Below the pieces are notes generated by a model that was not told the DNA's origin, made no database searches, and was given only the letters and a program-made list of their open reading frames with translations. A program made the translations under genes and the position numbers. From NCBI RefSeq assembly GCF_001280565.1, contig NZ_LGRO01000001.1, forward strand, positions 2,976,001-3,040,000: a stretch of DNA of 64,000 bases. The letters run 5' to 3'. The stretch is from Sulfobacillus thermosulfidooxidans. GTDB lineage: Bacteria > Bacillota > Sulfobacillia > Sulfobacillales > Sulfobacillaceae. Below are positions 1 through 64,000 of this stretch, one piece after another (the stretch's first letter is position 1; each line of letters starts with the position of its first letter).

Positions 1-923
1 GATACGACGCCGCCTGGTAAGAACAAAACGAGCGCCATAATGAGCAGCCCATAGATCAATTGAAAATATTGCGGTTCAGAAATTCCGATCGCGTTATAGA
101 GCCCATAAAGGACAATAGACCCCAAAACAGGACCGGTTACGGTGCCAGAACCCCCAAATAATGTGAAGACAATCGCCAAAATACTAATATTCAAATCAAA
201 TACCGTGCTGGGGTAAAAGACGGACAAATGCCACCCGAATATCGCTCCGGTGAGCCCGGCGATTAAGGCGGAAAGGAGCCAAACCACAGATCGCGAGCGT
301 ACTACAGCGATTCCCGCCATAGCCGCGCTTACTGGATCCTCGCGAATGGCCATGAGGGCGCGACCAAAAGGTGCATTACGTATCACAATTAACAGAACAG
401 TTGTTAATACTAGTACTACTACCATGGCGACATACGAAGTAAGAGGATGATAACTCTGTGTCAGAGATTCCCCATAAGGGCCGCCGGTGAGATGCGTCAA
501 CTGCGAATTGGACACGACATTGCTCAGCACTTCTGAAGCTGCTAAAGAACTAATCGCGAAATAGGCTCCTGATAGACGTAAAAGCGGTGAAAAGATAATC
601 GCGATGATAACCGATAAGAGGCCACCCATCAGCACGGCCAAGAGGCCGGGAAAATGCCACAATTGAATACTCATGGCCATGCCATAAGCCCCAATACCAA
701 AGAATCCAACATATCCAAAAGGTAAATAGCCTGTGAAACCATAAAGTAAATTTACCCCTTGTGCGAGCGCCATAAAGGCCATCATTTGAAATAAAATGGT
801 ATGGTTTGCGTACACCAAAGGGGATAAAGAAAATCCTGCCAAGACTAGCAAAGGGACAAGGCTGTTTGCCAAAAGTCTTTTGGAGGCGTTTTGTTTTGAA
901 CGGGAAGCTAACGAATTAAGCAT
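1..923 (-). CDS. livM: Branched-chain amino-acid ABC transporter permease LivM (runs off the window)
   Basis: Inner-membrane permease that pairs with LivH to import leucine/isoleucine/valine or related amino acids. The minus-strand frame stays open from an ATG at 923 to the window edge (about 307 codons), so only the last few residues are missing. Typical LivM features are visible: repeated hydrophobic segments, a Gly-rich stretch reading GFTGYLPFGYVGFFGIGAYG near residues 65-85, and a conserved cytoplasmic loop containing GRALMAIREDP. A good ribosome site (AAGGGGG) lies 6 nt before the ATG. It overlaps the end of livH by 8 nt, so the two are translationally coupled. The ATPase genes livG/livF are presumably just outside the window. 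Assignment to the family is firm; the exact substrate is not determinable here. Confidence 0.9.
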   Translation of the reverse strand, partial: MLNSLASRSKQNASKRLLANSLVPLLVLAGFSLSPLVYANHTILFQMMAFMALAQGVNLLYGFTGYLPFGYVGFFGIGAYGMAMSIQLWHFPGLLAVLMGGLLSVIIAIIFSPLLRLSGAYFAISSLAASEVLSNVVSNSQLTHLTGGPYGESLTQSYHPLTSYVAMVVVLVLTTVLLIVIRNAPFGRALMAIREDPVSAAMAGIAVVRSRSVVWLLSALIAGLTGAIFGWHLSVFYPSTVFDLNISILAIVFTLFGGSGTVTGPVLGSIVLYGLYNAIGISEPQYFQLIYGLLIMALVLFLPGGVV

Positions 924-1791
924 GGCGTACCCCCTTACCTAATAAGCCTGAGGGCTTCACTAACACAATGATGAGTAAGAGTAGATAAGGGACGAGAACG
1001 GACCATGATGATAAATAGGTTTGCATCAACATTAATGAGATGCCGTAAACAAGCCCGCCGAGAACGGATCCCAAAGGATTGCCCAAGGAGCCGATAACCA
1101 CAATGGCAAAGGCAATGGTTGTAAGTCCGAGTCCCGAGGTAGGATCAAGACTTCCTATCATAAAAGGGCTGAGTACCCCGGACATCGCAGCGAGAGCTAG
1201 ACCTAACGAGAAAATAATGGCCGATGTCCGTTTGACGGGCAATCCGCTAGCCATGGCTTCGTCACGGTTACCCATGACAGCGCGGACGGCTTGCCCGGTA
1301 CGCGTGTAGTATAAAAAGAGATAAGTGAGGGCAATCATCAAAAGACTGACACCCGCGGTAATAACCCAAACGATTTGGTAACTTTGTCCGAGAAAATGCC
1401 ACGGGGCATTTCCGAAAATCGACAAGGGCAGCGACCGGGGATTGTCGCCAAAGCCGATAACCATTAAGGCTTCGAGGACTTGGGACAAGCCGAAAAACAA
1501 AATTAATGAAAGCATTTCGGGATCCCGGGAATTTGATAGACGTGGGATAAGCGGGAAAAACAAGAGAAGGCCTACAACAAAAAACAACAGCAGCGCAACC
1601 ACTAAGCTCACAACCGGATTCAGATGCAGTGAAGAATAAAGAACCACGGCCAAATAGCCCCCTAATACCACAAAATCGCCATGAGCTAAATTGACCATTT
1701 GCATGACGCCAAAGATCAAATTGAGTCCTAAGGCCATAAATCCAAAAAACAGGCCGAATAGGATTCCGGAAATGAGACTGTAAGTGAACAT
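916..1791 (-). CDS. livH: Branched-chain amino-acid ABC transporter permease LivH
   Basis: Second membrane subunit of the importer, 291 aa, the usual size for LivH. It is hydrophobic throughout with about eight membrane segments, opens with GLFFGFMALGLNLIFGVM, and has the family motif NLAHGDFVVLGGYLA near residues 33-48. The loop with AVRAVMGNRDEAMASGLPV (around residues 165-185) is the ATPase-contact region. The ATG at 1791 has AGGAGG 5 nt upstream. It lies between livK and livM on the minus strand and shares 8 nt with livM. An 85-nt gap with a strong stem-loop separates it from livK, which may lower its expression relative to the binding protein. Confidence 0.92.
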   Translation of the reverse strand: MFTYSLISGILFGLFFGFMALGLNLIFGVMQMVNLAHGDFVVLGGYLAVVLYSSLHLNPVVSLVVALLLFFVVGLLLFFPLIPRLSNSRDPEMLSLILFFGLSQVLEALMVIGFGDNPRSLPLSIFGNAPWHFLGQSYQIVWVITAGVSLLMIALTYLFLYYTRTGQAVRAVMGNRDEAMASGLPVKRTSAIIFSLGLALAAMSGVLSPFMIGSLDPTSGLGLTTIAFAIVVIGSLGNPLGSVLGGLVYGISLMLMQTYLSSWSVLVPYLLLLIIVLVKPSGLLGKGVRHA

Positions 1792-1807
1792 AAAATCCTC
1801 CTACTGA

Positions 1808-1867
1808 GGGCTCCTGCAATCCCCAGTGCGCAGATATTGCGATTTGATAGGATGATTGCAGGAACCC
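1808..1867 (-). other. Intercistronic stem-loop between livK and livH
   Basis: A 14-nt inverted repeat (arms 1808-1821 and 1854-1867, core CCTGCAATC / GATTGCAGG) encloses a 32-nt loop. In the minus-strand RNA the single mismatch becomes a G-U pair, so all 14 positions can pair. The 3' arm ends just before the livH ribosome site. There is no U-run, so a processing or stabilising stem that raises the amount of livK message is more likely than a terminator. Confidence 0.55.
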
Positions 1868-1876
1868 TTTGGTCCA

Positions 1877-3112
1877 TTAAGAATTGGGGGATGTGACAAA
1901 CTTGACCGAAACTTGTCCTTGAGGTGTCGTGGTGATTTTGCCGACTGGCAATGTTTCCCCAACCTGAGCCCCTTCGGAATTAATCTTGAAAGTCCCATCC
2001 AATGTGGTCAGCGAACCGGAAAAATGGCTAACAGCATGTCGTAACGACAATTGGGAGAGGCTATTGGCCGTTTCTAATGTTTTTTGGATGATGAGCCCGG
2101 TGTTATAGCCTGCAATGCTTAAAAAGTTTGCACTTTGGCCTGTTGCTTGTTTATAGGCTTGCTCAAATTGACTGGTGTTCAGTCCATAATTGACCTGTGA
2201 AAACGAGAGAAGCGGAGGTGCGGGATACGTATAAATGTTGTTGATAGAGCTCGGGCCATTGCTCGTCAGGAAAAGTTGTGGCAATTGACCCGGGAATATG
2301 GTAAACACCATCTTAAAATGGTCACCGCTGGCTTTAAGGGCCTGCAAGAAAGCGATGTCATTATTGGGATATCCGAGTTCAATGACCGCTTGCGGATGGG
2401 TGTTGGCCATATTATTTAACAGCACCGAATAACTGGAGGTGCTAGTTGGAACTCCATTGTTATACACGGGGGTGATGTTGGCCGCTTTTAATTTGCTGAC
2501 CAGCGTTTGATCCTGAGATTGGTCAAAATCGTTGGTTGCATAGACAATCGCAATGCGTGAATAGCCTTTCTTGATTAAATATTGTGCCAACGAGTCGGGC
2601 CATAAACCGGATGTCGGTAAGGAAGTCAAAACAATATAGGGATTAGATGGCGTGAAAAAGGAAGCACCCGTTCCTGTTTGATCAAACAGCAGCATTTTGT
2701 TTTCTTCGGCAATTGGGACGGCTACTGAGGTTAGCACTGAACCAAAGTCTGCGACTAACATGTTGACGTGATTCACGGAAATTAACTGGGAATAAAGGGT
2801 TGTGGCCGTTGTTGGGGAACTTTGATCATTATAGGCGACGATTTTCACCGGCACCTTTTTATTCAGTGCCTTAACAAACACCCCGCCATTTTTGTCAACC
2901 TGGGAAGCCCAAAATTTTAACCCGTTATATTCAGGCATCGACGAGGTGGCAAAAGGTCCAGATTCCGCATACAATGTGCCGATAGTAATATCTTTAATGT
3001 TCTGAGAACTCGGTGCGGATGTGGGTGAACTGCTGCCGCATCCGGCCAATGAGGCGGAAAGCAAAGCGGCCGAGATGCCTAAGACGGCAGTGCTTTTTCG
3101 GCTAATCATCAT
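1877..3112 (-). CDS. livK: Branched-chain amino-acid ABC transporter substrate-binding lipoprotein LivK
   Basis: Extracytoplasmic periplasmic-binding-protein type I (Peripla_BP_6) that captures the substrate for LivHM. It is 411 aa. The N-terminus has a lipoprotein signal with lipobox LAGC and lipidated Cys at residue 25, followed by a Ser/Pro-rich tether. The mature part begins with ITIGTLYAESGPFA, the usual first strand of the family, and contains GYNTGLIIQKTLETA near the C-terminus. The first gene of the operon; its upstream region is long and gene-free. The amino-acid specificity cannot be told from sequence: relatives also bind amides, urea or aromatic compounds. Confidence 0.9.
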   Translation of the reverse strand: MMISRKSTAVLGISAALLSASLAGCGSSSPTSAPSSQNIKDITIGTLYAESGPFATSSMPEYNGLKFWASQVDKNGGVFVKALNKKVPVKIVAYNDQSSPTTATTLYSQLISVNHVNMLVADFGSVLTSVAVPIAEENKMLLFDQTGTGASFFTPSNPYIVLTSLPTSGLWPDSLAQYLIKKGYSRIAIVYATNDFDQSQDQTLVSKLKAANITPVYNNGVPTSTSSYSVLLNNMANTHPQAVIELGYPNNDIAFLQALKASGDHFKMVFTIFPGQLPQLFLTSNGPSSINNIYTYPAPPLLSFSQVNYGLNTSQFEQAYKQATGQSANFLSIAGYNTGLIIQKTLETANSLSQLSLRHAVSHFSGSLTTLDGTFKINSEGAQVGETLPVGKITTTPQGQVSVKFVTSPNS

Positions 3113-4016
3113 ATGTGCCTCCTATTATATGAATCGACAGACAAGATGATAATACTGCAAAATGAGTGACTTGATCCGATAAGACAATATTGAAAAATTA
3201 TTCAGCACTTTATGTAAATATTGATAGAGTGAACACGTGAAGTGTGAAAAAACGACAATTAGCGACAATTAAATTAGCATGCGCCAAAAAGGAGCCGCGT
3301 CCTTAAGAACCAAAAATTATTGGAGAGAATGAAACACGCCGTCCTGAAGACGTTATCATGATCGTCGGCCATATGGTCGCGTTCGATCCGAACGATGTGT
3401 AGGAAACATATTTTCGGAAGGCAGCGAGACTTGGTGGCTTGCGTACAACTTGCTTTGGGGATCAGTGCCACAGCAATATCGTGCATGGCAAGCGAATCCT
3501 ACGGCGAGGAAACCGTCAGAAGCCGCTTTTCGCCGTCAACTGACGGCGAGGAGACAAACGCGGGAACGCACAACTGTGCGGATTGCTCCGGGCTCAATGC
3601 TTTGGTATCAGGTTCTTATGCTTCAATATCGCACCATGCCTTGACCACGGTCTGATGGTGGGCGAGAAGGAAGTGGGCCAGGCCGTACACCATCTGTCAA
3701 TCAGACGTCGACGGCTGCTCGATGACTTTGTATGCTTCGTTTGCGGCAACCTTCACACCCGGGGCCGGTTTCTCCTTTTTGCAGGCCAGATCAAGACGGC
3801 ACCCTTGTAATTAAACCGTCCTTGTGATCCCAAGCCAGAGCGCACCTCCGGATTAGACTGTTGATTGAAGGCTTTTCCAGGCAGCACCCCACGTTAGGGC
3901 AAAGCGACAGCAGATCCTAGTGCCTGCACCGCGTAGAGCGGGCGAAATTCTAGTGCAGTGCCTCTAAACGCCACAAGGTGGGGAAGACCTCCGTGCGTGA
4001 AAAATATGATTCCCTA
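3113..4016. other. Gene-free stretch, probable relic sequence, upstream of livK
   Basis: About 0.9 kb without a convincing gene. The first 130 nt are AT-rich and should hold the livK promoter; they include a CAATATT/AATATTG inverted repeat (about 3184-3228) and a tandem CGACAATTA pair (3253-3261, 3263-3271). From about 3380 to 3980 the GC content rises and several short frames (for example 3395-3655, 3450-3644 and 3583-3810) are open but have no ribosome site, no recognisable motif and overlap each other. A perfect 8-bp palindrome with a 2-nt loop sits at 3531-3548. The composition change and the lack of intact genes suggest a decayed insertion. I could not match it to a known element. Confidence 0.4.
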
Positions 4017-4811
4017 CTACACCATGGCTAGTCCCAGAAACCACCATCTGAATGAATGATTTGACCAGTAAGTAATCCATTCGGCATCATCACTCGCAAG
4101 AAATGCGATTAACTTGGCCGCATCACGCGGTTCCCCAAGTCTACCCATCGGGAATTTAGGCAATAACAATGTTTTCAGTTCATGACTCATCCACCCAGAG
4201 TCTGTCGGCCCAGGATCGACCGCATTCACCGTAATTTTGAGTGGAGCTAATTCGAGGGCGATGGATTTGGTAAAAGAGGATATCGCACCTTTCGTGGCCA
4301 CGTATGCCAAATTGCCGGGTTCCGGGGACTTGTCTTGCCCTGATACCATGTTAATGATTCGCCCACCATGTTTACCCTCGATTTGACGAGCAAACTCTAC
4401 AGCCAATAGACACGTTCCTCTGACGTTCACATGGTAATGCGCATCGAGAATGGCCGCCGTCATCGACCGAAAATCCACATCAACGGAATGTGTTGCATTG
4501 TTCACAAGAATCGATGGAGAGCCCAATTTCTTGTGAACTTCATGGAGGAGCAAACGGGGTGCATCGGGTTCCGACAAATCCAATTCCGTTGACTCACATC
4601 GCACGCCCGCACTACGGATCTCTTGCATCAGATGTTGTGACCACGCGACGTCCTCATCCATGAACCAGGGCATCTGGCGATCATATCTGGTCCAATGCGT
4701 GAAAAAGATATCAGCTCCGTTTCGGGCTAACTCACGACAAATGGCCGTGCCGATCCCGTTTACTCGGCTCGCACCGGTCACAATCGCAATCTTTTTGGTT
4801 AATCGTTGCAT
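4017..4811 (-). CDS. Short-chain dehydrogenase/reductase with frameshifted C-terminus
   Basis: NAD(P)-dependent oxidoreductase of the classical SDR family (FabG-like fold). Visible are the nucleotide-binding TGASRVNGIG (residues 12-21), the structural NNAT (104-107), catalytic Ser157, and Tyr170/Lys174 in the YVATK active site. SDRs normally end with a GQxxxxDGG segment after WIT. Here the reading frame gives WITYWSNHSF instead, but the frame one step over reads GQIIHSDGGFWD then stop at 4028. The cause is an exact tandem repeat AGTA-AGTA at 4067-4074 (plus strand): removing one copy restores a normal 259-aa protein. As it stands the product is 264 aa with a foreign last ~18 residues, which probably harms folding or cofactor binding. 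The substrate is unknown. Confidence 0.85.
   Translation of the reverse strand: MQRLTKKIAIVTGASRVNGIGTAICRELARNGADIFFTHWTRYDRQMPWFMDEDVAWSQHLMQEIRSAGVRCESTELDLSEPDAPRLLLHEVHKKLGSPSILVNNATHSVDVDFRSMTAAILDAHYHVNVRGTCLLAVEFARQIEGKHGGRIINMVSGQDKSPEPGNLAYVATKGAISSFTKSIALELAPLKITVNAVDPGPTDSGWMSHELKTLLLPKFPMGRLGEPRDAAKLIAFLASDDAEWITYWSNHSFRWWFLGLAMV
4067..4074. repeat. 4-bp tandem duplication (AGTA x2) breaking the SDR frame
   Basis: AGTAAGTA lies inside the codons for the conserved WITGQ region of the dehydrogenase. Removing 4 bp restores WITGQIIHSDGGFWD and a stop at 4028-4030. The repeat unit is exactly one extra copy, and its length is not a multiple of three. Confidence 0.75.
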
Positions 4812-5179
4812 TTAAACATCCCCTTTGCGGAAATGCTGAACACGCACTATCAGAGATGGAGTGTGTTCACCCCATACAGAAAAAATAGCGACACCGGCAT
4901 AGACATTCGCTTGGTGATCATAGTGCATCAACCCAGCGTTCCTATAATGGTAGAGAAAAAATATGAACACCATTGACCGTTCGATTCAAGAATTCAACTG
5001 TGCCCAGCCATTAAAGGATATCGTCCATTAAGGTTCCATGCTTTTTCCGCTCGCAAATTTTTGATGTCAAGCGATCAGATAAACACCAAAAAATGGCGTG
5101 ATAATAATGTTTTAGAAGTTTTCCCCTGCGAAAGTTGAGTTTGAAGAGGCGAAGCTTAATGAAATTTTTTGACAAACCT
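4812..5179. other. Gene-free spacer between SDR and cystathionine lyase genes
   Basis: 368 nt with no supported gene. It should carry the promoter of the SDR gene (transcribed leftward) and the 3' end of the lyase message. No clear terminator hairpin was found. AT-rich tracts near 4930-4960 could be promoter elements, but no convincing pair of -35/-10 boxes was picked out. Confidence 0.4.
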
Positions 5180-6315
5180 CTAACCCTCTAACGCTTGTTG
5201 AAAATCCGCGAGTAAATCATTAAGGCTTTCGATACCCATAGATACGCGCAATAAATCATCCGTAATGCCTTGTTGACGCTGTTCTTCTTCTGTAAGACTG
5301 CTGTGGGACATAGTGGCAGGATGGCTCACGATAGTTTCCACACCGCCTAAACTTACAGCATATAAGGCGTAATGGAGACGGTTAACAAATGTCTTCCAAT
5401 AATCAGGATCCTGAAAACGCAAGGAAAATACGCATCCTGGTCCCAGTGCTTGGGAATGGTGAAGCGCTGTCCCATCATGACCAGGCAATCCGGGGTAATA
5501 TACCTTCGCAATTTGGGGTTGGCTTTTTAGCCATCGGGTAAGATATTGTGCATTTGCTGAGCCCGATCCATGCGGATGCCTAATGTTTTCATCCCGCGAA
5601 TCACTAGCCAACTGTCATCGGGGCCTAATATTCCGCCCCAATCTTTTTGGATATGGGCAAGTCTGTCGGCTAGTTGATGATCTTTTACGACCACGAGTCC
5701 TGCCACCACATCGCTATGGCCGCCCAAGAACTTGGTCGCGGAATGGATCACGATATCGCATCCCAGCGTTAAAGGCCGTTGCAAGTAGGGAGACATAAAC
5801 GTATTATCAGCAATGGTTAATAACTGGTGATGTTGAGCGATCTGCACAATGGCGCGAATATCGGTAATTTTCATAAGAGGATTGGATGGCGTCTCAATAT
5901 ACAATGCACGGGTGCGCGGGGTAAGGGCGTTTTCAACATCCGTTAAGTTTGTCATGTCGACAAAACTCGCTGAGAGACCAAATCGTTCCACCATTGTTGT
6001 CATCAGATGATAAGTGCCGCCATAAAGATCGTAAGGCAAAATAATATGGTCGCCTTGGCTCAGTAACATGAAGACGGCGGCAATAGCTGCCATACCGGAA
6101 GCAAAGGCGAAACCCCGAACGCCTTCTTCTAATTCCGCAATCGTATCTTCCAAAGCTCGGCGGGTGGGATTGCCAATACGGCTATATATCCATTGGGGAT
6201 CTGTATCCGCCAAATCCTGATGAAATGTTGAGCCGTGATAAATGGGAATGCTGCTGGCCCCTGTGTGTTTGTCCATCAAGGCGGGGTTGTGAATGAGTTT
6301 CGTTAACATATCCAC
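5180..6315 (-). pseudogene. Cystathionine gamma-synthase/lyase family gene split by a 1-nt frameshift
   Basis: PLP enzyme of the Cys/Met metabolism family (cystathionine gamma-lyase, gamma-synthase or methionine gamma-lyase). The 5' part (6315-5527) shows YSRIGNPTRRALE, the ASGMAAI loop and the PLP lysine in SATKFLGGHSD. It then runs out of frame after RMDRAQQ. The rest of the family sequence, NAQYLTRWLKSQPQ through SLGGVETIVSHPATMSH to the C-terminus, continues in another frame to 5180. One missing A in the coding strand (TTT at 5553-5555 on the plus strand) explains it; adding it gives a 378-aa protein, the family's normal size. GTG start at 6315 with AAAGGAGG 8 nt upstream. It may be a true inactivating mutation or an assembly error. 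The neighbouring MocR regulator may control it. Confidence 0.85.
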
Positions 6316-6365
6316 GGACTTTTCCTCCTTTAACTCTTAGGGTGCACTTTACGCGTTAAAGACAA

Positions 6366-6388
6366 TCACAACAAGAACCATGTTGTGA
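6366..6388. terminator. Hairpin between MocR gene and the lyase gene
   Basis: Perfect 8-bp inverted repeat TCACAACA / TGTTGTGA with a 7-nt loop, just past the MocR stop codon. On the minus strand it is followed by TTGTCTTTAA, a weak U-rich tail. It could terminate the MocR message or be an operator for the lyase gene. Confidence 0.4.
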
Positions 6389-6402
6389 CAAGTGGTTTGT
6401 TT

Positions 6403-7836
6403 TCAAAGACCAGAAGAAACAGCTGTGCTTTGATAGGCTTTGACGAGCCTTGAGAGGCGGGCAAAACCGGTGTGAATAGCCATAGGATTTGCGGTGCTGA
6501 CACATAGTCTTATCCAATGGCGAAATTGATCATCGGTACCAAACGCCAGACCCGGGGCGAAGAGAACATCGCGTTTGGCGGCGTATTGATGAAAAGCGAG
6601 GGCACTCAGGGATGCGGGAAGTTGGGCAAATACATAAAAACCATTATGAGGATTTCCCCAAATGGGGAAGCCTAGGTCCCCCAACAGCTGTTTGGCGGTT
6701 TTGATGCGTTCCGCATAGACTCTACGGACCTCACCTATATACCGGTCAATGTTGCCGCTCCTTAACCACCCTTCCACTAATAATTGACTCACCGTCCCGG
6801 TATGTAAATCTCCTAACTGTTTGATTTGGGTGAGTTGGTAAATGAGATCCGGCGGCCCCGCAATCAATCCAACGCGAAGACCAGGCGCCAAAATTTTGGA
6901 GAAGGTGTTGATATAAATTACATGGTCTTCCGCACCCTTATAGGCTCTTAAAGGTAACGAATAACCCGGAGCTAAAAAACCATAGGCGTCATCTTCAATG
7001 ATGGGGACATGATAGGAGATTGCGAGATCTAATATCGCTTGTCGAGTTTTTTCACTCAGGCTCACACTGGTCGGATTTTGATAATAGGGCTGTAAATACA
7101 TCAAACGCGTATCATGACGTGACAGGGCCTCTTTTATTTGCGCCGGATTAATGCCTTCAGTTCCCACGTCAATCCCAATGATTTGTGCGCCATGTGCCCG
7201 AAATATTTGCAGTGCTCCAGCAAACGTTGGGGACTCAGTGATGATAATGTCGCCGGGCCGTATCCACAAACTGCTTAATAAATCGAGGGCTTGTAATGAT
7301 CCCGATGTGATGAGAAGGTGGTCTGGCGAAAGATGAAGATTTCGTCGGCCTAAAAATTCTTCGGCAATTGCTTCTCGGACGCGGTCGATCCCCGCGGTTG
7401 GTGAGTAAGAAAAAACTTCACGGGTTCTTTGCGTAAACAGTTCCCGGATAACGCTTTCGAGTTCAAAAATGGGCAGCAGTGACGCATCGGGCATCCCGAT
7501 TTCAAAATTAAAGCGAGCTTGACTGGCCGCTGCCGACATTAAATCGCTTAAGAAAGTCGATATCGGCTGAGACTGAGGGTGGCTCCATTGGGTCAGCCGG
7601 GAGCGAACGATGGCCGTTGGCCACTGCGGTATATTGATGACTTGAGGAGGTGAAAAGGCATCCCATTTAATATAACCCATTGTTTCGAGTTCTTCCCACG
7701 CACGCCGAATTGTTGACCGGCTAACCTGATACTGAGCAGCCATTTGCCGTTCGGAGGACAAAGTGTCTCCAATGCGCCAAACACCATTTTCAATGTCTAG
7801 CCGAATTTTTTCAGCAACTTTTTGAAATGCTCGCAT
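6403..7836 (-). CDS. MocR-type transcription factor (GntR helix-turn-helix fused to aminotransferase domain)
   Basis: Regulator of the MocR/PdxR class. The N-terminal ~65 residues form a GntR winged helix (QVSRSTIRRAWEELETMGYI). The rest is a fold-type I aminotransferase domain with PDHLLITSGSLQALDLL, NPTS and the PLP lysine in NTFSKILAPGLRVG at about residue 314. A frame opens at a TTG at 7857, but GAGAGG lies 9 nt before the ATG at 7836, so I favour 7836 (477 aa). Such proteins sense PLP or amino acids and often control an adjacent aminotransferase or transporter. Here the divergent aminotransferase at 8476 and the downstream lyase gene are the obvious candidates. A true aminotransferase role cannot be excluded. 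Confidence 0.88.
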   Translation of the reverse strand: MRAFQKVAEKIRLDIENGVWRIGDTLSSERQMAAQYQVSRSTIRRAWEELETMGYIKWDAFSPPQVINIPQWPTAIVRSRLTQWSHPQSQPISTFLSDLMSAAASQARFNFEIGMPDASLLPIFELESVIRELFTQRTREVFSYSPTAGIDRVREAIAEEFLGRRNLHLSPDHLLITSGSLQALDLLSSLWIRPGDIIITESPTFAGALQIFRAHGAQIIGIDVGTEGINPAQIKEALSRHDTRLMYLQPYYQNPTSVSLSEKTRQAILDLAISYHVPIIEDDAYGFLAPGYSLPLRAYKGAEDHVIYINTFSKILAPGLRVGLIAGPPDLIYQLTQIKQLGDLHTGTVSQLLVEGWLRSGNIDRYIGEVRRVYAERIKTAKQLLGDLGFPIWGNPHNGFYVFAQLPASLSALAFHQYAAKRDVLFAPGLAFGTDDQFRHWIRLCVSTANPMAIHTGFARLSRLVKAYQSTAVSSGL

Positions 7837-8475
7837 GCGCTTCGTCCTCTCGTTCAAAAATCAAGGGATTACGGATTGAGATGTTGGGCTGGGCTGTGAT
7901 CAGGCTGTCGCTTTGAGGACATAATTCGTTTTGTTTAGACAAAAATCCTGCCGTACGGGGCCAGTACGTCGCAATGATGACATGGGAAATGGTACCATGG
8001 CATGAAGACGCAATAGATTGTTGTTGCTCCCGTGTTCTGGTATGGCGTCTGATCTGGGTCCTGGATTGATGGGCTATGACAAGTAATCTGTCTTACAGCG
8101 TTCATCACAAGAACCTTGCGGTAAAACGCCAAAAAGAGTCGGGTTAACCCATTTACGTCCGAAGTTCATTCAATCGAATGCGGGAAGCCAGTCAGCTAAA
8201 ATGCATGATGTTTTTAGTAACACATAGGCAAAGTGGCACATGGAAACCTATGAAGAAGTCGAGCAGGCTTGGTTCCATACAAGCACGAAATACGTTGAGG
8301 AATGATAGACTAAAAAAGAAAAGTGATGGAGCACGGGCAGTATGATGGAGTAATCCCTGTAATAAATCATATGCTGACGTGTCGGTACCATGTCAAAACA
8401 GTTGGAAACAGGATCATCTTTTAGACCATGGAATGAACTCAAAGACAGCGTGGATTAGAAAGGCGTGAGCAGAAA
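7837..8475. other. Divergent intergenic region between MocR gene and aminotransferase
   Basis: About 0.64 kb between two divergent genes, with no supported gene. It must hold both promoters. A perfect palindrome ATGGTACCAT lies at 7989-7998, and the octamer GGTACCAT recurs at 8384-8391. Two copies of one palindromic word in a MocR-adjacent spacer make it a candidate operator, but this is only inference. The length is larger than needed for two promoters. Confidence 0.4.
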
Positions 8476-9747
8476 ATGTCTGTTTCAGAAATGAAATCCT
8501 CCTCTTCGCACAACCCCTTGTTGTCCCGATCCCCATTGGACTTTCAGGTTTCGAATCTTTTTGCCGGAGGCCTAGATTTTGCCAAGGGCATTGCCGCAAG
8601 TGATTTTACGTCCCAACCTGTCAATAACGACGCGGATGTCATCGCCCTGGCTTTTGGATTGCCTGATCCGGAGCTGTTTTTGCTTGAGGATCTGCGTGAT
8701 GCTGCGGATAAGGCGTTACGGACCGATGGGCTGAGGGCATTACAATATGGCGGAGGATCCGGCATGAGGCGGTTGCCAGAATGGATTCGAACCATTCAAG
8801 CAGCGAGGCGCCATATTCCTTGTCAGCCTGAGGAGTTGGTATTGACTCATGGTTCGTCACAAGCTATGGACTTGATTGCCCGGGTCTTTTTAAATCCTGG
8901 AGATGAAGTCTGGTTTGAACGACCGACATATTTCGGTGCGATTAAAATTTTTGGCCTACGGGGCGCTGTCGAACGAGATTTTCCTATGGATGAGGATGGT
9001 CTAATAGTGGATGCTGTCGCAGAAGAATTAGCCCATCGTCGCCGAAACGGTGAACCTTTACCCAAGTTATTTTATACCATTCCCAATTACCAAAATCCTA
9101 GTGGCCGGTCGATGACGTTATCGAGGCGAGAGCAACTGATTCATTTAGCCCAGCAATATCATTTTCTGATTGTTGAAGATGATGCCTACGGTGATTTGGG
9201 TTTTGATGGGAACACGCTGCCCACTCTTCGCCAACTTTCTCCCAATCATGTGCTGTATTTGAATACTTTGTCCAAAACTATCGCACCCGGTTTTCGGGTG
9301 GGCTGGATTATAGCTCCTGCCGAAGCGGTGGCCAAAATCCGGGAAGTGAAGGCGGAAGGGGCAAATGGAGGATTTGTTCAAGAAGTTCTGAGCAGATTTT
9401 TAGAGTCTATCGACTATGATGCGCATATTGCCCATCTCAAAACACATTATCAAAGTCGGCGCGATGCGATGTTAGAAGCTTTGGAACGCGATTTTTCAAC
9501 ACTGTGTGCGTGGACTAAACCGAGTGGAGGATTTTTTGTTTGGCTGACATTACCAAGCCTGACCACCCTTTCTCAAATGATGGCGTTAAGTGAAAAAATG
9601 GGTGTCAGTTTTGTCCCCGGAACAGCATTTTATGTGGGAGACGGCGGGCAAAATCATATTCGACTCAGCTTTTCGCTGTATCCTCCTGTTGCCATAAGGG
9701 AAGGCATGAAGCGGCTTAAGCAATTAATAGAATCTGTCCAACAATAA
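8476..9747 (+). CDS. PLP-dependent aminotransferase, class I (2-aminoadipate/aromatic type)
   Basis: Stand-alone fold-type I aminotransferase of 423 aa resembling LysN/2-aminoadipate and aromatic aminotransferases. Motifs are IALAFGLPDPELF (about residues 56-68), the LTHGSSQAMDLIARV phosphate-binding region, the Asn in IPNYQNPSG, VEDDAYGDLGF, the PLP lysine near residue 266 in LNTLSKTIAPGFRVGW, and a C-terminal IRLSFS arginine. It lies divergent to the MocR regulator and shares its fold, suggesting a regulator-target pair. The ribosome site is weak (GAAAGGCG about 10 nt upstream), and ATG 8491 is an alternative start. A rho-independent terminator follows. The substrate is unproven. Confidence 0.88.
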   Translation: MSVSEMKSSSSHNPLLSRSPLDFQVSNLFAGGLDFAKGIAASDFTSQPVNNDADVIALAFGLPDPELFLLEDLRDAADKALRTDGLRALQYGGGSGMRRLPEWIRTIQAARRHIPCQPEELVLTHGSSQAMDLIARVFLNPGDEVWFERPTYFGAIKIFGLRGAVERDFPMDEDGLIVDAVAEELAHRRRNGEPLPKLFYTIPNYQNPSGRSMTLSRREQLIHLAQQYHFLIVEDDAYGDLGFDGNTLPTLRQLSPNHVLYLNTLSKTIAPGFRVGWIIAPAEAVAKIREVKAEGANGGFVQEVLSRFLESIDYDAHIAHLKTHYQSRRDAMLEALERDFSTLCAWTKPSGGFFVWLTLPSLTTLSQMMALSEKMGVSFVPGTAFYVGDGGQNHIRLSFSLYPPVAIREGMKRLKQLIESVQQ

Positions 9748-9771
9748 TAAGAAATTATAGAATCCCTTTGA

Positions 9772-9808
9772 ACAAGCGGAGCCCTCGTGTCTTCGCTTGT
9801 GATTTTTT
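9772..9808 (+). terminator. Rho-independent terminator after the aminotransferase gene
   Basis: Stem ACAAGCG (9772-9778) pairs with CGCTTGT (9794-9800) around a 15-nt loop; two bases later comes a run of six T. It lies 25 nt past the stop codon. Confidence 0.7.
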
Positions 9809-9834
9809 GGGAACTCGTTTGCCAATGCTATACT
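9807..9834 (+). promoter_or_regulatory. Possible sigma-A promoter for the NCS1 permease operon
   Basis: TTGGGA (9807-9812) and TATACT (9829-9834) are separated by 16 nt. The next start codon is about 180 nt downstream. The -35 box touches the T-run of the preceding terminator, so this is tentative. Confidence 0.25.
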
Positions 9835-10012
9835 GCGTCAAGCCAAGAGTTTTTGCTGATTTAGGGATTTAAAGAATTTTGTGGAAATTGACTAGATCTT
9901 ACGATGCCTGTTCTGTCCGTGGCAAGATAAGCAAAGACAGAACGTGAAGCTACGTTTTATGAACAATCGGTACCCTCATCTCATTATTTCTTGATAAGAC
10001 GGTGTAGCATTC

Positions 10013-11416
10013 ATGGATCGACAAGATTCAGTATCGAATCGCCCTTGGCATATTGAATTACAAGGAATTGATCCTATTCCCGATTCAGAGCGCCATGGTC
10101 AAATTCAAGATTTATTTTGGATTTGGTTTGCTGGCAATTTGGGATTGCTCGGTGTGGTATATGGGGCGATGCTGTTTAGCTTTGGACTCAATTTTTGGCA
10201 AAGCCTTCTGGCTATTATTGTTGGGTCTTTGTCATTTTTATTGGTTGGTTCATTTTCTGTGGCGGGACGTGATGGGGGGGTTCCCATGATGACATTGTCC
10301 CGTTCGGTTTTTGGTATTTATGGGAATGTGCTGCCGAATTTGGTCAGCTGGATCTCGTTGGTGGGATGGGAAACCATTACGGTTATCATCGGTACGCTGG
10401 CCTTAATGGTCTTGTTTGGAGACGGGGGTCGTGTGCAATCGGATATTTCTGCCGGGATATCACTCCTGATTATGGTGGGTGCGAGCATTGTTGCCGGATT
10501 GTTAGGGCAGGCCACGTTAGTGATTATCCAAAAGTGGGCGAGTTACGTATTTGGCATCTTAACCCTGGCGGTGACTGGACTTCTGCTATCCCATACGGAT
10601 TGGGCACACGTGTTTCACCACCCGGAGGGACCGTGGATTACGGGATTTGTGCCCGCGGTATCGATTATTATTGCAGGTACCGGATTAAGCTGGACGAATA
10701 CGGCGGCCGATTACAGCCGTTATCTTCCTCGAAGTGCCTCTGCCCGAAGAATTGTCGCCACCTCGACATTGGGAGCTTTTATTCCACTTGTTTTCTTAAT
10801 GGGAGTAGGAATGTTAGCGGCTACTACTGAGCCGCAATTACCTACGGCTTTAAATCCTTTGACTGTGCTAGGCCGGGAAATGCCCTCATGGATGACGGTT
10901 CCTTATTTTTTAACTGCAGCTGGAGGATTAGTTGTAGAGGCCGATCTCAGTTTATATTCTTCGGGCCTTAATTTGTTGAATTTGTTTGTTCCCTTTGCCC
11001 GTTATCAAACGGTGATGCTTGACGCCGTCATCATGGTGACTGGCACAATTTATATCGTGTTTATTGCCAAGAATTTCCTCGTTTCGTTTGAGGCATTTGT
11101 GGTCCTTTTAGGGGTTGGATTGGCGGCATGGGCGGGGATTTTTTTAGCCTATCAACTGGTTGTCTATGTCCATCGATTGCCCTTATATAGGGATGACGCC
11201 GATCTGCACCTTATCGAGTGGCCGGCTACGTTCATTTGGATCATTTCAGTTGGGGTAGGTCTTCTTTTCACTTCCTCGCCGTGGTTTTCCGGTCCTTTTG
11301 CGCAAGGGATCTTTGCGCATTCGAATTTAGAAATTCTTATGACCTTTGTTATCAGCTTGCTGGGATATGGACTTTGGTCATGGAAGAGTTCATTTACGAG
11401 GGACACTGATGGATAA
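10013..11416 (+). CDS. NCS1 family nucleobase/cytosine-purine permease
   Basis: Membrane symporter of the nucleobase:cation symporter-1 family (CodB/PucI-like), 467 aa with about 12 hydrophobic segments. The N-terminus has ELQGIDPIPDSERHG, the family's cytoplasmic lead-in, then FWIWFAGNLGLLGVVYGAML in the first membrane helix. GRDGGVPMMTLSRSVFG is the conserved loop after helix 2, and SWTNTAADYSRYLP (about residues 225-240) matches the substrate-site region of helix 6. It overlaps the PfkB kinase gene by 8 nt, so import and phosphorylation of one compound, perhaps a nucleobase or nucleoside, is a reasonable inference. The true ligand (cytosine, purine, hydantoin, thiamine precursor) is not determinable. 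Confidence 0.88.
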   Translation: MDRQDSVSNRPWHIELQGIDPIPDSERHGQIQDLFWIWFAGNLGLLGVVYGAMLFSFGLNFWQSLLAIIVGSLSFLLVGSFSVAGRDGGVPMMTLSRSVFGIYGNVLPNLVSWISLVGWETITVIIGTLALMVLFGDGGRVQSDISAGISLLIMVGASIVAGLLGQATLVIIQKWASYVFGILTLAVTGLLLSHTDWAHVFHHPEGPWITGFVPAVSIIIAGTGLSWTNTAADYSRYLPRSASARRIVATSTLGAFIPLVFLMGVGMLAATTEPQLPTALNPLTVLGREMPSWMTVPYFLTAAGGLVVEADLSLYSSGLNLLNLFVPFARYQTVMLDAVIMVTGTIYIVFIAKNFLVSFEAFVVLLGVGLAAWAGIFLAYQLVVYVHRLPLYRDDADLHLIEWPATFIWIISVGVGLLFTSSPWFSGPFAQGIFAHSNLEILMTFVISLLGYGLWSWKSSFTRDTDG

Positions 11417-12338
11417 AAATATGCAGTTTGTGCTTATTGGAAGCATTATTGTGGATATCCAACTTCTTGTGAGTCATATTCCCTTCTCTGGAGAGGATGT
11501 GATGGCCCGAGACACGATGTATTACCCAGGTGGCGGCTTTAATGTGTTATCGGCCGTGACACGGCAAGGAGTACCGGCTTTATATGCTGGGCGCATCGGT
11601 TCAGGACCCATGGGCAAACGCATCAGGGATGCATTGCGGCAAGAAGGCATTACTTGTCTTCCTGTTTATGAGGATGGCAGAGGTGATACCGGTTTTGTTA
11701 TCACCATGGTTGAGCCCTCTGGGGAGCGGACATTTGTCACTAGTCCCGGTATTGAAAGTCATATCCGGCCAGAGGATTTGGCGGCGCTTAATTTAAACCG
11801 CCAAGATGTGGTCTATGTATCCGGTTATGATCTGCTTTATCCGGTGTCGGGTGCGACAATTGCAGAGTATCTAAGAATGATGCATGAAGATATTCGCTTG
11901 GTGTTTGATCCGGGTCCTTTGATCGGCGATATTGCGCGAGAACACCTTGAATTTATGCGTCGCCGCGCCTGGATTATCACAGCGAACCGGGCGGAAATTT
12001 GTCAGTGGATGAATCAGCGTGAAATGACCCGAGCTACTGCTCTTTTGGCAGCAGGACGTCCTCCCCATTCGATGGTCGTGGCTCGAGATGGCGAGAACGG
12101 GGCGTGGTTTATCAACAATCAGGAGCTTGTTTACGTGCCCCCACGTCCCGCTCAAGTCATAGATTTGACGGGAGCAGGGGATACCCATACAGGCGTGCTG
12201 GTTGCGTTTTTGATGTGGGGATGGCCGGTTAATAAAGCTATGTGGGCTGCCAATATTGCCGCATCCCTATCAGTTGAACAGCGGGGACCAGCAACATCTC
12301 CTCGGCGACAGGACATTGAAAGGCTCATGTCAAACTAA
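11409..12338 (+). CDS. PfkB-family carbohydrate/nucleoside kinase
   Basis: Ribokinase-fold kinase of 309 aa. The signature GGGFNVLSAVTRQG near residue 38 contributes to the substrate pocket. The C-terminal motif DLTGAGDTHTG (about residues 252-262) carries the anion hole and the catalytic Asp. The ATG at 11409 has GAGG about 7 nt upstream and overlaps the permease stop; the longer frame from 11346 has no such site. Coupling to an NCS1 permease points to a nucleoside or a related sugar-like substrate (pseudouridine kinase-type enzymes are relatives), but family members act on many sugars. A terminator follows the gene. Confidence 0.87.
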   Translation: MDKNMQFVLIGSIIVDIQLLVSHIPFSGEDVMARDTMYYPGGGFNVLSAVTRQGVPALYAGRIGSGPMGKRIRDALRQEGITCLPVYEDGRGDTGFVITMVEPSGERTFVTSPGIESHIRPEDLAALNLNRQDVVYVSGYDLLYPVSGATIAEYLRMMHEDIRLVFDPGPLIGDIAREHLEFMRRRAWIITANRAEICQWMNQREMTRATALLAAGRPPHSMVVARDGENGAWFINNQELVYVPPRPAQVIDLTGAGDTHTGVLVAFLMWGWPVNKAMWAANIAASLSVEQRGPATSPRRQDIERLMSN

Positions 12339-12373
12339 ATTTTGCTGCAAACAGTTTCATCAGGCCCGCGACG

Positions 12374-12400
12374 ACGAGAAACGTTATGTTTCTCGTTTTT
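12374..12400 (+). terminator. Rho-independent terminator after the PfkB gene
   Basis: Perfect 9-bp stem ACGAGAAAC / GTTTCTCGT with loop GTTAT, running into TTTTT. It is 36 nt downstream of the kinase stop codon. Confidence 0.85.
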
Positions 12401-12663
12401 ATATGCGTTGATCCATTAATCAATACAAGCCTCAATTGATGTAATGATATTCTGTCAAATCGGTTAATTAAAAATTTTACTTTAAAAAAGGTTGAGACTA
12501 AACATGAATACATGTTACAAGTATAACTAGAATCATAACTAGTAACAAAGAACTAGTTATAAAGATAACATCTCATGAGACAGCAGAAGCGAACCAATCT
12601 ATCGATAAACCATACAATGCCGATAATCTATAGATCATTTTGGTTGTCCTGGGAGGGGTATAA
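12401..12663. other. Upstream region of the anion symporter operon
   Basis: The gap between the PfkB stop and the symporter start is 325 nt. After the terminator the DNA is very AT-rich, with an ATAACTAG repeat set (listed separately) about 100 nt before the start codon. No gene is supported. A promoter must lie here, but several AT-rich hexamers fit equally well. Confidence 0.45.
12523..12560. promoter_or_regulatory. ATAACTAG repeat cluster, candidate operator
   Basis: ATAACTAG occurs at 12523-12530 and again at 12535-12542. The second copy forms a perfect 9-bp inverted repeat, ATAACTAGT / ACTAGTTAT (12535-12543 and 12552-12560), with an 8-nt spacer. The arrangement of two direct copies and one inverted copy resembles a repressor or activator site controlling the symporter-PHP operon. 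The regulator is unknown. Confidence 0.4.
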
Positions 12664-14157
12664 ATGGAAGGACTGTCGCCAGAGTTAGAAGTAGTCCCGC
12701 AAGAGTCGGGAACAGTGGAAATGCTTCCTGTTCGACATGTGGAGGTTGCGTGGACGACGTGGTTGGGATTGGCGGCAGCGTTCGCCATTTTCTTTGCTGT
12801 GTTGGAATGGCTTCCTCTCGGTTCTCAACTAGATACTCATCAACGGGCGACGTTGGCTGTCACTTTATGGGCCTGTACGGTGTGGATTACGGGTGCGCTA
12901 CCCAAGGCCATATCGGGTCTGAGTATTCCGGTGTTACTTTATCTGAGTGGGGCAACATCGAAATCTGTGGCTTTTGCGGGGTTTACGAGTAATACCTCAC
13001 TGCTTGTGATTGGGTCATTTTTGATTGCTTCTGCTCTCAATGCCCGTCACTTGGACCGACGCATCGCCTTGACAATTATGTCGTGGGCTAAACCCAAGCT
13101 CTCGAGTTTTCTGAAGACCTATATTCTTGCGCAAACGGCAACGGCCGTGATCATTCCGGCGATCGTTGCCCGTGCGGCGATCTTTTTGCCAATTGTGCAA
13201 GGTACCAATGCGTTATTAGAACCCGGGGACAAAGGGCACCGGGCGCGGCAGGCGATGACGATGAGCGCGGTGGGATTCGCCGCGGTCTTTGCAGGTCCCT
13301 TGTTTTTGACGGGCTCGATGCCCAATGTCATTGTCGCTCACCAATTAAATCATCAGGCTGGCGCCCACATTTATTGGTTTCAGTGGTTTTGGCTCAATCT
13401 GCCTCTTGCCGGGTTAATTCCCATCATGTATTTTTGGACGCTGCGCCATTTCAAAATCCACGATGTGGGATTGCGTCATGGTCCCGAAACCATTGTGACG
13501 GAGCGGGCGAAACTAGGGCCACTCAATCTGACCGATAAGCTGTCATTAGGCGTGGTGGCTCTCGCCGTTGTACTGTGGGCGACCGGTCACTGGACGCATC
13601 TGTCTACCGGTTTGGTCGCCGTGGGTGCTGCTTGTCTTCTGTTCCTGCCCGGGCTGTTATCAGGATATTGGCAGCGGATTGAACGGCATATGATGTGGGG
13701 AGTCTGGTTGTTGTTGGGAGGAGCGGTGTGCATGAGTAATGCCTTTACCGTAACCAAAACCAACGTATGGCTCTCCCATCAGCTTCAGCACTTTTTTCCG
13801 ACGGCTGATTGGCTGGTGCTATTCGTCTTGGCGGTTGTGACCATGCAAGTCTTACGCATTGGCATTGTGAGTAATGTGGGATCGATTGCATTATTTACGC
13901 CAATCATCGTGACATTAGCGATGACTTTACATTTAAATCCGGTGTCCTTTAGTATGGGCGTTCTCAACGTGGATTCTTATGCCTTGTTAATTCCTTTAGA
14001 AATCGAGGCGTGCCTCGTCGCCTATGCCTCGGGAGAATTTACCTTTGGCGAATTTTTCCGTGCCGGAGCGCCCTTAACCGCTATCGCTATCCTTTACATG
14101 ATAGTTGTCATGATTCCGTGGTGGGCTCTCATTGGTTATCCCATTTGGCAACCTTAA
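12664..14157 (+). CDS. DASS-family anion (dicarboxylate-type) symporter
   Basis: Membrane transporter of 497 aa in the divalent anion:sodium symporter (CitT/SLC13-like) superfamily. It has about 12 hydrophobic segments after a ~28-residue soluble N-terminus. Family traits are the first-half SNTSLLVIGSFLIASALNA (around residue 119) and a second-half SNVGSIALFTPIIVTLA (around residue 402), which correspond to the paired Ser-Asn-Thr-type substrate motifs of the two inverted repeats. Ribosome site GGGAGGGG 5 nt before the ATG. It is followed 43 nt later by a large PHP-like protein on the same strand, so the two probably handle the same, unidentified organic anion. Confidence 0.82.
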   Translation: MEGLSPELEVVPQESGTVEMLPVRHVEVAWTTWLGLAAAFAIFFAVLEWLPLGSQLDTHQRATLAVTLWACTVWITGALPKAISGLSIPVLLYLSGATSKSVAFAGFTSNTSLLVIGSFLIASALNARHLDRRIALTIMSWAKPKLSSFLKTYILAQTATAVIIPAIVARAAIFLPIVQGTNALLEPGDKGHRARQAMTMSAVGFAAVFAGPLFLTGSMPNVIVAHQLNHQAGAHIYWFQWFWLNLPLAGLIPIMYFWTLRHFKIHDVGLRHGPETIVTERAKLGPLNLTDKLSLGVVALAVVLWATGHWTHLSTGLVAVGAACLLFLPGLLSGYWQRIERHMMWGVWLLLGGAVCMSNAFTVTKTNVWLSHQLQHFFPTADWLVLFVLAVVTMQVLRIGIVSNVGSIALFTPIIVTLAMTLHLNPVSFSMGVLNVDSYALLIPLEIEACLVAYASGEFTFGEFFRAGAPLTAIAILYMIVVMIPWWALIGYPIWQP

Positions 14158-14200
14158 ATGTCATCGATAATCACTCAACCAATTTAGGAGGGAACTAAAC

Positions 14201-16531
14201 ATGTCTTCATTGAAAAAAACGATGGAACCGGCAACGTCCACTGTGGTTTCTGAATCTTTGCCAGGGTTAATAGGACCGAAAGGTACAGATAGGGGATTAC
14301 CCTTTTTAGGGCGTCTTCATTCCCGTGTCGAATCTCTCACCGCGGGAAGTTATCAGGAAATTGTGGTCGATTATGAGGTAGGGGCTTCTGGCATTGCAGA
14401 CAGCGGCTGGTTGAAATTGACCTTTAAGTTCTATTCGGATTGGGCTCCGTTTCAAACTCACGATCCCAGTGGGGCTAATTATTTAAGCGCGGAATATGTC
14501 CTGTGTGATCCCTTGCCAGGACAAAGTCAAAGCACCGTAAGAGATTTGAAAGTCGAGTACCTGATTAAAGGCCATGAGCGTCCCTATCAAAAAGCTGTGG
14601 TCGTCCATGTTGTTGATGGATATCTTAAACCCGGTGATCATATTATCATTCGCTTGGGCGATCGCCGCTTTGGTGGTCCTGGCACCCGCATTCAAACCTT
14701 TGTTGAAAAAGACTTTAGGATGCGGGCTTACGTGGATGTTCTTGGCACTTCCCGATTTGCGGAAATTGGCGACGTCGTCTTTGACATTATCTCTGGCCCC
14801 CCCGAAAGAGTGGTTCTAACGGGTCCGCGCTGGAGCCGTCCCCATGAGTCTATACCGATTCTTGCCCGTCTTGAAGATCATTGGGGCAATACCTGTACGG
14901 ATGAAAGGGGACACCTCTCGATTTTTGTACAACATGACCAAAAAATCGAGGAGATGCCGGTAAATTTGCCTCAGAAGGGTTGGAGCACAACACGTGTCAT
15001 GATTGGGGCGGAGAAGGCGGGGGAATACCAAATTTCAGCCCGCTACGAAATGGAGAATCAAAGTCTTGAAGCATCCCCCATCTATCTTCTTGTCGACCCA
15101 ACGTGTTCTGTGCCGCGAGCATATTTTGCGGATTTGCACGTTCACAGCAATCATACGGTGGGAACGAATTCCACCGAATACAATTTTAGTTATGGGAGGG
15201 ATGTTGCGGGATTAGATATTTTAGGTTATACCGCCAACGATTTTCAAATTACGGATGCGCATTGGACTCAAGATGTGCAATTAGCCAATGCATTTAGCCA
15301 CGATTATGAGTTCATTTGCTTTCCCGGTATTGAATGGTGTGGGAATTCAGCTGCCGGGGGCGATCATAATGTGGTCTATTTAGGCGAAAAAGCTGATATG
15401 GTGCGGGGCGTGGAATGGCATGAGCATTTACGCGAAAGCATTCCCATGCCCGAAGCATGGCCTATTGACAAATTATATGAGGCTTATGCAAGCGATCCGG
15501 ATAACTATTTATTGATGCCCCATGTGGGAGGAAGACGTTGTAATCTCGACTGGTATTATGAACCTTTAGATCGATTGGTTGAAGTGCATTCGGCGTGGGG
15601 CTCCTTTCCTTGGTTGCTGGAAGATGCCATGCGCCGGGGCTACAAGATGGGGGTGGCTGCCAATGGAGATGAACACCGCGGACGTTGCGGAGGCGGTGTG
15701 CCGGGAACTGCGGTATTTGGAACTAAAGGGGGATTAACAGGAGTCTTCGCACCAGAACTGACCAAAAAAGCGGTCGCTAAAGCGTTGAGAGACCGGCACA
15801 CATGGGCCACAACTGGCGAACATCTGGTCGCGATAATGCGATCTGGGGCACACATCCAAGGGGATGAGTGGGAGGTCCGAAATGATATGGTAGACGTCGA
15901 ATATCAACTCTTAGGGAATCAGGGTTGGGAATATCTTGAAATTTTTAACGGTGTGACGCGGCTTCTAGAGCGTAATCTGCACCAGGAACTGGGGCTCAGT
16001 TCAAAGCGCATCCGTATCCGCTGGGAAGGTGCGCGAATTTTTGATCGCTACCGGTGGGCAACATGGCGTGGAACCATTGACATTAAACGAGGGCATGTGC
16101 AGCGGTATGCCCCTTGGGGACTCGACCATCCGGCCAAAATTGTGGCATCAGAAGGCCCGCGCCGCATTCGATTTGATACAGACACCTTTGGTGATGCGGA
16201 TGGCGTTGAATTTTGGGTGAATGATGTCCAACGGATGGATTTTGCAATTCATGTCGAGATTCCTAATTTCAATGGGGGCACAACCATTGATTGGCATGTT
16301 AGTGGGGAAATGCTGAAAACTCATGAGGGATCGGTATCTTTTGAGGTGGGGGGAACGGGACTCAAAATGGTTGTTGAACAACTCACCGACCAAGAACTGC
16401 CGCGAGATCTCAAGGGTCATCTTCAGGTAACCCTTAATCCGGGTCTGAATGGAATTTACCTGCGTGCGCGTCAACAAGATGATCACAGGGTCTTTACCAG
16501 TCCCTTGTTTATTACCAGGCAAAATGCCTGA
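14201..16531 (+). CDS. Large PHP/DUF3604-like metal-dependent hydrolase, function unknown
   Basis: A 776-aa protein. Residues about 1-300 are beta-rich with no obvious motif. From about residue 311 the sequence reads YFADLHVHSNHT, the metal-binding opening of PHP-superfamily and DUF3604 proteins. Downstream conserved-looking pieces are GRDVAGLDILGYTANDF, FPGIEWCG, LMPHVGGRR and GVAANGDEH, which supply further His/Asp/Glu ligands for a di- or tri-metal site. Residues about 600-776 form another beta-rich region. No signal peptide is visible. Strong ribosome site (AGGAGGG). It forms an operon with the DASS symporter, which suggests hydrolysis of an imported anionic compound. DUF3604 proteins have no well-defined general reaction, so none is assigned. 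Confidence 0.72.
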   Translation: MSSLKKTMEPATSTVVSESLPGLIGPKGTDRGLPFLGRLHSRVESLTAGSYQEIVVDYEVGASGIADSGWLKLTFKFYSDWAPFQTHDPSGANYLSAEYVLCDPLPGQSQSTVRDLKVEYLIKGHERPYQKAVVVHVVDGYLKPGDHIIIRLGDRRFGGPGTRIQTFVEKDFRMRAYVDVLGTSRFAEIGDVVFDIISGPPERVVLTGPRWSRPHESIPILARLEDHWGNTCTDERGHLSIFVQHDQKIEEMPVNLPQKGWSTTRVMIGAEKAGEYQISARYEMENQSLEASPIYLLVDPTCSVPRAYFADLHVHSNHTVGTNSTEYNFSYGRDVAGLDILGYTANDFQITDAHWTQDVQLANAFSHDYEFICFPGIEWCGNSAAGGDHNVVYLGEKADMVRGVEWHEHLRESIPMPEAWPIDKLYEAYASDPDNYLLMPHVGGRRCNLDWYYEPLDRLVEVHSAWGSFPWLLEDAMRRGYKMGVAANGDEHRGRCGGGVPGTAVFGTKGGLTGVFAPELTKKAVAKALRDRHTWATTGEHLVAIMRSGAHIQGDEWEVRNDMVDVEYQLLGNQGWEYLEIFNGVTRLLERNLHQELGLSSKRIRIRWEGARIFDRYRWATWRGTIDIKRGHVQRYAPWGLDHPAKIVASEGPRRIRFDTDTFGDADGVEFWVNDVQRMDFAIHVEIPNFNGGTTIDWHVSGEMLKTHEGSVSFEVGGTGLKMVVEQLTDQELPRDLKGHLQVTLNPGLNGIYLRARQQDDHRVFTSPLFITRQNA

Positions 16532-16617
16532 TGGTCGGGAAAAATCTGTGCGCATGCAACATAAAAGCCGGATTGTGAGATTACGGACTTCACCCGGCTG
16601 AAAAGAATCAGAACAAC

Positions 16618-16650
16618 AAATGGCCCTGGTGTGATTTGCCAGGGCCATTT
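16618..16650. terminator. Bidirectional terminator between the PHP-like gene and the PfpI gene
   Basis: Perfect 12-bp stem AAATGGCCCTGG / CCAGGGCCATTT with a 9-nt loop between two convergent genes. U/A-rich stem ends serve both strands. A second hairpin with AGCCGG/CCGGCT arms lies just before it (16566-16599). Confidence 0.7.
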
Positions 16651-16760
16651 AACCTTCTCCAGCTGTGTGAATATTCTGGGTACCGTAATGATGACGCGTT
16701 GGTTTCTTTTTCAACTCCATTGAGCTCAGAAGTTCAGAGAAGAAGCCTCGGAACACATAG

Positions 16761-17327
16761 CTAAGGGATTACGGGAGCATTCTCTTTGAGCATTTTCATA
16801 AAAGCCCGCATCCACTGGGGATGGTCAGGCCAAGCACGAGCTGACACCATATGGCCATCTATGACAGCAGCACCGTCAACAAATGTGGCGCCGGCGGCCT
16901 CGACATCGGCTTTTAAGGCGGGATAGGCCGCAGATGTTCTGCCGGTCATAACATGGGCTGCCGCTAAAGCAATCGGGGCATGACAAATTTGCGCAACAGG
17001 TTTTTCGGTGTGGAAAAAATATTGGACAATGCGGGCAAAATCCGGATCATTGCGAATATATTCCGGAGCCCGTCCACCTGGGATGACTACGGCAACATAA
17101 TCCTCGGGGTGGACATCTTTGAAGGCGATGTTGGCTTCAATACGGTACCCAGGTTTTTCGGTATATGTGTCAAACCCGGGTTCAAAATCATGTACCACGG
17201 TTCGGAGAACCTTTTTACTGGGGGCAGCGATGTCGACATCATATCCTTCTTCTTGCAATCGTTGAAAGGGATACATGACCTCAAGGGATTCGGCGGCATC
17301 CCCTGTAAGAATAAGAACACGTGGCAT
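16761..17327 (-). CDS. DJ-1/PfpI family protein (glutamine amidotransferase-like)
   Basis: Cytosolic DJ-1/ThiJ/PfpI superfamily protein of 188 aa. It shows AAESLEVMYPFQRL near the N-terminus (with the conserved Glu15) and the nucleophile elbow VAQICHAP with Cys115 followed by His. The family includes deglycase/glyoxalase-like and stress-related enzymes and was formerly labelled protease I. A frame opens at TTG 17333, but GGAGG stands 8 nt before the ATG at 17327, giving a protein that begins MPRVLIL. It is monocistronic and convergent with the PHP-like gene. The exact activity cannot be read from sequence. Confidence 0.87.
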   Translation of the reverse strand: MPRVLILTGDAAESLEVMYPFQRLQEEGYDVDIAAPSKKVLRTVVHDFEPGFDTYTEKPGYRIEANIAFKDVHPEDYVAVVIPGGRAPEYIRNDPDFARIVQYFFHTEKPVAQICHAPIALAAAHVMTGRTSAAYPALKADVEAAGATFVDGAAVIDGHMVSARAWPDHPQWMRAFMKMLKENAPVIP

Positions 17328-17581
17328 AAACAATCCCTCCTATCCTATTTTTCTGTAACTTCCTGTGAGGGGCAAAGTTGAATTACCGGGATATGTGAAA
17401 ATGCTGATACCTTTCCGCTTATTATAGTAAATAAAAATTGGGTAATTCAAAATAATTTGTAAACATTGCAGGAAAAATAATAAATCCAACGGGACAAATA
17501 CTTAGGGTACAAAAATTAAGGATCGCCATCGTGCATTATTCTGAGGAAAATGAATGACGCAGAAGATCTGGATATCGGAGG

Positions 17582-17587
17582 TATAAT
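17582..17587 (+). promoter_or_regulatory. Possible -10 box (TATAAT) for the ribbon-helix-helix gene
   Basis: A consensus TATAAT lies 31 nt before the GTG start at 17618. No good -35 hexamer is found at 16-18 nt; TGACGC at 17555 is 21 nt away. Confidence 0.35.
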
Positions 17588-17617
17588 ACAAGACATATTG
17601 CACGAGGAGGACATAGT

Positions 17618-18328
17618 GTGCCCAAGAAAACGATTTACATTCGCGACACCGATATGCCCTTATGGGAACAGGCTGAGTCACTAGCGACGGGAGAAAGTGT
17701 TTCGGCGATTTTAACCGAAGCGTTGCAGCAATATCTCGAAGGCTTCCGTCCTGTATATGCCACTATTAAGCTGCATGGCGCGTCCCTCGCGTTTCGTGCC
17801 CGAGTTCATCCGGCAAGTGGAGGGTGGCTGGTGGCCATCTCCGAGGCGTCAGACATCGTGAGGGCAATGGATGAAGCGCAAATTGTTTTGCCCCCGCATA
17901 TGCCTACAAAAAATGACGCTTGGCTGTGGTTGGCACCTCACCAAATCGATTATATGTTCGTGGAACTGCCCTCCTCAATAGGAAGCATGGACTTTCGAGA
18001 GTATGCCAGGCAGGCGTGGCCCATTTTATTGAAACGTCTATTTTCCCAACAAACGCTGACGTACGGCGAATTGGGAGAGCTTTTGGGAGGACTTCATCCC
18101 TACCGTCAGGTGCCTCAGGTGCTGGACATCATTGAAAAATGGTGTTTGGAACATGGTTATGGGGATTTAACGGCTATGGTCGTGAGTAAGACGACGGGAC
18201 TTCCGGGTGCGGATTATTGGCAGCAAAATGGTTGGGCGGGAATTCCCGTCGCCGATCAAGTGGAGCGCTGGAAAAAAGCGCAACAGCAAATGATTCAACA
18301 GCAGTGGCCCCAAGAAGCTCCATTTTAA
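17618..18328 (+). CDS. Ribbon-helix-helix N-terminus fused to an uncharacterised C-terminal domain
   Basis: 236 aa. Residues 1-43 (KKTIYIRDTDMPLWEQAE, then VSAILTEALQQYL) look like a CopG/Arc ribbon-helix-helix DNA-binding unit. The middle is a beta-rich region. The C-terminus, from LTYGELGELLGG through VPQVLDIIEKWC to AMVVSKTTGLPGADYW, resembles a small domain that I associate with restriction-type or alkyltransferase-like DNA-modifying proteins; this resemblance is from memory and unverified. GTG start with GAGGAGG 7 nt upstream. It precedes a broken comB-like gene. It could be a transcription factor or a DNA-acting enzyme. Confidence 0.6.
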   Translation: MPKKTIYIRDTDMPLWEQAESLATGESVSAILTEALQQYLEGFRPVYATIKLHGASLAFRARVHPASGGWLVAISEASDIVRAMDEAQIVLPPHMPTKNDAWLWLAPHQIDYMFVELPSSIGSMDFREYARQAWPILLKRLFSQQTLTYGELGELLGGLHPYRQVPQVLDIIEKWCLEHGYGDLTAMVVSKTTGLPGADYWQQNGWAGIPVADQVERWKKAQQQMIQQQWPQEAPF

Positions 18329-18380
18329 CCAAGGATACGAAGATTTATGCCTTGCCTGGGAACGTGAGAAGAGACCCTCA

Positions 18381-19122
18381 ATGGGCGACGAGAGATTTTA
18401 TCAAAGTACTTACCCGATTCGCTTTGAGTGGGGACAAGAGGGCGTTAGACGCTTAGCGCCTCTCTCAGGCGTCGTGGTTATTGTCGATGTGTTATCTTTT
18501 TGCACGGCCGTGGATGTCGCTATGTCAAAAGATGCCATAGTTTTTCCCTACAGGTATCACGATCCATCGGCTTTGACATTTGCTCAATCCGTTGATGCCA
18601 TTTTAGCCGGTGAGCGTGGCCACGCTTTCTCGTTATCGCCGAGTTCCTTATTGTTTTTGCCGTCTAAAACTCGCATTGTTTTGCCATCGCCAAATGGCTC
18701 GACATGTACGGTTGTCGCGCAAGAGGCAGGATGTGTAGTCATAGCCGGCTGCCTTCGAAATGCCAGTCATGTGGCGGCTTTTATTAAGCGGCATTATGCC
18801 CGCGAGATGATTAGTGTCATCGCATGCGGAGAACAATGGCCCAATGGCCATCTATCTGCGGCCCGCTCTTGAAGATTTTCTTGGAGCAGGGGCGATTTTG
18901 AGTCAGTTCGATCCGTGGGCCTTGTCGGTGGAGGCGCAGGTTGCGGCCTGGGCTTTTCAAAACGCCCAAGCGAATTTGTCAAGCATCGTGATGCAATCAT
19001 CGTCCGGCTGTGAACTCATCGCCAGAGGATTTACCTCTGACGTTTTAATCGCTAGTGAATGCAATGTAAGCACCGTAATTCCAGTGTTCAAAGATGGAGC
19101 TTATATTCCGTCATCGTTATGA
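18381..19122 (+). pseudogene. 2-phosphosulfolactate phosphatase (ComB family), frameshifted by a 4-bp duplication
   Basis: ComB-family phosphatases remove phosphate from 2-phosphosulfolactate to give sulfolactate. The 5' part has VVVIVDVLSFCTAVDVA and LPSPNGST, and it reaches ISVIACGEQWPNG before ending at 18872 in AARS. The family's C-terminal half, LRPALEDFLGAGAILSQ and SSGCELIARGF, continues in the next frame to 19122. An exact tandem ATCT-ATCT at 18850-18857 causes the shift: with one copy removed the join reads NGHLRPALED, and the gene encodes a 245-aa protein of normal size. The start at ATG 18381 has only a weak ribosome site. No other coenzyme M or sulfolactate genes are nearby. Confidence 0.82.
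18850..18857. repeat. 4-bp tandem duplication (ATCT x2) breaking the comB-like frame
   Basis: ATCTATCT sits inside the conserved HLRPALED region. Removing 4 bp restores the frame exactly. This is the second event of the same size in the window (compare 4067-4074). Confidence 0.75.
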
Positions 19123-19147
19123 TCTCGCCCCAAAGTGGTTTGTAAGC

Positions 19148-19188
19148 GAATCCCCGTCCCTCCAAAAACCTCAAGGGGCCGGGGATTC
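19148..19188. terminator. Hairpin between convergent comB-like and SCO-thioredoxin genes
   Basis: 9-bp stem GAATCCCCG / CGGGGATTC with a 23-nt loop, between the two convergent genes. It lacks a long T-run, so termination strength is uncertain. Confidence 0.5.
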
Positions 19189-19241
19189 AAAGCTTTGACT
19201 GACACGGGAGGGCACGAGCAAGCTCATTTTGGGAAATGCCG

Positions 19242-20438
19242 CTATGATGCCGACTTTGTCGCTGGCAAATGGGCACGGATATCTTGAATCAATGAATTCC
19301 AAGAAATCAAACCTTCGTGATACCACAAAATTCGGCCGGATGAGGATACCAACACTTGCGTTGGAATTCCAGAGACACCATACAAGTCGGAGATTTTGCC
19401 ATGATTGTCAAGGGCTACCGGAAAGGGCAGGTGAAGGCGGTTGGCATAGGCTACCACATGGGACGTTGAGGACTCCGATAAACGTAAATCAATAGCCACA
19501 ACATGCGGATATTGGGGATGAGTTTTGTCCCAGCGTTCAAGATGAGCGAGGGTCGGCATTTCTTCTTGGCAATCAGGACACCATGTGGCAAAGAAATCGA
19601 GAAGGCGAATCGGACTGCCAGAACCTACACTCACCGTTCCATTCTTTCCTCCCGGCAAGATTGCGGGAAGGGTAAAGGAACGGTTGACGCTCTCTGAGGG
19701 CCCAATCGTGGTGGGATAATAAGCGAGTTCACGGGCCGGGGGAATTCTCAATGTCGGATGGCCCGGGAGCAAAGGGACAACGTGCTCGAGAATATTATGG
19801 ACCTGCGCTCCAATGGCTTGCGTGGACGTGCTTGGCGAATTCAAATAGACCCAATGTTCGTGCCCGCGGGGTCCAATGACAAACACCCCCGGGGTATGAC
19901 TGATTAATGAACCATGAATGATTTGGGTTTGCATAAAATAATGATGCCAAACTGACTCGAGCTCGCTTGACGAACCGGTGAGAAATTGCCAGGTATGAAG
20001 CATATGATTGGCCTGAGAAAACTGATAAACATCTTCGGTTGAGGTCGTTGCGGGATTGGCATTAATCGCGACAAAGGCCACTTGATTTTTATGAGAGCCC
20101 AAGTCGTATTGGACATTACGCATAATGACCGCCATCAAGGGACTGACCGTGTTGCCCGCGCTATTGACAAAGCCCATAACCACGACTTTGCCGCGAAATG
20201 ATTGTATAGAAAATGGTTTGCCAAATTGATTGGTCAAATGAAAATTGGGGGCGGGAATATCCTTGATGGGGGCACCGGGATCGACAGAAGCGGGCTCAGT
20301 CGACGGGGTCGACACTGAATTCGGGTTGGCTGCAGCAATATGCACGGACGATACGGCTTTGTACACGGCAAAGCCAACCGCCATTAAGACGGCTAGAAGT
20401 CCTAAAGAAATTGTCCATAAAGTTGTTTTACGCATCAC
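19242..20438 (-). CDS. Membrane-anchored fusion: cysteine-less SCO-like domain plus TlpA/ResA-type thioredoxin domain
   Basis: 398 aa. An N-terminal membrane anchor (about residues 8-28) places both domains outside the cytoplasm. Residues about 60-225 follow the SCO1/SenC pattern (PNFHLTNQFGKPFSIQSFRG, then VVVMGFV). The usual copper-binding CxxxC position reads NSAGNTVSP, so both cysteines are absent, although a likely ligand His persists in HTPGVFVIGPRG. Residues about 265-390 are a TlpA/ResA thioredoxin domain with intact FFATWCPDC (Cys287/Cys290) and a cis-Pro in GIPTQVLV. ccdA lies 23 nt upstream on the same strand, so electrons probably pass from CcdA to this thioredoxin domain. It likely reduces extracytoplasmic thiols, perhaps for cytochrome or oxidase maturation. 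Confidence 0.8.
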   Translation of the reverse strand: MMRKTTLWTISLGLLAVLMAVGFAVYKAVSSVHIAAANPNSVSTPSTEPASVDPGAPIKDIPAPNFHLTNQFGKPFSIQSFRGKVVVMGFVNSAGNTVSPLMAVIMRNVQYDLGSHKNQVAFVAINANPATTSTEDVYQFSQANHMLHTWQFLTGSSSELESVWHHYFMQTQIIHGSLISHTPGVFVIGPRGHEHWVYLNSPSTSTQAIGAQVHNILEHVVPLLPGHPTLRIPPARELAYYPTTIGPSESVNRSFTLPAILPGGKNGTVSVGSGSPIRLLDFFATWCPDCQEEMPTLAHLERWDKTHPQYPHVVAIDLRLSESSTSHVVAYANRLHLPFPVALDNHGKISDLYGVSGIPTQVLVSSSGRILWYHEGLISWNSLIQDIRAHLPATKSAS

Positions 20439-20461
20439 GGGAAACCTCCACTTTGCTTGCT

Positions 20462-21163
20462 TTAAGAAAAGACAGTTGATAGGCCCGGACCAAGAAGCCA
20501 GTACCAGCCAAGATAGACGGCGGCAGCAACCATGATGAGGGCGCTTAACTTTTGCACCATGGGGATAATTTGATTGATGATTCGTTCGACTACGCTGCGC
20601 GTGATGGCGGTTACGGTCGATAACCCGGTAATAACTGTGGCTACGCCCAGAGCAAATGCTCCATACACGCTCAATGCAGATGTGCCAGGATGGTTGAGAC
20701 TTTCGCTCACGACCACCATAAAAACGGGAAGGCTACAGGTTAGGGAAACCATGCCATAACTCATTCCATAGGCGATAAAGGCGGGAGCACTCCCTCGTTC
20801 AAAGGTGCGTTGTAAACCATTTAAAGCTTTTGTGCCGGGTATGCTGCCAAACGTTAATGATCCCCGCCAAGTAAAAATGGCGAGAATGATCAAAAATAAG
20901 GCCATCATCAATGAAAAAATCGGGACGATTTGAAATAGGATATGTCCAATCGTTGAGAGCACAAGGCTAGCCATTCCAAAAATCACTACGACACCTATGG
21001 ACGTTAATACTCCGGCTTTGATGCCTGCCGTCCACTTCCAGTCCCCAGGGTTCACACGCCCTGAGAGCAGATAGAGTAAATAGGACGGCAATAATGCGAC
21101 CCCGCATGGATTAAAAGCAGTGACTAAACCGGCTGAATACGCTAATAACTCAGGAATCGACAA
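20462..21163 (-). CDS. ccdA: Cytochrome c biogenesis protein CcdA/DsbD-type thiol transporter
   Basis: Integral membrane protein of 233 aa with six hydrophobic helices that carries reducing equivalents from cytoplasmic thioredoxin to extracytoplasmic thioredoxin-like proteins. The two redox cysteines are visible: Cys20 in FNPCGVALLP at the end of helix 1, and Cys143 in LTCSLPVF in helix 4. It is 23 nt upstream of the SCO-thioredoxin fusion, its likely electron acceptor. The 223-nt gap upstream, behind the anti-sigma-like gene, may contain a separate promoter. Confidence 0.88.
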   Translation of the reverse strand: MSIPELLAYSAGLVTAFNPCGVALLPSYLLYLLSGRVNPGDWKWTAGIKAGVLTSIGVVVIFGMASLVLSTIGHILFQIVPIFSLMMALFLIILAIFTWRGSLTFGSIPGTKALNGLQRTFERGSAPAFIAYGMSYGMVSLTCSLPVFMVVVSESLNHPGTSALSVYGAFALGVATVITGLSTVTAITRSVVERIINQIIPMVQKLSALIMVAAAVYLGWYWLLGPGLSTVFS

Positions 21164-21386
21164 GAATCATAAACCCTCCTTGACACGCAATTGTTTGACA
21201 AAAAATGAATGTCTGTCCTGCAAATACCATCCGAGAGCGCAAACGTTCTTTCGCAAAAACTCGGTTGTGGGCTCCGAACACATTACACTATGTCGATTAT
21301 GGCTCAAAGAGATAAACTCAGCAACGGTCCAAACTGGATCCGTTGTGATAATACTCCAGGGATTCCAACCTATTAATGAGACTGAG

Positions 21387-22670
21387 TTAATGAGACTGAG
21401 GTTCAAGATGGGTGATGAGATACAGGGCACGGTTGGTACTAGGAGCATACACAGCGTATGCTTCTTTGCCAATCACTCGTTCGGCAACAGCATGGATGTG
21501 CGGAGCACCCGCAAGGGTAATGGCGGAAATGAAAATGCCCGGCGATGAAATCACGGGAGCCACATCTCCGGCTTTGAAAATAATTTGAGGGGAGAGGGTG
21601 GACGGAAGGGCCACATTCTCGGGAAGCGGTTTGAGCGTTTTATACCACGAAATTTCATAGCCGCCTGGATTGACCCAGCTGTCCACGCTCATATAGTAGG
21701 TTCCCGTGCGCGGGTGAATTGGGGGCAGATAGATAGGAATATGGCACTGACTAATAATGAGTTGTTCATTCGAGGACAATTTGCGTGGTAATGGGGAAAT
21801 ATGGGACTGCACCTTGGTGGTATAGGTCAGCTGCTGATGATCTTTAACGGGTACTTCTACTACCTTAATATCTTTTACCCGCAACGAGTGATCCGTTTTC
21901 ATGACAATGTCTGCCTGAAGGGTAAACGGTTCGGCTTGGCTTAAACGATTTTGAGACATGGAATGTGCCATCCATAGCAATTCTTGATTGCTTACGCTCA
22001 TTTGGGAAACCAAAATAGTATAAATTTTGTGGTTATGCGGCCAAGCTACGGCTTTATCAGGCCCTAAGTCCGGCCATAGCCAGAAGGTTTGTCCAAACTG
22101 GTGCACAATATTGGGATGGGGCCATAATGGATATTGGCTGGCGGTCACCATAAGCCATGGACTCTGTTTGGCAAAGTAAGAGAAATTAGCGGAGGTCACC
22201 TTCGAAGCGACCTCGGGCCGCGCGGCTTTTTCACTCACCCCGATCCAGTAATTCACGCGGGTATGCGTATCTTTAGGCATGGAGTCTAACACGGGCAAGT
22301 GGCTCACTCCGGCCCGTACTACTGGAATCATGCCCGTGGCACTCAAAGTCTCGTTAAAAGGCAAGAATGAGGGCACGGGAACAACAGGCTGGCGGTGGCC
22401 TTTGAGAAATGGTATGGCAAAATTTAGAATTTTGGCGGCGCCTTGTAACTGCGTTGAGGGTGGGGATGTATGATGTGACCACGGGGCCCATAAACTAAGA
22501 ACAAACGCCCCTGCCACAGCGGCACTACCCACGGCCAAAGACCATGATGCCCAAAACGGGCGGGCTTTTTGGGCTTGGACCGGATGAAATTCCGGGACTG
22601 GCATCGCATCAAGTTGATGATGGAGGGCCATTCGAATTTTTTCTTCCCACTCGTCAGATTTTCTGGTCAT
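21387..22670 (-). CDS. Single-pass membrane protein, probable anti-sigma partner of the ECF sigma factor
   Basis: 427 aa. A short cytoplasmic N-terminus (DEWEEKIRMALHHQLDAMP) precedes one membrane helix (roughly residues 42-62, SWSLAVGSAAVAGAFVLSLW) and a large extracytoplasmic region with no recognised motif. The gene overlaps the sigma gene by 17 nt, the usual arrangement for anti-sigma factors, and GAGGTGG stands 6 nt before ATG 22670 (the upstream ATG at 22685 is less well placed). No zinc-binding HxxxCxxC is seen, so it is not a ZAS-type anti-sigma. The role is inferred from position and topology only. Confidence 0.6.
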   Translation of the reverse strand: MTRKSDEWEEKIRMALHHQLDAMPVPEFHPVQAQKARPFWASWSLAVGSAAVAGAFVLSLWAPWSHHTSPPSTQLQGAAKILNFAIPFLKGHRQPVVPVPSFLPFNETLSATGMIPVVRAGVSHLPVLDSMPKDTHTRVNYWIGVSEKAARPEVASKVTSANFSYFAKQSPWLMVTASQYPLWPHPNIVHQFGQTFWLWPDLGPDKAVAWPHNHKIYTILVSQMSVSNQELLWMAHSMSQNRLSQAEPFTLQADIVMKTDHSLRVKDIKVVEVPVKDHQQLTYTTKVQSHISPLPRKLSSNEQLIISQCHIPIYLPPIHPRTGTYYMSVDSWVNPGGYEISWYKTLKPLPENVALPSTLSPQIIFKAGDVAPVISSPGIFISAITLAGAPHIHAVAERVIGKEAYAVYAPSTNRALYLITHLEPQSH

Positions 22671-23193
22671 GTTCTGCCACCTCATCTCGGAGCCTTTTGC
22701 GTAACCGTGCCAATTTTGTTTTTAAAAAGGTTGGAGTCGTGCCTAAAATGGCTGCGGCCTCTTTTAACGGTAAGTCATGGTAATACACTAAAACAATGGC
22801 CATCCGGTCTTTGGGTTTCAATTGGGCGATAGCATCCCACAAAACCGATAATTCCTGATTATCGGATATCTCAGCATGACTGGATTTCGTCATGCTGAGC
22901 TGATCAAACAATTGCACCTCTTGACGCTTTTGACGAAATACATCCATGCACAAATGGGCCACGACGGTAAAGAACCACCGCAAGGGCGGCGATTTTCCGT
23001 GGTGTTTTTCCCGGTATACTACATAGCGGGCTAAACACTCCTGAACGATGTCTTCGGCCAAGGAGTAATCGCGAATCGTCGCCCACGCAAAACGGAAAAG
23101 TTTAGGCGCAATTTGCTCAACAAATTCCACCATTTCTTCTTCGCTGGTGGGATGCGTAACCGATAACTTGTTTACAGCTTTCGCGAAAATCAC
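22654..23193 (-). CDS. ECF-type RNA polymerase sigma factor
   Basis: Alternative sigma-70 of the extracytoplasmic-function type, 179 aa or less. Region 2 has FRFAWATIRDYSLAEDIVQECLA (about residues 34-56) and WFFTVVAHLCMDVFRQKR. Region 4 has LKPKDRMAIVLVYYHDLPL and EAAAILGTTPTFLKTKLARL, the helix-turn-helix. The GTG at 23193 directly abuts its possible ribosome site, so translation may start further in, for example at the ATG of residue 21 (23133). It begins 7 nt after the acyltransferase stop and overlaps the membrane partner downstream, so it is probably made from the same message as the upstream metabolic genes. Confidence 0.88.
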   Translation of the reverse strand: MIFAKAVNKLSVTHPTSEEEMVEFVEQIAPKLFRFAWATIRDYSLAEDIVQECLARYVVYREKHHGKSPPLRWFFTVVAHLCMDVFRQKRQEVQLFDQLSMTKSSHAEISDNQELSVLWDAIAQLKPKDRMAIVLVYYHDLPLKEAAAILGTTPTFLKTKLARLRKRLRDEVAEHDQKI

Positions 23194-23200
23194 CTCGCCT

Positions 23201-24292
23201 TTATGGCAAGGCTGGAACCGGTGCCCGTTTTGGAGACGGCGCCGTAGAACGACCGGTGAGCCATAACCCCAGCCTTGTTCGCGATATCATTCTAATAATG
23301 CCCAAAGATACGCTAGCTGTCACGATGACACTGAAAAGGTCAGCGATTGCCCACGGCATTTGGGTCGTTGCCCATGAGGCTAAAGGTTCTAAAATCATGG
23401 GATGAATTAAGTAAATGCCGAGGGAAAATGTGGAAAACTGGCGTAAAAGCCCGGCAATCCAGCCCCATTTCACGGCTTCTGTAATCATTTGCCCGGCCAT
23501 GAGCAAAAGGATAAAGGTCATAATGGAATAGGGAACCATGGCGGGCTGCAACACACTCTGCGCCGTCATCAAATTTTTATGCTGGGCTGTCCACAAAAAT
23601 ACCCCCGTCAGGATCATCCAACTTAGACCCCAACCGCCTGCAATAAGCAAACGATGCTGCCGCAAATATTGGGATGCTCTCTCCCATGACGTGGCGAGCA
23701 ATCCACCAGAGACAAAATAGAGGCTATAGGTCCATACCTCAAGACCAGTGTAGTGATTGATGCCTTGAGGATGAGGACCCAAACCAAAAGCATCATAAGC
23801 CATTAAGAGGACTTCGAAGATAAATACCGCCGTCCACAAGCGCCAGGGCTTATTGTGATAGAGGCGAATGAGCCAGAAGAACACCGGGAAGATCGTATAA
23901 AATTGAATAGTAATCAACAAATAATACAGGTCAAATGCGGCCCGCCCCGTGGGCAAATCGGCCAGAGTCGTGGTGACAATAAGCCAAGGATGTTGCCATC
24001 CTAAAGTTCGCACGACGTATATAAGACTCCATAAGATATAGGGTATGCCAATAACGGGATAACGCTTACGGAAAAATTTTTGCCATGAAGTGGGCCGATT
24101 CAACATGGCTTGAGTTAAAACCAGGCCAGTAATCGCCATAAACACTTCCCGGGTAAAATGCAACAGGGTGAGCACATAGGCACTGGTGAGGGTGCGTCCT
24201 TCGCTGGTAAACCAGGTCGCATGGACCATGATCACGCCTAATATTGTCAAAGCCCGGACCATATCAACCGCCATTAACCGCTGAGATTTCAT
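23201..24292 (-). CDS. Acyltransferase 3 family membrane protein
   Basis: 363-aa polytopic protein with about ten membrane helices, of the acyltransferase_3/OafB-OatA-like family that transfers acyl groups to surface or small-molecule acceptors. The N-terminus has the family opening RLMAVDMVRALTILGVIMVHA with the conserved His, and the RKRYPVIGIPYILWS segment follows. It overlaps the AMP-dependent ligase by 4 nt (ATGA), so an acyl-CoA made by the ligase could be its donor. The acceptor is unknown. Confidence 0.82.
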   Translation of the reverse strand: MKSQRLMAVDMVRALTILGVIMVHATWFTSEGRTLTSAYVLTLLHFTREVFMAITGLVLTQAMLNRPTSWQKFFRKRYPVIGIPYILWSLIYVVRTLGWQHPWLIVTTTLADLPTGRAAFDLYYLLITIQFYTIFPVFFWLIRLYHNKPWRLWTAVFIFEVLLMAYDAFGLGPHPQGINHYTGLEVWTYSLYFVSGGLLATSWERASQYLRQHRLLIAGGWGLSWMILTGVFLWTAQHKNLMTAQSVLQPAMVPYSIMTFILLLMAGQMITEAVKWGWIAGLLRQFSTFSLGIYLIHPMILEPLASWATTQMPWAIADLFSVIVTASVSLGIIRMISRTRLGLWLTGRSTAPSPKRAPVPALP

Positions 24293-25704
24293 GCATGCTG
24301 CCCTTCTTTCACCAGCATCCGGCGCTGAATTTTTCCCGTGGCATTTTTCGGTAAGGCTTCCACAAAATGATAGGCCACAGGACGCTTGTAAGGACTTAAA
24401 TGCTTGGTCGATAACTCTCTGAGGGTCTCTTCAATGTCCGGATCAGATGACACAATATAGGCTATAGGTTCTTCCCCCAAAATGGGATGGGGACGTCCTA
24501 CCACGACACATTCTTGTACGCGCTTGTCCTTTTGAAGAACTTCTTCCACTTCACGGGGGAAAATGCTCTCGCCTCCCCGCTTAATAACGTCTTTGACACG
24601 CCCATCAAGATATAAATACCCTTCCTTATCAAAATGCCCGAGATCACCTGTGTGATACCATCCCCCTGTCATTTCGGACAAGGCCCAGGCATTCATAGGA
24701 AGGTGAGAACGGATTACGGGTCCTCCCTTAATCCATACTTCAGAATTAATCAAGCGCACCATAATATTTCGGGGGCGTCCCACGGAGCCGGCAGGACCTC
24801 TTTGGCCTAAAGGGTCTGTGTTGACCGTTATGGGACCGCAAGCTTCTGTCATGCCATAGCTTTCGATGACAGGCACTCCAAATTGCTCTTCAATGCGTTC
24901 TAAAAGAACATGACCTAAAGGTGCGGAAGCTGAGCGAATAAAGCGGATAGACCCATGGGGGCCCGTGCCGGTGAGGGGGAGTTCATGGGCCTGGTGAGAT
25001 AATATTGTTAAAATCGCGGGCACGGCATTGATCCAGTTTGCGTCCTGTTTTTGAACCGTGTTCCAGAAGGTTTGCCGGTTAAACGGATCTAAAATGATAG
25101 TGCCTCCGGCTAAAAAGGTGGAAAACAGCGCGATCACGGGTGCATTGACATGAAAGAGGGGAAGGGGGGAATATCCGCGGGAGTGTTCCGTTAACTGATG
25201 GGTCATTTTAACGGTGAGCGCCTGTTCCCATAATTGGTCTTGTGCCAATCCTACTGTTTTGGGCTGGCCAGTCGAGCCAGAAGTAAAGAGAATCATCCCG
25301 CTAAAATTTTCTTGCCATGGTGCGTCACTTTCTGGGGTATGTGATTCTAATATCCAACCGGGACTTTTCCCGCTGCCATGATTATCATGGAGCCAGATCC
25401 CACAGTGGGCTTCTTTCAGCTGACGCTGCCATTCTTCACGAGGCGCTTTAGGATTTAATGGAACAACCGCTAAGTCCCAAGCTAATAAGGCTAAGAGCCC
25501 GATAGCAAAATAGCAGGGTGAGAAGCTGCTAAGACCGACGGCTTGGAAAGACCGGATGCGATGGTGTTGTAAGAGGCGGTGAATCCGTTCGATTTCAAAC
25601 CATACATGTTCATAGGTATATGTCGTGTCGTCACAGATTAAAAACGGATGGGTTAAATCAGGCAACGCATTCCACCTGCGTACTGCCCGGTTATTTCGCG
25701 TCAT
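24289..25704 (-). CDS. AMP-dependent acyl-CoA synthetase/ligase
   Basis: Adenylate-forming enzyme (ANL superfamily) of 471 aa that activates a carboxylic acid with ATP and, probably, couples it to CoA. The P-loop ILFTSGSTGQPK (about residues 137-148), the YGMTEACG A5-type motif, GWYHTGDLG, the hinge region DVIKRGGESIFPREVE and the catalytic C-terminal lysine in KNATGKIQRR are all present. It is shorter than most 4-coumarate/fatty-acid CoA ligases (500-560 aa), mainly in its N-terminal domain. It lies between an MFS transporter and an acyltransferase, suggesting uptake, activation and transfer of one organic acid. Confidence 0.87.
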   Translation of the reverse strand: MTRNNRAVRRWNALPDLTHPFLICDDTTYTYEHVWFEIERIHRLLQHHRIRSFQAVGLSSFSPCYFAIGLLALLAWDLAVVPLNPKAPREEWQRQLKEAHCGIWLHDNHGSGKSPGWILESHTPESDAPWQENFSGMILFTSGSTGQPKTVGLAQDQLWEQALTVKMTHQLTEHSRGYSPLPLFHVNAPVIALFSTFLAGGTIILDPFNRQTFWNTVQKQDANWINAVPAILTILSHQAHELPLTGTGPHGSIRFIRSASAPLGHVLLERIEEQFGVPVIESYGMTEACGPITVNTDPLGQRGPAGSVGRPRNIMVRLINSEVWIKGGPVIRSHLPMNAWALSEMTGGWYHTGDLGHFDKEGYLYLDGRVKDVIKRGGESIFPREVEEVLQKDKRVQECVVVGRPHPILGEEPIAYIVSSDPDIEETLRELSTKHLSPYKRPVAYHFVEALPKNATGKIQRRMLVKEGQHA

Positions 25705-25775
25705 ATTCGTGCTCCCTCTTAGGTTTTTTCTGACTTAAGGCTTTTTAGGCTTATATTTTTGAAACGGCGTGTTTC

Positions 25776-27005
25776 TTACCCGAGCGCAACGAACCGGGTT
25801 TCTTTGGCCCATAAGCTTAAAGCCAATGTGCCTAGCCACGTGACGAGTGCGGTAAAAATTAAGGTGCCTTGAATTCCTGACGAACTGAGCGCTTGCTCTA
25901 AGATAAAAGGAGCCAGGGCCCCGCCCAAGAGTCTAGCGACGGCCTCAGCAGCTCCCACTCCTTTGGCTCGAATGGCGGTGGGATATTGCTCCGCGGTAAA
26001 GATTTTCATCGCGGGATCGACGGCAATTCCAAAAAACGACAGAGCCATACCCGCCATGATAATTTCGGAGTACTGGTGAAGATGACTGAAGAGCAAGGCA
26101 AAGAACCCGGCTAAAAGGGTAAAGCTAATTAACAGGGGTTTACGTCCAATGCGTTCGACGAGCCATGATTCGATGAGTTTTCCGGGAATGGATGCGGCCA
26201 TAATGAGGCTGGCAAATAACAAGGCCTGGTGTGCACTAAATCCTTCTTTTATTAATAAGGAGGGCATAAAATTCATAATCACATAAAACAGCAGCAGCAC
26301 AGCAGGAAAAGCAATCCAGAGCATGGCAGTTTGCCGTCTGAAAGTTTTAGACCACAGTTTTTTGGAGGATGTGATGACAGTAGACCGTGCTTGTGAGAGC
26401 CAAATGGGTGATTCTGGCACAAAACGCATGATCGCAATCAAAATCAGATAGCCTGTTGCGCCGAAATAAAACATCTGGCGCCACCCGCTGGGACCTCCAT
26501 AAGGAATGATCCACGATGCCAGAAAGGGGCTGGTGAAATAGCCAATAGATAAAAAGGCGTCCAAAATGCCCGCGGACCGACCACGCGCATGAGAAGGCGC
26601 CAATTCGGCAAAAAGAGTATAGGGGATAGGAAATGTTGCTCCAAGTCCCAGACCCGCTAAAAAGCGCAATACAACAAACATCGTCCAGTTGTCTGATAAA
26701 CCGGTGATGACGGTGAGTGTCGTGTAATAGGCCAACGCCATTTGCAAAATGGTCTTGCGTCCAAATTTATCCGCTAAAATGCCAGCGGGGAATACCCCCA
26801 AGGCGACTCCCAGTGTCGGCGCAGAGACGACGACACTGCTTTGCCAGGCACTGAGGTGCCACTGAGCTTTTAACGATGGCAAAACTGTTCCGGTTAATCC
26901 AATGTCATAGGCTTCAATGAGCCAGACCATCGCGACTAACAATAATAACCCCCATAAGCGCCACGACAGTTGGCGTGGACGATTGTTATTCTCTGCAGCA
27001 ATCAC
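25776..27005 (-). CDS. MFS transporter, AAHS/metabolite:H+ symporter-like
   Basis: Major facilitator superfamily protein of 409 aa with 12 predicted membrane helices. The loop 2-3 motif ADKFGRKTI (about residue 80) and the second-half counterpart ERIGRKPL are visible, as is the D-x-x-x-T pattern in YDIGLTGTVLPSL in helix 1, which is common in aromatic-acid and metabolite symporters. GTG start with AAAGGAG 9 nt upstream. It is the first gene of a leftward operon with the ligase and the acyltransferase, so an organic acid is the likely substrate. Confidence 0.83.
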   Translation of the reverse strand: MIAAENNNRPRQLSWRLWGLLLLVAMVWLIEAYDIGLTGTVLPSLKAQWHLSAWQSSVVVSAPTLGVALGVFPAGILADKFGRKTILQMALAYYTTLTVITGLSDNWTMFVVLRFLAGLGLGATFPIPYTLFAELAPSHARGRSAGILDAFLSIGYFTSPFLASWIIPYGGPSGWRQMFYFGATGYLILIAIMRFVPESPIWLSQARSTVITSSKKLWSKTFRRQTAMLWIAFPAVLLLFYVIMNFMPSLLIKEGFSAHQALLFASLIMAASIPGKLIESWLVERIGRKPLLISFTLLAGFFALLFSHLHQYSEIIMAGMALSFFGIAVDPAMKIFTAEQYPTAIRAKGVGAAEAVARLLGGALAPFILEQALSSSGIQGTLIFTALVTWLGTLALSLWAKETRFVALG

Positions 27006-27291
27006 CAGACACGGCTCCTTTTCGGTGTTATCCTTTTTATCCTAAAGACGGGAAAACGAGCGTTTGGTAATCAGGACCGAAAAAATTTTTTTCAAATGAT
27101 GTGTAACAATCCATAATGCTTCCAGCTCAGTTGACGGCCTTATTTAGGTCACGACGTTTTTCTTATAGAGTGGGACATGGTTAAAATTACTGCTTTTCAT
27201 ACCTAAGCGAGTTGCTACAATGAAAGGCGTGAATAAGACCGGCATGGATAATTGCTAGGGATCAAGGGAAATGAGCAAGGAGGAATAACTG

Positions 27292-28086
27292 TTGAGTGAG
27301 CGTAACGGATCGGATCAGCCCTTATGTCCCCAATGCCATAAGGTGGTACGAACGGAGGACCATTTTTGTCGGTACTGCGGTTATAAACTGACAAAACCGG
27401 TTGCGACGTCCTCACGGAGCGGGCGAGGGGTGAAGCGTCTTCCCCGCTGGCCATTTGCATTGATGGGGATTGCATTAGGTGTGGCCGCTGCCATAATGAT
27501 TGGCAATCAGACCCAAAAGGTCGCCACTACCGGCTCTTTCAAAAAGCCTTCTTTGTCTCATCAGCATTTTTCGCCACCCGTGTCTCAATCATCTCCGTCT
27601 CCCTCTTCATCTCCGTCGTCGCCATCGCCTTCTTCTCCCAGTCCAAGTCCCTCACCGAGCCCCTCTCAGGGCCCTTCTTTGAGCCCGAGCCCGTCTCCCA
27701 GTCCAAGTCCGAGTCCATCGGGACAACCATCGTCCCAGCCATCCGGGAATTTTGTTAGTGTTCAACGTGTATATCATGGCACCACATTAGGATTGAACCT
27801 TCCCAAGACGCTCGATACGGTGGAGATATCTAGTCCCGGGGCTTGGCAATGGGGAAATCAGAAAGGCCAGGTCAGTTTAGATGTGGTCGCGCACAAACCG
27901 GCCGGAATTTCTGAGGCGTTAGGTCCTAGCACTTTTGGCACACCTATTATGTCTGAGGGGCACCGAGTTGCTCAAACCATTTATGTTAAATGGCCAGGAC
28001 AGGGATGGGTGGAAGTGTCCATGCAGGTGCCCCAAAAACATGAAGTATGGCTATCAACGATCGCGCAAAGTATTCACATCGGATAA
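27292..28086 (+). CDS. Zinc-ribbon membrane protein with Ser/Pro tract and extracytoplasmic domain
   Basis: 264 aa. Residues 12-30 form a zinc ribbon with CPQC and CRYC pairs. A membrane helix follows at about residues 53-70. Then comes a Ser/Pro-rich tract of roughly 50 residues (about 98-150), and finally a ~110-residue C-terminal domain with no recognised motif. The architecture of a cytoplasmic zinc ribbon, one helix, a flexible wall-spanning linker and an outside domain resembles Gram-positive TcaA-like or sensory anchors. TTG start with AAGGAGG 8 nt upstream. It is divergent from the MFS operon. The function is unknown. Confidence 0.7.
   Translation: MSERNGSDQPLCPQCHKVVRTEDHFCRYCGYKLTKPVATSSRSGRGVKRLPRWPFALMGIALGVAAAIMIGNQTQKVATTGSFKKPSLSHQHFSPPVSQSSPSPSSSPSSPSPSSPSPSPSPSPSQGPSLSPSPSPSPSPSPSGQPSSQPSGNFVSVQRVYHGTTLGLNLPKTLDTVEISSPGAWQWGNQKGQVSLDVVAHKPAGISEALGPSTFGTPIMSEGHRVAQTIYVKWPGQGWVEVSMQVPQKHEVWLSTIAQSIHIG
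27590..27735 (+). repeat. Ser/Pro codon repeat inside the zinc-ribbon protein
   Basis: Coding DNA with repeated CC-AGT/AGC/TCx units giving (Ser-Pro)n. It encodes the linker between the membrane helix and the outer domain. The repetitive sequence makes it prone to slippage, so length may vary among strains. Confidence 0.7.
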
Positions 28087-28151
28087 TGACTTGGTGGTGT
28101 GAAGGACGAGAGTATTCAGTTAGCCAATAAGAGCCTTAAAACCAGACACTC

Positions 28152-28829
28152 TTATTCGCTGGGTAAAGTGGGAAGTTTTTCAGGCAGCTCGCTTAATGAT
28201 GAGGTGATTATCTTGGGCCTTATGCCCAGTTCCTCGGTCGGTAAGTGCAAGCGGTTAATCCAAATCGTGTAAAATCCAAAATGACTGGCTCCGGCGATGT
28301 CCCAACCATTGGAGGACACAAAAACAATGTGCGAGGGCATCCGGTTAAATTGGGTCACAACCAGGTTATAAGCGTCGGGATGAGGTTTATAATGTTGGAT
28401 GATGTCCACACTTAACACCCCATCCAGAACCGTTTGCATTTGCGTGGCTTTTACGCCTGCTTGCAGCATTAAGGGTGTGCCATTGGATAAAATGACCGGG
28501 TGATGTGATGCGCTCTTCAGCGCGTTCAAAGCAGGTAACGCGTCATCAAAGGCCACCGGATTCCACCAGGCCTGTTCCAAATCATTTTGTTCTGCCGCGG
28601 ATAAAGACAGATGAAAATACTGCAAAGTATATAGCAAAGCTTCGTGGGTAATTTGGTCAAAGGGCACATATTGGTGCATTATAGTTCGTAAAAACGCGTA
28701 TTCCAACTGTTTTTGGCGCCACAAGCTCAAGAAACTTTGTGCCTGCTCCTTGCCCATGAACCGTTCACATTCCTGTTGAATTTGGCTAACGTCCCACAAT
28801 GTGCCGTAGGCATCAAACACAATGATCAT
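28152..28829 (-). CDS. HAD hydrolase, haloacid dehalogenase type II-like
   Basis: Cytosolic hydrolase of 225 aa in the L-2-haloacid dehalogenase group of the HAD superfamily. Motif I is FDAYGTLWD with the nucleophilic Asp6. Motif II is VILSNGTP. The conserved Lys is in HYKPHPDAY, and motif III/IV is FVSSNGWDIAGASHFG, which is characteristic of type II dehalogenases. GGAGG lies 5-6 nt before the ATG. It is flanked by a drug exporter on the same strand. True dehalogenase activity on haloacids is possible, but many relatives have other phosphatase or unknown substrates. Confidence 0.85.
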   Translation of the reverse strand: MIIVFDAYGTLWDVSQIQQECERFMGKEQAQSFLSLWRQKQLEYAFLRTIMHQYVPFDQITHEALLYTLQYFHLSLSAAEQNDLEQAWWNPVAFDDALPALNALKSASHHPVILSNGTPLMLQAGVKATQMQTVLDGVLSVDIIQHYKPHPDAYNLVVTQFNRMPSHIVFVSSNGWDIAGASHFGFYTIWINRLHLPTEELGIRPKIITSSLSELPEKLPTLPSE

Positions 28830-28990
28830 GATTGTCCTCCTAGGTCCGTTGGCGGATTACCCGTTTATCCCGCCTACATGAGCTATTGTCTAACCATTAA
28901 CGCTCCAGCATACGTGCCATTTTGCTTCATTATGAGGTTAACATGACAACATTCTATCGTCTTTCCCTAACATCATTCTGATGCCGCTTT

Positions 28991-30478
28991 TTACGCATCT
29001 TGCTGCAAGGCTGATGAGGAACTCACGTCGGATGACATGGAGTTTTTGGATTGCCGGGGCAAAAGCCAAGTGCTTAGGAACGTTAAGAGCGCAAATCCCA
29101 ATGCCATTTCAAACGCGTGATGCAATCCTAAGGCGGTCAAATGCCGCGCTAAAGCTTTGACGGAAGGGGATAATGTTTGGCGCTTGGCGGGATTTAACAG
29201 GAGTTGGGTGGCTTGATTGGCACTCAGATTCTGACTCTTCGGCAAGTTGATTAACGTACCCATCAGGGCTACCCCAATCGATCCTCCAATTGTCCGGAAA
29301 AACTGTGTGCTCCCGGTGACAACCCCGCGCAAATCCCATGGAACCTGACTTTGTAAACCAATGAGCAAGCTCGTCAAGGACAGACCAAGGCCCGTTCCGA
29401 TAACCAATGTACTGGCCAGGACCACGATATTTTGGGGAATGGTGGTGATGGCCATGAATACAGAGCCGGCGACCAATAAGAGGCCACCAATAACGGCTAC
29501 AGGGCGGTATCCGGAACGCACTATCAGTCTGCTAGAGGCCATGGCTGCAATGGGCCATCCCACTAACATGGGGGTAATGGCACGACCTGCTGCCGAAGCC
29601 GTTCCAAACTCGACGCTTTGTACAAACAGCGGCACAAATGAAATCAACCCAAATAACAGCATGCCAGCAAATAAATTGACCCCGGTGCTAAAAAATACGA
29701 AGGGTTGACGGAACAATGGCAAGGGCAGAATCGGTTCTTGAGCGGAACGCTCCACGCGCAAAAACGCCCAGATGATCAAGACTCCGAACCCCATAAAGAT
29801 CAAGCGAAGCGGCAGGTGCCATGAAGTTTGCATTAATCCAATTAAAAACCCGGTGACACCGACGGTGAGCAATATAGTTCCCAGGGTGTCAAGTTTATGC
29901 ACTTTCTTTTCCACCGTTTCATGGAATGTGGTAATGAGAATAATCATGGCGACAATGCCCACGGGTAAATTGATTTCAAAAACCCAGCGCCAGCTGGCAT
30001 TTTCCACAATCCATGCCCCAATTAAGGGGCCAATAATGGCCGACAAGCCCCACACGGCGGAGAATAATCCTTGGACTTTGGCACGTTGTTCTAATGTAAA
30101 GAGATCGCCGACAATCGTTAAAGCTACAGGCAGTACGCCAGCGGCTCCGAGTCCTTGTAGGGCACGGAAAAAGATGAGTTCGGGCATACTTTGGGATAAA
30201 CCGGAAAGCACTGAACCCAAAGTGAAAATGAACGTGCCCCCTAAGAATACGGTTTTGCGCCCGTACATATCCGCGAGTTTGCTGTAAATGGGCACTGGGG
30301 TAGTGGACGTTAAAAGATATGCCGAAAACACCCATCCGTAAATCGCCACCCCGTGCAAATCATTGATAATGCTAGGCATCGCGGTGCCAACAATTGTCAT
30401 ATCAAGAGCCGACAGAAACATGGCGAGTAAGATGGCAATGACAATCCAGACCTTGCTGCGTGAAGCGGTATTGGGCAA
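28991..30478 (-). CDS. MFS drug exporter, DHA2 (EmrB/QacA) family
   Basis: Proton-coupled multidrug exporter of 495 aa with about 14 membrane helices. DHA2 signatures are the helix 1 LDMTIVGTAMP, loop 2-3 KLADMYGRK, and the antiporter motif C region GLSAIIGPLIGAWIVE in helix 5. TTG start with GAGGG upstream. A perfect TTTACGTAAA palindrome lies about 30 nt before the start, likely an operator for a TetR/MarR-type repressor, which is not in the window. Confidence 0.88.
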   Translation of the reverse strand: MPNTASRSKVWIVIAILLAMFLSALDMTIVGTAMPSIINDLHGVAIYGWVFSAYLLTSTTPVPIYSKLADMYGRKTVFLGGTFIFTLGSVLSGLSQSMPELIFFRALQGLGAAGVLPVALTIVGDLFTLEQRAKVQGLFSAVWGLSAIIGPLIGAWIVENASWRWVFEINLPVGIVAMIILITTFHETVEKKVHKLDTLGTILLTVGVTGFLIGLMQTSWHLPLRLIFMGFGVLIIWAFLRVERSAQEPILPLPLFRQPFVFFSTGVNLFAGMLLFGLISFVPLFVQSVEFGTASAAGRAITPMLVGWPIAAMASSRLIVRSGYRPVAVIGGLLLVAGSVFMAITTIPQNIVVLASTLVIGTGLGLSLTSLLIGLQSQVPWDLRGVVTGSTQFFRTIGGSIGVALMGTLINLPKSQNLSANQATQLLLNPAKRQTLSPSVKALARHLTALGLHHAFEMALGFALLTFLSTWLLPRQSKNSMSSDVSSSSALQQDA

Positions 30479-30505
30479 ACCCGATCCCTCTTTTCTAATT
30501 TAACG

Positions 30506-30515
30506 TTTACGTAAA
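30506..30515. promoter_or_regulatory. Palindrome TTTACGTAAA upstream of the DHA2 exporter
   Basis: A perfect 10-bp palindrome 28 nt upstream of the TTG start on the minus strand, in the position expected of a repressor site. The flanks are not symmetric, so the operator would be short. Confidence 0.35.
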
Positions 30516-30693
30516 ATGCAGACATTTTCCGTTCAATAAAAAAATCACTCCTTCACTATATCACAATTTTTTGCTGTTGCATGTCTTTTAGATTGTCGTC
30601 AAGAATGCGGCTTAATCGTTGCTCCATCACACTCACAACGGCTAAGACGGCCAAAAACATCTCTTGTCACCGAAATACGTTTTCGTTTAAACT

Positions 30694-30713
30694 ACAGGTG
30701 TCATGACAGGTGT
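30694..30713 (+). promoter_or_regulatory. Candidate operator of the NAD synthesis operon
   Basis: ACAGGTGT occurs twice (30694-30701, 30706-30713), separated by CATG, and the centre is the perfect palindrome TGTCATGACA (30699-30708). It abuts a TATATA -10-like box (30714-30719), 33 nt before the nadC start. The position suits a nicotinate/NAD-responsive repressor such as NiaR; the motif match itself is unverified. Confidence 0.45.
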
Positions 30714-30751
30714 TATATATAAAGAAATGATTTCACGCGCGGAGGGAATAT

Positions 30752-31591
30752 ATGTTGATACAGGCCTGGCAGCAATTGGCGCAACAAGGCTTAGAAGAAG
30801 ATATTGGACATGGTGACATTACTACCGAGTTGACTATTCCTCAAGATTTGCAAGGCACAATGAATTTTACCGCGCGTCAAGAGCTGGTGATATGCGGACT
30901 TCCCATTATCCAAGCGGTTTATGCTCAGTTAAATCCTGCGGTAAGAATTGGCTTGCACCGTCAGGAGGGAGAAAAATGTCAACCTCAGGATATTGTGGCA
31001 TCCGTTAAGGGACCAGTACAAGCCCTATTAATGGGTGAACGCGTCATTCTCAATGTGTTGACATGGCTCAGTGGTATTGCCACTATCACGCGGGAAATGG
31101 TGGACAGAATTTCAGATTTACCCGTCAAAATTCTTGATACCCGAAAGACCCGTCCCGGGCAACGCATTTATGAGAAATATGCTGTCAAAGTGGGGGGAGG
31201 TCACAATCACCGATTTGGTCTCTATGATGCCATCTTGGTCAAAGACAACCATGTGGCGGCAAAAGGTGGAATAGTCAATGCGTTACATGACATTCGCCGG
31301 CATGCCCCACACGGCATGTTTATTGAGGTGGAAGTTGACCGTCTTGATCAAATACCCGAGGCTCTTGCAGCGCAGGTGGACGGTATCTTATTGGACAACA
31401 TGTCGGTGGAAGAGATACGCCAAGCCGTCTTATACATTAATCATCGGGTATTCGTGGAAGCATCAGGAGGCATTAACCCCACGAATTTACGCGAAGTGGC
31501 CGAGACAGGGATCGATGCGATTTCGCTGGGTTATATTACGCATTCGGCGCCGCATGTGGATATTGGAGCGGACTGGGAGGTGAACGGATGA
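30752..31591 (+). CDS. nadC: Nicotinate-nucleotide pyrophosphorylase (quinolinate phosphoribosyltransferase)
   Basis: Converts quinolinate and PRPP to nicotinate mononucleotide, CO2 and pyrophosphate in de novo NAD synthesis. 279 aa, normal for the family. Visible motifs are EDIGHGDITTE at residues 14-24, LDTRKTRPGQR (the PRPP/quinolinate-binding Arg/Lys cluster, about residues 128-138), KVGGGHNHRFGLYD and the strand-7 VEASGGIN. Ribosome site GGAGGG 5 nt before the ATG. First gene of nadC-nadB-nadA, overlapping nadB by 4 nt. Confidence 0.96.
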   Translation: MLIQAWQQLAQQGLEEDIGHGDITTELTIPQDLQGTMNFTARQELVICGLPIIQAVYAQLNPAVRIGLHRQEGEKCQPQDIVASVKGPVQALLMGERVILNVLTWLSGIATITREMVDRISDLPVKILDTRKTRPGQRIYEKYAVKVGGGHNHRFGLYDAILVKDNHVAAKGGIVNALHDIRRHAPHGMFIEVEVDRLDQIPEALAAQVDGILLDNMSVEEIRQAVLYINHRVFVEASGGINPTNLREVAETGIDAISLGYITHSAPHVDIGADWEVNG

Positions 31592-33102
31592 ACGTTCAGG
31601 CACTGGTAATTGGTGCCGGAATTGCTGGATTGGCCACGGCATTAGAAATGGCTCAATTTCATGATGTGCTCATTTGTGCGCCTGCTGAGGGCTGGAAACA
31701 AGGGAGTACATACCGGGCGCAAGGAGGAGTGGCCGTGGCACTCGGCCCTGATGACCATTGGCGGTATCATTTAGAAGACACGCTAACAGTGACAAGAGGA
31801 CTGGCCGACCCGGGTGCCGTACGCATTCTTGTCCAAGAAGGTCCTGATGTGGTCCGGTCTTTAATTGAGGCCGGCATTTTTCAGATGGTGCCTGGCTCTC
31901 GTCAGCCAGCGTTAGGCCGGGAAGCGGGTCATCGTCAGTCCCGCATTCTTCATGCCCCCGGTAGTCTAACAGGTCAAGCCATTGCCCAATATCTTTATGA
32001 CAAAGCCTCTCATCATCCCCGAATTCACTGGGTAGAGGGAGAAGCCGAACAACTCATCATGGATTCAAATGGATATTGCCGCGGGAGTTGGATTCGGACC
32101 CCTGCCGCAGAGTATTTTCCGGTGTTGGCTCCTGTAACCGTGTTAGCCACGGGAGGCTACGGCGCTTTATGGCGGTACACGACGAATTCTCCGGGGTCAA
32201 TTGGCCAGGGATTGTGGTTAGCCTATGAAGCCGGGGCAGAACTAGTGGATTTAGAATTTTTGCAGTTTCATCCCACCGTCTTATCGGAACCAGGGGTAGA
32301 GCGGGGTCATGCCTTGTTGTTAACCGAGGCCTTACGCGGGTTTGGCGCGCATTTAATCAATGAGCATGGAGAACGGTTCATGAAAGCGTATCCCGGTCAA
32401 GAATTAGCGGGGCGTGACGAGGTTGCCCGGGCTGTATACCAGCAAAAGCAAGCATTTTTAACGTTGAAGCATCTTAATGCCAACCAGGTCTATGAACATT
32501 TTGGAAAGTTAGCGGAGCTGGTTGCAAAACGAGGATTTGATTTGGCGCATGATCTTTTGCCAGTAGCGGCAGGTGCTCATTTTTCGATGGGGGGCGTGAG
32601 GACCGATCATGTTGGCCAAAGTAGTATTCCGGGCCTATTTGCGGTCGGTGAAGTGGCGTGTACCGGCGTCCATGGAGCGAATCGCCTGGCATCCAATTCA
32701 CTACTGGAAGCCCTTGTGTTTGCCAGGCGCATTGCTGAGTATACGAAAAACGTCACCACAGTTTCGCCAGTACTCTCTAATCTTGTTCCCCCTACTCCCC
32801 AAAACATATCCGATGCCGAAATCCTCGAACAATTAGGGGATCTCATGGATGAATATTTTGGGGTCATCCGCTGTCCCGAAAAAATGGCTTTAGGTCTTAA
32901 GCGGTTGCACGACATGCATGCATCGCGCCCTCATTGGATCTTGGCATTGTCTCTTCTTATTGCAAAGTCCGCCTTTTCGCGCAAAGAAAGTCGGGGCGCT
33001 CATTACCGGTCAGATGTACCCCAGAGTGATTCCAAATGGGCTGGACACCTGATTCATCAAAAACAGCAAGGTACCCACTTTCAGCATTTGGCTGCTGGCT
33101 AA
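31588..33102 (+). CDS. nadB: L-aspartate oxidase
   Basis: Flavoprotein that oxidises L-aspartate to iminoaspartate, which NadA condenses with dihydroxyacetone phosphate. 504 aa. The N-terminal FAD motif is VIGAGIAGLATALEMA. The flavin-contacting AQGGVAVALG follows at about residues 45-54. FLQFHPTV (about 228-235) and SMGGVRTD with GLFAVGEVACTGVHGANRLASNS (split over the substrate and FAD domains) complete the signature. Translationally coupled to nadC (ATGA overlap) and followed 66 nt later by nadA. Confidence 0.95.
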   Translation: MNVQALVIGAGIAGLATALEMAQFHDVLICAPAEGWKQGSTYRAQGGVAVALGPDDHWRYHLEDTLTVTRGLADPGAVRILVQEGPDVVRSLIEAGIFQMVPGSRQPALGREAGHRQSRILHAPGSLTGQAIAQYLYDKASHHPRIHWVEGEAEQLIMDSNGYCRGSWIRTPAAEYFPVLAPVTVLATGGYGALWRYTTNSPGSIGQGLWLAYEAGAELVDLEFLQFHPTVLSEPGVERGHALLLTEALRGFGAHLINEHGERFMKAYPGQELAGRDEVARAVYQQKQAFLTLKHLNANQVYEHFGKLAELVAKRGFDLAHDLLPVAAGAHFSMGGVRTDHVGQSSIPGLFAVGEVACTGVHGANRLASNSLLEALVFARRIAEYTKNVTTVSPVLSNLVPPTPQNISDAEILEQLGDLMDEYFGVIRCPEKMALGLKRLHDMHASRPHWILALSLLIAKSAFSRKESRGAHYRSDVPQSDSKWAGHLIHQKQQGTHFQHLAAG

Positions 33103-33168
33103 TTTGCTTTCTTGTCAATTGTGAATGAGTTCCGTGACTTAAGGTCTATAGATAAATAGGAGGTTATA

Positions 33169-34113
33169 ATGGCAGATACATTGACGGATGCACTTATTGA
33201 AGAAATCCAAAATTTGAAGGCGCAACATAATGCGGTGATTTTAGCTCATAATTATGAACCCGGGCCGATACAAGACATTGCCGACTTTTTAGGAGATTCA
33301 TTAGCTTTGGCACGCTGGGCGCAAAAGAGTTCTGCGGACGTTTTGATTATGGCGGGTGTCTATTTTATGGCGGAAACGGCATCGATTTTGTGTCCAGATA
33401 AAACGGTGCTTATTCCGGACAAGGAGGCGGGATGCTCCTTAGCCGACACGATTACTGAAGAGCAGTTGCTGGCATGGAAACAAGAATATCCGGATGCCGT
33501 GGTTGTCTCCTATGTTAATACCTCCGCCCGTATCAAAGCGTTGTCCGATTATTGCTGTACCTCGGCAAATGCTGTGAAAGTCGTGCAAGCGATTGATCCA
33601 AACCGTGACATTTTGTTTTTGCCGGATTTTTTCCTTGGCTCTCACGTGATTCGCATGACAGGACGGAAAAATATTCATTTGTGGCACGGGGAATGTCATG
33701 TCCATGCAGCAATTGAAAATGAGACGATGTTGGAAAAAGTGCATCAAAATCCCGGTGCCGAACTTTTAATTCATCCCGAGTGTGGATGTACCACCAGGGC
33801 CTTGGCTATACCGCCAAAAGAGGCGCATGGCTTGGTATTGTCGACGGATGGAATGCTTTCGCATGCACGAAATTCAAAAGCGCGTACCTTTATTGTGGCG
33901 ACAGAAGTGGGACTCATTCACCGCCTTCGCAAAGAAAATCCTGACAAAGAGTTTATTGCTGCTCATGATGAAGCGGCCTGTCCGTATATGAATATGATTT
34001 CGCTGGAAAAGATCCGCGATGCCCTGCGTTATGGTCGTTACGAGGTCAAAGTCCCGGCAGAGACGCGAGAAAAGGCCCTGGTGCCTCTTGAGCGGATGGT
34101 CGCCGTCGTTTAA
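33169..34113 (+). CDS. nadA: Quinolinate synthase
   Basis: [4Fe-4S] enzyme that makes quinolinate from iminoaspartate and DHAP, 314 aa. HNYEPGPIQDIADFLGDSLAL near the start is the family opening. The three cluster cysteines are those of GCSLAD (about residue 88), HPECG (about 205) and ACPYMNMI (about 275). The strand-specific motif SYVNTSARIKALSDYCCTSANA binds substrate. Ribosome site AGGAGG 6 nt upstream. Because the cluster is oxygen sensitive, it is notable in an aerobic respiring organism, but this is normal for the family. Confidence 0.95.
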   Translation: MADTLTDALIEEIQNLKAQHNAVILAHNYEPGPIQDIADFLGDSLALARWAQKSSADVLIMAGVYFMAETASILCPDKTVLIPDKEAGCSLADTITEEQLLAWKQEYPDAVVVSYVNTSARIKALSDYCCTSANAVKVVQAIDPNRDILFLPDFFLGSHVIRMTGRKNIHLWHGECHVHAAIENETMLEKVHQNPGAELLIHPECGCTTRALAIPPKEAHGLVLSTDGMLSHARNSKARTFIVATEVGLIHRLRKENPDKEFIAAHDEAACPYMNMISLEKIRDALRYGRYEVKVPAETREKALVPLERMVAVV

Positions 34114-34185
34114 AGTGAGCGTGATGCCTGCCTATGGAGTTCTGTGCCTGATGGGTGGCAATAAGAAATAAAGAAAGGCCAATAT

Positions 34186-34233
34186 CCAGCGCCCCTCTCC
34201 ACCCTGAAAGATGGGAGGCTTCGGCTGGGTTTT
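34186..34233 (+). terminator. Hairpin with T-run between nadA and pabBC
   Basis: Outer stem CCAGC / GCTGG (34186-34190 and 34224-34228) with an inner CCTCTCC/GGGAGG-type pairing, followed by GTTTTA. It ends only 10 nt before the pabBC start, so it may act as a terminator for nadA or an attenuator in front of pabBC. Confidence 0.5.
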
Positions 34234-34242
34234 AGGTGAAAG

Positions 34243-36003
34243 ATGATGCGGGTACGGCTCGATTTTACGGGTGAGATGGAAAAACCCTTGATATTTACCA
34301 AACCCGTTGAGGTGATTTTTGTTAATCAATATCAAGACGTGCTGCCCGCCTTAGAAACGCTTATGTCATGGAGTCTGAAGGGATATTGGATTGCCGGATT
34401 TTTAAGTTACGAAGCGGCTTATGCTCTCATTGATGACGGGTTCTATGCATCCTATTTTGCGGCGGTAGCGCCTGAAGTTTCTTTGCCATTACTGGGATTT
34501 GGAATTTTTGAGGGACCCACTCACATGTGGGATGTTCAGGATAACTATGCGGAGTACCAGGTGGGCGAGTGGATTATGGACGCCCCGGGGGATATCTCCT
34601 CTTACACGCAGAAAATTGCTCAGGTGAAAGAGGCGATTAAACAAGGTTTGACTTATCAAATTAATTACACCGTGCGGCTTCATGCATCCTTTCGGGGTCA
34701 TCCTTGGCCTTATTACCTGGCTTTGAGAGACGCTCAAAAAGCGCCGTATAGTGGATATATAGAATGGAACGATCACGCCATCTTATCCGCTTCGCCCGAG
34801 TTATTTTTTACGTTAAAAGATAATGATGTCATCACGCGGCCAATGAAGGGAACCGCGCCGAGAGGCCGCTATTATGCTGAAGATCAGCAGGTGAGAAGGG
34901 CCTTAGAGCAGTCAAAGAAAAATCGTGCGGAAAATATTATGATTACGGATTTGTTCCGAAACGATTTGGGACGTATGGCTGAGCTTGGCAGTGTCCAAGT
35001 TCGTTCATTATGTCAGGCGGAAGCCTATCCCACCGTCTGGCAGCTGACATCGGAGGTCGGGGCAAAGATTTCTTCACCGGTGTCGTGGCTTAACGTGCTA
35101 AGAGGGCTCTTTCCCTCGGGTTCCATCACAGGTGCACCGAAGTTGAGCAGCATGAAAATCATCCAACAACTCGAAACATCTCCTCGTGAAATCTACTGTG
35201 GCTCTTTAGGTTATGTGAGCCCGTCGGGGGAAGCTACCTTTAATGTGGCCATTCGCACCGTTTGGATTGATAAGCACAAGGGCCGCGCGACGTTTGGGAC
35301 CGGTGGGGGTATTACCTGGGATTCGCGGCCTGATGATGAGTATGAGGAACTTTTGACCAAGGCCCGTTTTCTGACGGTGCGACAGCCACAATTTTCCCTG
35401 TTGGAAACGATAAGACTGGATTATGGGACATTTTGGCTGTTGCCCTATCATTTAGAGCGACTTAAGGCGGCAGCTGCTTTTTATCAGATGGATTTTGAGC
35501 CCCGCGAATTTGAACGCGTCTTAGGCCAGATCCGGAACACTTACCAAAAAGGTCTGTGGCGGGTTCGCCTCATGGTGGATCGCGCAGGTCATATCAGCTA
35601 TCAAGTCCTACCGTGGACCGGCGTGCCTTTGGGTGTGCAAAAGGTGACATGGGCGGCAGAACCTATCTTATCGAGCAACCCATTATTTTTCCACAAGACG
35701 ACCCAAAGAGACTTTTATAACCGCGTCCATCCCCTCCATTCGTCTTTTTTTGATCACGTATTGTGGAATGAAGCGGGGGAAGTGACGGAATTTACACGGG
35801 GAAACATCGTGGTACGATATCACGGTCAACTCCTAACGCCTGCTCAGGACTCAGGATTATTGGCGGGGACCTACCGTGCCTTGTTGCTCGATCATCATAT
35901 CATCAAAGAAGCGCATATTTATCGAGAACAGCTTGCGCAGTGTGATCAGATCTGGTTTATTAATAGTCTTCACGGCTTTGTCCCTGTGTACTTAACCACC
36001 TAA
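34243..36003 (+). CDS. pabBC: Fused aminodeoxychorismate synthase component I and aminodeoxychorismate lyase
   Basis: Bifunctional folate-pathway enzyme of 586 aa. Residues about 1-375 are the chorismate-utilising PabB domain with PMKGTAPRG (the catalytic Lys of PabB enzymes), ENIMITDLFRNDLGR, PSGSITGAPK and EIYCGSLGYVSPSGE. From about residue 385 a class IV aminotransferase-fold PabC domain begins (LLETIRLDYGTFWLLPYHLERL), with the PLP lysine in HKTTQRDFYN (about 486) and NEAGEVTEFTRGNI. Together they turn chorismate plus ammonia into p-aminobenzoate. The glutaminase subunit PabA is not in the window. The N-terminal domain is short, as usual for PabB fusions. It is followed by a convergent terminator. 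Confidence 0.93.
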   Translation: MMRVRLDFTGEMEKPLIFTKPVEVIFVNQYQDVLPALETLMSWSLKGYWIAGFLSYEAAYALIDDGFYASYFAAVAPEVSLPLLGFGIFEGPTHMWDVQDNYAEYQVGEWIMDAPGDISSYTQKIAQVKEAIKQGLTYQINYTVRLHASFRGHPWPYYLALRDAQKAPYSGYIEWNDHAILSASPELFFTLKDNDVITRPMKGTAPRGRYYAEDQQVRRALEQSKKNRAENIMITDLFRNDLGRMAELGSVQVRSLCQAEAYPTVWQLTSEVGAKISSPVSWLNVLRGLFPSGSITGAPKLSSMKIIQQLETSPREIYCGSLGYVSPSGEATFNVAIRTVWIDKHKGRATFGTGGGITWDSRPDDEYEELLTKARFLTVRQPQFSLLETIRLDYGTFWLLPYHLERLKAAAAFYQMDFEPREFERVLGQIRNTYQKGLWRVRLMVDRAGHISYQVLPWTGVPLGVQKVTWAAEPILSSNPLFFHKTTQRDFYNRVHPLHSSFFDHVLWNEAGEVTEFTRGNIVVRYHGQLLTPAQDSGLLAGTYRALLLDHHIIKEAHIYREQLAQCDQIWFINSLHGFVPVYLTT

Positions 36004-36026
36004 CTCCTTATAGAGCGGAACGTTAA

Positions 36027-36048
36027 AGGGGAGCCTGAGGACTCCCCT
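36027..36048. terminator. Bidirectional terminator after pabBC
   Basis: Stem AGGGGAG / CTCCCCT with loop CCTGAGGA between convergent genes. Short A/T tracts flank both sides (TTAA before, TATGGCTTTA after). Confidence 0.65.
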
Positions 36049-36062
36049 ATGGCTTTACTAAA

Positions 36063-36326
36063 TTAAAGGTCTTTTTTCCAGTCTTTTAGGGTCTTGGCGA
36101 CCTCGTCGGCCGAGACTTGCCCACGGATTTCGATGTGTTGCCCGTCCTCGAGCAGGGTAAAGGAATCAATTTTGGCGAGGAATTCTTCGTCACCACATGA
36201 ACAGGAACCGCCGGAACATTCATTCACCAGGTTTTGTACCGCTTCTTTAGTGACTCCGGGCAATTCTACAATTATCTTGTCGGAATCCTTATCCGCCTTA
36301 ATTTTTGCCACGTCCCGAATATCCAT
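36063..36326 (-). CDS. Small Cys-cluster protein behind a palindromic site, unknown function
   Basis: 87 aa from the ATG at 36326 (ATG 36329 is also possible; the open frame extends further upstream but only through the palindrome). The sequence is acidic, with a compact cluster ECSGGSCSCGDEE near residues 35-47 that could bind metal, and otherwise alternating strands (DKIIVELPGV, HIEIRGQVS) like a small alpha/beta domain. The ribosome site GAGGGGG partly overlaps one arm of a perfect 14-bp inverted repeat, so its translation or transcription is probably controlled there. No family was recognised. Confidence 0.65.
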   Translation of the reverse strand: MDIRDVAKIKADKDSDKIIVELPGVTKEAVQNLVNECSGGSCSCGDEEFLAKIDSFTLLEDGQHIEIRGQVSADEVAKTLKDWKKDL

Positions 36327-36335
36327 CATAAACCC

Positions 36336-36369
36336 CCTCGGTATATCAACATATATTGATATACCGAGG
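36336..36369. promoter_or_regulatory. Perfect 14-bp inverted repeat controlling the Cys-cluster gene
   Basis: Arms CCTCGGTATATCAA (36336-36349) and TTGATATACCGAGG (36356-36369) with loop CATATA. It lies immediately upstream of the small gene. As DNA it has ATATCAA-N6-TTGATAT symmetry, reminiscent of ArsR/SmtB-type operators. As RNA it would pair part of the Shine-Dalgarno sequence. Confidence 0.6.
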
Positions 36370-36427
36370 ATAGAGGTTTTCAGCTTGTGTGTCAATGACT
36401 GTGGTGACACCCGAGAGCCGATGGGTA

Positions 36428-36841
36428 TCACTTGGAATGTTCAGATTTTTGCTGGTGGGTCCATGATTTCAGATGGTTTTCGAGAAGACTATTCATGTCG
36501 CGTTGCCAGCTTTCCCATATGGCGTTCAGTTTTTGGGTCAATAGGGTTTGCATGAGATGGATGTCATCATCACTGATGGCATTGAGCGAGGGTGCGCCGA
36601 TGATTTGGCGGATATGTTTAAACTGTTGATATTTTTTAAGCTGGTTGATATGGTCGGGTTCCAATTTTTCTAGCAGTTGTAGCCCGGCGGACAGAGCTAG
36701 CGAAATGACATGAGGCCACATGGATGAGGGAAACCGGCTCAAATATTCGGTGATGGTCGAATCAACAGGTAGCGCCTCAATGCTTAGCGTATGGTGGATC
36801 ATATCTAGCCGGGTGATTTTAATCGGAGTTTTGTTCTCCAT
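36428..36841 (-). CDS. Hypothetical protein coupled to the HipA-like gene
   Basis: 137 aa from the ATG at 36841 (a GTG two codons upstream is also possible). It is largely helical, with no membrane segment and no recognised motif; pieces such as PSSMWPHVISLALSAGLQLLE and HIRQIIGAPSL look like amphipathic helices. The start overlaps the end of the HipA-like gene by 23 nt, so the two are translated together and probably act together. The conserved coupling is the only functional hint. Confidence 0.65.
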   Translation of the reverse strand: MENKTPIKITRLDMIHHTLSIEALPVDSTITEYLSRFPSSMWPHVISLALSAGLQLLEKLEPDHINQLKKYQQFKHIRQIIGAPSLNAISDDDIHLMQTLLTQKLNAIWESWQRDMNSLLENHLKSWTHQQKSEHSK

Positions 36842-37883
36842 GGTCACTGGATACCCCCCGCTCGGGTGTGCTGGCTAAGGCTTCTTGCGCTGTGTCTTCA
36901 TTGTTAAGCTCAGCAGCAGGCAAAACCTTGTCACTATAACCCATCCCAGCATAAGGCCCATCGTTTCCGCTGGCACTGACGTTTACGTTTTGCTCCCCGT
37001 CTTTAGGTGGAATTTTATCAAACCCTTGGTGTGACAAATCAGAAGGGAATTTTAAACGAGCATCCTGGGTGGGGATAACGTCTTTAAGGCGTTTGTTGTG
37101 ATTCCACAGCCACTCTAAATGATGAGCTACTTTTTCCAATGTCTTTTGCCGATAGGACAGAAATTCCACAATAGCTTCCTGGCGTTCGGAGGAAAGCCCC
37201 CACTGTTTGGGTACACTATTGACAATATTTCTAAGATCCCATGTCGTGAGGGAAAGAATTTTTTCTAGTGCGGAATCAAATCGCAATGGGTAGGGAATGT
37301 CCCGAGCAATAGCGGTTAGGGGAGAGGGTAAAGGAAATTGGCGCCGGTAGCGCCGCAAACTTTCCATTGACCACAAAGGACCGCCAGGAAAGATGAAGCC
37401 ATGATCAATAATCATGAATTTCGAAGACGTGCCTTGAGGAATGCGTAAAATATGAGAAAATTTGACGTCGCGGTTAAAGAGCCATGATTCAAAGAGCGCG
37501 CATAACGGGAGTTGGGACCCATTTGATAGATCATGAACCTTATCCGTTCTTTTGATAGGACGAGCTTCGGCAATATAAAGTGTGCCAAACTGTAAGCCGG
37601 GCTGCCAGCGATACTTGGTCAGATACGGCATTTCCTTCAATTGAGACCATGACACATCAACCAAGACCACATCAGGAACGGGAACGCCAATGACCTGGCC
37701 TAGCAGGGTGCCGATTAAATCGCTGCATAAGCTGCGTGTCGTTTGCGGGTTATGTTGGAATTTGACATGCACAACACGACCATCTTCTAACCGCAATAAT
37801 AAAGGCTTGGATCCGCCGGAACCCTGGGGACGAATAAATGCGGCGGCTTTGACAATTTCCAGTGGATAATGCGAATCGCTCAT
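36819..37883 (-). CDS. HipA-like kinase-fold protein (HipA_2 type)
   Basis: About 354 aa from ATG 37883, which has AAAGGGG upstream; the open frame to 37964 lacks a ribosome site. The first 260 residues resemble the HipA-like kinase domain family (PF20613-type): IRPQGSGGSKPLLLRLEDGRVVHVKF gives a glycine-rich loop with a Lys strand, DLIGTLLGQVIGVPVPDVVLV follows, FESWLFNRDVK fits the catalytic-loop Asp/Asn region, and FMIIDHGFIFPG gives a DHG in the metal-binding position. The C-terminal 90 residues are low-complexity (Glu/Asn/Ser-rich). No HipB-type antitoxin is adjacent, so a classical toxin-antitoxin role is unlikely. Homologous proteins occur near spore and surface genes; this is an inference. 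Confidence 0.65.
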   Translation of the reverse strand: MSDSHYPLEIVKAAAFIRPQGSGGSKPLLLRLEDGRVVHVKFQHNPQTTRSLCSDLIGTLLGQVIGVPVPDVVLVDVSWSQLKEMPYLTKYRWQPGLQFGTLYIAEARPIKRTDKVHDLSNGSQLPLCALFESWLFNRDVKFSHILRIPQGTSSKFMIIDHGFIFPGGPLWSMESLRRYRRQFPLPSPLTAIARDIPYPLRFDSALEKILSLTTWDLRNIVNSVPKQWGLSSERQEAIVEFLSYRQKTLEKVAHHLEWLWNHNKRLKDVIPTQDARLKFPSDLSHQGFDKIPPKDGEQNVNVSASGNDGPYAGMGYSDKVLPAAELNNEDTAQEALASTPERGVSSDHGEQNSD

Positions 37884-37962
37884 GACAATACCCCTTTGGC
37901 CCAGAGTCATATAAAAGCATGGGCTAACATAATCAAGAAAATATGAAAGGACTGATGACATC

Positions 37963-38439
37963 ATGGATAAAGGTCGGGAGGAACCGGAAAAAAGTTCTGG
38001 CTCTTATGGTGCGAATCATGCCCAAGGAGAAAAACGCAGTCCCTTACAAGCCCGGTGGACGTCGTCATTGGACATGGGGAGCGTTGATAAACCGACGGAG
38101 CGCCCGGTGGATTCCAATGACCTTACCGGTTCAAACTCCTCTAGCAAGGACCAAGCCTCGGTGAAATCGCCACCACCCACTCATTCCCCGGATAGCAGTT
38201 CTAAGAAATTGGAGCCGGACAAAAATACGCCTGTGAATCCGTCTTCTTTGATTCATCAATTGCGAGACGTCGCGGCATTACTCGTACAGCTGGCTCAAAG
38301 CTTAGAACAGTTAGAAAATGTGTTGCACGCACATTCTGATCCTTTGCCGCCTAAAGAGCCTTCAGCCTCGAATTTGTCGCAGCTCGTGAAAGATCGTCCC
38401 GATTTACAAGCTCTGCTGCGCCAATACTTATTTAAGTGA
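37963..38439 (+). CDS. Low-complexity protein of unknown function
   Basis: 158 aa. Residues 1-90 are disordered (Ser, Lys, Pro, Asp-rich). Residues about 95-158 contain a likely coiled coil (LRDVAALLVQLAQSLEQLENVLHA) and a short C-terminal helix (DRPDLQALLRQYLFK). The C-terminal helix recalls small coat-assembly peptides, but no family is recognised. It is divergent from the HipA-like gene with only 79 nt between the starts, so both may share a promoter region. The ribosome site is weak (AAAGGA 13 nt upstream), so the start is uncertain. Confidence 0.5.
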   Translation: MDKGREEPEKSSGSYGANHAQGEKRSPLQARWTSSLDMGSVDKPTERPVDSNDLTGSNSSSKDQASVKSPPPTHSPDSSSKKLEPDKNTPVNPSSLIHQLRDVAALLVQLAQSLEQLENVLHAHSDPLPPKEPSASNLSQLVKDRPDLQALLRQYLFK

Positions 38440-38465
38440 TCGGGATTTCTTGCGCGATGTAATCC

Positions 38466-38522
38466 CTGGGGGGATAGCTAGAACCTGTGGATGAATTCTC
38501 ACGATCCTAGCCGGCTCCCCAG
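38466..38522. terminator. Long imperfect hairpin between convergent genes
   Basis: CTGGGG-GG-AT-AGCTAG pairs with CTAGC-CGG-CTCCCCAG (ends at 38522). It lies between the low-complexity gene and the DUF2642-like gene, as expected for a shared terminator. Confidence 0.5.
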
Positions 38523-38531
38523 AGAAAGGTA

Positions 38532-38933
38532 TTACGAGCCCGAAGAAAAGCGTCCAATCAAAGGTAGGATGCGATCGAAGAAGGGAAGGCGGTCGATGCC
38601 TACCAGGTTGGAAATAGGTATAATCACTTGATCGCGGAATCCAAGGCTCACGCTGCCCGCAATGACGTCCCGCATGACAATAAAGTCACTGCCCACCTGA
38701 TATAGATTGCCTACCAAAGTCGAAGCGTTATCAACGGCTGAAGAAAGACTCACGCGAACATAATCTCCAACCAGAGAGGATAAATAGGCGTCAAAACTCG
38801 ATGGAATACTAGAGTCTTCCGATTCACTGGACGCATACGAATTTTGTTCGCCCAATAAAAATAACAGGGGCAATAAATCGCGCCGTTGACCTAATAATAA
38901 AAGCGGCAATAATTCTTCCCAAGATGTATTCAC
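38532..38933 (-). CDS. DUF2642-like protein with Leu-rich N-terminal peptide
   Basis: 133 aa. Residues 1-32 form a Leu-rich opening (EELLPLLLLGQRRDLLPLLF) ending LLGEQ. Residues about 48-130 look like the small barrel found in DUF2642 spore-coat-associated proteins (DYVRVSLSS, YQVGSDFIVMRD, VIIPISNLVGI). GTG start with AAGGAGG 8 nt upstream. The Leu-rich opening resembles the tiny peptides encoded just upstream on the same strand (39090-39224, 39252-39380), suggesting one surface or coat assembly unit. The DUF2642 match is by pattern, not by search. Confidence 0.6.
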   Translation of the reverse strand: MNTSWEELLPLLLLGQRRDLLPLLFLLGEQNSYASSESEDSSIPSSFDAYLSSLVGDYVRVSLSSAVDNASTLVGNLYQVGSDFIVMRDVIAGSVSLGFRDQVIIPISNLVGIDRLPFFDRILPLIGRFSSGS

Positions 38934-38999
38934 CTACAATGCCTCCTTAATATCGTATAAACGGTCTTGTCGATATTGGACTCAAACGTGCTCTGATAT

Positions 39000-39050
39000 C
39001 CGGACCTAAGGACGCCCTAGGACTTTTCAGGGTATTGTCCTAAGGTCCGG
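39000..39050. repeat. Large intergenic inverted repeat
   Basis: Arms of 14 nt (CCGGACCTAAGGAC and GTCCTAAGGTCCGG, one mismatch) enclose 23 nt that contain a further small stem. It lies between the DUF2642-like gene and the tiny-peptide gene. No T-run follows on either strand. Confidence 0.55.
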
Positions 39051-39089
39051 CGTGTTATGATCGGTTCTTCGCAGGATATTTAGTTGGTC

Positions 39090-39224
39090 TTAGTAGGAGC
39101 AAGAACGCGAACTACGGCTGCGAGGAAATTCTCCGACCAATAAGAGTAATAAGACTAAATCAATCGGGAAATGACGGCGATGATGGTGATGATGATGCGA
39201 TGAACAACTTTGGGATGGATTCAT
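39090..39224 (-). CDS. Tiny His/Leu-rich peptide A (44 aa)
   Basis: The minus-strand ATG at 39224 is preceded by GAGGAGGAG, 6 nt away, an excellent ribosome site for so short a frame. The peptide has a six-His run followed by RRHFPIDLVLLLLLVGEF and a Ser/Arg tail ending SCSY. The core RRHFPI and the Leu run also occur in peptide B at 39252-39380. The strong initiation signal and the paralogue argue that it is a real gene. A coat or membrane-associated peptide is plausible; no known family is recognised. Confidence 0.65.
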   Translation of the reverse strand: MNPSQSCSSHHHHHHRRHFPIDLVLLLLLVGEFPRSRSSRSCSY

Positions 39225-39251
39225 GATGGGCTCCTCCTCATAGAATGTCAG

Positions 39252-39380
39252 TTAAACAATCATACGCGAGCAAGAATAGGACGTGTATGATGAATGACGG
39301 TGTTCCTCCAACACCAATAGCAACAAAAGCAAGCCGATCGGAAAATGCCGGCGACCCCTATCATGATGTGCGTGGCTCAC
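39252..39380 (-). CDS. Tiny His/Leu-rich peptide B (42 aa), paralogue of peptide A
   Basis: GTG start at 39380 with AGGAGG 10 nt upstream, stop TAA at 39252. It reads SHAHHDRGRRHFPIGLLLLL, then EEHRHSS and a tail with YSCSRMIV. It shares RRHFPI, the Leu run and a Ser/Tyr/Cys-containing tail with peptide A, which starts 28 nt further along. The two therefore form a tandem duplicate pair on one message, probably continuing to the DUF2642-like gene. Confidence 0.6.
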   Translation of the reverse strand: MSHAHHDRGRRHFPIGLLLLLLVLEEHRHSSYTSYSCSRMIV

Positions 39381-39593
39381 CTTGCTAACACCTCCTGTCG
39401 TGGATCGACTTCACAGGCATACTATTCAACAATTTCCTTATGTGACACAAAATGGAAAAGATTTATGGAATGGCTTTTTAAAGCTATCGTATGGCGTCTT
39501 AGTCGAAACCATATTCCTGGAGGTTCTATTGAAACCCGCGTAAAGGCATGATAATGTAGCAAAAACTTAAAAATCTGGAAGGAGGCGCCCTGC

Positions 39594-40169
39594 ATGGAAT
39601 GTTATGTAATTCGGCATGCCGAGACCGTACTTAATCGCAAAAATGTGCTGCAAGGATGGGCTGATGCCCCCTTATCAGATAACGGCATGATCCAAGCCAT
39701 GAAATTGGCTGGGGTCTTGCCATCATGGCCCATATTTAGCAGTGATTTAAAACGGGCGTTACATACGGCAGAACTCTTTGCGGTTCCTGGCCAACGAATT
39801 CAGCCAGATGCCAGACTTCGGGAAATTCATGTCGGCGTGTGGCAAGGACTATCCAAAGAACGTTTACGTCACACCTCTTTATGGCAACGATATCAACGAT
39901 CCCCTTCATCGTTTAGATTTCCTGGCGGCGAAAGTTTAAAAGATTTGCAATACCGCATTGTTGGAGCTTTTCAAGAATACCAAGAGCGTCTTGACCACTT
40001 CATTATCGTATCCCATCGCCTTGCCATTAAGAGTCTCTTATGCCATTTACAAGGTTGGTCCTTAGATCAAATTCATCAGATCGATTTACCGAATGCGGCT
40101 GTTTTGCATATTTATAATGACTGTGATGATCACCAGCTATCCATTAAACCCTTTATCTTGCATGATTGA
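39594..40169 (+). CDS. Histidine phosphatase family protein (phosphoglycerate mutase-like)
   Basis: 191 aa. The phosphohistidine motif is IRHAETVLN, with His8, in place of RHG. GWADAPLSDNG and SSDLKRALHTAE follow, the acid residue is in REIHVGVWQG, and the second His is in VSHRLAIK. Family members are broad phosphatases, cobalamin (CobC) phosphatases or mutases; the size fits a stand-alone phosphatase. Strong ribosome site AAGGAGG 8 nt before the ATG. No cobalamin genes are nearby. Confidence 0.85.
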   Translation: MECYVIRHAETVLNRKNVLQGWADAPLSDNGMIQAMKLAGVLPSWPIFSSDLKRALHTAELFAVPGQRIQPDARLREIHVGVWQGLSKERLRHTSLWQRYQRSPSSFRFPGGESLKDLQYRIVGAFQEYQERLDHFIIVSHRLAIKSLLCHLQGWSLDQIHQIDLPNAAVLHIYNDCDDHQLSIKPFILHD

Positions 40170-40608
40170 CGCAAAATAACGAGAATCATCAGGCAGGAAA
40201 TCATTAATCCCGGATAAAACCGTAACATGATGATAATGGGCCGTAAAAATCCCACGATGTTTTGACCGTGATATGGTTAATCCACAATTTATTAGCGGAA
40301 GTGTGTTAATCCTGGTCTTTCGTTTCTGTTGCGTCAGGTACACCTAGTAAGACTTCTTCACGCACCGTATCTTTACAGGTCATGAGGAAACCATGATCAC
40401 CCGTGAAGAATAAAATGAGATGAAACGAGGACCATTACAGACACTTAAAAAGCTTTCCGGCGTTAAGGCGGATAAATCTTTTTAATCAAGATTAGCGTTT
40501 TTCCGAGGATGCGTAAGTCGTGTCAAGAGGTTTCATATTTAAAGATGATGAGATCTGTTAAAAGGAACAGCATGTCTTAGGTGCGACAGACACAAGGAGA
40601 AGCCAACA
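40170..40608. other. Intergenic spacer before the hydroxyacid dehydrogenase gene
   Basis: 439 nt without a supported gene. It contains a 9-bp inverted repeat TTCTTCACG / CGTGAAGAA (40354-40362 and 40402-40410) around 39 nt, possibly an operator or weak hairpin. The remainder is AT-rich, and the ATG at 40609 has AAGGAG upstream. No clear promoter boxes were chosen. Confidence 0.4.
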
Positions 40609-41502
40609 ATGATCGTGATAACGGAATCGGTACATCCCGTAGCGTTAGAAATGCTGTCATCATATGAGATTTACTATGATCCCGATCTTTATGCCCACAG
40701 GGAAGCCTTGTTTAGCGTGTTATCCAGGGCGCGTGGTTTAATTGTGCGCAACAAAACTCAAGTGGATGCGGAACTTTTGGCTCATGCGCCCCATTTGCAA
40801 GTGATCGGGCGTTTAGGCGTCGGACTTGACAATATTCATACCGATTTGTTATCGCCTAAGGGAATTCATTTAATAGTTCCCCGGGGTGCCAATGCCATTT
40901 CTGTGGCAGAATATGTTCTGGGCATGCTGATTGCTTTTCAACGTCATTTATTGCTGTTGACGCAGCAGGTCCGTCAAGGTGGGTGGATACGCGACATGTC
41001 TGGTTTAGAAATCGGTGGGAGAACATTGGCGGTAATAGGATACGGGGCCACAGGTCAAGCGGTGGCACAACGGGCGCAGGCGTTTCACATGCGCCTTAGA
41101 GTATACGATCCTTTTGCTCAAGTTCCACAAAAATGGGCAACCTCAACACTAGAAGAGGTTTTAGACGGGGCGGATGTGGTGAGCTTGCACGTGCCTTTGA
41201 CAGCAAAGACCTTTCACCTGCTTAATGAAAAGACGCTCGCAATCTTACCCCACCACGCGACGGTGATCAATACAGCCCGTGGGGAATTAATTGATGAGTC
41301 CCAGTTATTGGCGGCATTGACGCGGAAACATCTCGGTGGCGCGATTCTTGACGTTCGCGAAGTGGAACCGCCTCAAGCCTCCGACAAATTACTGTACCAA
41401 GACAATGTGTGGTGTACACCGCATATTGCCGGATTAACCGAGGACAGTCAAATAGCTATTGCGCGCTACGTCGCGCAAGGACTTATCGAGGTTTTAGGAT
41501 AA
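40609..41502 (+). CDS. D-isomer-specific 2-hydroxyacid dehydrogenase
   Basis: NAD(P)-dependent dehydrogenase of 297 aa, SerA/GhrB-like but shorter than most (310-530 aa). GYGATGQAVAQRA (about residues 144-156) binds the nucleotide. The catalytic set is Arg in NTARGELID, Glu in REVEPP and His in CTPHIAG. No C-terminal ACT domain is present, so it is not a full-length regulated PGDH. The substrate (2-oxo/2-hydroxy acid, glyoxylate or phosphoglycerate) is open. panD is 63 nt downstream on the same strand. Confidence 0.87.
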   Translation: MIVITESVHPVALEMLSSYEIYYDPDLYAHREALFSVLSRARGLIVRNKTQVDAELLAHAPHLQVIGRLGVGLDNIHTDLLSPKGIHLIVPRGANAISVAEYVLGMLIAFQRHLLLLTQQVRQGGWIRDMSGLEIGGRTLAVIGYGATGQAVAQRAQAFHMRLRVYDPFAQVPQKWATSTLEEVLDGADVVSLHVPLTAKTFHLLNEKTLAILPHHATVINTARGELIDESQLLAALTRKHLGGAILDVREVEPPQASDKLLYQDNVWCTPHIAGLTEDSQIAIARYVAQGLIEVLG

Positions 41503-41565
41503 GCGAGACAACTTTTTTCCTTCTCGGGTTCACGGTAAGATAGATGAAGAGAAAGGAGTATGGGG

Positions 41566-41952
41566 ATGCAATATCGGATGTTAGCAGCAAAGATTCACCG
41601 TGCTCGAGTGACGGAAGCCAATTTGAATTATGTGGGTTCGATTACCATTGATCAGGAATTACTAGATGCTACGGGTCTTTTGCCTTACGAAATGGTTCAA
41701 ATCACGAATTTGTCGAATGGAGAATTGTGGCAAACCTATATTATTCCCGGCCCGCCGCATGGGGGTGATATTTGTCTTAACGGTCCGCCTGCCCGGTTGT
41801 TTCATCCCGGGGATTTGGTGATTATCTTAGGATTTCGATTATATGACGCCAGCGAATTATTATCTCATCAACCGACGGTCGTCTTTGTCGATGAAAATAA
41901 TCACATCACGGAAGTGGTTCGAGAAGAAACGCCCTTTCGCACCAACCCGTAA
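41566..41952 (+). CDS. panD: Aspartate 1-decarboxylase proenzyme
   Basis: Pyruvoyl enzyme that decarboxylates aspartate to beta-alanine for pantothenate/CoA. 128 aa from ATG 41566 (AAGGAG 7-8 nt upstream; ATG 41560 is too close to it). Self-cleavage is expected between Gly24 and Ser25 in NYVGSITID. The active-site Lys9 lies in AAKIHRA, and NGPPARL and ILGFRLYD are family blocks. A terminator follows at 42125. Confidence 0.95.
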   Translation: MQYRMLAAKIHRARVTEANLNYVGSITIDQELLDATGLLPYEMVQITNLSNGELWQTYIIPGPPHGGDICLNGPPARLFHPGDLVIILGFRLYDASELLSHQPTVVFVDENNHITEVVREETPFRTNP

Positions 41953-42124
41953 GAGCGGCGGGAGATACTCGACTTAAGATTCTTAAAGGTCGGATTCCTT
42001 GATGGATCACATCCAGGAACGTGATCAGGACTAAAGAATGCTTGGGTCGAGTATTTTGTTGATAACATGATCCACGATCCGATTAGTAGGTGTGCATGAC
42101 ATTTTTTAGTGAAGCGCATAACTT

Positions 42125-42147
42125 GTCGCCTTAAGGGCGACTTTTTT
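42125..42147 (+). terminator. Rho-independent terminator after panD
   Basis: Stem GTCGCC / GGCGAC with loop TTAAG, followed by six T (42142-42147). A textbook hairpin, though about 170 nt past the panD stop. Confidence 0.8.
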
Positions 42148-42390
42148 GTCATAAGGCGGTGTGAAAGGTCTTAGAAAAAAGTTTGCGATTTGCTTACAAG
42201 TTGTCAGGCAAGGGATCAAAGAAATATAGATATTTTACCTCCATGATGTGATTTGGTTTGAACTTCTCGGTACATAGGACGGCCATTAAAGAAAAACGAT
42301 ATGGGATTCGAGGAAAGTAAATATTGTCGAGAGGACTAGGAGTAACAGGCAAAAATAATTTACGAAGAAAGTTATTTAATAAAATGTTCG

Positions 42391-42399
42391 TGATATAAT
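42391..42399 (+). promoter_or_regulatory. Extended -10 promoter (TGaTATAAT) of the lipoyl cluster
   Basis: TG-A-TATAAT with TATAAT at 42394-42399, 47 nt before the ATG of the first ligase. The -35 region (GTTATT around 42371) is poor, which fits an extended -10 promoter. Confidence 0.55.
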
Positions 42400-42446
42400 T
42401 TAAACTTGAATACAATAAATTGAATGACAATTAGCGGGGTGAGTGA

Positions 42447-43424
42447 ATGCTGCCACTGTATCTGGCTGGCGATGTGAACTGGCTAATGAGTCAAGCATTG
42501 TATCATGGTTTACCCGTTTTACATGAGGAAGGCATTATTCTGTGTTGGCCTAAAGAGCCCTATGTGTCCCTTGGCTGTCATCAAGACTGGGATGACTTCG
42601 ACGAAAGCGCTTCCGTTCCTGTTGTGCGACGACGGGTGGGTGGCTCTCTCGTTTATCTCGATAATCACCAAGTATTTTTTCAAATTATCCTCGATCCCTC
42701 GAAACATCCCCGCTTAAAAACTCCCGATCAGTGGTATCGCTTTGCCCTCACTCCGGTGATTGCCTGTCTTAGGAATCTAGGATTTACCGCACATTTTAAG
42801 CCGCCAGCCGACATCTTAGTACAGAACCGCAAAATATCGGGCAATGCCGGCGGACAAATCGAGGATAGTGTGGTCATTGTGGGCAATGTGTTGTTGAGGT
42901 TTTCCCTTCAAATGATGGCCCGTGTGCGCAAAGGCTCTCTCCAATTCAAGCAAGCCTTTGCGGATGCGATGAGCCGGCATTTGGTGACATTAGAAGACTT
43001 GATGGGAGGGAGATTATGGACACCTGAGGAAGTGATGTCATTATTGGCCAAATCTTTTGCGGCCAATATGGATGCACATATCACAGATATTCCGTGGGAA
43101 CGTTGGCGACCGGTACTTGAGGAGGTCGGTTCCCAACTTATCACACCACAGTGGTTACACGCTCCTGGTTATCGTCCCCCTTATCATCAAGTGAAAGTAC
43201 GCGAAGGCGTTTATTTAAGACAGCCGCGACAAAGTCGTCTCCCTGACGTAATTGCCGAAGTGGATACGGAGAAGAAATTATTAACGGCACTCTGGAATAG
43301 TCCCGTTGATATACCCTTGCCCTTAACGTCAGAATCTCTTTTTACCGAAGTTCCCCAAGGGCCGTTTCGTGATGTTCTGTTAGAGTTAATGGACGTTCCG
43401 ATTAAAGATTCGTTGTTGTCTTAA
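42447..43424 (+). CDS. Lipoate-protein ligase A family protein (first paralogue)
   Basis: 325-aa BPL/LplA-fold enzyme that activates lipoate or octanoate as an adenylate and transfers it to a carrier lysine. VVRRRVGGSLVYLDNHQVFFQ (from about residue 59) is the substrate-binding RRxxGG motif, here with Ser as the third small residue. The catalytic Lys lies in NRKISGNAGGQ (about residue 128). A C-terminal accessory domain of about 100 residues is present. It is the first gene of a rightward cluster with a lipoyl-carrier protein, a second ligase and LipS1/LipS2. It may be one of the sLpl(AB)-type ligases linked to sulfur oxidation. Lipoate or octanoate preference is not determinable. Confidence 0.87.
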   Translation: MLPLYLAGDVNWLMSQALYHGLPVLHEEGIILCWPKEPYVSLGCHQDWDDFDESASVPVVRRRVGGSLVYLDNHQVFFQIILDPSKHPRLKTPDQWYRFALTPVIACLRNLGFTAHFKPPADILVQNRKISGNAGGQIEDSVVIVGNVLLRFSLQMMARVRKGSLQFKQAFADAMSRHLVTLEDLMGGRLWTPEEVMSLLAKSFAANMDAHITDIPWERWRPVLEEVGSQLITPQWLHAPGYRPPYHQVKVREGVYLRQPRQSRLPDVIAEVDTEKKLLTALWNSPVDIPLPLTSESLFTEVPQGPFRDVLLELMDVPIKDSLLS

Positions 43425-43558
43425 TTTTTGGACTCTGATGAACCTCAAAGGTTCTATTAATCATTGGGTCCAGTTTATAAGTTGGGTTGATTATCACGGT
43501 CCTGGTCTCAGGGCCGATGACATGATTAAACCTCAAACATTAAGGGGAGGAAATGAGG

Positions 43559-43978
43559 ATGGCTACAGAACCTATTCATCGCTGGAAAGTATTAGCGGAC
43601 CGGTTATATGATGCCCGTCATCAGTGGGTACAAAAAGATGATGTGTTGTGGACTATGGGGATTACCGATTACACACAAGACACGGCGGGTGACATTTTGT
43701 ATGTTTCTTTGCCCGAACCCGGAACCGTGTTAGAACAGGGACAGCCCTTTGGCAGTCTCGAATCGGGTAAGTGGGTTGGACAACTTTATGCACCGTTCGA
43801 TGGGGTCGTGATCGCCGCTAATGATTTGGTACGGGATAATCCGCAATTATTAAATCAAGACCCATATGGTCGGGGATGGCTCATTAAGGCACGGGCCGAG
43901 AATAACGATGAGGCGGTAAAGGATTTGCTTACCGACACCGATTACCGGCAGTTACTGGATGAATTGGATGAACGCTGA
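43559..43978 (+). CDS. GcvH/LbpA-like lipoyl carrier protein
   Basis: 139 aa from ATG 43559 (GGAGG 8 nt upstream; ATG 43553 is too close). It is a glycine-cleavage-H-type barrel: WVQKDDVLWTMGITDYTQD, DILYVSLPEPG and GSLESGKW with the lipoylated Lys71, then LYAPFDGVV. No gcvT or gcvP is nearby. Sitting between two lipoate ligases and before lipS1/lipS2, it is more likely a lipoate-binding protein such as LbpA of the sHdr sulfur-oxidation pathway or a dedicated assembly carrier than a glycine-cleavage subunit. That is inference from context. It abuts the next ligase (1-nt overlap). Confidence 0.88.
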   Translation: MATEPIHRWKVLADRLYDARHQWVQKDDVLWTMGITDYTQDTAGDILYVSLPEPGTVLEQGQPFGSLESGKWVGQLYAPFDGVVIAANDLVRDNPQLLNQDPYGRGWLIKARAENNDEAVKDLLTDTDYRQLLDELDER

Positions 43979-45057
43979 TGGAACAATGGCGATTATTGGA
44001 CCCGGGACCGATGCCAGCATGGAAACAAATGGCGCTCGACAAAGTCGTCATTGAAGCTAGAGCACAGGATATTGTTCCGAATACCCTGAGATTTATGGAA
44101 TTTTCTCCGCATACCGCGTTAGTGGGCTATCATCAGGCCATAGATTTGGAAATTAACCGTCACGAGGCGCAATTATTGGGTGTGGACATTAACCGGCGCA
44201 TAACCGGTGGCGGTGCCATCTATATGGATGAACAGCAGTTGGGTTGGGAATTATGTGTCAAATTTGACGAAGGCAAGCGAATTCGTCCTGAAACATTGTA
44301 TCCCAAACTGGCGCAAGTGGTTATTGAATCTTTACGTTCATGGGGCATTACCGCCAAGTTTCGCCCGGTTAATGATGTGGAGATAGACGGGCGTAAGATT
44401 TCAGGCACAGGGGGTGCAGATTATCACGGCGCTGTAATTTATCAAGGAACCTTGTTGCTCGATTTCAATGTTGAGACCATGATCCGGGTATTACGGCTTC
44501 CTATCGAGAAACTGACCGATAAGGTGATTGATTCCTTTCAAAAACGTCTGGTGACCATGCGAGAGATACTGGGTTATGTTCCCGCCATGAATGATGTCAA
44601 AAGAAGTGTGGAAGAGGCACTAATGAAGGTATTGGATGTCAATTTGACTCGTTCAGAACTCACGGAGGAAGAACAACGGAAGTGGGAACATCTTGCCCCT
44701 TCATACCGTCAAGAGAAATGGATAGATTTACGGAAGGTTCCCCAATTTGCTGATTATCCGCTCCATACTCTAACGCATAAGGCGCCGGGAGGATTGATTC
44801 GTTGTTTGATTCAGACCGATCAGGATATCAAGCATATTAAAAAAGCTTTTATTACTGGGGACTTTTTTGTTTATCCTGAGCGGGCGGTACTGGATTTAGA
44901 GGCTGCGTTAAAGGATGCTCCGCTACAGATGTCGGTATTATCGGCCATTCTCCATGCTCATTATCACCAGGGGTACAACTATATGGGTGTGAGTGTTACC
45001 GACTGGTTAACCGTTTTATCTCCATTATGCGACCAAAATCAGGAGGGATCGTTATGA
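43978..45057 (+). CDS. Lipoate-protein ligase A family protein (second paralogue)
   Basis: 359 aa, same fold as the ligase at 42447 but clearly diverged. It has the full triglycine motif in NRRITGGGAIYMDEQQLGWEL (from about residue 63) and the catalytic Lys in GRKISGTGGADYHG (about residue 140). The C-terminal ~100 residues form an LplB-like accessory domain. It begins at the last base of the carrier gene's stop codon, and its own stop overlaps lipS1 by 4 nt, so carrier, ligase and sulfur-insertion enzyme are translated as one unit. It is probably the ligase acting on the adjacent carrier protein. Confidence 0.88.
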   Translation: MEQWRLLDPGPMPAWKQMALDKVVIEARAQDIVPNTLRFMEFSPHTALVGYHQAIDLEINRHEAQLLGVDINRRITGGGAIYMDEQQLGWELCVKFDEGKRIRPETLYPKLAQVVIESLRSWGITAKFRPVNDVEIDGRKISGTGGADYHGAVIYQGTLLLDFNVETMIRVLRLPIEKLTDKVIDSFQKRLVTMREILGYVPAMNDVKRSVEEALMKVLDVNLTRSELTEEEQRKWEHLAPSYRQEKWIDLRKVPQFADYPLHTLTHKAPGGLIRCLIQTDQDIKHIKKAFITGDFFVYPERAVLDLEAALKDAPLQMSVLSAILHAHYHQGYNYMGVSVTDWLTVLSPLCDQNQEGSL

Positions 45058-46235
45058 ATCCGGAGAAAATAATTTCCGAATCGATTGAATTACGCCCGCT
45101 GCAAGACGATGACCGGGAAAGCCCGGAATATGTTATGACGTCGTTGGCGGGCGCCATTACATTAGGGTTTGAAAAAGGAAAATTTGCCCGGGAAGAAACG
45201 GTGTTACGCGGTCTCAATATTCTCATGACCTACAAAGAAAACTGTGTGGCTAATTGTTCGTATTGTGGAGTGTCTCGCGAACGGCGTGTACCCAGAGAAG
45301 AGACCACATTTATTCGGGTTAAATGGCCGATTATTCCCGTCGAAGAATTGATCGAACGCAGTATTCAGGTCCCTCATCAAATGCGGCGGTTATGCGTGGG
45401 CATGTTAGCCAACCGCCAATCTTTAGATCATTCCATACAAATTATTCGCCAATTTCATGAACGGACCCCGTTATTAATTTCGGGATTAATCACCGCTTCG
45501 TTAATTAAAAAACGCGCAGATCTCGAAAGAATTCGCGATGCCGGTGCCGACCGGGTCGATATTGCCATTGATGCTGCGACCCCGGAATTATTTGAAAAAC
45601 ACCGGGGACGGCCGGTGAAAGGACCTCACCGCTGGGATCACTTTTGGTGGGTGACTGAAGAGGCTACTAAAGTATTTGAACCCGGAGCGGTGGGCATTCA
45701 TTTAGTCGCAGGGCTGGGAGAAACCGAAAAAGAGTTGTTGGAGGCTTGTCAAAAAGCTCAAGATATGAACGTGGTGACGCACCTATTTTCTTTTAATCCT
45801 GAGCCATCGACGTTACTGGGTGATCATCCTCAGCCGCCTATGGGGCATTACCGTCGTTGTCAGTTGGGCCGATATTTAATTAATGAATTAGGCATTCACC
45901 TCCATCATTTTCGCTTTAATGCCATGGGCCAGGTCGTCGACTTTGGACTAGAATCCTCAGTGTTAGAGAAAATTGTTGAGTCAGGCCGTCCTTTTATGAC
46001 TTCAGGATGTCCCGATGAACATGGGGAAACGGCATGTAACCGTCCTTATGGTAATGGCCGGCCCAGTGAAAAAATCCGCAATTTTGCTTTTTCCCCGACA
46101 TCTCAAGACATTGAAGATATTCGCCAGCAATTGTGGGCAGATTTGGCAGAAGATGCTCAAACACTCAGCCAGGAAAAAGAAGGTATGAGCGTGGAAGCAT
46201 GGGAGGGAGGGAACTTCGCTGAACTGGGAAAATGA
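45054..46235 (+). CDS. lipS1: Radical-SAM lipoyl synthase component LipS1
   Basis: 393-aa radical SAM enzyme. The [4Fe-4S] motif CVANCSYC has Cys64, Cys68 and Cys71. GITGFEKGK-like lead-in, SGLITASLIKK, AGADRVDIAIDAATPE, and GLGETEKELLEACQKAQ follow the BATS/biotin-synthase-like barrel. The C-terminus has further cysteines (SGCPDEHGETACNRPYGNG) typical of the LipS1 group. LipS1 and LipS2 together insert the two sulfurs of lipoate at C6 and C8, replacing the classical LipA; this is known from Thermococcus. It starts at ATG 45054, overlapping the ligase by 4 nt, with AGGAGGG 6 nt upstream. Confidence 0.87.
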   Translation: MNPEKIISESIELRPLQDDDRESPEYVMTSLAGAITLGFEKGKFAREETVLRGLNILMTYKENCVANCSYCGVSRERRVPREETTFIRVKWPIIPVEELIERSIQVPHQMRRLCVGMLANRQSLDHSIQIIRQFHERTPLLISGLITASLIKKRADLERIRDAGADRVDIAIDAATPELFEKHRGRPVKGPHRWDHFWWVTEEATKVFEPGAVGIHLVAGLGETEKELLEACQKAQDMNVVTHLFSFNPEPSTLLGDHPQPPMGHYRRCQLGRYLINELGIHLHHFRFNAMGQVVDFGLESSVLEKIVESGRPFMTSGCPDEHGETACNRPYGNGRPSEKIRNFAFSPTSQDIEDIRQQLWADLAEDAQTLSQEKEGMSVEAWEGGNFAELGK

Positions 46236-47172
46236 ACCGTTAGATGAGTTAATTCACGAAGCCGCGCGTTTGTCCCGGCAACATTTTCTCCCAACACTGG
46301 TTGTCTCCGCTCCCAGTCAAAAGCATTATGACACCGGTATCTACCAAAATCAGCGCAAAACGTTTATGACGCTGAGCGTGACGGGGCAACATTGTGCCTT
46401 GATGTGTGAACATTGCGGGACAAAGGTTCTGGAAACGATGGCGGTCGCCAATAGCCCCGCCCGGTTTCAAAGGGTGGCCGACAACCTGCTGCTGCAAGGA
46501 GCCGAAGGGGTCTTGGTGAGTGGAGGATGTTTAGATGATGGATCGGTTCCTTTGGAACGGTTTGTGGATGACATTGCTCGCTTAAAATCGCAAGGATTAA
46601 CGGTGCTGGTGCACACGGGCCTCGTCAAAAGATCCGTAGCGCGGGCATTAAAAGAGGCTGGGGTGGATCAGATTCTTTTGGATATTATTGGAGATGATGA
46701 GACCATTGCACAGGTCTATCATCTCGATAAAACCACGGAAGCGTACCGCGAGTCTTTAGCGATATTGCGCCAAGAAGGGTTAAAGGCGATCCCCCATGTC
46801 ATTGTCGGTCTTCATTTTGGGCAGTTGCGCGGGGAATTTCATGCTCTTGAAATGATTCGGGATGAGGGCTGTGAGCAGCTGGTGATTGTGGCTTTAATGC
46901 CGTTGCCAGGCACCCATATGGCTACAGTTCCCCTGACCTCAGGCGAGGATGTTGGACGGGTGCTCGCCAGCGCCAGAATCATGATGCCTAATACGCCCAT
47001 TTCTTTAGGGTGTGCTAAACCGGCTGGTCCAACAAAGAAACAGATGGAATATTATGCGGTGGACGTGGGCGTCCAAAGCATCGCTTATCCCTTGCCAGAC
47101 ACGATTCGCTATGCCGAAGAGCAGGGATATGACATTCACTATCACGAAAAATGTTGTTCGTTGTTAGCATAA
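46219..47172 (+). CDS. lipS2: Radical-SAM lipoyl synthase component LipS2 (probable CTG start)
   Basis: Partner of LipS1; radical SAM motif CALMCEHC (Cys59, Cys63, Cys66), GAEGVLVSGGCLDDG, VGLHFGQLRGEFHAL and a cysteine-rich tail ending EKCCSLLA. The simplest canonical start is TTG 46270, but it has no ribosome site. An in-frame CTG at 46219 has GGAGGGAGG 8 nt upstream and adds LNWENEPLDELIHEAAR, which looks like a genuine helical N-terminus. I therefore favour a CTG start (317 aa), overlapping lipS1 by 17 nt. A strong terminator follows the gene. Confidence 0.85.
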   Translation: MNWENEPLDELIHEAARLSRQHFLPTLVVSAPSQKHYDTGIYQNQRKTFMTLSVTGQHCALMCEHCGTKVLETMAVANSPARFQRVADNLLLQGAEGVLVSGGCLDDGSVPLERFVDDIARLKSQGLTVLVHTGLVKRSVARALKEAGVDQILLDIIGDDETIAQVYHLDKTTEAYRESLAILRQEGLKAIPHVIVGLHFGQLRGEFHALEMIRDEGCEQLVIVALMPLPGTHMATVPLTSGEDVGRVLASARIMMPNTPISLGCAKPAGPTKKQMEYYAVDVGVQSIAYPLPDTIRYAEEQGYDIHYHEKCCSLLA

Positions 47173-47203
47173 GAAAGTCGTCAATAGTCGTCGGTGTAAA
47201 GAA

Positions 47204-47245
47204 GGGGCCCTGGATGGTGATTTATTAACCATCTGGGGGCTCTTT
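47204..47245 (+). terminator. Rho-independent terminator of the lipoyl cluster
   Basis: Long GC-rich stem (GGGGCCCTGGATGGT with ACCATCTGGGGGCTC, with one or two mismatches) and a 10-nt AT-rich loop, ending in CTCTTTTT. It closes the ligase-lipS2 transcription unit. Confidence 0.85.
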
Positions 47246-47351
47246 TTGCATGGGGAGGAGGGAACATTAGACCCAGTGGGGAAGGACCATTTGACCCATG
47301 AAGATAATCTTTAAGCCGGCTACACTCAAGTTAATAGAGGAGGGGATGATG

Positions 47352-47627
47352 ATGAAGTGGATGTTCCGGATTGCGGCGTCTTTGTTAGCCAGTATTGGAC
47401 TGGTATGGATGGTCATGATGGCGTTTCCTGATGTGAATTTTACGTTAGAGCAAGGTGCGGCGATTGTACTAACGCTGAGTTATATGATTTGGATCCTCAG
47501 TTTAATCACAACAGGCATGTATTGGGCATGGAAACCCGAAATGCGAAAAACATCAGTGGTGCCTATTCATAACGTCGTTGCATGGCCGATTTTACGGCAT
47601 GATACCAAAGGACCAAAAGCGTCATAA
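47352..47627 (+). CDS. Small two-helix membrane protein, unknown function
   Basis: 91 aa from the ATG at 47352, chosen because GAGGAGG stands at the right distance; two ATGs at 47346 and 47349 and a longer frame from 47298 are less suited. Two hydrophobic stretches (about residues 5-24 and 35-58) suggest a hairpin membrane protein with a short cytoplasmic tail. No family is recognised. It stands alone between the lipoyl cluster and the oxidase region. Confidence 0.55.
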   Translation: MKWMFRIAASLLASIGLVWMVMMAFPDVNFTLEQGAAIVLTLSYMIWILSLITTGMYWAWKPEMRKTSVVPIHNVVAWPILRHDTKGPKAS

Positions 47628-47651
47628 TTCATCTAACATATCAAAACGAAA

Positions 47652-47686
47652 AAAGTTCACAGATGAACAGGCACTCTGTGAACTTT
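47652..47686. terminator. Bidirectional terminator between the small membrane protein and hemerythrin-like gene
   Basis: AAAGTTCACAGA / TCTGTGAACTTT stem (47652-47663 and 47675-47686) with an 11-nt loop. The stem's A/T ends supply the U-tract on both strands. Confidence 0.8.
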
Positions 47687-47711
47687 GTAATGAGGAATTA
47701 GCTGTCACATC

Positions 47712-48173
47712 TCATAGGGAGCCGTCACATTTGGAGAGGACATGTTGTACTGAAGAATTCGTCGCGAGTTGGTGGTAATGGCGTTTAAGACATTCTAATT
47801 CATGTTCATGATGGGTATGAAGAAGTGTCGATAAAGCTTCTAACCGCATTAAGACGCGTGCAGAAACAACTCCATCGCGATCCAGAGTAAAACGGGCTTC
47901 ATCGACCCATGTTGCCATCAGTTCGTGGTCCCGGTGAAAGATTTTTAAACACGGGATTTCGTCAAACAAAAACGCTTCTTCAGTTTGTGCGTGGACTAAT
48001 TCCCGTTCTGTCCAAATATCTAAAAGAACCTCTGCAACTTCATAGGCACCGCTGGCATCATTGTTTTTTAAGAAATTACGCAGAAGTCGCATTCCAGCCT
48101 CAAGGTCAGCTGTGACCAGCATGTGCGAGGTAAGGTGTTCGTCAAAATTTTCGAGCCGATGAGTGTGTGGCAT
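47712..48173 (-). CDS. Hemerythrin-like (HHE) protein
   Basis: 153 aa, a helical bundle with histidines and acids spaced as in HHE hemerythrin domains: DEHLTSHM (about residues 11-18), HAQTEEAFLFDE (about 62-73), FHRDHELM and LHTHHEHELECLKRHYH. These could form a di-iron site for O2, NO or iron handling. It is not a perfect match to the canonical H-HxxxE-HxxxH-HxxxxD layout, so metal binding is inferred. The gene lies downstream of the quinol oxidase operon on the same strand, separated by a terminator. Confidence 0.68.
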   Translation of the reverse strand: MPHTHRLENFDEHLTSHMLVTADLEAGMRLLRNFLKNNDASGAYEVAEVLLDIWTERELVHAQTEEAFLFDEIPCLKIFHRDHELMATWVDEARFTLDRDGVVSARVLMRLEALSTLLHTHHEHELECLKRHYHQLATNSSVQHVLSKCDGSL

Positions 48174-48222
48174 GATTTGATGTCCTTTCCGGTCAAAGTC
48201 AAACCGGGTTAACGATTAAAGG

Positions 48223-48260
48223 GAAGCCTGGGATCTCAACGGGCGGAGATTCCAGGCTTC
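48223..48260. terminator. Terminator of the qox operon
   Basis: 15-nt arms GAAGCCTGGGATCTC / GAGATTCCAGGCTTC with one mismatch and an 8-nt loop. On the minus strand it is followed by CCTTTAAT. It sits just past the qoxD stop codon. Confidence 0.75.
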
Positions 48261-48271
48261 AGGCGAAGTGA

Positions 48272-48673
48272 TTAGGATACGCCGGATTTGAAGGTCATAA
48301 TCCAAATCGAGAAAATCACAATCCCTATTCCCATAAAAATCGCAAGAGCCAAAGTGACTATCTGCCAGGTTGAACCACGGCTTTCTCTTAAGTGCATGAA
48401 AATCCCTAATTGCAATGCCGCCTGTAATACCGCCAAGAACAAGATAAAGGATATCAAGAAGGCGGGGGGCAGCATGTGTTCAACCACTGCACCAAAGGCC
48501 AATGCCGTTAATACCAAAGAGGCAATATAGCCAAAGATTTGTTTCCATGGGAAGGTTTCTTCCTCAAAACGCGGGACAAGATAAACCGATTCGACTTCAT
48601 CTCCATGACCAGTCGGACCGTTGGGGGAGATGGCAATAACGTTATGTCGTTTTCGGTTATGTGAAATCGCCAT
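48272..48673 (-). CDS. qoxD: Quinol oxidase subunit IV
   Basis: Small membrane subunit (133 aa from ATG 48673, with AAAGGAG upstream) of the terminal oxidase. It has three helices (IFGYIASLVLTALAFGAVVE, AFLISFILFLAVLQAALQL, LALAIFMGIGIVIFSIWIM), as in CyoD/QoxD. The stretch FMHLRESRGSTWQ between helices 2 and 3 is the family loop. It is the last gene of the II-I-III-IV operon, 58 nt after qoxC. Confidence 0.87.
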   Translation of the reverse strand: MAISHNRKRHNVIAISPNGPTGHGDEVESVYLVPRFEEETFPWKQIFGYIASLVLTALAFGAVVEHMLPPAFLISFILFLAVLQAALQLGIFMHLRESRGSTWQIVTLALAIFMGIGIVIFSIWIMTFKSGVS

Positions 48674-48731
48674 GATATTGTCTCCTTTCATCGATTATGC
48701 ATCAGTAATCCGTAGGGCCAGATGGCGTTCA

Positions 48732-49355
48732 TTAGATGATCTTGCCACTTAAGTAGACCACGGTGAAAATGAAGACCCAGATAATGTCGAGAAAGTGCCA
48801 ATACAAGGCGAACATGTAGACTTTTCGCGTCGTAATGGTGGTCAAACCCCGTCCTAAAAGCTGAATAATCAGGGTGATGGCCCAAATAATACCGAAGCTC
48901 ACGTGTGAACCGTGAGTGCCCACTAATGTAAAGAAGGCGGAGAGGAACGCACTGTGATGCCAGGTATCGTGCAAGGCAATGTCGCCGAGAAATTCACTGA
49001 TTTCGGTGGCAACGAAGGCTGCGCCTAAAAGAATGGTAACCGCTAACCAAATGACAGTGCCTTTGAGGCGGTGATGACGCATTTCATACACTGCTAATCC
49101 ACAAGTAAAACTACTGGTTAATAAGGCAACCGTTTCAAACAAGACCGGACCTAGATGGAATAATTGGGCCGGGGTCGGCCCCGACATACCGACCCGCGAC
49201 TGATAGACAGCATACACCGCGAACAACGACGAGAAGAGGAGAAAGTCTGTGGCCAAAAAGGCCCAAAAGCCGAGAATCTTGAGACTTTCATGTTGATCAG
49301 TAAACTCCAGAGGGACTTGAGTATTTTGCAATTCGGGCTCTATAGGTACGTTCAT
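48732..49355 (-). CDS. qoxC: Quinol oxidase subunit III
   Basis: 207-aa, five-helix subunit III of heme-copper oxidases. Family blocks are KILGFWAFLATDFLLFSSLFAVY, TSSFTCGLAVYEMRH and the C-terminal LYWHFLDIIWVFIFTVVYL. The five-helix (short) form matches CyoC/QoxC rather than the seven-helix CoxC. It overlaps the end of qoxB by 4 nt, so subunits I and III are coupled. Confidence 0.92.
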   Translation of the reverse strand: MNVPIEPELQNTQVPLEFTDQHESLKILGFWAFLATDFLLFSSLFAVYAVYQSRVGMSGPTPAQLFHLGPVLFETVALLTSSFTCGLAVYEMRHHRLKGTVIWLAVTILLGAAFVATEISEFLGDIALHDTWHHSAFLSAFFTLVGTHGSHVSFGIIWAITLIIQLLGRGLTTITTRKVYMFALYWHFLDIIWVFIFTVVYLSGKII

Positions 49356-51319
49356 CCTTGTAACCTCCCTAAGGACGCCTCAGTGTGGCGAATAGTTTCG
49401 GCGTGGATTTCTTCATGGTCGTTGTAATCGAAGCTTCCAATAATCAACAGGGCTACTACTCCTAATGCTCCGAGAATAGCGACCCACCACCATTCGAATA
49501 CCATGCCAATTCCTCCGACAAAGAATGCTAACCCCATCAAAAAGGGAATCGATGACGATTTTGGCATTTCAATGGGTTGAATATCGTTGGGGTTGAGTTG
49601 AACCACATTGGTTTGGTTGTGTTGCTTCATTTCCCACCACGCGTCCCGGTCTGAAACAACGGGAATCCGGGCAAAATTGTAGGCAGGTGGGGGAGAGGGC
49701 AAAGACCATTCCAGTGTGCGCCCATCCCATGGGTCCCCCGTCAGATCCCGTTCTCCATGTTTATAGCTGTAGACAATGCTGTAGACGAAAACGACGAATC
49801 CAGCTCCCATCATGAAGGCTCCGATGGTTGATACCAAGTTGGGAAGGCTCCAACCGTATCCGGTGGTGTACGTGTACATTCTCCGCGTCATGCCCATGAA
49901 TCCTAAGGCATATTGCGGCATAAAGGTAATCCAGAATCCAATAAAGAACAACCAGAAAAACCAGCGCCCTTGGCGTTCATCGAGTTTAAACCCGAATGTC
50001 TTGGGCCACCAGTAATACATCCCTGCTAACAATCCGAAGACCGTACCACCAATTAAGACGTTGTGGAAGTGAGCAATTAAGAAGTAACTATTGTGAAATT
50101 GGTAGTCACCTACCACGGCACCGAGCATCACACCGGTGGCTCCTCCCACTACAAATGTCGGGATGAAAGCTAATGCCCAGAGCATCGCGACGGGTGTTCG
50201 AACTCGGCCACCCCACATGGTGAAGATCCAGTTAAAGATTTTGATACCGGTCGGGATAGCGATTAGCATGGTGGAGATTCCGAAGAAGACGTTAACACCG
50301 GGGCCAGCACCCATCGTAAAGAAGTGGTGAACCCATGTGCCGTAACTGAGTAAGGTAATCGTTATCACTGACCAGACCATCGTGCTATAGCCGAAAAGCC
50401 GCTTCCTGGAGAAGGTGGCCACCACTTCGGAGAAAATTCCGAAGGAGGGAAGGATGAGGATATAGACCTCGGGATGCCCAAAGAGCCAGAACAAGTTGAC
50501 ATACATCATGGGCATGCCGCCATGGGTAATTGTGAAGAAATCGGTGCCGAATAACCGGTCTAACATGGTCATGGCCAACGCGACAGTAAGTGGTGGGAAT
50601 GCAAACAAGATTAAGGCGGAAGTGACCAAGGACGTCCAGACAAACATCGGCATGCGCATTAAGGTCATTCCCGGCGCTCGCATCTTGAGGATGGTCACGA
50701 GAAAGTTCACACCGGTTGCGATACTGCCAATACCAGAAATCTGAATCGCTAACAGGTAGTAATTTTGCCCGACACCGGGGTTAAAGGCCAGTTCGGTCAA
50801 TGGTGGATATGATGTCCAACCGGCATTGGGCGAACCCCCGACGACAAAGGAGATGTTAAACATGAACGCCGCGAAAGCGAACAGCCAGAAGCTAATGGCG
50901 TTTAAGCGGGGAAACGCGACGTCTCGTGCGCCGATCATCAAAGGAATGGCCAAGTTGAACATGGCAAAGATGAACGGCATGGACATGAAGAAAATCATGA
51001 TGGTTCCATGGGTGGTAAAAATTTCATCGTAATGCAAAGGCCCAAGAAAATGATTATTCGGGACGGCTAATTGTCCACGCATTAGTAAGGCATCGACACC
51101 GCCGCGAAACAACATGGTAATCGCGGCAATGAGGTACATGATGCCGATTTTTTTGTGGTCGACGGTTGTTAACCATTCGCGCCAAAGGTGCCCCCATTTG
51201 TGGTAACGGGTGAGGACATAAATGATGGCGGCGGAGGTGAGAACAATCAGTACGTCAGCACTTAATTCCATACCCCGAGTGGTCTCGGGCGGAAAAAGCT
51301 GCGCTAACAGTGATGACAT
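49352..51319 (-). CDS. qoxB: Quinol oxidase subunit I (heme-copper catalytic subunit)
   Basis: 655 aa from ATG 51319 (AAAGGTGG upstream), the size of QoxB/CyoB. Metal ligands are visible: the low-spin heme His in FTTHGTIMIFF, the CuB His in GHPEVYIL with its cross-linked Tyr, the CuB pair WVHHFF, and the heme a3/a ligands in LIAHFHNVLIGG. FGHPEVY keeps the D-channel Glu of A1-type oxidases. The N-terminal extra helix (about residues 18-42) and the long C-terminus fit quinol oxidases. It reduces O2 to water while pumping protons. Confidence 0.95.
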   Translation of the reverse strand: MSSLLAQLFPPETTRGMELSADVLIVLTSAAIIYVLTRYHKWGHLWREWLTTVDHKKIGIMYLIAAITMLFRGGVDALLMRGQLAVPNNHFLGPLHYDEIFTTHGTIMIFFMSMPFIFAMFNLAIPLMIGARDVAFPRLNAISFWLFAFAAFMFNISFVVGGSPNAGWTSYPPLTELAFNPGVGQNYYLLAIQISGIGSIATGVNFLVTILKMRAPGMTLMRMPMFVWTSLVTSALILFAFPPLTVALAMTMLDRLFGTDFFTITHGGMPMMYVNLFWLFGHPEVYILILPSFGIFSEVVATFSRKRLFGYSTMVWSVITITLLSYGTWVHHFFTMGAGPGVNVFFGISTMLIAIPTGIKIFNWIFTMWGGRVRTPVAMLWALAFIPTFVVGGATGVMLGAVVGDYQFHNSYFLIAHFHNVLIGGTVFGLLAGMYYWWPKTFGFKLDERQGRWFFWLFFIGFWITFMPQYALGFMGMTRRMYTYTTGYGWSLPNLVSTIGAFMMGAGFVVFVYSIVYSYKHGERDLTGDPWDGRTLEWSLPSPPPAYNFARIPVVSDRDAWWEMKQHNQTNVVQLNPNDIQPIEMPKSSSIPFLMGLAFFVGGIGMVFEWWWVAILGALGVVALLIIGSFDYNDHEEIHAETIRHTEASLGRLQG

Positions 51320-51357
51320 AATCTTTTCCACCTTTCATCTCATAACTTCACGAATCC

Positions 51358-52260
51358 CTAATTCGAAGGCATATTCATGTACATGTTTTTCATTTGCATA
51401 TACATGCCACCTTCCAAGGTGAATCCGTGTGTGGTGTTGGGGAAGGTCGATGCTGGGTAGCTGGAATAGCTTCTTGGACTAATCCAGTTGTGTTGGAGCA
51501 GTTGATGATAATCGGCTAAGGTCATGGGGCTAGCTGTTTGACGCACCGTTTGTACCCATTGTTGGAATTGGGCCATGGGAACTGCCTTGACGTTAAACGT
51601 CATGTGCACAAAGCCGGATCCCGAGAATTGACCGCTGCGTCCCCAGTAGACACCGGGATGACTTGCTTCAAGCCACAACGGCAGGACTTCGCCTGGCATT
51701 GTGTACTCCATTCCACCTAATTGCGGAACCCAAAAGGTGTTCATAGGTGAATTGGCTGTCAGTTCAAAGAGCACGGGAACCCCTGAGGGAATGTCGATGT
51801 AGTTAACGGTGGCAATATGTTGCTGGGGATATTCAAACAGCCATTTATAATCCAGGGACGTCACGTCAATAACAATCGGATCGGTTCCTGAAGGAATCTT
51901 GTCTAACGCGTAAGTTTTTTGCACGGTGGGAACGCTAATAATGATAACAATCAGAAAGGAGAGAGCAAGCCAGAATAATTCTAATTTGCGGTTGTGGTCC
52001 CAAAGCGGTCGATAAGGGGCTTTGTTTCCCGGCTTGTCGCGAAAGCGAACAATAACAATTCCGAACAAAACCCAAACCAATAACACCATAAATAACATGG
52101 CCGCGCCGGAGATATAAATGAGCCCTAATTCACTGGCGGCCACGGGACCAGCAGGATGCAACAAAACATATTGCTGGCCACAACCGGAGACCAAAAGCCC
52201 TACGGCGAGGGCCATCAGGCTTAAATAGCGGAACGCTCGTTTAGAGCGTTTAGGGGCCAT
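51358..52260 (-). CDS. qoxA: Quinol oxidase subunit II (lipoprotein, no CuA site)
   Basis: 300 aa. A lipoprotein signal ends in LLVSGC with lipidated Cys27. Two membrane helices follow (about residues 43-65 and 90-112). The cupredoxin domain reads SLDYKWLFEYPQ and NTFWVPQLGGMEYTMPG. Where cytochrome c oxidases have the CuA cysteines, this protein reads GRSGQFSGSGFVHM, without cysteines, so electrons must come from quinol. Ribosome site GAGGTGA. It is the first gene of qoxABCD, behind a long AT-rich upstream region. Confidence 0.93.
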   Translation of the reverse strand: MAPKRSKRAFRYLSLMALAVGLLVSGCGQQYVLLHPAGPVAASELGLIYISGAAMLFMVLLVWVLFGIVIVRFRDKPGNKAPYRPLWDHNRKLELFWLALSFLIVIIISVPTVQKTYALDKIPSGTDPIVIDVTSLDYKWLFEYPQQHIATVNYIDIPSGVPVLFELTANSPMNTFWVPQLGGMEYTMPGEVLPLWLEASHPGVYWGRSGQFSGSGFVHMTFNVKAVPMAQFQQWVQTVRQTASPMTLADYHQLLQHNWISPRSYSSYPASTFPNTTHGFTLEGGMYMQMKNMYMNMPSN

Positions 52261-53090
52261 GAGGAATCACCTCTTAGAATGAATTGTCAAGCAAGTTGTT
52301 CAATTCTGGATAAAATAGCTGCATACACAAGGCGTAAAAAGATACCACCTCGCCGTAGGGCGCCAAAATAACTAACCAAAACGATTTACGTCCTCCGGCA
52401 CAGTGATTCTGAAAAAGTTGCCGGTGTTGCGCTACCGAACCATCATGCAAATGGTATGAACTTGTGAGAAGTAAATCACGCTTTGAGTATATTCTAGTTA
52501 AATAATGAGATCAATAAGTTTAGAGAAATTACCACGAGAATTACTTCATAGATGTACCTGATTAATCATCATTCATATTGAAATTTATCGATAATATCTC
52601 TCAAACTTGACTATGCTTATAGGGTTTTGTTACTTGTCAAGAGAAAATACAAATGACAGAAAACGTTGTGAAATAAGACGTTTAGGTATGTGGGCTAACT
52701 TAAGACAAGGAGTTTAAATAGGACGAATAGAGTAGCGCGTTGGTGTAGGCATAAATTTAATTCCCGATATAATGATCAGAAACTCCGGAGTAATTTGTTC
52801 AATTTTTCACATGCTTAGGCGTAGTATCCTGTGGTAAAGATCGATCGGTATGAAAAATGGTTTATGCTGCCCCATAGTTTTGGATATACCAAATCCATAA
52901 GGGTATTTAAACTCCGGTGAAAGAAAATTAATCAACGAAAAATCTCATGTCAGATAAAGATTCACTCCGCGACATGAACATGAGTAAGAATAGAAAACCT
53001 TCTTAAAGTCTTAACTTTAAGAAGGTGAAAGCAAAACAAACTTTATCATGGTGATTATTCAGAATAAGAGTGTCGAATTGTATGAAGATG
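52261..53090. other. Long AT-rich region upstream of the qox operon
   Basis: 830 nt without a supported gene. The right end holds the terminator of the aminotransferase gene (52997-53026). The left part must contain the qox promoter and may have a long 5' leader. Composition is more AT-rich than the flanking genes. No conserved RNA motif or clear repeat was recognised between about 52300 and 52980. Confidence 0.5.
52997..53026 (-). terminator. Rho-independent terminator of the class III aminotransferase gene
   Basis: Perfect 13-bp stem ACCTTCTTAAAGT / ACTTTAAGAAGGT with loop CTTA; on the minus strand it runs into TTTCTATT. It is 65 nt past the stop codon. Confidence 0.85.
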
Positions 53091-54476
53091 TTAAACATGA
53101 ACAGGCGGGGCTTGTCCCACCTGGCGAATGGCATGAGCCATGCCTGTTACGATTCGTTCTAATTCGTAGCGATGGATAACGAGGGGAGGGGCAATAATTA
53201 AGATGTTATTGTGCCAAGTTTCAACGTCAGTGGCCTTTCCGGCCAAAATGCCTTGGTTGATTAACCGACGCCCTAACGCACGCATAAACGCGTCACTAGC
53301 CGGTGTTTTGGTTTCGGGTTCGGTGATGATTTCTATGCCGGCCAAAAGACCTTGAACACGAATGTCTCCCATCCACGGTAAGTCTTGCAACTGATCGCTT
53401 AGAAGTTGTTCAAGATATTGTCCGGTCGCCCGAGCTTGCTCCACGAGTTGGTCTTGTTCGATGACATTGAGATTTGCCATGGCCACCGCGCAAGCAACCG
53501 GATGTCCTCCGAAGGTATTCACTTGACGGAAATGCCGTCCGGAATCTGTGGATCCCAAAAAAGCGTGGAATATCTCGTCACTCACCGCGGTGGCTCCTAT
53601 CGGCATATACCCGCTGGCTAGACCTTTGGCCATCGTAACGATATCCGGTTTTGTATTATAGAGCTCATGTCCAAAAAGAGCGCCAAGTCGTCCAAAGCCG
53701 GTCACGACCTCATCAACAATGAGTTTTACATTATAGTCTTTAGCAATGTGTGCCACCCGAGATAAATAGCCGGGTGGGGAGATCAGCACCCCTCCTCCTG
53801 AAATGATCGGTTCGACGATTATAGCGGCAACGCTGTCGGGTCCTTCGATTTGGATGCGGCGTTCAAAATCCTCTGCACATTGCATCTCGCAGGACGGATA
53901 TTGCATATGAAAAGGACACCGGTAGCAATAGGGAGCACTGACCTGCACAAAATCTGGAGCCATGGGTCCATAATTTCGTTTCCGTTCAGGTTGTCCTGTG
54001 GCCGATAACGCCCCTAAGGTTGTGCCATGATAACCGCGAAAGCGCGATAAGATTTTAGTTTTGTGTGGAAATCCTTGTTGTTGCCAGTACTGCCGAACAA
54101 TTTTAAATGCGGTCTCATTGGCTTCGGAACCAGAATTGGAAAAATAGATATGTGGCGTATTAGGCAGATAATGAGAAAGACGTGTGGCTAGTTCGATGGC
54201 AGCAGGGTGGCTTTGGGTTAACGGATAATAAGCTAATTGCTGCATTTGCCTTAGAGCAGCATCAGTCAGTTCTTGACGGCCATAGCCAACGTTGACGCAC
54301 CATAGACCGGCCGCAGCATCAAGATAAGGCTGTCCATTTATGTCGTATACGGTAGATCCCTGGCCATGTGTGATAACCAAGGGATGGCTATGATGATAAT
54401 CTTGATGTTGCGTTAAAGGATGCCAGACATGTCGCCCATCATGTTCGTAAAGGGATTCCGAGTCAAATTCGTCCAT
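53091..54476 (-). CDS. Class III aminotransferase (taurine/beta-alanine:pyruvate type)
   Basis: 461-aa omega-aminotransferase. HVWHPLTQHQ at residues 16-25 and GLWCVNVGYGRQELTDAA are typical of taurine- and beta-alanine:pyruvate enzymes. NSGSEANETAFKIVR binds PLP phosphate. VDEVVTGFGRLG supplies the Asp, and the PLP lysine lies in TMAKGLASGYMP (about residue 282). NTFGGHPVACA follows. A cysteine cluster CYRCPF-x-CEMQC near residues 180-197 is an unusual insert. It lies downstream of a HisC-like gene. The amine donor cannot be fixed from sequence; polyamine-type substrates are also possible. Confidence 0.87.
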   Translation of the reverse strand: MDEFDSESLYEHDGRHVWHPLTQHQDYHHSHPLVITHGQGSTVYDINGQPYLDAAAGLWCVNVGYGRQELTDAALRQMQQLAYYPLTQSHPAAIELATRLSHYLPNTPHIYFSNSGSEANETAFKIVRQYWQQQGFPHKTKILSRFRGYHGTTLGALSATGQPERKRNYGPMAPDFVQVSAPYCYRCPFHMQYPSCEMQCAEDFERRIQIEGPDSVAAIIVEPIISGGGVLISPPGYLSRVAHIAKDYNVKLIVDEVVTGFGRLGALFGHELYNTKPDIVTMAKGLASGYMPIGATAVSDEIFHAFLGSTDSGRHFRQVNTFGGHPVACAVAMANLNVIEQDQLVEQARATGQYLEQLLSDQLQDLPWMGDIRVQGLLAGIEIITEPETKTPASDAFMRALGRRLINQGILAGKATDVETWHNNILIIAPPLVIHRYELERIVTGMAHAIRQVGQAPPVHV

Positions 54477-54524
54477 ATCGTCTGCTCGCCTTTCGGTATA
54501 AATGAGTCATGTAGGGGTTGATGT

Positions 54525-55625
54525 TTAGGAATGTTTGATCGTCGATGCGTGATTTAGGGATTCTTCGATGATATTCAATACACGTTCATTATCATCAGGT
54601 TGGCCAATCGTCATACGCGTATAGCCGGCTAATCCCATGCTGGGACCCGGTCGAATCGCAATATTGTGTAACGGTAGTGTTTTTTCAGAATCTTCCCATT
54701 GGAACGTGACAAAATTAGTTTGACTGGGAAACACGTTTAATCCTAGCTGACTTAACCGCGCTAAAATGCGGGTGCGCTCACGCTGAATCATGCTTCGGTA
54801 AATTTTGTATACAGCTTCGGCCTCCTCACTTAAAGCTGCGACGCCAGCGGCAAGTGCTAAACGATTAGGCATCACACGGCTTAAGCGTTGTGAAATGGCA
54901 TGGCTTACTGAGGCATCTGCAGTTAAAACATAACCCAAACGAATTCCAGCGAGCGCGTAAAACTTAGAAAAAGTCCGGCTAATTATGAGGTTGGGATATT
55001 TTTTCAGCAAGTGAGCACTGTCTTGATCCGGATTATCGTAGGCCTCTGTTAATTCCCAATATGCCTCGTCAAGAAGAACAGCGACGTCTTCAGGTACTGA
55101 CGATAAAAAGGCATCGATATCGCATGTCGGAAGATAGCCTCCCGTGGGATTATTGGGATTACAAATAACGATTAAACTCGTTTGTTCGCTCAGATTATCC
55201 ACAATGTTGGTTAAATTCACCGTGCCATTTGGATTAAGGGATGTTCTCACTGTCGTAAACGCGATAGATTGGGCAATGGCATTATACAAAGGGAAGGAGG
55301 GATGGGGAATAATCACTTCACGCTGGGGATGAAAAAGTCCGCGAATAATATGCTCAATCAAATCGCCCGATCCCGAACCCAATACAATCTGCCCAGGGTC
55401 TATTTGATATTTTTCAGCCAGCCGATTTTTTAGTTCCCGGCCCGATGGATCGGGATAGCGGTGAATCTCGTGCATTGACGCGCTTATTGCCTGTAACACG
55501 GTCTCGGGAGGTGGATAGGGCGATTCATTGGCATTTAGCCGGATCATTTTATTGGAAAGACTCAGCGACCCTCGATCTAAGGGTACTTCGGTGATAGTAC
55601 TCCATTTTATGGCCAACGCATCCAC
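54525..55625 (-). CDS. Histidinol-phosphate aminotransferase family protein
   Basis: HisC-type class I/II aminotransferase of up to 366 aa. NANESPYPPP (about residue 32), HRYPDPSGRELK, GSGSGDLIEHIIRG, NPNNPTGGYLP, LDEAYWELTE, and the PLP lysine in SRTFSKFYALAGIRLGY are all present. No other his gene is nearby, so it may work on another amino acid, or be a HisC serving elsewhere. The GTG at 55625 abuts its AAGAGG site, and an in-frame TTG at 55616 is better spaced. The class III aminotransferase follows 48 nt later. Confidence 0.85.
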   Translation of the reverse strand: MDALAIKWSTITEVPLDRGSLSLSNKMIRLNANESPYPPPETVLQAISASMHEIHRYPDPSGRELKNRLAEKYQIDPGQIVLGSGSGDLIEHIIRGLFHPQREVIIPHPSFPLYNAIAQSIAFTTVRTSLNPNGTVNLTNIVDNLSEQTSLIVICNPNNPTGGYLPTCDIDAFLSSVPEDVAVLLDEAYWELTEAYDNPDQDSAHLLKKYPNLIISRTFSKFYALAGIRLGYVLTADASVSHAISQRLSRVMPNRLALAAGVAALSEEAEAVYKIYRSMIQRERTRILARLSQLGLNVFPSQTNFVTFQWEDSEKTLPLHNIAIRPGPSMGLAGYTRMTIGQPDDNERVLNIIEESLNHASTIKHS

Positions 55626-55813
55626 CTCTTGTTATGGCATCATGGTTTGATGGGTTGCATTGTACCAAATTTTTTTCGGTATCTTCATTGTGTTGTTGAC
55701 CGAATTTCTGATCGAGGGAGACGAAATACTGTTCATCTTCCCGGGAAACCGAGTAGATTGGGATAAATGATGGCCACACTGAATCTATAAGATGACAGGA
55801 GGAATAAAATGCC

Positions 55814-57595
55814 ATGACCTATAATAGCGAAATCAGACGGCAACTGGCTCAAGTGGCTTTAGGGACTCTAGAACCTGATTTGGTGATTACTCATGCGAAA
55901 CTGGTCAATGTGCATACCAAAGAAATTGAACCTGACGTATCTGTTGCAGTGAAGGCAGGATTCATTGCTTACATCGGCAAATCCGTCCCTAATATCAAGG
56001 AGACGACCAAAGTGATCGATGCACACCAGCAATATCTGGTGCCGGGACTAATGGATGGACATATGCATGTAGAGAGTAGTATGCTGTCGGTCAGCGAGTT
56101 TGCCCGCGCTGTTTTGCCTGCGGGAACGACCACTATTTTTATGGATCCGCATGAGATGGCGAATGTGTTTGGGCTTGAAGGGGTAGCATTAATGATGCAA
56201 GAGGCAGAACAGTTGCCTCTTCGTGTCTTTACTACCGTTCCCTCTTGTGTGCCAGCAGCTCCTGGATTAGAAGATAGTGGACAATATTTAGGGCCCAATG
56301 AAGTGCAAAGTGCTTTGAATTTTCCCCGAGTGGCGGGTCTCAGTGAGGTTATGGATTTTCCTGGGGTCGTCAACGGGAAGCCTGAAGTCCTCGAAAAAAT
56401 TCGACTAACCTATGAAAAACACCAGGTTGTGACAGGACATCTTCCAACTTCTGATGATCGCGTGATTCAAGCCTATGCCGCGACCGGGATATTTTCCGAC
56501 CATGAATCCACTAGCCGAGAGGAAGCATTACGCAAAGCCAGGCGAGGGATCACCGTAATGATTCGGGAAGGAACGGCGTGGAAAGATGTTCATGAATGCA
56601 TAAAGATTGTTGCCGAAGACGGTATTGATCCCCATCAATGTCTTTTAGTCACGGATGATGTCGAGCCAGCAACATTGGTTCATGATGGACACTTGAATGT
56701 CGTGGTCCGGCGGGCTATTGAGGAAGGCGTTGATGCCCTAAGCGCCATTCAAATGGTGACAATTAATACGGCTCGGTATTTTCATGTTGAAGACTGGCTG
56801 GGAAGCATTGCCCCAGGTCATGTGGCGGATATGCTTTTAATACCGGATCTTTTGGAGATGCGGCCGTGGATGGTATTTTCTGGTGGTGAGATTGTCGCGG
56901 AAAATGGTCGGTTGGTTGCGGAAATCACAGCCCCCTCTTATCCAGACTATGTGAAAAAATCTGTGCATTTGCCTCGTGCATTAACGCCACAGGATTTTCT
57001 TGTAAAGAGTGAATCGTGTTCTCACGGGGAAGTGACAGTGAGGGCAATAGGCGTCAGCAACAACAGCGCCTTAACCCATTTATATACCACCACTGCGCGG
57101 GTAGAAGATGGGGTAATTTTACCCTCGCCCGATAATGATTTAGTGTATGCGGCGGTTTTGGAACGTCATCACGGCACAGGCCAAATTGGCCATGGATTGG
57201 TGCATGGATTTGGTATGAAGCGAGGTGCTGTTGCTTCAACGGTTGGTCATGACAGCCACAATTTGATGGTGATGGGAGTGAATCCCGATGACATGGTCAT
57301 GGCCGCCAATGTCTTAGCTCAAAGTGGCGGAGGGATGGTTGCTGTGTTAGATCAAACCATATTGGCTTTAGTGTCTTTACCCATTGCTGGTTTGATGGCC
57401 GAAGAATCAGCTGAGGTCATGGCAGAAAAATTGGAGACGTTAACACAGGCATGGCGTGATCTCGGATGTACACTTCACGCGCCTTACATGACGTTTTCCC
57501 TGATTGCGTTGCCGGTCATTCCCGAACTGAGATTGAGCAATAAAGGATTAGTCGATGTAATGTCCATGACACTTGTCCCGGTAGAGGTTTCTTAA
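55814..57595 (+). CDS. ade: Adenine deaminase
   Basis: Metal-dependent amidohydrolase of 593 aa that turns adenine into hypoxanthine plus ammonia. The family blocks are LVPGLMDGHMHVESSML (about residues 73-89), FMDPHEMANVFG, TGHLPTSDDRV with TGIFSDHEST, VTDDVEP, and the C-terminal adenine deaminase domain with VGHDSHNLMVMG. Ribosome site GACAGGAGG upstream of the ATG. It opens the right-hand nitrogen island that ends with urease and a PucR-type regulator, fitting purine salvage/catabolism. Confidence 0.94.
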   Translation: MTYNSEIRRQLAQVALGTLEPDLVITHAKLVNVHTKEIEPDVSVAVKAGFIAYIGKSVPNIKETTKVIDAHQQYLVPGLMDGHMHVESSMLSVSEFARAVLPAGTTTIFMDPHEMANVFGLEGVALMMQEAEQLPLRVFTTVPSCVPAAPGLEDSGQYLGPNEVQSALNFPRVAGLSEVMDFPGVVNGKPEVLEKIRLTYEKHQVVTGHLPTSDDRVIQAYAATGIFSDHESTSREEALRKARRGITVMIREGTAWKDVHECIKIVAEDGIDPHQCLLVTDDVEPATLVHDGHLNVVVRRAIEEGVDALSAIQMVTINTARYFHVEDWLGSIAPGHVADMLLIPDLLEMRPWMVFSGGEIVAENGRLVAEITAPSYPDYVKKSVHLPRALTPQDFLVKSESCSHGEVTVRAIGVSNNSALTHLYTTTARVEDGVILPSPDNDLVYAAVLERHHGTGQIGHGLVHGFGMKRGAVASTVGHDSHNLMVMGVNPDDMVMAANVLAQSGGGMVAVLDQTILALVSLPIAGLMAEESAEVMAEKLETLTQAWRDLGCTLHAPYMTFSLIALPVIPELRLSNKGLVDVMSMTLVPVEVS

Positions 57596-57658
57596 TCACC
57601 CGAGTGCCCGAATTTTTGCCTGTATCCACTAAATCGACAAGCAGCCCAATAAATTATA

Positions 57659-57675
57659 AACTACAATTAGTAGTT
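57659..57675. promoter_or_regulatory. Short inverted repeat before the DUF302 gene
   Basis: AACTAC / GTAGTT with loop AATTA, then ATTTTG, 24 nt before the start. It may be an operator or a weak terminator of ade. Confidence 0.35.
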
Positions 57676-57699
57676 ATTTTGACTTAGGAGGGAATGAAT

Positions 57700-58104
57700 G
57701 TGTCCGCTATTGAGCAAATTGAGGTATCTCGTCCGGCGGCAGAGTTGGTGAACCAATTTACCCATTGGTTGGAAGAAAAACAGATTATTGTTTATGCGGT
57801 TGTCCATCATACGGAGGATATGAAAGCACGTGGGGTTGATCCTCATATGGATGCCTGGACCGTTATCTTTGGAAATCCTGTGCTTGGCGCGGCTTTTTTA
57901 GAGGAAACTCCTGATGTTGTTGTGGATATTCCCTTGCGCATTGGATTTTATCAACAACAACCCGACAAATCGTTTGTAGTCCGGCGTCATATGGAAGAAT
58001 TGTTAAGCGATTACCAGTTACCCGCTTTGGTCGCCAAAAGCCGAAAAGCCGATGGCTTATTAGATCAGTGGATTGCTACACTCAAGCAGTCGTCTCAAAA
58101 TTAG
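57700..58104 (+). CDS. DUF302 family protein
   Basis: 134 aa from GTG 57700, which is 8 nt past AGGAGG; the ATG at 57694 is too close. The pattern FGNPVLGAAFLEETPDVVVDIPLRIGFYQ is characteristic of DUF302 proteins, small cytoplasmic alpha/beta proteins of unknown function. The His-His-Thr-Glu-Asp region (AVVHHTEDMKARG) is conserved-looking and might bind a ligand. It lies between ade and ureA on the same strand but has its own terminator. Confidence 0.75.
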   Translation: MSAIEQIEVSRPAAELVNQFTHWLEEKQIIVYAVVHHTEDMKARGVDPHMDAWTVIFGNPVLGAAFLEETPDVVVDIPLRIGFYQQQPDKSFVVRRHMEELLSDYQLPALVAKSRKADGLLDQWIATLKQSSQN

Positions 58105-58113
58105 ACATAGGAG

Positions 58114-58155
58114 CAGGCGGAAGGCGCCATTATGACGTTGGTTCCGCCTGTTTTT
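58114..58155. terminator. Terminator after the DUF302 gene
   Basis: Perfect 9-bp stem CAGGCGGAA / TTCCGCCTG with a 19-nt loop and TTTTT. Its right half overlaps the 3' end of the convergent small membrane gene, so it may serve both. Confidence 0.85.
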
Positions 58156-58363
58156 GTGAATAGAGAATCCACCATTTGCGGTACGCGATCACTGCCCAAA
58201 TTCCTTCGACCACCCCAAACGGCCAGGTGCCCGCTAGCCATCCATAGAGCGACGAGCCAGTGCACGCAACAGCAAAAGCCAAGGTGTACCATAAAGAACG
58301 CTGTTCTAACGCATAGAAAATCATCATGAATGTTACAACAACCGCTCCAAATAGGGTTAACAT
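58130..58363 (-). CDS. Small three-helix membrane protein
   Basis: 77 aa. Hydrophobic stretches (LFGAVVVTFMMIFYALE, WYTLAFAVACTGSSLYGWLAG) and a tail with WPFGVVEGIWAVIAYRKWW. Similar 70-80-aa proteins with WPxGxxExxW are common in bacteria and unassigned. ATG 58363 has AAGGTGGG 7 nt upstream. It runs against the nitrogen genes and shares a terminator with the DUF302 gene. Confidence 0.7.
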   Translation of the reverse strand: MLTLFGAVVVTFMMIFYALEQRSLWYTLAFAVACTGSSLYGWLAGTWPFGVVEGIWAVIAYRKWWILYSQKQAEPTS

Positions 58364-58569
58364 GGCTTAGCCCACCTTATCAATATGAGAATGAAGTCAT
58401 TCCCACATTGCGGGATTTTGACGAGATCGTCAACTATTTTAGGTTTTGTCATTTTTCGTTTCTTGCGCGATTGAGCATGGATACAGATTTTTACTGCGTT
58501 TTTGTTTGAAAAAACAAGAATTATGATGCCGTACAGGCTATTCTGAAACATAGGATGGAGGGATTTTAG

Positions 58570-58929
58570 GTGTTTTTATCGCCAAGGGAACAAGAAAAAT
58601 TACTGATTGTGGTGGCTGGTGATCTGGCTGCCAAACGGTTGCAGCGAGGGTTGAAATTAAACTATCCGGAAGCGGTGGCCTATATTGCCTCGGCTCTCAT
58701 GGAGGGAGCAAGAGATGGGCAAACCGTGGCCCAATTAATGAATTACGGGACGACGCTGCTTACCACGGATCAGGTGATGGACGGAGTTGCGGAGATGGTG
58801 GAGACCGTACAAATCGAGGCCACATTTCCTGATGGAACCAAATTAGTGACCGTGCATCACCCTATCCGCGATGGTCAAGAGATGAATCCTGTCGTTTTGG
58901 ATGTTGTGAAGGAGCTGACAGATTCATGA
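58570..58929 (+). CDS. ureA: Urease subunit gamma, with C-terminal extension
   Basis: Structural subunit of urease, which hydrolyses urea to ammonia and carbamate. Family blocks are [41 protein letters not shown] and [20 protein letters not shown]. UreA is normally about 100 aa; here the sequence continues 19 more residues ([19 protein letters not shown]). GTG start with GGAGGG about 7 nt upstream. It overlaps ureB by 4 nt. Order ureABC-EFG-D. Confidence 0.95.
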
Positions 58930-59300
58930 TACCTGGTGAAATTCAGTGTGAGGGCGATGCCGTTACAATAAATGCGTCCGGTGCTGTCATGACCCTGACG
59001 GTGCAAAATACGGGTGACAGACCCGTTCAAGTGGGCTCTCATTTTCATTTTTTTGAGGTGAATAAGGCTCTTGACTTCGATCGGGAAAAAGCTTATGGCA
59101 TGCGGCTTGACATCCCAGCGGGAACGGCGGTGCGCTTTGAACCCGGAATCCGCCAAACGGTGACATTGACACCGATTAAAGGAGCACGCCGGGTTTACGG
59201 GTTAAATGGATTGACCGAAGGTCCTTTAGATAAAGAGGGGAATAAAGAAGCAGCTCTTGAACGTGCCAAACAACGCGGATTCTGGAGGCCAAAGTCATGA
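58926..59300 (+). CDS. ureB: Urease subunit beta
   Basis: 124-aa structural subunit. [16 protein letters not shown] opens the family pattern, followed by [37 protein letters not shown] and GLNGLTEG. Overlaps both neighbours by 4 nt, so ureA, ureB and ureC are translated together. Confidence 0.95.
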
Positions 59301-61012
59301 GTTATTCGATCGATCGTCACCATTATGCCCATTTATTTGGGCCGACTGTAGGAGACAAAATACGGTTAGCCGACACCGATTTGTGGGCTATGGTCGAAGA
59401 AGACCGAACGCTTTTGGGAGAAGAAGCCAAATTTGGCGGGGGCAAAGTTGTTCGGGACGGGATGGGGCAGGCCAGTTGGCATAGTTCCGCCCTGGGAGCA
59501 CCGGATTTAGTGATTACCAACGTGGTCATTATCGACTACTGGGGGATTGTCAAAGCGGATGTCGGCATTAAGGATGGACGGATTGTGGCAATCGGGAAGG
59601 CGGGGAATCCCGATATTATGGACGGAGTCGATCCCCGGTTAATTATTTCTCCCGCAACAGAGGTTATTTCGGCGGAAGGTCTTATTCTGACTGCTGGAGG
59701 TATTGATTCCCATGTTCACTGGATTACACCCGATCTCGCTCGCCATGCCTTAATGGCGGGTTTAACCACCTTGATTGGGGGAGGAACCGGTCCGGCAACG
59801 GGGACCAATGCGACCACAGCCACTCCAGGACCATGGAATATTACCCGGATGCTGGAAGCCATGAGTTCTTTTCCCGTCAATATTGGCTTAACAGGGAAAG
59901 GCAATTCGTCGTTTCCTGAACCGTTAGAAGAACAAATTGCCGCGGGCGCCATTGGTCTTAAACTCCATGAAGATTGGGGGACGACCCCCAGAGCGATTGA
60001 TACCTGCTTGAATGTTGCCGATGAGGCCGATGTTCAGGTAACAATTCATACCGATACACTCAACGAAGCGGGTTTTGTGGAAAACACGCTCGATGCGATA
60101 GGTGGACGCACCATCCATACGTACCACACCGAAGGTGCCGGTGGCGGCCATGCGCCAGATATTCTGCGCGTAGCATCTTTCGAAAACGTTTTGCCTTCTT
60201 CAACCAATCCTACTCGGCCTTATACGGTGAATACCCTAGCAGAACATTTGGATATGCTGATGGTCTGTCATCATTTGGATCCGAAACTGCCTGAAGACGT
60301 GGCGTTTGCAGATTCGCGCATTCGCGGGGAAACCATAGCAGCAGAAGATGTCTTGCATGATTTAGGCGTTTTATCGATGATGTCTTCGGATTCGATGGCT
60401 ATGGGACGTATTGGTGAAGTGATTATTCGAACATGGCAAACAGCTGATAAAATGAAAAAGGAACGAGGTCATCTACCCGAAGATTCTGCCCGAAATGACA
60501 ATTGGCGGATTCGCCGATATGTAGCCAAATATACCATTAACCCTGCGATCACGCATGGGATTTCCCGTTTAGTTGGGTCGGTTGAAGTCGGAAAATGGGC
60601 TGATTTAGTGCTATGGAGCCCAGCGTTCTTTGGAGTTAAGCCCTCGATAATCATTAAAGGCGGGATGATTGTGGCCGCTCAAATGGGTGATGCGAATGCC
60701 TCGATTCCTACCGTGGAACCGCAAATGATGCGTGAAATGTTTGGGGCTCAGGGACTTGCGCCTTATGAGCTGTCGTGGACATTTCTCTCTAAACAAGCTT
60801 ATGTTTCTGAGCATATTCAAAAGCGCATAAAGCGGCGAGTCTATCCCGTAGAAAATTGCCGGAGTATTACTAAAAAGTCGATGATGCTTAATGACCAAAC
60901 CCCTCACATCGAAGTCGATCCAGAAACCTACCGGGTTTATGTCAATGGTGAACGGATTACGTCCCAGCCAGCATCGGTTTTACCTATGGCTCAGCGGTAC
61001 TTTCTGTTTTGA
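59297..61012 (+). CDS. ureC: Urease subunit alpha (catalytic)
   Basis: 571 aa, full length. Nickel site: the HVHW histidines near residues 137-139, the carbamylated Lys (about residue 222) in GLKLHEDWG, the HTDTLNE and [15 protein letters not shown] histidines, and the catalytic flap His in [23 protein letters not shown] (Asp ligand) and the conserved C-terminus MAQRYFLF complete it. Nickel insertion is by the UreEFGD proteins downstream. Confidence 0.97.
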
Positions 61013-61172
61013 CGGGTAATAGGTAGGATGTTTACGTCGTCAGGGGAATATTGGAGGGAAAATTAACAAGGACTGGACATTTGGCAAAGGAAAAGGATCA
61101 GGCGTAAATCCTTCCTTCTAGGTTCTTCCTTCTTCCTTAAGCCTTCAGAGAGGAGTATCGTGCTAAATACCC

Positions 61173-61637
61173 ATGGAGACTCTCACGATCAATCAAGTTC
61201 TTCGCCGCTATAATGCCGCCACAGAGACGAAACTCACCGAATGGATTGATATGGACGTGGACCAATGCGAAAAAACGCGGTTCAAAGCTATAACCCATCT
61301 TGGCCGGATGGTGATGATAGATTTGCCACGCCATGAACGCATAACGCACGAAGACGTTATCTATGAGGATGATGAACGGGTAATCGTCGCCCGTGTCAAA
61401 GCTCATTGGGTGCTGGTTATGAAACCCAAAACCTTTTATGAAATGGGATCGTTGTGTTATCACATCGGAAATTTGCATCAACCGTGCCTGGTTCAAGAAC
61501 AAGAAGTTTTTACGCCCAATGAAGAATTTCTCAAATCCTTAGCGGATTCGTTATCGATTTCATATTCTGTGGAACAGCGGATCTTACCTCAAGGGTTCGC
61601 GACCAGAAGCCGCGCGCATCACGTGCATCATGTTTAG
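61173..61637 (+). CDS. ureE: Urease accessory protein UreE (nickel chaperone)
   Basis: 154 aa. The central nickel-binding domain has MKPKTFYEMGSLCYHIGNLHQP, with the conserved dimer-interface His. A short His-rich tail (RAHHVHHV) ends the protein. The 160-nt gap after ureC contains a purine tract then a pyrimidine-rich tract, possibly a weak hairpin around AAGGAT/ATCCTT, but no terminator. The GGAG site is about 17 nt from the ATG at 61173, further than usual. The stop overlaps ureF by 8 nt. Confidence 0.92.
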   Translation: METLTINQVLRRYNAATETKLTEWIDMDVDQCEKTRFKAITHLGRMVMIDLPRHERITHEDVIYEDDERVIVARVKAHWVLVMKPKTFYEMGSLCYHIGNLHQPCLVQEQEVFTPNEEFLKSLADSLSISYSVEQRILPQGFATRSRAHHVHHV

Positions 61638-62340
61638 TGACACCACCAAAGTTGGGGAGATGTTGCAATTTCTGGACGGGTTATTTCCTTCCGGGGCATT
61701 CACCCACTCCTTTGGACTGGAAACTCTTGTTCAAGAAGGTTGGATTACCGATGCGCAAACGGCCAAGTATTGGCTTGAGGCTATTATCCAAGACAGTTGG
61801 GTTCCTTCCGATGGATTAGCCGCATTACTGGTTTTTCAAGCACTGGGGCAGGCGTCCTTTCTCGATGGAGTAGCGCGCATTGATGCATATTTAACAGCCA
61901 CTCGCACAGCATTCGAAAGTCAAAAAGCCTCGTTAACGATTGGACGTCGGATTTTAGCGACCGCTGAAGAATTATTAGATGAACCGGATTTGTCTATTTA
62001 CCAGCAATATACGTTGTCGCGTCCTTCACTTGGTAACCAGACAGTGATTATTGCGCTTATTGGGGGGATTCGGCATTGGGGATGCGAGGCCACCTTGCAA
62101 GGCATCATTTATTTTACCTTATCAGGCTACGTGCAAGCGCTATTGCGCTTGGTACCTCTTGGACAGCGTGAGGCGCAAAAGTTACTATTTGAGCTAAAGC
62201 CATGGACTATGGATGTGCTAAAGGGTGTGCGCAAGCAAATTGACTTCTTAAGTGTGGAAGATATCGGATCGAGTATGCCGGTTTACGATATTGCTGTAAT
62301 GCGCCACAAAGATCTCTATTCCCGACTGTTCCGATCTTAA
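61630..62340 (+). CDS. ureF: Urease accessory protein UreF
   Basis: 236-aa helical protein that binds UreD and urease and gates nickel insertion. The opening [25 protein letters not shown] is the family signature. It overlaps ureE by 8 nt and is followed 32 nt later by ureG. Confidence 0.93.
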
Positions 62341-62372
62341 ATCTGAATTTTGAAAGACAGGGGAGAATCACC

Positions 62373-63014
62373 GTGAAACCAGTAAGAATTGGCGTGGCAG
62401 GGCCCGTTGGTTCGGGTAAGACCACCGTGGTGGAATGGCTTGCCCGGGCATTACGGGAAGATTATAGTATTGCGGTTATCACCAATGATATTTACACACG
62501 CGAAGACGAGCGCATTCTGGTGAGTAGCCAAGTGTTGCCTGCAGAGCGTATTCGGGGAGTCGAAACAGGGGGATGCCCCCATACGGCGATTCGCGAAGAT
62601 GCATCCGTAAACCTTGATGCACTAGATGAATTGTGCGCAGCATTTCCGGATTTGGATATCGTGCTTATTGAAAGTGGCGGGGACAATCTTGCGGCCACAT
62701 TTAGTCCGGAGTTAGCCGACTTTGTTATCTATGTGATTGATGTAGCGGCCGGGGAAAAACTTCCACGGAAGGGAGGACCTGGGATTATTAAATCCGATGT
62801 CTTGATTATCAACAAAATTGATCTCGCTCCGTATGTGGGAGCTCGTCTTGAAGTCATGATCCATGATACGGAACAAATTCGCCCAGGGCCCTATGTCTTA
62901 ACGAATTTAAAAACTGGCGAAGGTTTTGAAAAATTGCTGAAGATTGTGCGGAGTGAGGCGTTATTTGAAGAGATGACAAAATCCATCTCAAACGGGGAAC
63001 AATATGACCATTAG
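62373..63014 (+). CDS. ureG: Urease accessory GTPase UreG
   Basis: SIMIBI-class GTPase, 213 aa. P-loop GPVGSGKTT at residues 9-17, the nickel-binding [13 protein letters not shown] with the Cys-Pro-His motif, IESGGDN and NKID. It delivers nickel with UreE and UreF-UreD. GTG start with AGGGGAG 7 nt upstream. Overlaps ureD by 11 nt. Confidence 0.96.
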
Positions 63015-63834
63015 TCGGCAACGCATTCACGTTTATCCGCAGCGCATTGATACTTATTTCGAACCTCCGTTGCACCTTTTTGTGTTAAATCATTCGTCTC
63101 CTTTTCATGTTGTGAGTGCTGAGCTCGGAGGAATTTTGGAAGACGACTTCTTCGAAACAGAAATTATTGTTGAGCCTCACGCCCGCCTATGGTTGAGCAC
63201 ACAAGAAGCTACCAAACTGTTAGCGATGCCTAGTGGCTCGGCGGGACATCGCTGGCATATTATTTTAAAAGATCATGCGCAATTGGTTTCTATTCCCCAT
63301 GCGATCATTCCCTATGCGCACAGCGATTTTACCCAAACCGTCACGTGCGAATTAGGACATCATGCCACCTTAATGTGGGCAGAAGAAATCATCGCTGGGC
63401 GGCTTGCTCATGGAGAACGATTTCAATTTCGACACTTTCACAGCCGAATGACGGTAATGCCATCAGATTCTTCCGATCCTCTCTATCACGAAAACTTATG
63501 TTTTAAACCCTTGGAGCGGTTTTTTCATCACGATGGTAGTTGGGAACAATTTACAGCGTGGGGTTCTTTGCTGGTCATGGACTCAGAGCCCATTGCAGAT
63601 CACGTAAACCCCGATTACTCTCATGATGTGCGCTGTGCCCCTTACCAATTTGGTCATGAATCAAGGGACGATCAAAAATCCAAAAGGCCACGGCAATATC
63701 AGGGATTCTCGCCCATTCGGGGAGGATATATATGGCGAGTGATGTCAGAAGATCCTCAACGCGTTCACGACGACCTACAAGCGGCTGTAAACCCAAAGAG
63801 GAATTCTCGCACGGCAGATGTGGTCCTTCCCTGA
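63004..63834 (+). CDS. ureD: Urease accessory protein UreD/UreH
   Basis: 276-aa beta-helical scaffold that binds UreF. Recognisable blocks are [47 protein letters not shown] and [19 protein letters not shown]. The family is weakly conserved, but position at the end of ureABC-EFG and these blocks make the call firm. It is convergent with the PucR-like gene; a small stem of TGAAGAG/CTCTTCA (63832-63860) may terminate both. Confidence 0.9.
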
Positions 63835-63860
63835 AGAGTTAACGGTTTGGATCCTCTTCA
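63832..63860. terminator. Weak shared terminator between ureD and the PucR-like gene
   Basis: 7-bp stem TGAAGAG / CTCTTCA with a 15-nt loop, overlapping the stop regions of two convergent genes. No strong T-run. Confidence 0.35.
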
Positions 63861-64000
63861 AGGGGTACCAAATCTAAAGACGGGAGTGTATCCCACGAAA
63901 TTTGTCCCAAGACCATAAGCGCCGTCAAAATTTCCCATAACGACAATGGATCGTGCATACGCCATCCAGTCAACTCTTCGATTTGCTTCAGACGGTATTT
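63839..64000 (-). CDS. PucR/CdaR-type transcriptional regulator, C-terminal fragment (runs off the window)
   Basis: Only the last 53 codons are in the window, ending with TAA at 63839. The frame reads YRLKQIEELTGWRMHDPLSLWE and then ILTALMVLG, matching the C-terminal helix-turn-helix (PucR_C/HTH_30) of PucR-family regulators, with a short acidic tail LVPLEEDPNR. PucR controls purine catabolism in Bacillus. Its position next to urease and adenine deaminase supports the same role here. Too little is visible to name the sensory domain. Confidence 0.7.
   Translation of the reverse strand, partial: KYRLKQIEELTGWRMHDPLSLWEILTALMVLGQISWDTLPSLDLVPLEEDPNR

Follow-up and report, generated by a model that had tools for sequence, protein, structure and literature searches.

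The window analysed here, a stretch of 64,000 nucleotides, comes from a genome of 3.83 Mb; the named relatives of this genome belong to the Sulfobacillus-type Bacillota. The locus under study contains the following features, listed from the higher to the lower coordinates:

39418..39446, minus strand: promoter-like element GTCAC-N14-GAATAGTATG, preceding peptide a
39252..39380, minus strand: tiny peptide a, 42 aa, GTG start, MSHAHHDRGRRHFPIGLLLLLLVLEEHRHSSYTSYSCSRMIV
39090..39224, minus strand: tiny peptide b, 44 aa, ATG start, MNPSQSCSSHHHHHHRRHFPIDLVLLLLLVGEFPRSRSSRSCSY
39000..39050, minus strand: highly stable stem-loop lacking a T run, located between peptide b and F0
38532..38933, minus strand: F0, 133 aa, with twin Leu segments (ELLPLLLLGQRRDLLPLLFLLG), a Ser/acidic linker and a C-terminal predicted Sm/LSm domain
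37963..38439, plus strand: F2, 158 aa, convergent, with a low-complexity N-terminus and a conserved C-terminus ending LLRQYLFK
36819..37883 (open frame to 37964), minus strand: F1, HipA_2-like kinase
36428..36847, minus strand: F3, 139 aa, overlapping the end of F1

Elsewhere in the window, positions 59449-59742 (minus strand) match the Rfam family 5_ureB_sRNA with 57 bits and lie antisense to the gene for a urease alpha subunit (59297-61012, plus strand). This match most likely reflects the conserved urease coding sequence and not a real sRNA.

Proteins this short, at about 40 residues, routinely escape notice, and a preliminary description of this DNA had picked out the two minus-strand frames of 44 and 42 aa on account of their strong ribosome sites and their common RRHFPI, Leu run and Ser/Cys/Tyr tail. 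All of these are present as described: the ribosome sites are near-perfect (AGGAGG at 39391-39396 for peptide a and GAGGAGG around 39231-39239 for peptide b), and the two peptides match one another with an E of 2.2e-5, from which we conclude that they are homologous. A short-ORF filter requiring a ribosome site, a length of 30-75 aa, a hydrophobic run of at least 5 residues and at least 40% H/R/S/C returned peptides a and b only from both strands of the whole 64 kb, and from 243 kb of other DNA it returned a single ORF, itself a family member. Comparison of G000 with G003, its nearest relative, gave codon-position differences of 0/0/4 for peptide b (44-mer), the protein being identical and the four changes synonymous, and of 6/2/10 for peptide a (42-mer), with a dN/dS of 0.22. 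Over all peptide pairs dN/dS was 0-0.22, and it was 0.03-0.17 in the other within-genus pairs. Selection, synteny and the background scan together rule out chance ORFs. Peptides a and b are real, overlooked protein-coding genes under purifying selection, and they are paralogues within an unnamed peptide family. Neither has a match in Pfam, NCBIfam or PHROGs and conserved homologues exist, in agreement with the original suggestion of an undescribed gene family.

The search for relatives covered both strands around each F0 copy (17 well-matched F0 loci) and identified 22 family peptides, with at least one at each of the 17 loci, in genomes from two families of one order, one of them the Sulfobacillus-type family. 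In addition to the identical protein of G003, there are orthologues of peptide b in eight genomes (G005, G006, G002, G014, G022, G024, G025, and G026). The peptide profile matched F0 carriers only, apart from a weak match with an internal stop in G077. The peptide is co-directional with and upstream of F0 at 10 of the 17 loci, divergent from it in six genomes (G001, G004, G011, G041, G015, and G023), and downstream (3') of it in G029. In three sister species (G005, G006, and G002) the first peptide copy is weak or decayed and the second intact, and we therefore consider the second copy, peptide b, to be the core member. Remnants of peptide a, with a weak start, an altered frame or an internal stop, lie upstream of peptide b in these species (L097, L098, and L099). 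Two members stand out individually. The G029 peptide (L109, 7609-7809, plus strand) carries CCC directly behind its Leu run and a tail of HSHSHS repeats that is exceptionally long, and G015 has a family member unlinked to F0 (L112, 2350-2522, plus strand; 57 aa, with an SD and a PIDLLLLLLLL core) directly 3' of a sigma-70-like ORF.

The family peptides are 38-67 aa long and all have the same build: they open with an H/R/S-rich segment, continue with a single stretch of 7-10 hydrophobic residues and close with a tail rich in R and S. Several have C-terminal variants of (V)PxIRS, and the net charge, His excluded, is +2 to +14. The preliminary description had proposed that they could be coat or membrane components. 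It is true that short length and a Leu run between positive charges are what one might look for in small membrane-active toxins or membrane proteins. However, the hydrophobic run reaches at most 7-10 residues in 23/23 members, which is too short to span a bilayer as a type I toxin-like membrane peptide would, and the peptides are held in fixed synteny with a multi-gene cassette. Judged by sequence, an ordinary transmembrane peptide is thus unlikely, and we rate the membrane reading as a whole as very improbable. The coat half of the proposal is plausible, if indirect, and we return to it below.

The promoter-like element upstream of peptide a is invariant at TGTCAC...TGAATA..ATG across five aligned genomes, is retained with the peptide a remnants of the three sister species, and is found in front of the divergent peptides in G001 and G004 as well. 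Its general form is GTCAC-N14..16-GAATAnnATG. The 3.8 Mb genome contains two copies of the pattern GTCAC-N13..17-GAATANNATG, one upstream of peptide a and one within an isocitrate-dehydrogenase-like coding frame; the latter copy was disregarded. The element has roughly the geometry of a sigma-K promoter, to which it is a loose fit. When set against the upstream regions of spoIVA, SASP and dpaA genes (sigma-E, sigma-G, and sigma-K) it was unlike the sporulation promoters inspected, and it did not match the elements upstream of dpaA and spoIVA in the same genus. A separate GGAAC-N16/17-CCGTATAGTGA-like element lies upstream of the dpaA-like (dipicolinate synthase A-like) gene (L149-L155) and is strongly conserved across the genus.

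The stem-loop between peptide b and F0 has a predicted energy of -29.5 kcal/mol for the surrounding 71 nt (z -5.3), and at the equivalent position the sister species have a strong stem whose sequence has changed. This hairpin, together with the His6 and Leu runs of the frames, raises the question as to whether the two peptides serve F0 as regulatory leaders, acting as His/Leu codon attenuators. We give this next to no credence. The peptide's divergent orientation in six loci and its downstream position in one rule out a leader or attenuator, and there is besides the unlinked copy in G015; further, the tails are conserved at the amino-acid level under purifying selection, and the downstream gene, F0, is not biosynthetic.

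As had been observed previously, F0 begins with Leu segments; in an alignment of 17 homologues, LLPLL is invariant in the second of these. An AlphaFold2 model of F0 has a helix at residues 46-52 followed by five strands, with high confidence only in the C-terminal domain. That domain matches Sm/LSm structures with a Z of about 11 over 65-70 residues, and superpositions are mostly within 1.5-2 A over about 66 residues, leading us to predict an Sm/LSm fold, i.e., a five-stranded barrel preceded by a helix. The designation of F0 as DUF2642-like was sustained by profile-profile comparison (hhalign, 86% with PF10842, score 32.9 against a maximum of 16.3 in 100 column shuffles), but not at the Pfam gathering score, at which no F0 homologue matched DUF2642; nor does any protein of its own genome have a Pfam match to PF10842. 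The relation thus appears to be a remote one, at the profile level only. F0 resembles DUF2642 (YuzF-like) and Sm/LSm proteins in that its C-terminal domain aligns with the former and has the LSm-like fold, and it differs from them in falling below the Pfam cut-off and in having the additional Leu segments and Ser/acidic linker. When the F0 profile was searched against PDB sequences, only insignificant matches resulted. Two further F0-like LSm-domain proteins (L092 and L093, in G023 and G015) lack Leu segments and are encoded outside the cassette. A phage origin of F0 was considered and rejected, as no phage record matched it.

Beyond the preliminary description, which had extended to the two frames and F0, our analyses identified a wider cassette of a kinase and two further proteins around the Sm-like fold, in addition to the divergent peptide copies. 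The order of F0, convergent F2, F1 and F3 is kept while the outer flanks differ between genera; F1 is syntenic in 16 genomes, F2, which has no family assignment, in 15, and F3 in 10. Every genome with a well-matched F0 has F1, which also occurs in one incomplete member of the genus and, as weak matches, in a few distant genomes.

F1 matches PF20613 (HipA_2) with an E of 2e-12 and 47.2 bits relative to a curated cut-off of 27. The catalytic-loop and metal-binding motifs, N-x-D-x-K-x-x-H and DHG, are invariant in 16 genomes, as are residues K40, N136, D138, H143 and D159-H160-G161; the active-site residues of F1, as read from these alignments, are intact. The F1 model has the PKL fold, with structural matches to PI4KII, CtkA, Fam20A/Fam20C (Golgi casein kinase) and HipA/HipT. 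Fold and active-site motifs are those of HipA_2 kinases, CtkA and HipT, from which F1 differs in having no antitoxin-type partner and in its fixed association with F0 and the peptides.

Membership of F1 in the HipA_2 family, its resemblance to HipA/HipT folds and its matches to a PADLOC candidate-defence profile and in PHROGs would fit a defence or toxin-antitoxin module, in which a toxic HipA/HipT-like kinase is controlled by the peptides or F2, as would the patchy distribution of the cassette, which is absent from about half of the spore-forming family. Against this, none of the cassette proteins is a HipB-type or HTH partner, and known Hip systems have no place for F0 and its Leu segments. 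Moreover, F0 was absent from phage records, the search of plasmids yielded a single weak match to F1, and four sister genomes have the cassette at one chromosomal site. We regard such a module as improbable.

We consider unlikely, albeit deserving of more weight, the possibility that the peptides serve the spore or cell envelope as structural or metal-binding (His/Cys) parts and are not phosphorylated, and that F1 targets F0, F2 or lipids instead. The peptides have 3-15 His and up to five Cys each, the top structural match of the F1 model is the type II PI4-kinase, and the genus inhabits acidic, metal-rich environments (PMC4378227). Conversely, what stays constant across the family is the Arg/Ser content and the hydrophobic run; the number and spacing of the His residues vary, and several members have no Cys. 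PI4K, moreover, is one among several PKL-fold families matched.

Sulfobacillus isolates sporulate (PMC4378227). Every carrier with a well-matched F0 is positive for spoIVA and by that marker an endospore former, although this constitutes weak evidence since spoIVA was found in 139 of the 154 genomes of the class. In G004 the cassette is followed by a gerA-type germination operon (gerAA/AB/AC-type), and what follows it in G001, where the contig ends, is a GerAB-like fragment whose similarity to the G004 gene was read by eye. At the other 15 of the 17 loci, where some neighbours are without annotation, no identified spore gene adjoins the cassette. To our knowledge, spore coats beyond those of Bacillus and Clostridioides are almost unexplored, and the literature yielded nothing usable about the coats of Sulfobacillus, a role of DUF2642 in spores, or small spore proteins rich in His and Leu. 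The sporulating hosts, the gerA-type neighbour in one genome and the fragment in another, and a gene set like that of CotB/CotG/CotH make the coat reading plausible.

In Bacillus subtilis the kinase CotH, its Ser/Arg/Lys-rich substrates and CotB are encoded in one gene cluster; CotH, a PKL-fold protein distantly related to Fam20C, phosphorylates Ser in Ser/Lys/Arg-rich regions, and phosphorylation of CotG patterns the outer coat (PMC7821199). The cassette shares with cotB/cotG/cotH a clustered PKL-fold kinase, Ser/Arg-rich basic substrate-like proteins, a small beta-barrel-like protein and an endospore-forming host. It differs in that its kinase is HipA_2-like and outside the CotH family (no CotH model was among the Pfam matches of F1 at E up to 1, and only a distant common fold relates the two), its peptides are much smaller (38-67 aa) and have a Leu run, their short, Arg/Ser-rich tails contain no tandem Ser/Lys/Arg repeats, F0 lacks an SKR tail and carries twin Leu segments, and F2 and F3 have no counterpart. 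Because the kinase family differs and the tandem repeats are missing, we propose the cassette as a functional analogue and not as a member of the CotB/CotG/CotH system. With a provisional B. subtilis CotB sequence, the LSm profile of F0 aligned with the CotB repeats at 44% (hhalign), and the N-terminal part of this sequence gave three DUF6897 matches and a weak DUF2642 match, which we treat as a lead only. A search of the phylum with PF10842 and PF21838 for CotB-type members found few, none of them clearly CotB.

The micro-protein family at this locus is real and undescribed and belongs to a conserved kinase cassette; as to function, we offer a reasoned guess. By analogy, the cassette may take part in building and modifying the spore surface, as an assembly module comparable to cotB/cotG/cotH with an LSm-like scaffold, Ser/Arg-rich peptides and a kinase, a reading to which we assign a probability of roughly 40%. 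We infer expression during sporulation, a coat location, oligomerisation of F0 and a role for the peptides as substrates of F1. The cassette would be made late in sporulation and assemble on the spore surface, where F0, as an LSm-like oligomer, would serve as scaffold and its Leu segments, perhaps along with the acidic Ser linker, would hold the basic peptides via their short Leu run. From F1 the Arg/Ser tails would receive phosphate on Ser, which would switch their charge and set their packing, in the way that CotH acts on CotG and CotB. We suggest tentatively that this would be an independent, non-CotH instance of a phosphorylation-patterned spore surface, with an LSm-fold scaffold bearing Leu docking segments, Ser/Arg/His-rich peptides and a HipA-family kinase recruited from toxin/defence-type kinases. 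If so, phosphorylation of Ser/Arg-rich surface proteins would have evolved more than once, with different kinases, and HipA-family kinases would have a developmental role.
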